From: a virus
Virus record (IMG/VR): IMGVR_UViG_3300032753_002651
Location: 1-33,240 of that record
Direction: 5' to 3' (one strand)
Length of the DNA: 33,240 bases
Part shown: positions 1 through 33,240 of the stretch, piece by piece
Layout of the letters: each line of letters opens with the position of its first letter
Numbering within the stretch: position 1 is the first letter of the stretch
Notes under the pieces: model-generated
The model's database searches: none
What the model was told of the DNA's origin: nothing
The model's input: the letters and a program-made list of their open reading frames with translations, nothing else
Translations under genes and position numbers: made by a program

Positions 1-93
1 CAGGAGATCCGCGCCAAATCCGGTGGGCAGCCCGACGTGGGAATGCTGATCAAAAGCCTCAAGGAAAAGCTGATGGAAGGGATCGAAGCATGA
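1..93 (+). CDS. 3' end of an unidentified early-region gene (partial)
   Basis: Only the last 30 codons are in the window, and the gene starts upstream of it. The visible tail is charged and helical-looking (ends LKEKLMEGIEA) and holds no motif I can assign. Its TGA stop overlaps the ATG of the next gene (ATGA), so the two are probably translationally coupled. The frame is supported by this overlap and by the same GCC/GGC-rich codon use as the neighbours. Function unknown. Confidence 0.5.
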   Translation, partial: QEIRAKSGGQPDVGMLIKSLKEKLMEGIEA

Positions 94-302
94 GCCTGAT
101 CAGCCAGATTTACCGCACCGACACCCCCACCACCCTCGAGCAGATGTTCGAGTTGGCCCGCACCATCTGGCACCGGAACAAGCCCGGCGATCCGGTGGTG
201 ATCTGGCCCGATTTGATGGGCAACGATTTTGACAAACAGGCGGTCTTGAACGCCGCCGCCAAGCAGTACGGAAACCGCTCGAAAAGGAAGGACAAAAAAT
301 GA
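90..302 (+). CDS. Small hypothetical phage protein, 70 aa
   Basis: A 70-aa soluble protein with a tryptophan-containing middle (TIWHRNKPGD, VVIWPDL) and a very basic C-terminus (NRSKRKDKK) that could contact nucleic acid. I do not recognise the family. The start is fixed by the ATGA overlap with the preceding gene, and the end overlaps the next ATG in the same way (299-302). The three genes therefore form a tightly coupled set. They lie before the cargo block and the packaging genes, where many temperate phages keep the last early or regulatory genes, but nothing in the sequence shows a specific role. Confidence 0.6.
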   Translation: MSLISQIYRTDTPTTLEQMFELARTIWHRNKPGDPVVIWPDLMGNDFDKQAVLNAAAKQYGNRSKRKDKK

Positions 303-970
303 AAGCCCATTCGTTTACCAAACGCCCCGGTCGCCCCAAAGCCGACAAGCCCGAGTTCCCCATGCTGGTTCGGATGCAGCAGTTCCGGTCCATGGGGGCC
401 AAGCCGCATCTTGATCCGGTCTCAGGCAAGTTGACCGCCTCCATGCCGGTCTACAATCCGCGCAGCATGAGCTGGTCGGTGCAGCCGGTGACCCAACCGG
501 AGCTATCGTCTTATCCGTGCGGCATCATGTTTGCCAAGGGACTGCTGACCAAATCGGAACTGGTGGCCGCCGGGATGCATGTTTGGGCGCACATTCAGAT
601 GCTGGGGCGGCGCGGCACCATGGTCAAATCCCTGTCGGCGCTGGACGTCGCCAACCAGATCGCCGAGGGCGATTGCGAACCGCTCAGTCGTTTGGCGGCA
701 TTGGGCATGGTGTCGCAGCACGACCCATTGGCGGCGGAAGCCATCAGCCGGGCCTACCGTGCGGCCAATGCCCTGCTGCTCCGCCGAGGGTATGAAGTGC
801 ATGGGGCCATCAATGAACTGGTGATCTACGAAGGGTATCAGGGCTGGTGGCTGGAACAGGACCACCCGGAAAAGACCAAGCCCTACAAGTGGATCAAGGC
901 CGGGATGGGTGTGCTGGAAAAGCACTGGCCGGACGAGATCGAGCGCATGATTGGGGTGTTTTGTCCGTGA
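299..970 (+). CDS. Hypothetical phage protein, 223 aa, end of early block
   Basis: The N-terminus is basic (KRPGRPKADKP), followed by a globular, probably mostly alpha-helical protein (about residues 75-215). It has no membrane segment and no catalytic motif I can recognise. It begins in an ATGA overlap with the 70-aa gene and is the last gene before the cargo block. By position it could be a late-gene activator or antiterminator, the usual last early gene of lambdoid phages. That is inference from place only, since no zinc-finger or helix-turn-helix signature is visible. Codon use matches the phage backbone, so I treat it as native to the phage. Confidence 0.6.
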   Translation: MKAHSFTKRPGRPKADKPEFPMLVRMQQFRSMGAKPHLDPVSGKLTASMPVYNPRSMSWSVQPVTQPELSSYPCGIMFAKGLLTKSELVAAGMHVWAHIQMLGRRGTMVKSLSALDVANQIAEGDCEPLSRLAALGMVSQHDPLAAEAISRAYRAANALLLRRGYEVHGAINELVIYEGYQGWWLEQDHPEKTKPYKWIKAGMGVLEKHWPDEIERMIGVFCP

Positions 971-1075
971 GGGGGATGCATGGGTTTATCGCCTCCGTTT
1001 GTTTTGAGCGTCTGCTTTGGTCAGAAAGCAAGCTGTTCGCTCCGGAGCACGAGAACATCAACAGCCGACACAAGG

Positions 1076-1095
1076 AACCCTACTATGTCAGGGTT
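1076..1095. repeat. Short inverted repeat in the 971-1145 gap
   Basis: AACCCT (1076-1081) and AGGGTT (1090-1095) are perfect 6-bp arms around an 8-nt loop. Flanking GGA and TCC can extend the pairing across a 2-nt bulge. There is no T-run, so it is a weak terminator candidate for the leftward regulator gene ending at 1146 or the rightward gene ending at 970. It could also be a protein-binding site. The rest of the 971-1145 gap shows nothing else I can name. Confidence 0.3.
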
Positions 1096-1145
1096 GTCCG
1101 CATTATCATAATATTACAAACAACGCCGAACGAGCGGTTGCAGGG

Positions 1146-1646
1146 TCACACGTTGGTGTCAGGAGATGAGCCTGCTAGACTGATTCGACTTGGCGGCCAA
1201 GTAAGCGTCTTTCCCGGAAACACTGGTGCCACGCCTCCGCCACCCATGCCGGGGTAAGATTGCGATTCGGCAACAATCACAACGTCATCGGGCAGCGACA
1301 TCAAGGCAAGGCCAATCGCGGCCATGTACGGCCCCTGTGAGGGAAAGCCAAAGGCTCGGGCAACGTCATCTGTTTCGGCCATGCCGAACACGATTGCGCG
1401 CGGCTGAATGCTACGCTTGTATTGCTGTTCAAGTAATCCGGCAATATGCGGGGCAAGTTTCTCGGCTGCAGCCTGTATGTTGGCATAAAGGCCGCGCAAT
1501 TCTGCTAACACCTCAGGCTTGGCGGCGTTCCGCCCAGCGCTCCACGATTTGATAGTATCAATCCGAACCTTGAGGAATTCGGCAGCCTCCCGTTGAGAGA
1601 GTCCGCAACGTTCGGTTAATGCCGCAAATGGTGTTGTCGGCGTCAT
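1146..1646 (-). CDS. Helix-turn-helix (XRE-like) transcriptional regulator, 166 aa
   Basis: Residues about 8-45 read as a helix-turn-helix: CGLSQREAAEFLKV, then RIDTIKSWSAGR, the usual Cro/C1-type spacing with SQREAAEFL as the first helix of the pair. The C-terminal 110 residues are of unknown fold and may serve dimerisation or sensing. I chose the ATG at 1646 because AGGACAG lies a normal distance upstream. An in-frame ATG at 1727 would add 27 residues without a comparable ribosome site. The gene is divergent from the SIR2-domain gene, with palindromic sites between them (AGTATACT at 1692-1699; 1783-1799), so it probably regulates itself and that gene. Base composition is lower in GC than the phage backbone, consistent with arrival as cargo. 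Confidence 0.75.
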   Translation of the reverse strand: MTPTTPFAALTERCGLSQREAAEFLKVRIDTIKSWSAGRNAAKPEVLAELRGLYANIQAAAEKLAPHIAGLLEQQYKRSIQPRAIVFGMAETDDVARAFGFPSQGPYMAAIGLALMSLPDDVVIVAESQSYPGMGGGGVAPVFPGKTLTWPPSRISLAGSSPDTNV

Positions 1647-1970
1647 ATTCTCACTGTCCTGCGCTCGAAAGTTCGCAATTTTACGTCTGCCAGTATACTC
1701 TATGGACGTTCGATGCTGCTGATACATTCAAGGTCTTCCTTACCCATTGCAGTGGGCTGTCCCGCCGCTTCCCCCCCCACTGATACACAAAAAGTGTATG
1801 CCGATCAAGCGATATCCGTTTTTGGGGATCAGGGGAAACATGCTCCATGGACCTCGAATAAGGGCATAGTTGAATGGGTTGCTTATGTGCGTGATAGATG
1901 CCAGCTTGCCGTGACATGGCAGCACCCTTCTCGTATAAGTGAGCAATTCGATTCTGCTTTAGGTGTCACT
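1647..1970. promoter_or_regulatory. Divergent control region between HTH regulator and SIR2 gene
   Basis: This 324-bp AT-richer gap holds a perfect 8-bp palindrome AGTATACT (1692-1699), a C8 tract (1771-1778) and an inverted repeat ATACAC-AAAAA-GTGTAT (1783-1799). Both palindromic sites could be operators for the divergent regulator. A rightward promoter sits at its right end and is listed separately. I found no equally convincing leftward promoter; TATACT, inside the 8-bp palindrome, is the best -10 candidate. Confidence 0.45.
1911..1939 (+). promoter_or_regulatory. Sigma70-type promoter for the SIR2-domain gene
   Basis: GTGACA (1911-1916, 5/6 match to TTGACA) is followed by a 17-bp spacer and TATAAG (1934-1939, 5/6 match to TATAAT). 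A start of transcription near 1946 would leave a leader of about 25 nt. That leader carries AGGTG (1961-1965) five bases before the GTG at 1971. The promoter position argues that the ATG at 1713 is not the real start, because it would lie upstream of this promoter. Confidence 0.6.
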
Positions 1971-3716
1971 GTGATTGATCCTCTGCTTTCACTTGCCCAT
2001 ACCGTCCAATCCAATAAAGGCGTCTTTGCATTGCTGCTTGGCTCTGGCATTTCTCGAAGTGCGGGCATTCTGACCGGCTGGGAAGTGACGTTGGATTTAG
2101 CCCATCGACTGTCCACACTTACTGGCGAAGCCAATCCTACCGATATTGCAGACTGGTACAGGGCAAAATTTAAGACTGAGCCAGATTATTCCGCATTACT
2201 GGACACATTGGCCCGGTCCCCAGCTGAGCGTCGCGCTCTGTTGCATGGCTATTTTGAGCCAAATGAAGATGAAATCGAAGAGGGAAAGAAAAAACCCACA
2301 CCGGCTCACCGCGCCATAGCAAAGCTCGTGGCCCAAGGTTATATCCGCGTCATTTTGACCACGAACTTTGACAAGTTGATAGAAACAGCGCTTCGGGATG
2401 AAAATATCGAGCCGGTCGTTATCAACACCCCTGACGCAGCCGAAGGTGCCGCTCCGCTTGTTCACCAACGATGTGTCGTCGTCAAGCTGCATGGCGATTA
2501 TCTAGATGAAAGGATCAAGAATACTGACGCCGAGCTTGCAGAATATGATTCTCGTATAAATACGTACTTAGATCGCGTTCTTGATGAATTCGGCTTGATC
2601 GTTTGCGGGTGGTCTGGAGAGTGGGATCAAGCGTTACGGGCTGCGTTAGAACGATGCAAATCTCGGCGATATACAACGTATTGGGCAGCACATCGCTCCC
2701 CAGGATTGCAAGCGGAAGCACTTATTAAGCTGCGAGACGCGCAGTTGGTAAACATTCGAGACGCAGATACCTTCTTCACGGATTTAGGGGAAAAGGTCAC
2801 AAGCCTAGATGAGCTAAAAGCGCCAGCCCCACTGTCTGAAGAGGTGGCGGTGGCGTCATTGAAGCGCTACATCGCCGAGCCACGGCATAAAATCCGCCTA
2901 AATGATCTGATTGCTGGCGAAGTTGATCGGGTTCAACTCTCGCTGGCAAACAAAATGTCATCATCGGCAGCAACCTTTGCTCCAATTTCCTCCGACGAAT
3001 TTCTTAAGAGATTGCGCGTCTGCGAGGCTTCAACAGCCATCATGCGAAGTCTTTTCTTTCACGGTGCCCGGTGGGCTGAACCAGATCATTATGAGATGTT
3101 TAAAAACGCAATGCAGATGGTTGTTGTACGGGACAACCCTGGGTCATCCTATGTTGTCTGGTCCAACATGCAACTATACCCATCTGCGCTACTCATGTAT
3201 GCGGGAGGTTATGGCTGCATTGTTTCTGGTAATTACGGATTGCTAAAAACATTGCTAGATGTACAAATTGACCATCGGCACGAAACGATTTCGGCATCGG
3301 ACAAGCTGCTCGCAGTTAATGTCGTGGACCATAATTTGGCCCAAGAAGCATTGTATCCGCCACAGCGCCGGTACACACCTGTCAGCGAGAATATTGCTGA
3401 CCTACTTACCCCTTTGGCCGAGAGGGTAACTCCTGATGCGGCAAAGCAATTCGACCGCCTGGAAGTGCTGTTGGCCTTGAATTTTATTGATAAGGCGGAA
3501 CTTCCACCTGATCCACAGTGGATGCCTGTAGGGCGCTTCGCTTGGAAAGACCAAAACAATAACAATTCTGCGGCGAACACCCTGTTTGCTGAATATGCCG
3601 AAATGGGGGCTTCCTGGCCACCATTACGAGCGGGAATGTTTGGAGGGAAGTTAGAGCGGGTCCAGCGGGCTGAGGCTGCATTTAGGGCCGTTCTCTCTCA
3701 AATCAGGTGGCATTAA
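1971..3716 (+). CDS. SIR2-like domain protein, probable NAD-consuming anti-phage effector, 581 aa
   Basis: Residues 1-270 carry the SIR2 (sirtuin-type Rossmann) signature. GSGISRSAG at 24-32 is the NAD-binding loop, TNFD at 131-134 holds the conserved Asn, KLHGD at 172-176 the catalytic His, and LIVCGWSGEWD (209-219) a late Rossmann strand. The zinc-finger module of protein deacetylases is absent. This fits the SIR2_2-type proteins found in bacterial defence systems such as ThsA and DSR, where the domain hydrolyses NAD+ to abort infection. The C-terminal ~300 residues have no motif I know and could be the trigger-sensing part. No membrane segment is seen. The GTG start is chosen from AGGTG five bases upstream and the promoter at 1911-1939; the longer in-frame ORF from 1713 has no such support. 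NAD hydrolysis is inferred from the family. Confidence 0.8.
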   Translation: MIDPLLSLAHTVQSNKGVFALLLGSGISRSAGILTGWEVTLDLAHRLSTLTGEANPTDIADWYRAKFKTEPDYSALLDTLARSPAERRALLHGYFEPNEDEIEEGKKKPTPAHRAIAKLVAQGYIRVILTTNFDKLIETALRDENIEPVVINTPDAAEGAAPLVHQRCVVVKLHGDYLDERIKNTDAELAEYDSRINTYLDRVLDEFGLIVCGWSGEWDQALRAALERCKSRRYTTYWAAHRSPGLQAEALIKLRDAQLVNIRDADTFFTDLGEKVTSLDELKAPAPLSEEVAVASLKRYIAEPRHKIRLNDLIAGEVDRVQLSLANKMSSSAATFAPISSDEFLKRLRVCEASTAIMRSLFFHGARWAEPDHYEMFKNAMQMVVVRDNPGSSYVVWSNMQLYPSALLMYAGGYGCIVSGNYGLLKTLLDVQIDHRHETISASDKLLAVNVVDHNLAQEALYPPQRRYTPVSENIADLLTPLAERVTPDAAKQFDRLEVLLALNFIDKAELPPDPQWMPVGRFAWKDQNNNNSAANTLFAEYAEMGASWPPLRAGMFGGKLERVQRAEAAFRAVLSQIRWH

Positions 3717-3744
3717 TCAACGAGCGGCGAGCGGCTCTACATGC

Positions 3745-3765
3745 ACAACTACTTAGCTGAGTTGT
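3745..3765. terminator. Hairpin between convergent genes, possible terminator
   Basis: ACAACT (3745-3750) and AGTTGT (3760-3765) form a 6-bp stem with a 9-nt loop. It lies between the convergent SIR2 gene (ending 3716) and the 191-aa gene (ending 3795). There is no T-run on either side, so termination here is uncertain. Confidence 0.25.
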
Positions 3766-3794
3766 CCGTACCCGTCACCTATGAAAGTATGCTT

Positions 3795-4370
3795 TCAGAA
3801 CAGTTCAAGATCAGGAGCATGCGGTTCGAAGCCAAGTTTGCTACTTAGATAATTTTTGGATAGGCCGTAATCGCCGAGACGCCAAAGATCATATGCTGCG
3901 GCTAGGCGCATCGAGTCCCTGTCCGGTAGTTTAATGGCGGCAAACTCCTGCGCCGGAACAAAGTTATTGCCGAAGACTTTTTCCGCCTGCTGCTGAAACA
4001 GTCGGAAGTCATCGAGCCTTATTCTCCGATCAAGTCCAGTGGCAGCACGCAACAGCAGATGATCGTGGATCATCGACAAGAAATCATCAAACGGAGGCCA
4101 CGGCATGGAAAAGCCTTGCCGTTTGCACCAACTGGAAACGTGCAGCAGCATGAAGCCAGAGGAATAGATACGATTCTCAAAAACAGGAACGCTTTCCTCG
4201 TCCCCTCCGCCATCAATTTCCACCCTGTAACAGAAGGGCAAACTCATTTCTGGAATTGGATCGAAGCCCCAAAAGAACGAGCGTGAATGCCCAACCACTT
4301 CCCGCATGTGATATTGGTCCAATGCTCTTTCAGCCTGTTCAACCGTCAATCTAGGCTGCTGCGGCATCAT
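3795..4370 (-). CDS. Hypothetical protein of the cargo block, 191 aa
   Basis: A soluble, mixed alpha/beta-looking protein with many aromatic residues (FFWGFDPIPEM, FSMPWPPFDDFL) and an acidic, leucine-rich end. I recognise no family or active-site motif. It starts at ATG 4370 (or the adjacent ATG at 4367) with AAGGGGG upstream, and a good promoter lies 47 bp away. It is convergent with the SIR2-domain gene, shares its lower GC, and sits between it and the packaging genes. It is therefore probably part of the same inserted cargo. Whether it cooperates with the SIR2 protein (immunity, sensor, second effector) cannot be read from the sequence. Confidence 0.6.
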   Translation of the reverse strand: MMPQQPRLTVEQAERALDQYHMREVVGHSRSFFWGFDPIPEMSLPFCYRVEIDGGGDEESVPVFENRIYSSGFMLLHVSSWCKRQGFSMPWPPFDDFLSMIHDHLLLRAATGLDRRIRLDDFRLFQQQAEKVFGNNFVPAQEFAAIKLPDRDSMRLAAAYDLWRLGDYGLSKNYLSSKLGFEPHAPDLELF

Positions 4371-4407
4371 CGTTAGGCCCCCTTCCCGAATGTTTATTCT
4401 AACAGTA

Positions 4408-4436
4408 TTGTCACATAATTATATGCGACATGTAAA
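4408..4436 (+). promoter_or_regulatory. Possible rightward promoter for the late genes
   Basis: TTGTCA (4408-4413, 5/6) lies 17 bp before TGTAAA (4431-4436, 4/6). It overlaps the leftward promoter and would give a leader of about 290 nt before the methyltransferase gene. It is the only candidate I see for transcription starting just ahead of the packaging genes. The late operon may instead depend on read-through from upstream. Confidence 0.25.
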
Positions 4437-4447
4437 TCCTACAACAA
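4418..4447 (-). promoter_or_regulatory. Leftward promoter for the 191-aa gene
   Basis: On the minus strand, TTGTTG (4447-4442) is followed after 18 bp by a perfect TATAAT (4423-4418). The distance to the ATG at 4370 is 47 bp. The perfect -10 is the main support, since the -35 match is only partial. Confidence 0.4.
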
Positions 4448-4619
4448 CCCAAGCTGCGACTTGTATATTACTCGCAATCAATCCAATTGCTTTGGCTCGG
4501 ACAGTAAAGCCTTGGAATTCTCCCAGAAGAGTGGGAGCCTCGTGTACTGCGCAAAGGGCCGCAGGGACACACACAGAGCCTCAACTGGGGGGATGGGGGT
4601 CGTAATCTTTCGCGCAATT

Positions 4620-4677
4620 ACCCCCTGTTACCGGCCTGGGCCTCCGTGTGCAGAGTCGCACTTTTCAAACAGGGGGT
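4620..4677. repeat. 10-bp inverted repeat with G5 motifs, possible transposon-end remnant
   Basis: ACCCCCTGTT (4620-4629) and AACAGGGGGT (4668-4677) are perfect inverted copies 38 bp apart. A further GGGGGT lies at 4595-4600. Repeated short motifs of this type are common at the ends of IS21-like elements, but no transposase is nearby. I call it a repeat and offer the transposon origin only as a possibility. Confidence 0.4.
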
Positions 4678-4729
4678 CAGAACACGACCTCACCTCCCTC
4701 TTTCAACATCAAAAACAGTGACTTAGACA

Positions 4730-6061
4730 ATGGATAGCAAGCCAGACACAGGCGCTTGGCCTGCCGACAATGTGCAACGCCGGGCCGTTGAGGCGCTGGT
4801 GCCCTATGCCCGCAATGCCCGGACACACAGCGATGAACAAGTGGCCCAGATCGCCGCTTCGATCAAAGAATGGGGATGGACCACACCGGTGCTGGTGGAT
4901 GAAACCGGCATGCTGATTGCCGGGCATGGCCGGGTACTGGCAGCGCGTAAACTTGGGCTTGCTGAAATCCCGGTCATGGTGGCCATCGGCTGGACCGAGG
5001 CCCAGAAGAAAGCCTATGTCCTGGCCGACAACAAGCTCACCTTGAATGGCGGATGGGACACGGATTTGCTGAAGGTGGAGCTGTCCGACATTCAGGCCAT
5101 CGGCTTCGATCTGGATCTGATCGGCTTCAGCGACACGGAACTGTCGGCATTGCTGGCGGAGGCAACCGAAGGTCTGACCGACCCGGACGAAACCCCGGAA
5201 CCACCCGCCAGCCCGGTCAGCGTGCCGGGCGATGTCTGGGTGCTGGGCAACCACCGAATCATCTGCGGCTCATCGACCGATGCCCATACGGTGGAAACGC
5301 TGTTGGGTCCGGTTAAACCGCATCTGATGGTCACCGATCCGCCTTACGGGGTGGAATACGATGCCAACTGGCGCAACGAAGCGGCCCGCCATAGCGAGGG
5401 CATGGGCAACCGGGCCATCGGTGCCGGTGCCGTTGGCCGGGTGGAGAATGACGACAAGGCGGATTGGCGCGAGGCTTGGGCATTGTTCCCCGGCGATGTG
5501 GCCTATGTCTGGCATGCTGGGGTTCATGCCGGAACGGTGGTCGATAGCTTGGTCGCCTGCAATTTTGTGATCCGGTCGCAGATCATCTGGGCCAAAAGCA
5601 ACTTTGCCATCAGCCGGGGCGATTATCATTGGCAGCACGAACCCTGCTGGTATGCGGTGCGCAAGGGCAAGAACGGCCATTACGGTGGGGATCGCAAACA
5701 GACCACCTTGTGGCAGATTCCAAAACCGCAAAAGTCGGAAACCGGCCACAGCACGCAAAAACCGGTGGAATGTATGAAGCGGCCCATCGAGAACAACAGC
5801 AGCCCCGGTCAGGCAATTTATGAGCCGTTCAGCGGCAGCGGCACCACCATCATCGCCGGAGAAATGACCGGGCGGCACATTTATGCGGTGGAACTGAACC
5901 CGGCCTATGTGGATGTGGCCGTGACCCGGTGGCAGGAGTTCACCGGCCAGCAGGCCATTCTTGAGGGCGACAGACGAACCTTTGCCGAACTGGCCGACCA
6001 GCGCGGTGGGGCTGTTCCCGAGCAGAAGGTTGAAAAACGTAATGGCAAGTCGCGGCGGTAA
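4730..6061 (+). CDS. ParB-like nuclease domain + DNA adenine/cytosine-amino methyltransferase, 443 aa
   Basis: Residues about 17-110 form a ParB/sulfiredoxin-type domain (VEALVPYARNARTHSDEQV, then ASIKEWGWTTPVLVD and GHGRVLAARKLG). Residues about 165-420 form a type II-style methyltransferase with DPPYG at 203-207 (catalytic motif IV) and FSGSGTT at 367-373 (S-adenosylmethionine binding motif I). The order IV before I marks the beta class of N6-adenine/N4-cytosine enzymes. It probably methylates phage or host DNA, giving protection from restriction or marking packaging DNA; the target sequence cannot be read from the protein. This two-domain protein is common just upstream of P27-type terminases. 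Its end overlaps the small terminase start by 20 bases. No clear ribosome site precedes the ATG. Confidence 0.9.
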   Translation: MDSKPDTGAWPADNVQRRAVEALVPYARNARTHSDEQVAQIAASIKEWGWTTPVLVDETGMLIAGHGRVLAARKLGLAEIPVMVAIGWTEAQKKAYVLADNKLTLNGGWDTDLLKVELSDIQAIGFDLDLIGFSDTELSALLAEATEGLTDPDETPEPPASPVSVPGDVWVLGNHRIICGSSTDAHTVETLLGPVKPHLMVTDPPYGVEYDANWRNEAARHSEGMGNRAIGAGAVGRVENDDKADWREAWALFPGDVAYVWHAGVHAGTVVDSLVACNFVIRSQIIWAKSNFAISRGDYHWQHEPCWYAVRKGKNGHYGGDRKQTTLWQIPKPQKSETGHSTQKPVECMKRPIENNSSPGQAIYEPFSGSGTTIIAGEMTGRHIYAVELNPAYVDVAVTRWQEFTGQQAILEGDRRTFAELADQRGGAVPEQKVEKRNGKSRR

Positions 6062-6524
6062 GCCCAAGCCCACCCATTTGAAGGTGGTGACCGGCAATCC
6101 CGGTCGCCGACCATTGCCGGAGAACGAGCCTAAACCACGCAAGGCGATGCCCAAGGCCCCGCCCCATCTGAGCGGCCCGGCCCGTGAGGAATGGGATGAC
6201 ATGGCCACCGAGCTGTACGAATGCGGTTTGCTGACCTCCATTGATCGCGGGGCCTTGGCCGCCTATTGCCAAGCCTATGGGCGGTGGGTGCAGGCGGAAG
6301 AAGCCTTGGCCCGCATGGCCGAGCGCGATCCGATCATGAAATCGCTGATTACCAAATCCGCCAATGGGAACATTTACCAGAACCCGCTGGTGGGGATCGC
6401 CAACAAGGCAATGGCGGACATGGTTCGCTTTGCTGCTGAATTTGGGATGACACCGAGTGCGCGAACCCGAACCCGGAGCGAACGGGCGCAGGACGACGAA
6501 GACCCGGCAGACAAGTATTTCTGA
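6042..6524 (+). CDS. terS: Phage terminase small subunit, P27 family, 160 aa
   Basis: The N-terminal signature LKVVTGNPGRRPLPENEP (about residues 13-30) followed by PPHLSGPAREEWD is typical of P27-family small terminases, which recognise the packaging site and load the large subunit. The helical middle carries the DNA-binding and oligomerisation helices in this family. The ATG at 6042 is chosen because the signature follows it at the normal distance; the upstream in-frame ATG at 5961 lies deep inside the methyltransferase gene. The gene overlaps the methyltransferase by 20 bases and the large subunit start by about 68 bases, so translation is coupled. Length is normal for the family. Confidence 0.9.
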   Translation: MASRGGKPKPTHLKVVTGNPGRRPLPENEPKPRKAMPKAPPHLSGPAREEWDDMATELYECGLLTSIDRGALAAYCQAYGRWVQAEEALARMAERDPIMKSLITKSANGNIYQNPLVGIANKAMADMVRFAAEFGMTPSARTRTRSERAQDDEDPADKYF

Positions 6525-8262
6525 TCCGACGACGGCTTGGGCCAAAGAGGTGGTGGCCGGGAAAGTGGTGGCGGGTCCGCATGTCCGCAATGCCTGCCGC
6601 CGCCATTTGCAGGATCTGAAGGACGGCAAGACACGCGGGCTGGTGTGGGACAAGGCGGCAGCCAGCCGGGCGATCAACTTCTTTCCCGATGTGTTGCGGC
6701 TGAATGGTGGGCAGTTCGAGGGCAAACCCTATGTGCTGCATCCATCGCAGGCGTTTCGGGTGGGATCGTTGTTCGGCTGGAAGAAGTCGGACGGCACAAG
6801 ACGGTTCCGGCGGTTTTATGACGAGGAAGGCAAAGGCAACGGCAAGTCGCCCTTGCTGGCCGGGATTGGCCTGTATTGCTTGGTGGCCGATGACGAACCC
6901 CGCGCCGAGGTCTATGCTGCGGCGTCCAAGAAAGACCAAGCCATGGTCCTGTTCCGGGATGCGGTGGCCATGGTGGACCAAAGCCCGGCCTTGTCATCGC
7001 GTTTGACCAAATCCGGTGGTAATCCGGTGTGGAATTTGGCCGATCTGAAGAAAGGTTCGTTCTTCCGGCCCATTTCCAGCGACGAAGGCCAAAGCGGGCC
7101 ACGTCCCCATTGCGCCTTGTGCGACGAGGTGCATGAGCATCGGGACGCCAGAACGGTCGAGTTGCTGGAGCGCGGGTTTAAATGGCGCAGGCAGCCCTTG
7201 TTGTGCATGGCCACCAACAGCGGATCAGACCGGCAATCGGTGTGCTGGCAGGAACATCAACATGCGGTGCGGGTGGCGGCGGGAACGCGGGAACCGGACG
7301 AGCAGTTCACCTTCGTGGGTGAGGTGATTGACGACGAGACTTTTGCCTTTGTCTGTTCGCTGGACCATGACGACCAGCCGCTGGACAATCCCGAATGCTG
7401 GGTCAAGGCCAATCCGCTGCTGGGGGTGACGGTTCAGCCCAGTTATTTGGCCGGGGTGGTGGCGCAAGCCAAGGCCATTCCGGGCAAGCTGAACAACATC
7501 CTGCGCCTGCATTTTTGCGTTTGGACCGAGGCGGAAACCGCTTGGATGTCGCGCCCGACCTTGGAAGCGGTGCTGGCCGATTTTGATGTGTACGAACATT
7601 CCGGCGAAGCGGTTTATCTGGGGCTGGATCTATCGGCCACACAGGATTTAACGGCGGTGAGCTATTGCGTTCCAACCGGACGCAATCAGGACGGCCAGCC
7701 AACCTATGATGCCTGGATCGAGGCATGGACGCCGGGCGAGACCTTGAGCCAGCGGGCCTTGCGCGACAAGGTGCCCTATGACATCTGGGCGCGGGAAGGC
7801 CATTTGAACTTGGCGGAAGGCCGCAAGGTGATCGGCTTCGATTTTGTCGCGGCACGGATCGCCGAGATGGTCGGCCTGTTCGAGGTTAAATGTCTGGCCT
7901 ATGATTCCTATGGCTTCAAACGGCATTTCGAGCCGGAACTGGATGCCCTTGGCCTGACCTTGGAAACCGTCGAGCATCCGCAAGGTGGCAAGAAAAAGGG
8001 TGCGACCGGCCTTTGGATGCCGGGGTCCAAGCTGGAACTGGAAACCCTGATCTTGGAAAAGCGCATTCGGCTTCTGCGCAATCCGGTGCTGATCTCAGCC
8101 ATTATGTCGGCGGCCACCGAGAACGATCCGTTCGGGAACTTCTGGTTCTCCAAACGCAAGGCGGTCAACCGTATTGATGCCCTGATCGCTTTGGCCATGG
8201 CGGTGGGCGCGGCCTCGTCCCCCGACGAAATGTCGGAATTGCCTGAAATTCATATCTGGTAG
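6457..8262 (+). CDS. terL: Phage terminase large subunit, 601 aa
   Basis: This is the ATPase-nuclease motor that cuts concatemeric DNA and pumps it into the prohead. Numbered from the GTG at 6457, Walker A is GKGNGKS (125-131), Walker B is ALCDE (220-224), and the coupling motif is MATNSG (251-256). The RNase H-like nuclease starts at YLGLDLS (387-393, Asp391 a metal ligand) and ends near NRIDALIALAM. The start is uncertain. GTG 6457 is the first possible one and lacks a strong ribosome site. Homology to the family would begin around TTAWAKEVVAGKVVAGP, so a shorter N-terminus is possible. It overlaps the small subunit gene and is followed 10 bases later by the portal gene. Confidence 0.93.
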   Translation: MREPEPGANGRRTTKTRQTSISDPTTAWAKEVVAGKVVAGPHVRNACRRHLQDLKDGKTRGLVWDKAAASRAINFFPDVLRLNGGQFEGKPYVLHPSQAFRVGSLFGWKKSDGTRRFRRFYDEEGKGNGKSPLLAGIGLYCLVADDEPRAEVYAAASKKDQAMVLFRDAVAMVDQSPALSSRLTKSGGNPVWNLADLKKGSFFRPISSDEGQSGPRPHCALCDEVHEHRDARTVELLERGFKWRRQPLLCMATNSGSDRQSVCWQEHQHAVRVAAGTREPDEQFTFVGEVIDDETFAFVCSLDHDDQPLDNPECWVKANPLLGVTVQPSYLAGVVAQAKAIPGKLNNILRLHFCVWTEAETAWMSRPTLEAVLADFDVYEHSGEAVYLGLDLSATQDLTAVSYCVPTGRNQDGQPTYDAWIEAWTPGETLSQRALRDKVPYDIWAREGHLNLAEGRKVIGFDFVAARIAEMVGLFEVKCLAYDSYGFKRHFEPELDALGLTLETVEHPQGGKKKGATGLWMPGSKLELETLILEKRIRLLRNPVLISAIMSAATENDPFGNFWFSKRKAVNRIDALIALAMAVGAASSPDEMSELPEIHIW

Positions 8263-8272
8263 GTGTTTATCC

Positions 8273-9598
8273 ATGTCGCTTCCGTCCCTATTGCGTGCCG
8301 CCTATGGCTGGATGGTGGGGCGCGAGGCGGCATTGCACCGGGACATGAGCGATGACAGCGGGTTTTTGGGGTCTGGCTATTCGGTCAAATCGGCCACCGG
8401 CATTCATATCGACCAGCAAACCGCCATGTCGTGCGATGCCGTCATGGCCTGCGTGTCCTTGCTAGCCGAAGATGTGTCCAAGTTGCGGCCCCGGTTGGTG
8501 CAGCGTTTGGCCGATGGACGGCGCAAGCTGGCGCAACTTCATCCGCTTTATCCGTTGCTGAAAACACCGAACGATTGGCAGACATGGCAGGAATTTGCCT
8601 CGCAAATGATGATAGGGCTGCTGTTGCGCGGCAATGCCTATGCGGTGATCGTGCGCAATGCCTTTGCCAAGCCGCTGTTCTTGGTGCCGATCAACCCGGA
8701 TCGGGTGTCGTTGTGGGAGGCACCGAACGGCGATCTGTTCTGGCGGGTCAACCGGGTCGGGCTGCATGAGAATGCCAAGCTGGCCAATGTGCCGCTGATG
8801 ATCCCGGCGCGGGATGTGTTCCATCTGAAGGGGCTGTCCTCCAACGGCCTGACCGGATTATCGAAGATTGCCCTCAACCGGGAAACCATCGGCCTGTCCA
8901 TTGCCCAAGAACAACAAGCGGCGCGGTGGATGGCCAATGCCGCCAAGCCGTCCGGCATCCTGACCACCGATCAGAAGATGTCGCCGGATTCGTTCGAGCG
9001 GTCCAAGCTGGCATGGCAGCAGGCGCAAAGCGGTCTGAACAACAGCGGCAAGACAGCGGTGCTGGAAATGGGGCTTAAATGGCAGCCCCTGTCCATGACC
9101 AGTCAGGACATCGAATTTATCGCCAGCCGCACCTTCCAGTTGAATGCGGTGGCCCGGCTGTGGCGGGTGCCGCCCCATATGATCGGCGAACTGACCAAGG
9201 CCACCAACAACAGCCTGACCCAGTTGTCGCAGGAATATGTGAACTTCACCCTGTCCACCTATACCGAGATTTGGTCGCAACGGGTGGCGATGACCTTTGA
9301 TCTGCCGGATGATATTGAGTTGCTGTTCGATATGTCCACCCTGCTGCGGGGCGACATCAGCGCCCGCTATGCCAATTACCGCTTGGGCATCCAAGGATGG
9401 CTGACCACCAACGAAATCCGCGATGCCGAAGGTTTGGACCCGGTGCCGGAAGGCGACAAGGTGTTCCGCCCGGTCAACATGGCCCCCTTGGATAGTGAAA
9501 TATTTGAAGCCAACGATTTGGGCAGCGAAGCATCCGGGTCCGCTCCGGCGGGGGCTGGCGATGCGTCCATCAAGAACCCGGATCAAAGCCCGCATTGA
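8273..9598 (+). CDS. Phage portal protein, HK97 family, 441 aa
   Basis: This protein forms the dodecameric ring at one head vertex through which DNA enters and leaves. Family features include the early SCDAVMACVSLLAEDVSKL helix, LLLRGNAYAVIVRN, VFHLKGLSSNGLTGLSKI, and the stem/wing region with FQLNAVARLWRVPPHMIGE. The last 30 residues are poorly ordered and Ala/Gly-rich. ATG 8273 follows AGGTG at a normal distance and lies 10 bases after the terminase stop. In HK97-type phages the protease normally follows directly. Here the order is broken by a toxin-antitoxin pair on the other strand and a hairpin repeat. Confidence 0.93.
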   Translation: MSLPSLLRAAYGWMVGREAALHRDMSDDSGFLGSGYSVKSATGIHIDQQTAMSCDAVMACVSLLAEDVSKLRPRLVQRLADGRRKLAQLHPLYPLLKTPNDWQTWQEFASQMMIGLLLRGNAYAVIVRNAFAKPLFLVPINPDRVSLWEAPNGDLFWRVNRVGLHENAKLANVPLMIPARDVFHLKGLSSNGLTGLSKIALNRETIGLSIAQEQQAARWMANAAKPSGILTTDQKMSPDSFERSKLAWQQAQSGLNNSGKTAVLEMGLKWQPLSMTSQDIEFIASRTFQLNAVARLWRVPPHMIGELTKATNNSLTQLSQEYVNFTLSTYTEIWSQRVAMTFDLPDDIELLFDMSTLLRGDISARYANYRLGIQGWLTTNEIRDAEGLDPVPEGDKVFRPVNMAPLDSEIFEANDLGSEASGSAPAGAGDASIKNPDQSPH

Positions 9599-9605
9599 AG
9601 CGGTT

Positions 9606-9947
9606 TCACGCCCCTAACAACCGCCGGGCCAGCAGCGATTGCATATCCCGCCGACCATCGGCGATCAGGTAAATGACGACGTTTTCGCCGATAACCCGAT
9701 AGATCACCCGGTAGGGCTTGAAGGCCGCTTGCCGATAATCCCGAATGCCGAGGCTGATCAGTTCTTTGGGGTAGCTGCCGCGTTCCGGGAACTGCGATAG
9801 ACTCTCGACCACTTCCATCAACTGGTCCAACACATGATCGGCGTTGGCGACACAGTCGGTTTCGGCGATGTGATCGTGCAAGGCTTCCAAATCTTGCTCG
9901 GCCCCTTCGGTGAGCAAGACCTCGTAATGGGCCGTGTTCTTGGTCAT
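9606..9947 (-). CDS. RelE/ParE-family toxin of a toxin-antitoxin pair, 113 aa
   Basis: The pattern LLTEGAEQDLEALHDHIAET, then SQFPERGSYPKEL and YRQAAFKPYRVIYRVIGENVVIYLIADGRRDM, is the RelE/ParE fold: two N-terminal helices, then a beta-sheet with YRVIYRV, ending in a degenerate helix. RelE members cleave mRNA on the ribosome and ParE members poison gyrase. The YRVIYRV...ADGRRD form does not let me decide. Its ATG overlaps the antitoxin stop in TGATG, the usual antitoxin-first arrangement. It lies on the minus strand inside the late head operon, so late read-through would produce antisense RNA against it. Confidence 0.88.
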   Translation of the reverse strand: MTKNTAHYEVLLTEGAEQDLEALHDHIAETDCVANADHVLDQLMEVVESLSQFPERGSYPKELISLGIRDYRQAAFKPYRVIYRVIGENVVIYLIADGRRDMQSLLARRLLGA

Positions 9948-10222
9948 CAGGACGCTACTCGTTTAGCCCGCAAACGGGCAACCACCTCTGATGCCGGTTT
10001 AACTTTGCCCGCCGCAATTTCCTGATTGCCCAACGCCAAGATTTTCAGCAGTGCGAGGGTTTCCTGGGTTTCTTCAAACGAAGCCACATCCTGCAAGACC
10101 GCCTTGGCTTCGCCGTTCTGGGTAATGACCAACGGCTCCCGCTGCTCGGTCAGATTCGTCAGAATTTCGGCGGCGTTGGCCTTGAGGTAGCTGATCGGCT
10201 TGACTTGAGATGAATAGCGCAT
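9947..10222 (-). CDS. Phd/YefM-family antitoxin, 91 aa
   Basis: The N-terminal 60 residues follow the Phd/YefM pattern: VKPISYLKANAAEILTNL, then EPLVITQNGEAKAVLQD and SFEETQETLALLK. This is the DNA-binding dimer domain. The C-terminal tail (about 65-91, basic at the end) would wrap the toxin. It starts at ATG 10222 with AGGCGG upstream and is transcribed leftward from a promoter at 10251-10279 that contains a 12-bp palindrome. That fits autoregulation by the antitoxin or the complex. The toxin follows with a one-base overlap. Confidence 0.9.
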   Translation of the reverse strand: MRYSSQVKPISYLKANAAEILTNLTEQREPLVITQNGEAKAVLQDVASFEETQETLALLKILALGNQEIAAGKVKPASEVVARLRAKRVAS

Positions 10223-10250
10223 GATTCCCGCCTTGATATGGTGTGGACCA

Positions 10251-10281
10251 AATATGAACCGTATTTAGTCCTTGCGCAAGG
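10251..10281 (-). promoter_or_regulatory. Promoter and operator of the toxin-antitoxin operon
   Basis: On the minus strand, TTGCGC (10279-10274) is followed by a 17-bp spacer and CATATT (10256-10251). The -35 lies inside the perfect 12-bp palindrome CCTTGCGCAAGG (10270-10281), a natural site for the antitoxin to repress. The predicted transcript starts about 20 nt before the antitoxin ATG. Confidence 0.5.
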
Positions 10282-10301
10282 TTGGCGCGGGTACAAAGCA
10301 A

Positions 10302-10407
10302 TTGGGCTTTTGCCCAAACCCAATCGGAGGCCTCGGCCTCCGAACCTCCAGTTTTAATAAATAGGGTTTGGGGACGAGTCCCCAAGCAGGCGTGGACGGC
10401 AGTCCAC
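10302..10407 (-). repeat. Multi-hairpin intergenic element, copy A (inverted orientation)
   Basis: Read on the minus strand the unit is: hairpin GTGGAC-TGCC-GTCCAC (10407-10392), hairpin TTGGGGA-CTCG-TCCCCAA (10385-10368), an AT-rich centre closed by AACC/GGTT, hairpin CGGAGGC-CGAG-GCCTCCG (10342-10325), and hairpin TTGGGC-AAAA-GCCCAA (10317-10302). Copies C, D and E show the same order of parts. It fills the space between the toxin-antitoxin promoter and the prohead protease. An open frame runs through it into the protease, but the protease family start lies beyond it. Confidence 0.85.
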
Positions 10408-10428
10408 ATCCTTCACGAAAGACACGAC

Positions 10429-11493
10429 ATGCCTTATCAGCAGATCATCCGGCTTGCCGCCATCGGCCAGCCGGAGATTGATGCCGAGACTCGCATTGTG
10501 CGGTTTGTGCTGTCGGATTCCAGCGTGGCCCGTGACGGCCATACCTTGGCCACCGGCGGCTGGGACACTGCTTCTTATATGAAAAACCCGGTGGTGCTGT
10601 TTGCCCACGATAAAAGCCATGTGGCCTCTGTCATTGGCCGCATGGTCAATATCTTTGTGCAGGGCGACCGGCTGATGGGCGATGTGGAGTTCATGCTGGG
10701 CGAGATCAACCCCATGGCCGAAACCGTCTTCCGCATGGTGGTGGCCGGGTTCCTGAATGCGGTCAGCGTGGGTTTTCTGCCCAAGGCGGGTCAACCGGCC
10801 AAAAACCGCGCCCCCGGCTGCTTTGATTATTCACAGCAGGAATTGCTGGAGGTTTCGGTGGTGCCGGTTCCGGCCTTGGCCAGCGCCTTGGTGGCCGGAC
10901 GGTCGGCAGAGTTCGACCTTGCCCCGATGGTAGATTGGGCAAGACAGATTATGGAGGCCAATACCGTGACCCAATCCCCGCCGCCCAAACAAACCTTCAA
11001 GCGCGATCTTGGCGATGTGGGCTGGCTGGCACAATTGCTGCAATCGCTGGCCTGTCTGCAAAGCACGGTCGAATGGGAAGCCGAGATCGAAGAGGATGGC
11101 AGCCCCATTCCGCAATTGCTGACCGAGGCCATTCAGACCTTGGGGTCGATCTTGATCAGCATGACCGCCGAAGAAGTGGCGGAATTGATGGGCGATGCCA
11201 TCGGCGAAGACCGGGCCAATTCGAGCAATGGCCAACGGCTGGTGCGGGCCTTGGGACGGATGTTTGCCGCCCAAGACCGGGCTGGCCGGGTGCTGTCCGC
11301 CGCCAATGAAGACCATCTGCGCAATGCCCATGAATGTCTGACCCGCGCCGCCGATCACGTCAAAAGCGTGATGGACCAAGTGGTGCCCGATGGGGATGAC
11401 GGCGAAGGCAGCGATAACGATGTCAGCCAAGACGCCGAGCGGCAGCGGGCCATTGCCGAGGCGGAAGCCTTGGTTTTGGCAGCAAAAGGATAA
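10429..11493 (+). CDS. Prohead serine protease, HK97 (S78) family, with long C-terminal extension, 354 aa
   Basis: The N-terminal ~170 residues are the maturation protease that removes the capsid delta domain. VVLFAHDKS puts the catalytic His at 60, LNAVSVGFLPKA the catalytic Ser at 113, and ELLEVSVVPVPALASALV is the closing strand of the family. The remaining ~185 residues are helical and acidic at the end (DGDDGEGSDND), longer than a minimal S78 protease. They could act as a scaffold domain, which some HK97-type phages fuse to the protease. I chose ATG 10429 because the protease fold starts there; the open frame from 10282 runs through repeat copy A and is probably untranslated. The ribosome site is weak (GAAAG). 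Confidence 0.88.
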   Translation: MPYQQIIRLAAIGQPEIDAETRIVRFVLSDSSVARDGHTLATGGWDTASYMKNPVVLFAHDKSHVASVIGRMVNIFVQGDRLMGDVEFMLGEINPMAETVFRMVVAGFLNAVSVGFLPKAGQPAKNRAPGCFDYSQQELLEVSVVPVPALASALVAGRSAEFDLAPMVDWARQIMEANTVTQSPPPKQTFKRDLGDVGWLAQLLQSLACLQSTVEWEAEIEEDGSPIPQLLTEAIQTLGSILISMTAEEVAELMGDAIGEDRANSSNGQRLVRALGRMFAAQDRAGRVLSAANEDHLRNAHECLTRAADHVKSVMDQVVPDGDDGEGSDNDVSQDAERQRAIAEAEALVLAAKG

Positions 11494-11494
11494 A

Positions 11495-11566
11495 AAGGGC
11501 CTCGGCCCTTGACCCATTTTGATTAAGGAATGGGGTCCAGGCCCCCAGGGCTTGGCCGCCGGAGGC
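11495..11566 (+). repeat. Multi-hairpin intergenic element, copy B (short form)
   Basis: It starts two bases after the protease stop. It has hairpin AAGGGCC-TC-GGCCCTT (11495-11510), centre GACCC...GGGTC (11511-11537) around an AT-rich core, hairpin CAGGCCC-CCA-GGGCTTG (11538-11554, one G-T pair), and a weak GCC/GGC stem to 11566. The first hairpin of the other copies is missing. The CCA loop of the third hairpin is shared with copy E although the stems differ. Confidence 0.7.
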
Positions 11567-11587
11567 ATGTTTATTAATCCCACACCC

Positions 11588-11613
11588 AGCCGCCCCCAAC
11601 CGGGCGGCTTTTT
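11588..11613 (+). terminator. Intrinsic terminator between protease and capsid genes
   Basis: AGCCGCCC (11588-11595) pairs perfectly with GGGCGGCT (11602-11609) around a 6-nt loop and runs into TTTTT (11609-11613). It ends only 15 bases before the capsid ATG. Placed inside a late operon it would cut transcription unless antiterminated, or would define the end of a capsid-free upstream transcript. Confidence 0.75.
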
Positions 11614-11627
11614 CTATGGAGACCGCA

Positions 11628-13001
11628 ATGACCGGGTTGAACATTAAGGAATTGAAGACGGAACTGGGGGCGGTCAGCCAAGCCATGCTGGCGCAGGCCC
11701 AATCCCGCGACTTCGATCCCGCCAAACATGCCGAACTGAAGGCGCAGGCCACCAAGCTGGACGCCCAGATCCGGGCATTCGAGGATGCCGAAGCCTTGAA
11801 TGCGGCTCAGGCCCAGCCGCACCATTCCAGTCCGCAGGTGCCGCAGGTCCGGGCGGTGGGGCCGGTTGATCCTTATCTGGCCAAGGTTCGCTCGGATATG
11901 GGGTTCGATTACAACCCGGCCCAGAACTTTGGGTCGTTTGGCGAATTACTGCAATCGGTGGCCCGTCATTATATGGACCGCGACCCCAGCAATACAGATC
12001 CCCGTTTGAAGGCTCTGCGGGCCAGCCGCGACATGGACGATCTGATGACCCGCGCCCCGTCCGGCATGGGCGAAGTGGACCCGACCGGCGGTGGGTTCTT
12101 GGTGCAGTCGGATTTTGCCAGCTATGTGTGGACCCGCGCCTATGACACCGGCAAGGTTTTGTCGCGGGTGGAAAAACTGCCTATTTCCACGGCGGCCAAC
12201 AGCATCAAGATTCCCGGTGTGGACGAAACCAGCCGGGCCACCGGCAGCCGCTATGGTGGGGTGCAATCGTTCTGGATGGCGGAAGGCGATCCCATTACCG
12301 GCTCCAAGCCCAAGTTCCGCCAGATCGAACTGGATTTGAAAAAGCTGGGATCGGCCATGTTCGTCACCGATGAATTACTGGCCGACACCTCGCTGCTGAC
12401 CAAGATCGCCAACACCGCCTTTACCGAAGAACTGATCTTCATGGTGGAAGACGCGATCATCGAAGGCGATGGCGTGGGCAAGCCGCTGGGGATTTTGAAA
12501 GCCCCGGCCACGGTGGTGGTGGCCAAGCAGAATGGGCAAGCCTCCGGCAGCCTGGTCAAAGAAAACATCGATGCCATGTATTCGGTGCTGTGGAGCCGCA
12601 GCCGGGAGAACGCGGTGTGGCTGATCAATCAGCTTTTGTGGCCGCAATTGCTGCAATTAAGCCAAGTGGTCGGCACCGGCGGCGCTCCGGTGTTCCTGCC
12701 CGCCGGGACCATGAGCGGTAAACCCTATGCCACCTTGTACGGCATTCCTGTGGTCGAAGTGGAATATTGCTCGGCCCCCGGCACCCCCGGCGACATCATT
12801 CTGACCGATCTGACGCAATACGCCTTGGCCGACAAAAGCGGTATTCAGGCGGCGTCCTCCATGCACGTCCGGTTCCTGTACGACGAAATGACCTTCCGCT
12901 TCACCTACCGGGTGGACGGCAAGCCGTTCTGGTCGAAGCCGCTGACCCCGTTCAAGGGCAGCCAGAACCTGTCGGCCTTCGTGGTCTTGGCCCAACGGTA
13001 A
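11628..13001 (+). CDS. Major capsid protein, HK97 family, 457 aa
   Basis: The N-terminal ~100 residues are a charged helical delta-like domain (LNIKELKTELGAVSQAML...KLDAQIRAFEDAEA) that should be cleaved by the protease. The HK97 fold follows: GGGFLVQSDFASYVWTRAYD, then FRQIELDLKKLGSAMFVTDELLADTSLL, EDAIIEGDGVGKPLGIL, NAVWLINQLLWPQL, ILTDLTQYALADKSGIQ and VDGKPFWSKPLTP. These are the usual landmarks of Phage_capsid proteins. ATG 11628 is preferred over ATG 11616 because GGAGA lies seven bases before it. It follows directly after an intrinsic terminator, an unusual position for the most abundant virion protein. Confidence 0.93.
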   Translation: MTGLNIKELKTELGAVSQAMLAQAQSRDFDPAKHAELKAQATKLDAQIRAFEDAEALNAAQAQPHHSSPQVPQVRAVGPVDPYLAKVRSDMGFDYNPAQNFGSFGELLQSVARHYMDRDPSNTDPRLKALRASRDMDDLMTRAPSGMGEVDPTGGGFLVQSDFASYVWTRAYDTGKVLSRVEKLPISTAANSIKIPGVDETSRATGSRYGGVQSFWMAEGDPITGSKPKFRQIELDLKKLGSAMFVTDELLADTSLLTKIANTAFTEELIFMVEDAIIEGDGVGKPLGILKAPATVVVAKQNGQASGSLVKENIDAMYSVLWSRSRENAVWLINQLLWPQLLQLSQVVGTGGAPVFLPAGTMSGKPYATLYGIPVVEVEYCSAPGTPGDIILTDLTQYALADKSGIQAASSMHVRFLYDEMTFRFTYRVDGKPFWSKPLTPFKGSQNLSAFVVLAQR

Positions 13002-13033
13002 GATTTTCCCTTTGTTTTAAGGAACGCATCGTC

Positions 13034-13513
13034 ATGAAACAGTTCAGCTTGACCAACATCCTGTCGCCGGACGGCTTGTTGATCCCTGCCATCGACCCCA
13101 CGGGCCGCTCGGGAACATATCGCACCGTTTACGGCGCATCCCGCATCTTTGTGGTGTGCCACTTTGCCCAAGGCAATGCGGCCACCATTACGGTGGGGGT
13201 CTTGCAGGCCAAGGATACCAGCGGCACCGGATCCAAAGCCATCGCCACCGCCAAGATTTATACCAATGAAAACGTGGCACTGGGCAGCGGCAACATGGTC
13301 CAGCAGGCCGATGGGGTGACCTATACCACCGGGGCCACTTTGGCGGAAAAACTGGTGATCTTCGAGCTGGACCCCGCCGATGCTTTGGATGTGAACAACG
13401 CCTACAACACCATCACCGTCGCCACCGGGGCATCCAACCCCGCCAACATCACCAGCGCCGAGTTGTATGTCTATGGCTCCTATCTGGGCGTTTCCGGTCT
13501 GGGGCTGGATTAA
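13034..13513 (+). CDS. Probable head decoration/structural protein, 159 aa
   Basis: A beta-rich, Thr/Ala-rich protein with alternating hydrophobic strands (ASRIFVVCHFA, AATITVGVLQAKD, EKLVIFELDPAD, ITSAELYVYGSYL) and no catalytic motif. It sits immediately after the capsid gene, where decoration or stabilisation proteins are usual, and AAGGA lies about ten bases before ATG 13034. The strand pattern and the phrase GVLQAKD.SG resemble capsid-adjacent structural proteins, but I cannot name a family. The role is inferred from position and composition. Confidence 0.6.
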   Translation: MKQFSLTNILSPDGLLIPAIDPTGRSGTYRTVYGASRIFVVCHFAQGNAATITVGVLQAKDTSGTGSKAIATAKIYTNENVALGSGNMVQQADGVTYTTGATLAEKLVIFELDPADALDVNNAYNTITVATGASNPANITSAELYVYGSYLGVSGLGLD

Positions 13514-13528
13514 GCGAGGGGAATGACG

Positions 13529-14278
13529 ATGCCGAATGTTCGCTATAAAGGTCGTTATGACGGTGGGATGCCGGTTGTTTACGATCCCCAGACCGGCGAG
13601 GTGGTCAATGCCTCGGCCCCGGTGTTCTTCTACGACGATTTTCTGGGGGCTGGTCACACTGCCATTCCCACCACAGTTTCGTCCGGTTCCAACTGGTGCG
13701 CCAAGATCGTCAAATCGGCAGGCAATGTGACGGTGGGCGCGGTCGCCAATGGCCAGACCGGGCAAGTGGCCTTGGCCACCGATGCCACCAACGAAAAACA
13801 GGATGCGGTGCTGTACTGCTTTGACCAGCGGGCCTACACGGTCAATATCGGTCTGGTCTACGAAACCCGCATCCAGTTGGGAACCATCCCCACCCCCGGC
13901 ACCAAGGCGGTGTTCGGAATTGCCGCCGCTTGGGCGGACGGTCAGAACAACATCACCCAGTATCTGCGCTTTGCGGTCAACGGCAATGGCACCTTGTTGT
14001 GTGAGACCCAAGACGGCACCACCCAATTGTCGGTGTCGTCGGGCGTGACCATCGGCACCAATACCGAATGGCATGTGCTGCGGATCGACGCTTCGGACGT
14101 CACCAGCGTCAAGTTTTTCATTGATGGCAGCCCTGTGGCAACCACGACCACCTTCCCGTTTGCCGCCACCGGAGCCAATGCCCAGGTCCAGCCTTATGCC
14201 TCGGTCTATAAAGCGTCCGGCACCTCGGTGGGAACGGTCAATCTGGATTACGTGGCCATTTGGCAGAACCGGGCTTAA
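13529..14278 (+). CDS. Beta-sandwich (LamG/concanavalin-like) virion protein, 249 aa
   Basis: After a 40-residue lead the protein shows the strand pattern of a concanavalin-type lectin fold: FFYDDFLGAG, YETRIQLGTIP, VFGIAAAWADGQNN, LRFAVNGNGTLLCET, WHVLRIDASDVTSVKFFIDGSPVATT and VNLDYVAIWQN. The segment with LRIDA...FFIDG is the most typical part. Such domains on phage heads bind surface sugars or glue capsomers. ATG 13529 is chosen because GAGGGGA ends six bases before it; ATG 13523 would be too close. It lies 15 bases after the preceding gene. Confidence 0.65.
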   Translation: MPNVRYKGRYDGGMPVVYDPQTGEVVNASAPVFFYDDFLGAGHTAIPTTVSSGSNWCAKIVKSAGNVTVGAVANGQTGQVALATDATNEKQDAVLYCFDQRAYTVNIGLVYETRIQLGTIPTPGTKAVFGIAAAWADGQNNITQYLRFAVNGNGTLLCETQDGTTQLSVSSGVTIGTNTEWHVLRIDASDVTSVKFFIDGSPVATTTTFPFAATGANAQVQPYASVYKASGTSVGTVNLDYVAIWQNRA

Positions 14279-14289
14279 GGGGAACCAGC

Positions 14290-14463
14290 ATGACGACACC
14301 TGTTGCATTCGATCTGGCTGCGGCCAATGTGGGGGACCGCGTCACCTTGGCCGATGGCCGGGTGGTCATCATCTTGGGCGTGCGGATTTCCTCGGTGGAG
14401 GGCAATTCCATTCTGATTGCCGAAGGATGGATTGATGCCGCCCAAGTGGCGGAACCGGCTTAA
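14290..14463 (+). CDS. Small hypothetical virion-operon protein, 57 aa
   Basis: A 57-aa protein with a compact beta-barrel-like pattern (VGDRVTLADGRVVIILGVRISSV), as in small SH3-like or OB-like folds. It is well placed in the operon with AAGGGGA seven bases before ATG 14290 and 11 bases after the previous stop. I do not recognise a family. The good ribosome site and codon use support a real gene. Confidence 0.6.
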   Translation: MTTPVAFDLAAANVGDRVTLADGRVVIILGVRISSVEGNSILIAEGWIDAAQVAEPA

Positions 14464-14477
14464 GGCGGAGATCCCAC

Positions 14478-14834
14478 ATGGCACAGTCCATCAATATCCA
14501 GAAGTTTGCCGCCACCATTGCCGCCGGGGCTTCGCTCAGTGGCGAAGTGGATCTGGGGGCCTGTACGCTGTGCGGCATTGTGCTGCCCGCCGCCCTGAAT
14601 ACGGGCAATCTGTCGTTCCAAGTCAGCGTCGATGGCGGTCTGACATGGTGTGAACTGGCCATGGCCATTGGGGGATATATCAGCTACCCCATGGGCAATT
14701 CGCTTTATCTGGCGGTGGACCCGACCTTGTGGCGTGGGGTCAATGCGCTGAAGGTGCGCACGGGTGCTGCCGCTTCGCCGGTGGTACAGGCCACGCAAGT
14801 AATCATCACCCTGATTGCACGCCCGAATATCTGA
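14478..14834 (+). CDS. Small beta-rich structural protein, 118 aa (possible member of the 15552/27166 family)
   Basis: The strand pattern LCGIVLPAAL..GNLSFQVSVDGGLTWCELAMAI resembles the core of two other proteins in this window (starting 15552 and 27166), where a strand is followed by DGG.NWRDVA or DGINWVDIA. The middle contains SYPMGNSLYLAVDPTLWRGVNALKVRTG and ends in a strand QVIITLIARP. GGAG lies about eight bases before ATG 14478. It is probably a minor head or decoration component, and the shared fold is my inference from the DGG.W motif. Confidence 0.6.
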   Translation: MAQSINIQKFAATIAAGASLSGEVDLGACTLCGIVLPAALNTGNLSFQVSVDGGLTWCELAMAIGGYISYPMGNSLYLAVDPTLWRGVNALKVRTGAAASPVVQATQVIITLIARPNI

Positions 14835-14836
14835 CC

Positions 14837-15538
14837 ATGAGCCTGATCCCCACCTATGCCATCACCAGCGTGGTGACGCCCCCGGCTGGTCTGGATTTAA
14901 CCACTCTGGCCATTTGGAAAGACGATTGGGGCGTAAAAGGAAATGCGGATGATGCCTTTATCCGCCGCACCATTACCCGGTGCAGCATGGCGGCGGCCAA
15001 TTACTGCAATCGGGTGTTCGGGATTGCCACCTATCTGGATGTGATCCGTCTGGAACGCGGTGAAGCCTTGGGCCGGATTGCCAATGGCGAGGCCAGCCCC
15101 ATTGCGGTACGCATGTGGCCGCTGGTGAGCATCCTGTCCGTCACTGAAAACCCGCTCAACGCCGCCGCCGATCTGACCGAAGGCACCGACTTTGAAACCG
15201 ATCTGGGCAAAGGCTTGATCTGCCGTTTGGACGGCAATGGCAATCCCCGCACTTGGCCGATGGTCCAGATCAATGTGGTCTATCAGGCCGGATACGTCTT
15301 GCCCACCGATACCAATGAGGCCGACCGCACCTTGCCGTTCGATATTGAGGATGCGGTGGGCCGCATGGTCTGGTCACGCTATGCCGAACGCCAGCGCGAT
15401 CCGTTCGTGCAAGAAGAATCGGTGGTGGGCGTGGGAACCACCCGTTACATCACCACCACCCCGGACGGCAATCTGTCGCCCGATGTGACCGACATTCTCA
15501 ACAATTACCGGGTGCCGCTGTTGGGCGGCAGTTTATAA
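14837..15538 (+). CDS. Head-tail connector, HK97 gp6-like, 233 aa
   Basis: The first half is helical (DDAFIRRTITRCSMAAANYCNRVFG), followed by beta-strands with LVSILSVTENPLNAAADLTEGTDFETDLGKGLICRL and VQINVVYQAGY. It ends with the DIEDAVGRMVWSRYAERQRDPFVQEE helix and VTDILNNYRVP. This is the pattern of the gp6-like adaptor that binds under the portal. It starts two bases after the preceding stop (ATG 14837). Length and order (after the capsid group, before stopper and terminator) fit the family. Confidence 0.8.
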   Translation: MSLIPTYAITSVVTPPAGLDLTTLAIWKDDWGVKGNADDAFIRRTITRCSMAAANYCNRVFGIATYLDVIRLERGEALGRIANGEASPIAVRMWPLVSILSVTENPLNAAADLTEGTDFETDLGKGLICRLDGNGNPRTWPMVQINVVYQAGYVLPTDTNEADRTLPFDIEDAVGRMVWSRYAERQRDPFVQEESVVGVGTTRYITTTPDGNLSPDVTDILNNYRVPLLGGSL

Positions 15539-15551
15539 GGAAGGACCGCAT

Positions 15552-15959
15552 ATGGACAATGCCGGAACCTATAGCTTTGCCGCCTCGGTCACCAATGCGG
15601 CCACTCAGGTGACGACCGCCATCACCGATCTGGATGGCATGCTGGCTGCCACCATCGAGTTCCAGTTCCTGTACGGGCAAGGTGGGGCAAGCTGCGACGG
15701 CTATCTGCAAGTGTCCTTTGACGGTGGGGCCAATTACCGCGATGTGGCCCATGCCGCCTTCAGCACGGCCTCGGCCATCAAAACCTTCAATGTCTCCGGT
15801 CTGACCCCGCACATTGCCCCCATCACCCCGACCGATGGGGCCTTGGATGCCGACAGTGCGGTGGATGGCATGCTTGGCCCCATCTGGCGCTTAAAAACCA
15901 TCTCCACCGGGACATATGGCGGCTCCACCCAATTGGTGGTAAGGCTGACGGCACGATGA
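15552..15959 (+). CDS. Beta-rich structural protein, 135 aa, paralogue of the 27166 gene
   Basis: A small beta-sandwich protein with no catalytic motif. From about residue 35 it aligns along its length with the protein starting at 27166. Shared landmarks are FLYG/FAYV, a FDGG/IDG turn before YRDVA or WVDIA, STASA..FNVSG beside TSSALQLVNVSG, and an end in STGTYGGSTQLVVRLTAR beside SVGTYGAGTTMAIDIKAR. AAGGAAGG lies a few bases before ATG 15552, and the end overlaps the next start in ATGA. It sits between two head-tail connector genes, so it is probably an accessory neck or decoration protein. Confidence 0.65.
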   Translation: MDNAGTYSFAASVTNAATQVTTAITDLDGMLAATIEFQFLYGQGGASCDGYLQVSFDGGANYRDVAHAAFSTASAIKTFNVSGLTPHIAPITPTDGALDADSAVDGMLGPIWRLKTISTGTYGGSTQLVVRLTAR

Positions 15960-16348
15960 CTCCAACCCAAGCGATTGCGGCTTTAGACCGGGCACTGGCA
16001 GCGTCCGGCGAAGATGCCATTCTCACCCGCAACATCGGCACCAGCGCCACCCAAGTGCCGGTGTCGGTCAAAGTGCGCGTCAAGACCTATGGCTATAAGC
16101 CGCAGGCTCTCTATCCCGGCAGCCCCATTCAGCAAGGCGACATGCAGGTCATCTTGTCCCCCACCCAGATCAATGCGGCCCAATGGCCCGGCGGGGTTGC
16201 AGCCCAACCGGGCGCACTGGACCCGCGCATTCCGGTCAAAAGCGACCGGCTGACCATTGGCGGCCACGTCTATCAGGTCCAAGCCGTCGCCGATGTCAGC
16301 CGCATTCGGGGCCATATCGTCCGGTTTGAGCTACAGGTGCGCGGATGA
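15956..16348 (+). CDS. Head-tail joining protein (stopper/adaptor-like), 130 aa
   Basis: A beta-barrel-like protein, VKVRVKTYGYKPQALYPGSPIQQGDMQVILSPTQIN, then RIPVKSDRLTIGGHVYQVQAVADV and a closing strand. This is the pattern of the phage head-tail stopper proteins (SPP1 gp16/HK97 gp7-like), which seal the connector after DNA packaging. It starts in an ATGA overlap with the preceding gene and ends in an ATGA overlap with the tail terminator. The tight coupling and the order connector, stopper, terminator support the assignment more than any single motif. Confidence 0.7.
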   Translation: MTPTQAIAALDRALAASGEDAILTRNIGTSATQVPVSVKVRVKTYGYKPQALYPGSPIQQGDMQVILSPTQINAAQWPGGVAAQPGALDPRIPVKSDRLTIGGHVYQVQAVADVSRIRGHIVRFELQVRG

Positions 16349-16767
16349 GCCTTGCCGTGGTCAATGCCGTCAAAGCCCAATCCCTGGCCTTTACCGATTG
16401 CCCCATCTTCTGGCCCAACGAAACCATCGCCAAACCCACCGATGCCAATGGCAATCCCGCCCCCTTTGTTCTGGCCGACTTCACCACCCTTCGCAGCGAG
16501 ATCATCGCCATTGGAGCCGGGCCGGGAACCCATGCCTTACGCGATGACGGTTTTATCCGCTTCCATATCTTCGTCCCGGAAAACACCGGCATTGATATGG
16601 CTCTGGGCTTGGCCGACAGCCTCGCCACCCTGTTCCGGGGCATTGCTCCCATAACCGGCCTGCAAACACTGGCCCCGTCGCCGCCCGATAGCGGCGCTCA
16701 ATCCGATGACGGCCTCTATTACGGCGTGTCGTTCTCGGTGCCATATTATTACCTTTATCAAGGATAA
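16345..16767 (+). CDS. Tail terminator protein (gpU-like), 140 aa
   Basis: The pattern VNAVKAQSLAFTDCPIFWPNETIAKPTD near the start and GFIRFHIFVPENTGIDMALGLADSLATLFRG in the middle, then a late strand GVSFSVPYYYLYQG, fits the tail terminator/DUF4128-like fold. Hexamers of it cap the finished tail tube and join it to the head. It starts in an ATGA overlap with the stopper gene and precedes the tail tube gene, the standard place for it. Confidence comes from both the sequence and the order. Confidence 0.75.
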   Translation: MSLAVVNAVKAQSLAFTDCPIFWPNETIAKPTDANGNPAPFVLADFTTLRSEIIAIGAGPGTHALRDDGFIRFHIFVPENTGIDMALGLADSLATLFRGIAPITGLQTLAPSPPDSGAQSDDGLYYGVSFSVPYYYLYQG

Positions 16768-16771
16768 GCCC

Positions 16772-16984
16772 ATGCGCAGCTTCAGGATCAACACCCCGTT
16801 CACCGCGTTTGAACGGGATTACCCCCACACGCGCCTGCTGATCGAAGACGATCTGGCCTGCTGGCCGGAAGACGGACGCGAGCAGAAACTGGCCGAACTG
16901 ATCGCCACCGGGCGCATTACCCCGGAACCGGTTGTGGTCCCGGCACCGGAGGCTGCTCCGGTCGTGCCGCCGCAGGCGGGATAA
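16772..16984 (+). CDS. Small hypothetical protein before the tail tube, 70 aa
   Basis: A 70-aa acidic protein with a basic first ten residues (MRSFRINTPF) and a Pro/Val/Ala-rich tail (PEPVVVPAPEAAPVVPPQAG). AAGGATAAGCCC precedes ATG 16772, and the gene lies four bases after the tail terminator. I do not recognise it. Repeat copy C begins four bases after its stop. Confidence 0.6.
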   Translation: MRSFRINTPFTAFERDYPHTRLLIEDDLACWPEDGREQKLAELIATGRITPEPVVVPAPEAAPVVPPQAG

Positions 16985-16987
16985 TAT

Positions 16988-17094
16988 ATGGGCTGCCGCC
17001 CATGCCCGCTCAGGGACTCGTCCCTGAACCCATGATTTATTAAAAAATGAGGTTTGGAGGCCGCGCCTCCAATTGGGCTTGGGCGAAAGCCCAA
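16988..17094 (+). repeat. Multi-hairpin intergenic element, copy C
   Basis: Hairpins in order are ATGGGC-TGCC-GCCCAT (16988-17003), CAGGGA-CTCG-TCCCTG (17011-17026), TGGAGGC-CGC-GCCTCCA (17055-17071) and TTGGGC-GAAA-GCCCAA (17079-17094). Between the second and third is an AT-rich centre flanked by AACC and GGTT. The last hairpin has a GNRA-type loop. Loops TGCC and CTCG are identical to those of copy A read in its own orientation, while the stems differ by paired changes. Confidence 0.88.
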
Positions 17095-17165
17095 TAATCA
17101 CCTTCCTTTTCCAAACCATCCAATGGACGGCGCACAGCGTCGGCACCACACAGGGGGCTTTTGTC

Positions 17166-18407
17166 ATGGTTGCATCAACCGGCATTTTTAAGAAGATCGC
17201 GTTCCTTCAGGAAACCTCGTTCGGGGTGCTGCCATCGCCGACCACGGGCGGGCAATATCTGCGCCGCCAGCAATCCACTTTGGGCACCGAGGCGCAGTTC
17301 TTTAAATCCCAAGAAATCAACTTTGACCGTCAGCTTCGGGATAACCGCAAGGGCACCAAGATGGTCAAAGGCGACATGACCGGCGAACTGTCGCCCGGCA
17401 CCTATCAGCAATTCTTGATGGCCCTGCTGGGCGCTCCGGCCACCACTGCCGCTGCGACCATTACCCTGACCGATGTGACCGCTGCTGCCACTGCACCCGG
17501 CAGTTTTACGACCGTGGCAGGCAACTTCCTGACTGCCGGGTTCAAGATCGGCGACATCGTGCGCTGTTCCGGTTGGACCACCACCGGGGCCGCCAACAAT
17601 GCCCGCAATTACCGCATCAGTGCCCTGACCGCCACCATCATGACGGTGGGAACGCCTACCACCGGCGCGGCAGGCAAGCCGGAGGCGGTGGTGGCCAAGG
17701 CCGCCGGTGACAGCGTGACCATCGCGGTGGTGGGCAAAAAGGCCATGACACCGCAATCCGGTCTGTCCGACACCTCCTTCACCATTGAAAACTGGTATTC
17801 CGACAACGGCTTCTCGGAAGTCATGCTGGGCTGCAAGCCGGTCAGTTTTTCACTGAACGCTCCGTCCACCGCCATTGCCACCGGCAAGTTCTCGTTCATT
17901 GGTCAGGACATGGTGACCGGCACCAGTCAGGTGCTGGTTGCGCCCAACGCCTTGACCACCTCCGGTCTGCTGGCCGGGGTCAATGGCTCGTTGATGGTGG
18001 CCGGAACCGACTTTGCCACCATCACCGCCCTGACCTTGAACATCAACGGCAACCACACCACCGAATCCGTGGTCGGCTCCATGGCCACGCCCGGCGTGTT
18101 CCCCGGTATCTTGGACGTATCGGGCACGGTCACGGCGCTGTTCGCCGACACCATCTTCCGCGATGCCTTCATTCAAGAAACCGACTACATCGACCTTCAC
18201 GCCAAGCTGGTCACGTCGCAGGCGCTGAACTCGGATTTTATCTCGTTCAACATTCCGCGCATGAAGTTCACCTCGGCCTCCAAGTCCGACAAATCCGGGG
18301 CGATCACCGGCACCTACAACTTCCAAGGCGCATTGAATGTTGCCGGTGGGCCGGGCACGGCCACCGACATTTGCACCGTGTCCGTTCAGGATTCGCTGTT
18401 CGTCTAA
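17166..18407 (+). CDS. Phage tail tube protein, 413 aa
   Basis: The opening MVASTGIFKKIAFLQETSFGVLPSPTTGGQYLRRQ, followed by SQEINFDRQLRDNRKGTKMVKGDMTGELSPGTYQQFLMALLG, is typical of siphovirus tail tube proteins: a short arm, then the tube beta-sandwich. The rest contains repeated Thr/Ala/Gly-rich strands (MTPQSGLSDTSFTIENWYSDNGFSEVMLGCKPVSFSL) and ends in a long loop and strand (KSGAITGTYNFQGALNVAGG). GGGGG lies eight bases before ATG 17166; the in-frame start at 17073 would begin inside repeat copy C. It is large for a tube protein, suggesting an added surface domain. Confidence 0.85.
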   Translation: MVASTGIFKKIAFLQETSFGVLPSPTTGGQYLRRQQSTLGTEAQFFKSQEINFDRQLRDNRKGTKMVKGDMTGELSPGTYQQFLMALLGAPATTAAATITLTDVTAAATAPGSFTTVAGNFLTAGFKIGDIVRCSGWTTTGAANNARNYRISALTATIMTVGTPTTGAAGKPEAVVAKAAGDSVTIAVVGKKAMTPQSGLSDTSFTIENWYSDNGFSEVMLGCKPVSFSLNAPSTAIATGKFSFIGQDMVTGTSQVLVAPNALTTSGLLAGVNGSLMVAGTDFATITALTLNINGNHTTESVVGSMATPGVFPGILDVSGTVTALFADTIFRDAFIQETDYIDLHAKLVTSQALNSDFISFNIPRMKFTSASKSDKSGAITGTYNFQGALNVAGGPGTATDICTVSVQDSLFV

Positions 18408-18431
18408 TCCCCAACAAACCAAGAGGTCACA

Positions 18432-18893
18432 ATGTCTCGTAAAGCTGAAACCGCCCCGGCGGCGTTCGATCTGGCGTCGGTGCGGCGCGTGGATATGGTT
18501 GAACTGATCATCAAACATCCGGTCACGGGAGCCGCCACCGATTGGATCTGGCGCATTGCCGGGCCGAGCCACAGCAAAACCGTTGAACATGCCGAAAGCA
18601 TCCAACGCCGACGTTTGGACGAGGAACGGGCCAAGGAACAGGCCCGCGTCAATGGTAAGAAGTGGAAGGCCACCGAAAAAGACCCGGACGAGATCCGGCT
18701 GGAAAACGTCAAGGGCATTGCCGCCCGTGTCATCGACTTCACACCCGTGCAGATGAATGGCACCAACATCGATTACTCCCCCGACGTTGCCCTCAAGCTG
18801 CTGGCCGATCCGGCCTATGACTGGCTGTTGGGTCAGGTCATCGAACTGATCACGGACGATCAGGCTTTTTTTCCCGTATCGGCGAAGATTTAA
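18432..18893 (+). CDS. Tail assembly chaperone (gpG-like), 153 aa
   Basis: A charged, largely helical protein with a beta N-terminal part (RRVDMVELIIKHPVTGAATDWIWRIAG), a very basic helix (RRRLDEERAKEQARVNGKKW) and the conserved-looking end DPAYDWLLGQVIELITDDQAFF. It occupies the standard place between the tail tube and tape measure genes. The last codons before the stop carry a T7 slippery run, so a share of ribosomes should continue in the -1 frame (see the 18432-19252 entry). The unshifted product would coat the tape measure during tail assembly. Confidence 0.8.
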   Translation: MSRKAETAPAAFDLASVRRVDMVELIIKHPVTGAATDWIWRIAGPSHSKTVEHAESIQRRRLDEERAKEQARVNGKKWKATEKDPDEIRLENVKGIAARVIDFTPVQMNGTNIDYSPDVALKLLADPAYDWLLGQVIELITDDQAFFPVSAKI

Positions 18894-19252
18894 TCCGCTT
18901 CGCCGAATACACCTTCTGGCTGGCCAAGCCGCAAGAGGATGGTTCCCCCTTGAAGGACCATCTTCTTGCCGGGGCGCGGCAGGGTCACGCGACGGCTTTG
19001 CATTGGCTGTCCAGTGGCCCGCCGTTACCGCCAGCGGTGGCGCATATCTGGGCGGCATTTATCAGGCTGCATAACCGGCGGGGCGGTGGTATGGGGCCTG
19101 CGCCATTGATGTGGACGGAGATTGAGGCGTTTGCCCGGCTGACCGGGGCATCGTTCGATCCGTGGGAACTGGAGCTGATCGAGGCGCTGGACAATGTCTT
19201 TGCGCGGGTGCGCAATGATGACGGGTTCGAGTTTTTTGCCGATGAGGCGTAG
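18432..19252 (+). CDS. Tail assembly chaperone fusion (gpGT-like) by -1 frameshift, 273 aa predicted
   Basis: Translation reads residues 1-147 in frame with the 18432 gene, slips one base back on T TTT TTT (18866-18872) and continues SRIGEDLIRFAEYTFWLAKP... to a stop at 19250-19252. The -1 frame is open all the way from the slip site. It has no AUG or convincing ribosome site of its own near its beginning; its first candidate start is a TTG at 18950. This is the G-T arrangement of lambda-like tails, where the T part recruits the tube protein to the tape measure-chaperone complex. Frameshifting is predicted, not shown. Confidence 0.8.
18866..18905 (+). promoter_or_regulatory. Programmed -1 ribosomal frameshift site (slippery heptamer plus hairpin)
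   Basis: The heptamer TTTTTTT (18866-18872) is in the correct X XXY YYZ phase relative to the reading frame (GCT TTT TTT). A 7-nt spacer follows, then an 8-bp perfect hairpin CGGCGAAG (18880-18887)/CTTCGCCG (18898-18905) with a 10-nt loop that carries the zero-frame TAA. Slippery run, spacing, hairpin and a stop just downstream are the full set expected of such sites. Confidence 0.85.
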
Positions 19253-19284
19253 CGCTGGGCAAACCGTGCGGTTCGATGTTGAAT

Positions 19285-19309
19285 ATCCTGCGTTTTTCTG
19301 TAGGATTTT
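19285..19309 (+). terminator. Weak hairpin with T-run after the chaperone genes
   Basis: ATCCTGC (19285-19291) can pair with GTAGGAT (19300-19306) with one G-T pair, followed by TTT. It is a poor terminator on its own but lies 33 bases past the chaperone stop. The same stretch could be read as a promoter (TTGAAT 19279-19284, 16-bp spacer, TAGGAT 19301-19306) for the next gene, so its role is unclear. Confidence 0.2.
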
Positions 19310-19393
19310 CCTCACAAAGAATCTCCGGATCATCCGTGATGACTGGGGTTGTTGTGGGTCGGGGTAGTGTCCCGTCTGCGCTTTCTCTCAAGG

Positions 19394-19422
19394 GGCACCC
19401 TGCTCGCGTGGGTGCCTTTTTT
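19394..19422 (+). terminator. Strong intrinsic terminator before the PBECR-like gene
   Basis: GGCACCC (19394-19400) pairs perfectly with GGGTGCC (19410-19416) around a 9-nt loop and is followed by TTTTTT (19417-19422). It ends 28 bases before the TTG start of the next gene. It could end the head/tail-tube transcript, or act as an attenuator for the toxin-like gene behind it. Confidence 0.8.
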
Positions 19423-19450
19423 GCGTCTGCCGGTGCGTAGGAGATAGTTT

Positions 19451-19930
19451 TTGTATTTTCTGAAGACGAGCAAGGGTGAAATTGACTTTGGCTCGATTGA
19501 TGTCACCACGGCAGAGGCCCTTGCGATCCCGCATGGTCCCATTCGCTTGCTCAGTGGAGATAAGAAGTTCGGTCATGCCCACGTCACAGGCAACACCGAC
19601 AGAATGAGAAAGCTGTCGGGACTGGGATTCCATGATTTTTGCGTGTTTGCCGAACTTGTCGCAGAAAATTACACAGACATCGCTCCGGGAGACCCTGCTG
19701 ACAGACAGGTAATCATCCACTACCACCGGGGATACGGCCTGAGACTCATTCTCCAGCCAATTTTCGATGAAGTTGATGGCTTTTATTGGAGCATCGTCAC
19801 CGGAATTCCTGGGCGAAAATCCCAACCAGGGGGCGTGTACACCGTGCTTAGGGAGCAGCCCGCAGCCGCAACACAAGGCCCGACGGCAAATACCACCCGG
19901 CCAATCCTCACACTCAAAAAGACAACTTAA
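19451..19930 (+). CDS. Candidate phage barnase/EndoU/RelE-like (PBECR) nuclease, 159 aa
   Basis: The arrangement GPIRLLSGDKKFGHAHV (29-45), a helical stretch, FAELVAENYTDI (66-77), then GLRLILQPIF and a strand FYWSIVTGIPGRK (111-123) resembles the PBECR nuclease domains found in phage MuF proteins and stand-alone phage toxins: a G.AHI-type histidine, an EN.T.I helix end, and a Y.VVTA-type strand. His42 and His44 would be catalytic candidates. The start is TTG at 19451 with GGAG seven bases before it. Base composition is lower in GC than the tail genes on both sides, and the gene splits the usual chaperone-tape measure order, so it looks like inserted cargo. The family call is tentative, from pattern memory only. 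Confidence 0.4.
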   Translation: MYFLKTSKGEIDFGSIDVTTAEALAIPHGPIRLLSGDKKFGHAHVTGNTDRMRKLSGLGFHDFCVFAELVAENYTDIAPGDPADRQVIIHYHRGYGLRLILQPIFDEVDGFYWSIVTGIPGRKSQPGGVYTVLREQPAAATQGPTANTTRPILTLKKTT

Positions 19931-19969
19931 CAAAGTCGAGTGTAGGTGCGAAACCCTACCAACTGCTAC

Positions 19970-19986
19970 CGGAGCAGCTCCGTTTT
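19970..19986 (+). terminator. Weak hairpin with T4 after the PBECR-like gene
   Basis: CGGAG (19970-19974) and CTCCG (19978-19982) form a 5-bp stem with a 3-nt loop, followed by TTTT. It lies 40 bases after the gene's stop and is a modest terminator candidate. The remainder of the 19931-20117 gap shows nothing else I can name. Confidence 0.3.
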
Positions 19987-20117
19987 GAGGAAATATTGTC
20001 AGCCTTGCGGCCCGGTGACAATTAACCCTAACGCGTACACGGAACCCGACCTCAGAGGATATTGTACCGCCATACCCACTCAGGTGCAATATCATTCGGA
20101 ATGAAGGATAACCCCAA

Positions 20118-20747
20118 TTGCCCACCCCCATCTTCCAACGCCTTCAGGCGCGGATAGATGGCCTTGGCGATTCTGCGGTTAAGCAATTCATCGACTTCGC
20201 CGCCGAAAAACGCGACGAGGTTCTGGCGGAGGGCCGAGCCACCTCGGTGACGACCTATGTCAATGGCCGCGAGGGTGCGGCGTTGGAAACCGCCACTGTC
20301 CCCGGCGTGATCCGCTTCGAGTTCGGCTATCTGGATTATGTGATCGACGCCATCTGGGAGCTGTTGGTTCAGCAGAGTCCGTACCGGGATAAACGGGATG
20401 GAGCCAATCCTCCGACCCATTACCGGGATGAGCATTTGTTGCTGGTCAACGGACAGGAAGTGGTGCCGCCCATTCAGCAAATCCCCCGTGATGCCGAAAT
20501 CGCCTTCGTCAATGTCCAGCCCTATGCCCGCAAGATCGAAAAGGGCTTTTCGGCGCAGGCCCCGAACGGGGTTTATCAGCAGGTGGCGCGGCTGGCCAAT
20601 ACTCGGTTCGGCAATCTGGTCAGCGTGACCTACACCTGGCTGCAAATCACCGGGGCGGGTCCGTCCGGCCCGGCCTCGCGGCACAGAACACGGCGTCAAA
20701 AGGCGCAAGACGATAACTTTCCGGCCATCATTTTCAAAAGCCTTTAG
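20118..20747 (+). CDS. Tail-completion-like (HK97 gp10-type) protein, 209 aa
   Basis: The motif PYARKIEKGFSAQAPNGVYQQVARLANTRFGNLVSVTYTWLQI resembles the YA..IE.G.S..AP.G segment of HK97 gp10/neck-type proteins, which sit at the head-tail junction. The N-terminal part is helical (DGLGDSAVKQFIDFAAEKRDEVLAEGRA). In most phages that protein lies upstream of the tail terminator, so its place just before the tape measure is unusual. The start is taken as TTG 20118: a stop (20109-20111) lies just before it in frame, and AAGGA lies nine bases upstream. It is followed 11 bases later by the tape measure gene. Confidence 0.55.
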   Translation: MPTPIFQRLQARIDGLGDSAVKQFIDFAAEKRDEVLAEGRATSVTTYVNGREGAALETATVPGVIRFEFGYLDYVIDAIWELLVQQSPYRDKRDGANPPTHYRDEHLLLVNGQEVVPPIQQIPRDAEIAFVNVQPYARKIEKGFSAQAPNGVYQQVARLANTRFGNLVSVTYTWLQITGAGPSGPASRHRTRRQKAQDDNFPAIIFKSL

Positions 20748-20758
20748 GGACCAGCAGC

Positions 20759-23700
20759 ATGACCGATACGGTAGACCGGGCCATCTTGGAGGTGTCGGCG
20801 GTCACCACCGGCATTGACGAGGCCGATGCCCAGGTCTCGAAACTGGGCACCACCTTCACCGCCACCGAAACCAAACTGCGAGGCTATGGCACCAGCTTAG
20901 AGGCGGTAGTGGCCAAGATTGACCCGGTGACACGGGCCAACATGGCGCTGGAGGCCGGACAATCCCGGCTGAATGCCGCCTATGAAAGCAGCATCGCCAA
21001 AGGCATGGACGCGGCCAAGGCCAATGACCTGCTGGCAACCGGCTTGACGGCACTGACGCAGAAGCATGAGTCCGCATTGGCGCGGGCGGCAGCTTTGTCG
21101 GCGGGGTTTGGGGCGGTGGGATCGGCGGCGGGCGCATTGGGCACGGATCTGGCGGGGCTGGGAACCGCCCATGACGGGGCCGGGATGAAGGCCAATCAGA
21201 TGCGCGAGGCCATGGTCCTTGTTCACGAAATGCTGTCGGGCAATTACCGGCGGGCGGTGGGATCGGCGACCATCGAACTGCAAAACTTTGGCCTGATGCA
21301 GCCCATTGTGGGGGCGTTGATATCGCCGTTGGGATTGACCATTGGCGCATTGGCGGCGGTGACCTTGGGGCTGACGGCGGCGTTTGCCATGCATTCGTCC
21401 AGCGTCCAAGAGGTGACCGATGCCTACAAACTATCCGGTGGGGCCATTGGCTTGGGTAAATCCCAGCTTGAGGAGTTTGCCCATGCCATGGCCGATACCG
21501 GAGAGGTATCGGTGCGGGAGGCCCGCAGCATCGAAGCGGCGGTGATGAAGGCCGGGCAGGTTCCGGCGGCGGCGCTGCAAACCATCGCCGACATGGCCAA
21601 GGACTATGCCAAGGTCTTTACCGATGGCGATCTGACCAAGGCCGCCGAGGATTTGGCGAAGGCGTATCTTGACCCCACCAAATCCGCCAAAGATTTGGAT
21701 GAGCAACTGAACATCCTGACCGCCAGCCAGTTGCGCCAGATTGAGGCGATGCAGGGGGCCGGAGACAAGCTGGGGGCGTTCAATGTGCTGCAAGCCGCCT
21801 TGCGCGACCGGATCGGCGAGACGGCCAAGGATGTGGGCTATCTGGAAACCGCCTTCCGGGGCATGGCCAATGCGGTGTCCAATGCGTGGGATGCGGTGGG
21901 GAGTTGGGGCAAGAAAGGAACCTTGCAACAACAATTGGACACGCTGAAGGCCCAGAGCAGTTCGCAATCGGTGGATGCCGCCGGGAATGCCTATGACAAT
22001 GCCCCGGATAAAGCCACCTTGGACAAGATCGCCAATCTGCAAAAGCTGGTGGATGCAGAAAAAGCGGTGGCCGAAGCCGATGGCGAGATGCAGCGGCAGC
22101 AATTGGCGACCAAGAACGCCATGGACATTGCGGCCTCCCTTGATCCACAGATTGCCGCTTTGGACAAAATGAAGGGCCAGTTGGCCAGCCTGAAAGCGGT
22201 GCAGGACAACACCTATGGGGCCGCACCGGAGCAGATCAAACAGATTGAGGATGCTCAGGCAGGCTTGACCTCGGCGGTTAATTCCTATGCCACGGCGGGA
22301 CAAAAGGCGGTGCAGATGGCACAGGCGCAAGCGGCGGCCTCGTCCATGCAGACGGATCAGGCGCAAACCTATCTGACCGTCCGTCAAAAGCAAATCTCGC
22401 TGGAGGGGCAGGCTTTGCCCCAAAGCGAGAAGGATTTGCAGATGCAGGCGGCGCGGATTCAGGTGCAGGCGCAATTGTCGAAGCAGATGAACGATGCGGT
22501 GGCGGTGGCCGAACAACAGGCCAAAGCCAATACCGATCTGGCCAATGCGGCGGGCCAAGGCGATGCCGCCACCCGTAAAGTGGCCGAGGCCAATGCCATG
22601 GAGGCAGCCGAATTGCGGGGTGCGGCGGCGGTGGCGGCGGAACGGATCAAGCAGCGCAATGAGGAAGCGGATGCCATCACCCGCTACACCAATGAAACCG
22701 TCTCGGGGCTATCCAAGGCGACCCAAGCCAGCGCCGACATGGCCAATGCCATTCTGGCGGGTCACAGTGCGGTGGTGCAGGCCAAGGCCGATGCCTATGA
22801 GCGGGCGGCGGTGGAGAAGCTGGGAACCGAGGCGCTTATTGCCGGAACCCAAGCCTATAAGGACCGCATGGCGATCATGTCGGCCTATAACGCCGATCAA
22901 GCCGCCAATGACAATGCCGCCGGAGCCTCGGTCTTGCGCAGCCAGCAGGACCGGATTGCCCTGATGCAGCGTGAGATCGACCTGCAAGGCATGGCCAAAG
23001 AAAACCGCGATGCCGAACTGGCGCAGTTGCAGGCCATGAACGACATCGAGTCTGGCCGGGTGACGGTGGGACAAGATCAGGTCCAGACCTATATCAACCA
23101 GCAAGGACAGGTGGCAATTCTGTCGGACAAGCTGGATGCCATCAGGAAGCAGGAACAGCAATCGGAAGCGATCAACAAACAGGTGGCCAAAGACCTGACC
23201 AGTTTCATGTCGGATGCGCTGGATAAGGTGATGACCAGTACCGGCAACAAATGGTCGGCTCTGTGGGATTCCATGAAGGCGATGGCGCTGAAGACCCTGT
23301 CGGAGATCGCGGCAGCGGCGGCGGTCAAGACGGTCATTATGCCCGCCATTGTGGATGTGCTGGGAACGGTGGGATCGGCGGTGGGGGTGTCGTCGTCCAG
23401 TTCTGCCACCTCGACCTCGTCCTCCAGCCCGACCGGGGCCAGTCTGGGAGCGGCGACGGCGGGCGGCGGTTCTGGCGGCATGATGACCATGCTGAGTGCC
23501 GGATCGATTGGGGCGCAATTAAGCGGGATCGGCGCAGGCATCGGCACGGCCATTGACGGGTTTGGTGCTCAATATCTGGGGCTGGCCAACAGTGCCGGGG
23601 TTGGTGAGTTTGGGCCGACCCTGACCGCCAATACCGGTTTGCTGGGCAGCACCACCTTGTCGCAAGCCTTGCCGTTTATTGGGGCGGGGATCTCGGCCAT

Positions 23701-25417
23701 TTTGGATTTTACCCAAGGCAATGTGGGCGGTGGGGTTGGCACCCTTGGCGGGGCGGCTATCGGCACCATGATTATGCCCGGCATTGGAACGGCCATTGGG
23801 GCTTTGCTGGGTGGGATCATCGGCGGGATGTTTGGCGGCGGTGCGCCGCAGAATGCCAGTGGCGGCAAGTTAAGCGCCTTGGATAAATCGGGGCAATTGG
23901 TCATTACCGGGAACTCGCCGGGAGAAAACGGCGGCAGCACCTCCGGGGGCGCAGCCATGGCCACCACCTTCAATCTGGCCACCAACGAAATGATGAACGC
24001 CTACGGCCTCACCCTGCCGACCGGGTTCAACACCAACTTCATGACCAGCAGCAAATATGGCGACTGGTATGCGGGGTTCGGCGGTGGGGCGGGCGATCCC
24101 GGTTATGGGACCGGCTATAAAAAGAACCCCACTGATGTGATCAACTCCATGATGTCGGGCATGATCAAGGACAACATCCTTAAATCCTCCGATCCCTTGA
24201 TGGCGACGGCACTCAAAAACAGCACGGCCACCAGCTATCAGGATCTGGCCAACGATCTGGATTTTGTCAAATCGCTGGAGGCAACGGCGGCGGCGGCCAA
24301 AGGGGCGACGGATCAGTTGGGCAATCTGCGGCAATCGGCACAGGATGCGGTGACCAATGGCCTCAGCACCCTGACCACGGCCATGCAGAAAGCGGCCACG
24401 CTGGGGCTGTCACAGCAATGGACAGCAGCCCAAGCCCAGACCATCCGCAATCAACTGAACATGGTGGCCCCGCAGACGGCCCCGACCCAGACGGCGCAAA
24501 CTCTGGCCAATATCCAAGGCACCATTGACGGGCTGAAACAACTGAATGACGCCCTCAATCTGGGCATCAGTGCCACCGAGTTTGCCAACGCCTTGACCAA
24601 TGCCACCAATCAGGTCCGCATTCAGTACAATCAGGGCATTCAAAACCAGATTCAGGCCATCGAAGATCCGTTTGCGGCGGCCATGACCCAATTGGCCTCC
24701 GATGCCAACACCATGCGCAGCGAAGCCACCTCGGCAGGGGCCGATATGGTGGCGGTGGAACAACTCATCAACGACAAGCGGATGGCGTTGTTGCAACAAC
24801 AGGCCACCACCTTGCAAAACTGGATGACCACCCAAGCCTTGGGGTCCACATCATCCCTCAGCACGTCCGCCAAACTGTCGCTGGCTCAATCCAACTTCGC
24901 CACCGCCCTGTCGGCAGCCCAGCAATCGCCCGATCAAACGGCGGTTCAGAACCTGACCGCTGCCGCCGATGCCTTGTTGCAGGCGGGACAGGCCATGTAT
25001 GCCTCCAGCTCTCAATATGCCACGTTGGAGCAGATGACCCGGACCACCTTGACCCAGTTTGCCAAAGGGGTCGGACTGCCGGGCTTTGCCAGTGGGGGTG
25101 ATTTTGCCGGTGGGGTGCGCATTGTCGGTGAACACGGCCCGGAACTGGAATTTACCGGGCCATCGCGCATTCTGTCGCACGATCAATCCAAGGCATTGTT
25201 GGCCGGTGGCGGTGGGGATAATCAAACCGCCGCCGAAGTTCGGGCCTTGCGTCAACAGGTGGCCCAGTTGCAGCAGGCCTTGGTGGCGGTAACGGCGCAA
25301 AGCGGGGTGGCCATTCGGGATGCGGTGATGCAGGGCGTTCAGTATCAAGGGGACGCCGCCCGCGCTGCCGCTCGCTTGGCAGCGGCACCCGCTGCGGCCA
25401 AGGTGGTCCGGCGATGA
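20759..25417 (+). CDS. Tail tape measure protein, 1552 aa
   Basis: It sets the length of the tail and helps DNA entry. The N-terminal ~450 residues follow the lambda-type tape measure pattern (NYRRAVGSATIELQNFG, a hydrophobic LGLTIGALAAVTLGLTAAFA segment, EEFAHAMADTGEVS...LQTIADMAKDYA, ASQLRQIEAMQGAGDKLGAFNVLQAALRDRI). The middle is long coiled coil rich in Ala/Gln. A hydrophobic Gly-rich region follows (GVGTLGGAAIGTMIMPGIGTAIGALLGGIIGGMFGGG), likely membrane-active. The C-terminus has GFASGGDFAGGVRIVGEHGPELEFTGPSRILSHD, the closing motif of many tape measures. By the usual ~1.5 Å per residue rule a tail of roughly 230 nm would be expected. It overlaps the next gene in ATGA. Confidence 0.95.
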   Translation: MTDTVDRAILEVSAVTTGIDEADAQVSKLGTTFTATETKLRGYGTSLEAVVAKIDPVTRANMALEAGQSRLNAAYESSIAKGMDAAKANDLLATGLTALTQKHESALARAAALSAGFGAVGSAAGALGTDLAGLGTAHDGAGMKANQMREAMVLVHEMLSGNYRRAVGSATIELQNFGLMQPIVGALISPLGLTIGALAAVTLGLTAAFAMHSSSVQEVTDAYKLSGGAIGLGKSQLEEFAHAMADTGEVSVREARSIEAAVMKAGQVPAAALQTIADMAKDYAKVFTDGDLTKAAEDLAKAYLDPTKSAKDLDEQLNILTASQLRQIEAMQGAGDKLGAFNVLQAALRDRIGETAKDVGYLETAFRGMANAVSNAWDAVGSWGKKGTLQQQLDTLKAQSSSQSVDAAGNAYDNAPDKATLDKIANLQKLVDAEKAVAEADGEMQRQQLATKNAMDIAASLDPQIAALDKMKGQLASLKAVQDNTYGAAPEQIKQIEDAQAGLTSAVNSYATAGQKAVQMAQAQAAASSMQTDQAQTYLTVRQKQISLEGQALPQSEKDLQMQAARIQVQAQLSKQMNDAVAVAEQQAKANTDLANAAGQGDAATRKVAEANAMEAAELRGAAAVAAERIKQRNEEADAITRYTNETVSGLSKATQASADMANAILAGHSAVVQAKADAYERAAVEKLGTEALIAGTQAYKDRMAIMSAYNADQAANDNAAGASVLRSQQDRIALMQREIDLQGMAKENRDAELAQLQAMNDIESGRVTVGQDQVQTYINQQGQVAILSDKLDAIRKQEQQSEAINKQVAKDLTSFMSDALDKVMTSTGNKWSALWDSMKAMALKTLSEIAAAAAVKTVIMPAIVDVLGTVGSAVGVSSSSSATSTSSSSPTGASLGAATAGGGSGGMMTMLSAGSIGAQLSGIGAGIGTAIDGFGAQYLGLANSAGVGEFGPTLTANTGLLGSTTLSQALPFIGAGISAILDFTQGNVGGGVGTLGGAAIGTMIMPGIGTAIGALLGGIIGGMFGGGAPQNASGGKLSALDKSGQLVITGNSPGENGGSTSGGAAMATTFNLATNEMMNAYGLTLPTGFNTNFMTSSKYGDWYAGFGGGAGDPGYGTGYKKNPTDVINSMMSGMIKDNILKSSDPLMATALKNSTATSYQDLANDLDFVKSLEATAAAAKGATDQLGNLRQSAQDAVTNGLSTLTTAMQKAATLGLSQQWTAAQAQTIRNQLNMVAPQTAPTQTAQTLANIQGTIDGLKQLNDALNLGISATEFANALTNATNQVRIQYNQGIQNQIQAIEDPFAAAMTQLASDANTMRSEATSAGADMVAVEQLINDKRMALLQQQATTLQNWMTTQALGSTSSLSTSAKLSLAQSNFATALSAAQQSPDQTAVQNLTAAADALLQAGQAMYASSSQYATLEQMTRTTLTQFAKGVGLPGFASGGDFAGGVRIVGEHGPELEFTGPSRILSHDQSKALLAGGGGDNQTAAEVRALRQQVAQLQQALVAVTAQSGVAIRDAVMQGVQYQGDAARAAARLAAAPAAAKVVRR

Positions 25418-27024
25418 ACATCTTTCTGGTGGAAATCGCTGCCATCTCGCCTGCCGGATCATTGGTGACCCTACGTTATTCGTCGGGGGCGGCCTACATG
25501 ACCCAGCCGTCAGAAACCCCACCCAACACAGCTTATGAGGCCCGGCTGCTGTCAGCAGGCAATTACGAGCGCCATGCTTGGCAACGGGACACCACACGCG
25601 GCGCGGCCCAGATCGGCTATGGCACTGTGGAGATCGACAACAGCGACGGGCGGCTGGATCAATACCGCGATTATGGGTTTGACGGTCAAAGCCTGATCAT
25701 CCGGTTTGGCGACAGTGCTGCCGCTTACCCATCCGGCTTTACCACATTGTTTTCCGGCACGGTCGAAGCACTGGTGTTTGGCTGGCGCACGGTCACCGCC
25801 TTGGTGCGGGATATGTTGGGAGAAACCTTCCAGCTTCCCATTCAGGCCGTGACCTATGGCGGCAGCAATGCCGGGGCGGTGGGGGTGGACGGGCTGCCCA
25901 CGGATTTGCAGGGCAAATACAAGCCGATCCTGCTGGGCCAAGTGCAGAACATCTCGCCCCCTTGCGTCAACACCTCCACCTTGATCTATCAGATCACCGA
26001 CCGGACCAACATCGCCATCGGGGCGGTGAGCATCGCCAAGGTCTATGACAAGGGCGTGGCCTTGACCGCCGGGACGGTGCAAACCTCTCTGGCCTTGCTG
26101 GTATCCACCTCGCCCACGGCGGGAACCTACAACGTTTATGACGGGCCGGAAGGCTGCTTCATCCGGTTGGGATCAACGCCACAGGCCAACGTGACGGTAG
26201 ATGCGTCGGAAGGAAGTGCTGCCAGCAACACCGTCGCCCAGATCGTCAGCCGCATTCTGACCGGGCCGGGCGGGCAACCCGCCGCCAGCATTGCCGGTGC
26301 GGCCAATCTGGACCGGTTATCGTCCGGGCCGGTGGGCATCTGGATCGACACCGGGGGCGCACAATTGGGCGACGTCATCAATCAGGTGTTGATGTGCTGC
26401 AACGGCTATCTGATCGACAGCCGGGCCGGTGGGTGGGCACTTGGGGCACTGCAAGCTCCGACCGGCACGGCCAATGCCACCATCAGCGCCTATCAGATCA
26501 AGGATGCCAGCGGCAATGGCATCAATGTCATCACCGCCAACGATTTGGGCAGCGATGCCCCCACCACCAGTTCCAACACCCCCGCCGTCACACTGCCGCT
26601 GTACCGGGTGATTATGAACTACAGCCTCAACAACACCGTTCAAACCGAGGCGGATATTGCCGGAGCCGGATTATCCCGGTTGGGCTTTACCAAGCAGCAA
26701 TACCGACAAGTGGATGTGTCCAACCCGGCCATCAAGGCCGTTCACGCCCTGTCGCCCATGGTCACCTTTACCTCGCTTTACCTAAACCAAGCCGATGCCT
26801 TGGCCGAAGCCAACCGCCAACTGGCCATGCGCTCCGTCCATCGGGACGTCATCGAACTGGTGGTGGACCTGACCGACGGCCTGTCCATCGATCTGATGAT
26901 GAATGTCCAGTTGGCCATTCCCCGCTTCGATTGGCTGTCCAAGCTGTTTGTCGTCATTGGGATCGTTGACGATCTTGGCTCCACCAAGAATCCCGCCAAA
27001 ACCACGCTCATTCTTTGGGGGTAA
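25414..27024 (+). CDS. Tail hub/baseplate-type protein, 536 aa
   Basis: The opening MNIFLVEIAAISPAGSLVTLRYSSGAAYMTQPSETPPNTAYEARLLSAGNYERHAW, followed by GYGTVEIDNSDGRLDQYRDYGFDGQSLIIRFG, is the pattern of tail-tip proteins that form a ring under the tape measure. Later segments (PIQAVTYGGSNAG, KPILLGQVQNISPPCVN, DVINQVLMCCNGYLID) are beta-rich. No peptidase or hydrolase motif is seen. It starts in the ATGA at 25414 and is translationally coupled to the tape measure. Role inferred from order and the beta-rich, non-enzymatic sequence. Confidence 0.75.
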   Translation: MNIFLVEIAAISPAGSLVTLRYSSGAAYMTQPSETPPNTAYEARLLSAGNYERHAWQRDTTRGAAQIGYGTVEIDNSDGRLDQYRDYGFDGQSLIIRFGDSAAAYPSGFTTLFSGTVEALVFGWRTVTALVRDMLGETFQLPIQAVTYGGSNAGAVGVDGLPTDLQGKYKPILLGQVQNISPPCVNTSTLIYQITDRTNIAIGAVSIAKVYDKGVALTAGTVQTSLALLVSTSPTAGTYNVYDGPEGCFIRLGSTPQANVTVDASEGSAASNTVAQIVSRILTGPGGQPAASIAGAANLDRLSSGPVGIWIDTGGAQLGDVINQVLMCCNGYLIDSRAGGWALGALQAPTGTANATISAYQIKDASGNGINVITANDLGSDAPTTSSNTPAVTLPLYRVIMNYSLNNTVQTEADIAGAGLSRLGFTKQQYRQVDVSNPAIKAVHALSPMVTFTSLYLNQADALAEANRQLAMRSVHRDVIELVVDLTDGLSIDLMMNVQLAIPRFDWLSKLFVVIGIVDDLGSTKNPAKTTLILWG

Positions 27025-27050
27025 TTTATGATGCTACACACGATGTCTTA

Positions 27051-27163
27051 TGCGGGCGCTGCCCGCACCCGCCAGGGCATGATGCCCTGGACCTCGTTTT
27101 ATAATAAAAATAAAGGGGGTTCTGGGGTTCACCCCAAACGGGGCCATGGGGCGGTAGCCCCAT
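27051..27163 (+). repeat. Multi-hairpin intergenic element, copy D
   Basis: Hairpins in order are TGCGGGC-GCT-GCCCGCA (27051-27067), CCAGGGC-ATGAT-GCCCTGG (27072-27090), TGGGGT-TC-ACCCCA (27123-27136) and ATGGGGC-GGTA-GCCCCAT (27146-27163). Between the second and third is an AT-rich centre (TTTTATAATAAAAATAAA). The order of parts is the same as in copies A, C and E. It begins 27 bases after the tail hub stop and lies inside an open frame starting at ATG 27028, which has a good ribosome site of its own. Confidence 0.85.
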
Positions 27164-27165
27164 TC

Positions 27166-27609
27166 ATGGGTCTATTGGCAGCTCTGCTACTGGCCGCCAA
27201 TTCCGCCCAAGCCACCAGCCTGTGCAATGTCAGCATCACCACTGCGCAAACAGCATCGATCCAAACGGCGGTGGCTGGGTTTGGCAAGCCGCAGGCTCTG
27301 TCCATTCAGGCGAAGTTTGCCTATGTGGCCTCGGCGGCCACCAGTGCCGATGTTTATGTACAGACCACCATCGACGGGATAAATTGGGTGGATATAGCAA
27401 ACTTCCATTACACCACCTCCAGCGCCCTTCAGTTGGTCAATGTCAGCGGCATGACGCCCGTGACGGTTCCGGCCAACTTTACCGATGGCAGCATTGCCGC
27501 CAATACGGTTCTGCAAGGGGTTCTCGGCGATCAGTTCCGCTGCAAGATCACCTCCGTGGGCACCTACGGGGCGGGCACCACCATGGCCATCGACATCAAG
27601 GCCCGGTAG
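27166..27609 (+). CDS. Beta-rich tail-tip/decoration protein, 147 aa, paralogue of the 15552 gene
   Basis: From about residue 20 it aligns with the 15552 protein: SIQAKFAYVASAATSADVYVQTTIDGINWVDIANFHYTTSSALQLVNVSGMTP and the end SVGTYGAGTTMAIDIKAR. The first 17 residues are hydrophobic with a possible signal-peptidase site (LLAALLLAANSAQA-T), odd for a virion protein. The start is uncertain. ATG 27166 lies three bases after repeat copy D and lacks a ribosome site. ATG 27028, in the same frame with GGGGG nearby, would add 46 residues encoded by the repeat. The native gene may have started near SLCNV before the repeat arrived. Confidence 0.65.
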   Translation: MGLLAALLLAANSAQATSLCNVSITTAQTASIQTAVAGFGKPQALSIQAKFAYVASAATSADVYVQTTIDGINWVDIANFHYTTSSALQLVNVSGMTPVTVPANFTDGSIAANTVLQGVLGDQFRCKITSVGTYGAGTTMAIDIKAR

Positions 27610-27616
27610 GCCCCCG

Positions 27617-28528
27617 ATGGCGAACACCAGCAGCAACATCCTCATCGCCATGAAGAACTATGCGGATGTGAACGCCTTCTTTGCCCCGGTGTTCAGCACC
27701 TCCGCTTACCCGAACGGCTTGGGGTTATGGTCGGCGGATACACCGCTGACCAACCTGCAAAACCGCTTCCTGTCCATCAAAAGCCGGACGCTGGATTGTG
27801 TGCCGGACTCGACGCAGTTTGTGATCGATCTCGGCACCACCCGCGACATTGAGGTGGTGGTGATCCCCACCCATAATCTGCTGACCGCCACCTCGCCCAC
27901 CGCCACGGTGACGCTATATGCCGATGCGGCCTTGACCCAGATGGTCGCCACCAAAACCATCAGCGTTTACCCTTCGGTCTATTCTTGGGGATCGCTGGCG
28001 TGGGGATCGTCGTCATGGTGGGCCGGGACGGTCAGCCCGGAAGATGCCTCGGCCTATCCGCAGCCGATTCTGTTTATCTGGTCCAGCCCCCAGCTTGCCC
28101 GCTATGTGAAGGTTCAGATCAACGATCCGGCCAATGCGGCGGGCTATATCGAACTGTCCCGCCTGTTTGTGTGTCCCGGCTATCAGCCCTCGGTCAATAT
28201 CAAATACGGTGCCCAATTGGCGGTGGCCGACGACACCATCGTCACCCGTAGCATGGGTGGGGCGGATTATTACGACCAACGGCCCCACCGCCGCACCATG
28301 GTCATGAGCATTGATTATCTGCCGCAGAACGAGGCCTTCAGCCAAATCTTCGATGCCGAGGTCCGCATGGGCACCAGCGGGCAAGGGTTTGTGGCCATGT
28401 TCCCGGCGGACAGCACCAATCTGGCCCGCACTTCGTTCTTGTTCACCTTTGCCAAACTGGACCCACTGACCGCCGCCGCGTTCGGCGTATCCGGGGTCTC
28501 TCTCGCTTTGCAGGAGGTCGTCGCTTAA
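27617..28528 (+). CDS. Tail-tip protein, beta-sandwich, 303 aa
   Basis: A beta-rich protein whose first half has a galactose-binding/discoidin-like order: MKNYADVNAFFAPVFSTSAYPNGLGLWSADTPLTNLQN, then TRDIEVVVIPTHNLL and ARYVKVQINDPANAAGYIELSRLFV. The segment YVKVQI.D..N..GYIE.S is the typical late part of that fold. The second half (GADYYDQRPHRRTMVMSIDYLPQNEAF, FDAEVRMGTSGQGFVAMFPADS) is unknown. ATG 27617 is chosen over upstream in-frame starts, which lie inside the previous gene. It is followed one base later by the tail fibre start. Confidence 0.7.
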   Translation: MANTSSNILIAMKNYADVNAFFAPVFSTSAYPNGLGLWSADTPLTNLQNRFLSIKSRTLDCVPDSTQFVIDLGTTRDIEVVVIPTHNLLTATSPTATVTLYADAALTQMVATKTISVYPSVYSWGSLAWGSSSWWAGTVSPEDASAYPQPILFIWSSPQLARYVKVQINDPANAAGYIELSRLFVCPGYQPSVNIKYGAQLAVADDTIVTRSMGGADYYDQRPHRRTMVMSIDYLPQNEAFSQIFDAEVRMGTSGQGFVAMFPADSTNLARTSFLFTFAKLDPLTAAAFGVSGVSLALQEVVA

Positions 28529-28529
28529 A

Positions 28530-30212
28530 ATGTCCATGACCTATACCGTCAACGGCAATGCCTACACCTTCCCCGATATGTTTACCGGGTATGGCTATGT
28601 CACGGCATTCCCGGCCCTGATCGGGGACTTCATCACCCAAGCCGCCTCGACCTTATCCGCCGCTTCAGGCAGTTCCACCTTGGCCCAGAACTGGGCCAGT
28701 CAGCTTGGCGGCAAGGTGGCGGGCACCGATTGGTCGGCCAAAGAATATGCGGTGGGAACGGATATCCGTGGGATCGCAGGTGGTGGTTCGGCCAAAGATT
28801 GGGCTACATATACCGGCGGGCCGGTGGATGGCACCAGTTATTCTGCCCAGTACATTGCCCAAGCGGCTGCCGCTTCGGCCACTTCCGCCGCAAGTTCGGC
28901 CTCCAATGCCGCCAGTTCTGCAGTCACCGTGCAAAACTTCCTCGCCACCATGAGCGGCACCTCTACCACCAGCCTGACCATTGCCACCGGCAGCGTCACC
29001 TTGACCACCGGGACCAATCTGAACTTTGTGGTGGGGCAGTTTGTGACCATCGCCAATACCGGCACTCCCGCCAACTATCTGCATGGTCAGGTTACAGCCT
29101 ACAATGCTGGAACTGGGGCCTTGACGGTAACGGTGGGCGATACCGGCGGCAGCGGCACCTTTGCTGCTTGGACCGTTTCAGTCTCCGGGTCGCGGGGAAC
29201 CATCGGGGCCACCGGCGGACTGAACGGCCCCAGCACCACCATTGTGGGATACATGCCCACTTGGGCCAACACCACCGGCACTTTGCTGGGGGCGGGCATC
29301 CCCGTGATGTCGGTGGCGACAATGTGCCTGTATTTTGGCCCCAACATGCCTGCCACGGCCTATAATTACTCCACCTCGTTCGGCGACACCAATTCGCTGG
29401 CCAATGCTCAATGCACCATCTTTGGGGCGGGAAACAGTACCGGAACCAGCGGTGGCAATGCCATCTTTGGCAATCAAAGTTCGGTATCAAGTTTAGGCTG
29501 CTTGGCGGTGGGGTCGCAGAACACCGTCGCCAGTCCGTTTGGGACAGCGGTGGGATATAATCACAATCTCAGCGGCACTGGGCCGACCTTGGCCTTTGGG
29601 GTCGCCTGCACTTCGACGGCAAACAGCCATAGCCTATTGATGGGGTACGCTGCCTCCACTTCGGTGGGCAATTCCATCGTGATCGGGCGTGGGGCGGTCA
29701 ATTACACCTATTCCTGCGCCATCGGCCAGAACACCGGCGGCGCTCGTCCGTGGTCGGGCAGTTCTTTGTCATTCTCCACCACATCGCCATGGAACTCTTC
29801 CGGGCCGTCAAGTGGGCAATATGCCCAATCCGCCCGTATCCTGATGACCCAGCAGACAAGTACTGCCACCGCCACCGAACTGTTTACCGATGGCGCATCG
29901 GGCCGGATGAACGTGTTCAATCCCCCCACCAATGCCTTGCTGACCTGCCATGGGTTTGTGACGGCCCAAAGCGGAACAAACTGTGCGGTCTGGGAAGTGA
30001 AAGCCGCCATCCAACGGGCGGCCAACGGCAATGTGGCGCTGGTCGGCACGCCCACCGTGACCTCGCTGTTTACCAGCGGCACCGTCACCGGCTGGGCGGT
30101 TGCCCTGTCCGCCGATACCACCAATCAAACCCTGAAGTTCGCCGTCACGGGGTCGGCAACCCAGACCCTCAACTGGCTGGCACGGTTGGAAGCAACCGAA
30201 CTGGCAATGTAG
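28530..30212 (+). CDS. Tail fibre/receptor-binding protein with YadA-like head repeats, 560 aa
   Basis: The N-terminal ~130 residues match phage fibre bases (AKDWATYTGGPVDGTSYSAQYIAQAAAASATSAASSASNAASSAV, a short coiled coil). Two GTNLNFVVGQFVTIANTGTPANYLHGQVTAYNAGTGALTVTVG-type strands follow. A run of repeats of the kind found in YadA-type adhesin heads spans roughly residues 300-400 (e.g. GCLAVGSQNTVASPFGTAVGYN and HSLLMGYAASTSVGNSIVIGRG). The C-terminal ~130 residues form a beta domain probably contacting the receptor. ATG 28530 is one base after the previous stop; AGGAGG lies 12 bases upstream, a long spacing. No cleavage or lyase motif is seen. Confidence 0.75.
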   Translation: MSMTYTVNGNAYTFPDMFTGYGYVTAFPALIGDFITQAASTLSAASGSSTLAQNWASQLGGKVAGTDWSAKEYAVGTDIRGIAGGGSAKDWATYTGGPVDGTSYSAQYIAQAAAASATSAASSASNAASSAVTVQNFLATMSGTSTTSLTIATGSVTLTTGTNLNFVVGQFVTIANTGTPANYLHGQVTAYNAGTGALTVTVGDTGGSGTFAAWTVSVSGSRGTIGATGGLNGPSTTIVGYMPTWANTTGTLLGAGIPVMSVATMCLYFGPNMPATAYNYSTSFGDTNSLANAQCTIFGAGNSTGTSGGNAIFGNQSSVSSLGCLAVGSQNTVASPFGTAVGYNHNLSGTGPTLAFGVACTSTANSHSLLMGYAASTSVGNSIVIGRGAVNYTYSCAIGQNTGGARPWSGSSLSFSTTSPWNSSGPSSGQYAQSARILMTQQTSTATATELFTDGASGRMNVFNPPTNALLTCHGFVTAQSGTNCAVWEVKAAIQRAANGNVALVGTPTVTSLFTSGTVTGWAVALSADTTNQTLKFAVTGSATQTLNWLARLEATELAM

Positions 30213-30224
30213 GAGGACGAGAGC

Positions 30225-30536
30225 ATGGCATTAAAAGTTGATCTGGCCACCAGCGATATGGGCATTCCGTTCGCCGGGGCCTACGCCAACATCGAGCGGT
30301 ATTCCGGCGATCAGAACGCCATTCAGGTGATCATCGCCTTTTATGCTTCACAAGCCGCCTATGCCGGTGGAGCGGTGCCGGTCATGCGCGGCATGTACGA
30401 GGTATCCGGTCTGTCCACCAAACAGTTTGCCAACGTAACCGTGGCCGGAGCGATCTATGCCCTGCTGAAAGGCGGCTCGGCCATCAACATGAACACCCAA
30501 TCCACCACGGATTTTGCGTCGGCGATTGACTGCTGA
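30225..30536 (+). CDS. Hypothetical small protein after the tail fibre, 103 aa
   Basis: A compact protein, MALKVDLATSDMGIPFAGAYANIERYSGDQNAIQVIIAFYASQAAYAGGAVPVMRGMYEVSG, then a helical end. GGAGGAC precedes ATG 30225. Placed directly after the fibre gene it could be a fibre chaperone or an additional tip subunit; no family is recognised. Repeat copy E begins 11 bases after its stop. Confidence 0.55.
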   Translation: MALKVDLATSDMGIPFAGAYANIERYSGDQNAIQVIIAFYASQAAYAGGAVPVMRGMYEVSGLSTKQFANVTVAGAIYALLKGGSAINMNTQSTTDFASAIDC

Positions 30537-30546
30537 CGGCTGATTG

Positions 30547-30658
30547 ATGGGGCTGCCGCCCCATGCCCTGCTCGGGGAGAACCCCGAACCCCCTTTGATT
30601 TTATTAAATAAATGGGTTCCAAGGCCCCAGGCCTTGGTGGGTGTGGGCAACGCCCACA
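30547..30658 (+). repeat. Multi-hairpin intergenic element, copy E
   Basis: Hairpins in order are ATGGGGC-TGCC-GCCCCAT (30547-30564), TCGGGG-AGAA-CCCCGA (30572-30587), CAAGGCC-CCA-GGCCTTG (30620-30636) and TGTGGGC-AAC-GCCCACA (30642-30658). The centre has GAACCC...GGGTTC arms (30586-30591 and 30614-30619) around an AT-rich core. TGCC (first loop) and CCA (third loop) match other copies while the stems differ. It fills the gap before the lysis block. Confidence 0.88.
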
Positions 30659-30692
30659 TGACTTCCAATCCTCCGACCTAAGAAGGTGATCT

Positions 30693-31322
30693 ATGGCCAT
30701 CGAAGCGGTGCCGCCTGCCGATGCGCAGTTGCAGGCATGGGAATATTTTTTGAAAGCCTTTGGGCAGATGGGCTGGCAAAGCCAACTGATTCTGGCCGGG
30801 TTGCTGATTACCTTGGTCTTGATCTTGGTGACCAATGTTCCCGGCCTGTGGCAGCGCCTGCGGGGCGGTGGGGACGAAGAGGTCAAAGACCGTGACGATA
30901 CGCCCCCGCCCGCCAGTGCAGGGATGATCCAGCTGGAAAGCATCGTCAATCTGACCGCCAGCATCATCGAGCGGGTGGGCAACAAGCTGGAGGCCCTGAG
31001 TGCATCGCTGGACCAGCACGCCACCTATTCCATTCAGGCCCAGACCGCCTTGCTGGAGACCATGAAATCCTTTGGTGAAACCGTGCGGGCGCACACCCAG
31101 ACGGTGATCGAAGAAAACGAAGCGATCAAAGAACTGATCAAGACCATCCACCAGCAGATGAAGGTGCTGGAGGTGCCGGTCTACGCCCAGCAAGAACGGC
31201 TGGCAGCCTTTACCAAGGCAATGGCGGGCTGTGCCGAATGCCACAAAGCCCATGCACCAGGCCGCGAGGCCCAATCCCCCGAACCGTTCAACAATGGAGA
31301 TGATGATGACAGATGGCGTTGA
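30693..31322 (+). CDS. Membrane-anchored coiled-coil protein of the lysis block, 209 aa
   Basis: One hydrophobic segment (about residues 31-50, QLILAGLLITLVLILVTNVP) is followed by RLRGGG and a charged, helical region (80-170) with coiled-coil character. The tail contains CAECH (180-184) and is rich in Asp and Arg at the end. Positive residues just after the membrane segment suggest the long part faces the cytoplasm. It sits directly before the endolysin, so a holin or holin-partner role is likely, though it has a single membrane segment and a large soluble part. AAGAAGG lies eight bases before ATG 30693. Its end overlaps the endolysin start by 17 bases. Confidence 0.6.
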   Translation: MAIEAVPPADAQLQAWEYFLKAFGQMGWQSQLILAGLLITLVLILVTNVPGLWQRLRGGGDEEVKDRDDTPPPASAGMIQLESIVNLTASIIERVGNKLEALSASLDQHATYSIQAQTALLETMKSFGETVRAHTQTVIEENEAIKELIKTIHQQMKVLEVPVYAQQERLAAFTKAMAGCAECHKAHAPGREAQSPEPFNNGDDDDRWR

Positions 31323-31719
31323 TCCCGTAGAAACCTTGGCCCGCACCGTGTGGGGCGAAGCCCGAGGCGAAGGCCACATCGGCATGGTGGCCGTGGCCAG
31401 CGTAATCAAGAACCGGGCCGATCACCCGCGCTGGTGGGGCCACGATATCGTGAGCGTTTGCACCGACCCGTACCAGTTCTCGTGCCGCAACCGCACCGAT
31501 CCCAATCATTCCAAGCTGCTGACGGTCACCGCCAGCGATCCGCAATATGCCGATGCTTTGGCCATTGCCGCCGGGGTGATCGCAGGCACCATTCCTGATC
31601 CGGTGCAAGGGGCCACCAGTTATTACGATTCCCGCATGCCGACTCCACCGTCTTGGGCGGTGGGCCATGCCCCGCTGTGCCAGATCGGCCACCACCTGTT
31701 CTTTGGAGACCTTGCCTGA
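31306..31719 (+). CDS. Endolysin, SleB-type cell wall hydrolase, 137 aa
   Basis: The start ETLARTVWGEARGEGHIGMVAVASVIKNRADHPRW is the Hydrolase_2/SleB signature, with the catalytic Glu in WGEARGE (Glu18). The later part (GATSYYDSRMPTPPSWAVGHAPLCQIGHHLFFG) closes the family. It cuts glycan bonds in peptidoglycan. There is no signal peptide, so it needs a holin. ATG 31306 is chosen because GGAG (31296-31299) lies six bases before it; earlier ATGs would place that sequence inside the gene. It overlaps the membrane protein gene by 17 bases and the lipase start by one base. Confidence 0.88.
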   Translation: MTDGVDPVETLARTVWGEARGEGHIGMVAVASVIKNRADHPRWWGHDIVSVCTDPYQFSCRNRTDPNHSKLLTVTASDPQYADALAIAAGVIAGTIPDPVQGATSYYDSRMPTPPSWAVGHAPLCQIGHHLFFGDLA

Positions 31720-32390
31720 TGCCCATCGATCATAGCTTTGTCGCCCGGCTGTGCCGTGATGCCTATACGGCCCCACCGGATATTGCCGATGCCGACCTTG
31801 TGGCCTGTGCCACAGTTACCCATTCCCTTGATGGTCATGTTTATGTGGCGTTCCGGGGGACCGATCCCGACAACATCCATGATGACCTTGCCGATCTGGA
31901 GTTTATTCCCCGCATCGTTCACGGGTTTGGGCGGGTTCATCGCGGCTTCTGGGGTGCCGGTCGCGGCATTACCAGTCAGGTGGCCGCACGGGTTGGTGGA
32001 CTGACCTACCACCTGACCGGCCATTCACTGGGTGGGGCCATTGCTTTGGTGGTTGCCGCCAAACTGGCCGAAGCCGGAATGCCACCGGCCACCCTCACCA
32101 CCTTCGGCGCACCACGTGTGGGCATGGTCGAAGCTGCCGGGGTGATGAAACGGCTGCTGGCCCGGCAGACCATCACCACCATGTACCGCCATGCCAACGA
32201 TCAGGTTCCCCAGTTGCCGCCGCAAGTTGCGGTGCTGGAAGACTGGCAGCATCCCGTCCCCTTGACCCAATTGGGCGATGCCGAGGACCGTATCGATTGG
32301 CTGGATATCCCCAAATCCCTCGCCGACACCCTCGGCGATCACGCCATAGCGGCCTATGAGACCGCTATAACGCTGGCCACGCACGGCTAA
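31719..32390 (+). CDS. Class 3 lipase-type alpha/beta hydrolase in the lysis block, 223 aa
   Basis: The lipase_3 signature is complete. VYVAFRGTDP (42-50) provides the oxyanion-side strand, GHSLGG (101-106) carries the nucleophile Ser103, and FGAPRVG (129-135) follows. RHANDQVPQLPP (157-168) gives the acid Asp161 and DHAIAAY (207-213) the base His208. No signal peptide is seen. Its ATG at 31719 shares one base with the endolysin stop (TGATG). In this position it is probably a lysis enzyme acting on membrane lipids or on outer-envelope esters, by analogy with LysB of mycobacterial phages, but the substrate is unknown. Length is normal for a minimal lipase domain. Confidence 0.85.
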   Translation: MPIDHSFVARLCRDAYTAPPDIADADLVACATVTHSLDGHVYVAFRGTDPDNIHDDLADLEFIPRIVHGFGRVHRGFWGAGRGITSQVAARVGGLTYHLTGHSLGGAIALVVAAKLAEAGMPPATLTTFGAPRVGMVEAAGVMKRLLARQTITTMYRHANDQVPQLPPQVAVLEDWQHPVPLTQLGDAEDRIDWLDIPKSLADTLGDHAIAAYETAITLATHG

Positions 32391-32418
32391 TTCCCCCTCC
32401 CGTTTGAAGGAAAAAACC

Positions 32419-33240
32419 ATGAATGCCTATTTCAAGGCTCGTTTTAGCGAAACGAGTTCACACCTTGCTATTGCCGGATGGATCATGCTGCCGTTGCTGA
32501 TGTGGGACGGCTTGCTGCCGTTGTTTTATTGGCCGTTTGGGGCCTGTCTGGTGCTGTTCCTGTTCCCCGAATCGGTCAAGGAAACCCTTAAGCTGGCCAA
32601 TGTGGCCGGACTGCCGGTGCCGCCGAAGGTGCAAGAGGTGATTGAACTGGCGGTGGGCGATCAAGCCCCGGCGCTTGCTCCGGTGGTTGAAGCTGCCGCA
32701 CCGCCGCCCAATCCCACGGCCACCGTTGCCGCCATTGCTGCCATGATGATCTTGGCGGTGGGGTTGGGGGCATGTGCCGGACAGGATGTTCCGTGGACGC
32801 CCCAGCAGACGGCTTATATCGAGCTGACCATAGCCACGGCGGTGGAACAGGTTGCCGCCGGTGAAATTACCGCACCCGGTCTGTCCGATGCGGACATTGC
32901 CGATATCAAGGTGGGGGCCGCGTCGTTTGAAAGCGGGGTGCGGTCGGCGGTGGCTACCATCACCGCCGGGGGCGATGTTAGCCAGCAGACCGTGTCTGCC
33001 GTGGTGTCGGCGGTGACCTCGGCGGCCAGTCACATGGGCAATCTGATCACTGCCAAGCGTGGGGCCAACATCAAACCGGAAACCGCCCTGATTATGGCCG
33101 GGGAATCGGCGTTGCAGAACCTGCCCGAGGTGGTGTCCGCGATTGTTTTGGTGGATCACGGGTTCCAGCCCAGTCAGGCCGATCTGGATGCGGCGGCGGT
33201 GCGGTTGGATGCAGCCACCAAGGCGGTGACCGGGCCGTGA
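32419..33240 (+). CDS. Membrane protein with N-terminal hairpin and internal lipobox, 273 aa
   Basis: The N-terminal ~50 residues are hydrophobic and hairpin-like (HLAIAGWIMLPLLMWDGLLPLFYWPFGACLVLFLF), holin-like. A Pro/Ala-rich linker follows. Then a second hydrophobic segment (about 101-119, ATVAAIAAMMILAVGLGAC) ends in L-G-A-C, a lipobox, with Cys119 at the cut. The rest is helical and Ala/Val-rich (AVEQVAAGEITAPG...AVATITAGGDVS). GAAGGA lies seven bases before ATG 32419. This looks like a holin-type segment fused to a lipoprotein (spanin-like) part. Alternatively, internal ATGs at 32743/32746 could start the lipoprotein separately, although they lack a ribosome site. It ends exactly at the window edge with TGA. 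Confidence 0.6.
   Translation: MNAYFKARFSETSSHLAIAGWIMLPLLMWDGLLPLFYWPFGACLVLFLFPESVKETLKLANVAGLPVPPKVQEVIELAVGDQAPALAPVVEAAAPPPNPTATVAAIAAMMILAVGLGACAGQDVPWTPQQTAYIELTIATAVEQVAAGEITAPGLSDADIADIKVGAASFESGVRSAVATITAGGDVSQQTVSAVVSAVTSAASHMGNLITAKRGANIKPETALIMAGESALQNLPEVVSAIVLVDHGFQPSQADLDAAAVRLDAATKAVTGP

Follow-up and report, generated by a model that had tools for sequence, protein, structure and literature searches.

The locus at 18432-19252 (plus strand) raises the question of whether a phage tail assembly chaperone gene gives one protein or two, since its reading frame closes shortly after a run of seven Ts while a second frame, shifted by -1, continues downstream. The virus record in which it lies is linear, has 33,240 bases, and is referred to as the window. 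According to the evidence set out below, the gene very probably undergoes genuine programmed -1 ribosomal frameshifting, by which one gene would give a short and a long form, and we put the probability of this reading at roughly 95%.

The zero-frame ORF (18432-18893) encodes 153 aa, and its ATG at 18432 is preceded by AAGAGG, which resembles a ribosome-binding site. Within this ORF, the T7 run at 18866-18872 stands in the phase T_TTT_TTT relative to that ATG, as an earlier note on this DNA had claimed. The window has no other T7 run and no A7 run on either strand, and the site is one of six in-phase X_XXY_YYZ sites found among 8,347 codon positions in its larger ORFs. Inside the ORF 30693-31322, at 30746, there is a second in-phase T-run heptamer, TTTTTTG; a PHROG search with this ORF gave no match, and no sign that its heptamer is used was seen. 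Reporter work in E. coli showed T_TTT_TTT to be a weaker site than A_AAA_AAG (PMC5009743), which counts against the frameshift reading.

An open -1 frame spans 18821-19252, and its first ATG, GTG or TTG is the TTG at 18950, residue 29 counted from the slip (28 codons beyond the slip site). Homology of the -1 part (18866-19252, the gpT-like domain of the predicted long form) begins at the slip site itself, and the conserved residues F1, A13, L19, D25, and G26 of this domain all precede residue 29. The conserved domain therefore cannot arise by internal initiation and is readable only through a shift of frame. Joining 18432-18872 to 18872-19252 gives 147 + 126 = 273 aa, so the earlier description of a 273-aa fusion, with a -1 frame open to 19252 and devoid of a good start of its own, holds throughout.

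The assignment to the tail chaperones, also made in the earlier note, is borne out by both sequence and position. The -1 part matches Pfam PF23812 Phage_TAC_18 (3.5e-17). The family matches of the upstream half, the gpG-like short form, are weak (1.6e-4 and 0.0084), the former being to phrog_313, 'Tail assembly chaperone', a profile matched by all four of four close family members (best 8.7e-15). PHROG 8233, a 271-aa tail chaperone profile, is matched by the zero-frame half (P0001) at 50-128 and by the -1 half (P0002) at 162-222, indicating that both halves, in this order, make up one known protein family that is already fused in the profile. Upstream of the chaperone lie genes for terminase, portal, major head protein, head-tail adaptor, and the tail tube protein (17073-18407, plus strand; Pfam Phage_tube_2, 3.2e-30; phrog_290, 1.3e-46). 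Downstream, two ORFs (19451-19930 and 20118-20747) are followed by the tape measure gene (20759-25417, plus strand; Pfam TMP_2, 5.6e-25; phrog_24, 3.7e-31). The chaperone gene thus lies after that for the major tail protein and before that for the tape measure, as two overlapping ORFs of which the second, in the -1 frame, has no start before its conserved domain. The first of the two intervening ORFs (19451-19930) found no match in Pfam and PHROG searches. Further upstream, ahead of the terminase, the ORF 4730-6061 contains ParB-like nuclease and DNA methyltransferase regions and matches phrog_498 over most of its length (2.1e-143).

Structure models of the chaperone were built from shallow alignments of four sequences and reached pLDDT values of 75 and 66, too weak to assign a fold. 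A search of PDB structures with these models gave no significant match, and in a viral structure library the same weak models gave weak matches that included annotated tape-measure chaperones of phages Sansa, Seurat, and CcrSC. Sequence searches of the PDB returned chance matches only, and single-protein scans of viral contigs with P0001 and P0002 returned no relatives.

A close relative, here called L002, is a contig of a Rhodospirillaceae MAG whose -1 domain is 95% identical to that of the window, and it carries the same T7 run independently of the window's record. In the upstream zero-frame part, 34 of 389 bases differ between the two, 25 of these at third positions; in the downstream -1 part, the differences number 37 of 359, with 28 at third positions of the -1 frame. 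Since most changes in each part hit third positions of its own frame, both frames are under protein-level selection. The 115 nt from 18813 to 18927, which include the heptamer and the hairpin downstream of it, carry no substitution (third-position permutation p = 0.008), an invariance that does not isolate the hairpin because this block is partly coded in two frames.

The hairpin (18879-18906, plus strand) has a stem of 9 bp, formed by TCGGCGAAG (18879-18887) and CTTCGCCGA (18898-18906), and a loop of 10 nt. The zero-frame stop TAA (18891-18893) is located in this loop, as had been claimed. A perfect stem of 8 bp with a spacer of 7 nt had also been described: a strong perfect stem is indeed present, its length being 9 bp, and the spacer is 7 nt when counted to the CGGCGAAG stem and 6 nt when counted to the full 9-bp stem. 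The minimum-energy fold adds a GUAU/AUAC pairing across a bulge, which shortens the spacer to 3 nt. Folding of the region reaches -21 kcal/mol over 58 nt (z = -3.5), and none of 200 shuffles was as stable. By itself the hairpin is not rare in this record and is unremarkable there: equally stable folding is found in 14% of its 58-nt windows, and 11 perfect stems of at least 8 bp occur in it. An Rfam search of the window gave no family. The hairpin may act as a stimulator of the shift. We consider it unlikely that, in addition to an ordinary heptamer, the stop-bearing hairpin adjusts the ratio of short to long form in a lineage-specific manner, for example by acting on both termination and slippage.

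Comparison with distant homologues, proposed earlier as a check on both heptamer and hairpin, divides the two elements. The homologues were taken from phage records and genomes, and the end of the upstream ORF was inspected in each. At 40 of 45 distinct loci, the upstream ORF lies in a frame that needs a -1 shift, and 32 of these 40 have an in-phase X_XXY_YYZ no more than 75 nt from the stop (T7, TTTTTTC, TTTTTTG, AAATTTT, AAATTTC, GGGAAAC, GGGAAAG, or AAAAAAC). A further five of the 40 have N_NNT_TTT, with T_TTT in the A site only (GGATTTT, GTCTTTT, AAGTTTT, and GGCTTTT, the last twice). In the coding sequence of the same loci, in-phase X_XXY_YYZ occupies 19 of 35,119 codon positions (0.054%), from which about 0.5 loci would be expected by chance against the 32 observed. 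These loci cover phages or prophages of Alpha-, Beta-, and Gammaproteobacteria and are not fully independent of one another, which counts against the frameshift reading. Relatives thus retain an in-phase slippery site close to where the first ORF ends, conserved in kind rather than in letters across divergent phages. The sequences do not clearly point to conservation of the hairpin: folding z-scores 3' of the slip site range from about +1 to -3.4 among the homologues, with the window at the strong end, and this too weighs against the frameshift reading.

Several loci show other arrangements. A second, more distant alphaproteobacterial group (L033-L036, L038, L039, and L048), whose matches are confined to the latter part of the domain, has G_GGA_AAC as its heptamer, in many cases right at the stop codon. 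Limnohabitans phage DC31 and Curvibacter phage P26059A (L047 near 1490; L059 near 1505) have the C-terminal domain in the +1 frame and share AAC_TTT_CGA just 5' of the zero-frame stop, a sequence that may serve as a +1 slip site of the UUU_C kind. At L026 (near 1500), an order-level relative of the genome containing L003, the domain can be reached only by a +1 or -2 shift, at ACG_TTT_CTC. Three loci were uninformative: L020 and L032, looser profile hits to part of the domain, lack a clear partner upstream, and at L029 the ORF chosen for that role looks like a chance one.

The layout could also arise from slippage of RNA polymerase on the T7 run, whereby some mRNAs would contain one base fewer (or two more) and the -1 frame would be translated ordinarily. 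The site is a homopolymer, and poly-A/T runs are known to cause such slippage (PMC3711429); however, seven Ts fall short of the realignment length quoted in the same source (Tn, n > 8), and homologues with A_AAT_TTT, A_AAT_TTC, G_GGA_AAC, and G_GGA_AAG have no long homopolymer and suit tandem tRNA slippage. Homologues swap T-run, A/T, and G/A heptamers at a single position, as expected under tandem tRNA slippage but not under transcriptional slippage; this comparison favours the former and leaves polymerase slippage very improbable.

A sequencing or assembly error in the homopolymer, or decay of a single ORF, has a certain appeal because homopolymers are error-prone, and in PaMx28 (L049, near 1500) a T6 stands where close relatives have T7, which breaks the -1 relation through either a sequencing error or a real indel. 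Yet the same T7 recurs in the independent MAG contig despite many substitutions elsewhere, the two-frame layout is kept in homologues whose sites are not homopolymers, and the zero frame is still open with a conserved end; this explanation is already contradicted, and we give it next to no weight. In most public records of related phages, the downstream part appears as a gene of its own, which would be translated from an internal start or by reinitiation (TTG 18950 or later). Against this stand F1 to G26, conserved ahead of every ATG, GTG, and TTG of the -1 frame, and the single fused protein of the PHROG 8233 profile; a separate gene would also leave the conserved heptamer unexplained, and we hold it to be highly unlikely.

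Programmed ribosomal frameshifting remains the best explanation, and it needs no new biology. We infer the slippage at ribosomes, its efficiency, and the part of the hairpin from the features described above. Most ribosomes would stop at the TAA (18891-18893) and release the 153-aa short chaperone; a minority would slip by -1 with TTT and TTT in the P and A sites, moving from T_TTT_TTT to TTT_TTT_T, and would translate the -1 frame as far as 19252, yielding the 273-aa fusion. If lambda gpG/gpGT is taken as the model, coating of the tape measure protein would fall to the short form, and the C-terminal domain fused on in the long form would recruit tail-tube subunits. Within one chaperone family the heptamers change while the two-frame layout persists, which argues that slippage itself is selected.

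The example is new and unannotated but ordinary, as the strategy has been well known since phage lambda. In most related public records, the downstream part is given as a separate late-starting hypothetical ORF or is omitted, just as the earlier note had expected of gene callers. The present reading corrects the gene model of this phage and of many relatives that infect Pseudomonadota, in whose records the long chaperone is split or truncated.

Among known systems, the tail assembly chaperone (TAC) of phage Adele, described for Vandenendeviridae/Andersonviridae, uses a GTTTTT slippery motif (PMC12846349). As in the window, a poly-T -1 site lies at the end of TAC-N, and the downstream ORF is mis-annotated in public records (PMC12846349); Adele belongs to a myovirus lineage, and the likeness is one of site type and annotation. 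PMC5009743 summarises the lambda gpG/gpGT system and what it does, and cites Xu et al. 2004 for the conservation of lambda-type frameshifts; the set of Xu et al. 2004 was tested in PMC10885494. In lambda, as in the window, the chaperone ORFs overlap and precede the tape measure gene; lambda makes a short and a long product, as predicted here. Its slip site is G_GGA_AAG whereas that of the window is T_TTT_TTT, the likeness is one of layout and products, and the strong downstream hairpin with the stop in its loop sets the window apart. An annotated counterpart is found in Acinetobacter phage DMU1 (MT992243), which is distant in sequence and has its zero-frame stop 109 nt after the start of the heptamer, compared with 25 in the window. 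DMU1 shares the homologous -1 domain, has T_TTT_TTC at the aligned position, and is annotated with a joined CDS, 'tape measure chaperone gpGT'. Together with the chaperone family and the position of the gene, this gpG/gpGT homologue supports the equivalence of the predicted fusion to lambda gpGT that had been claimed for the window.
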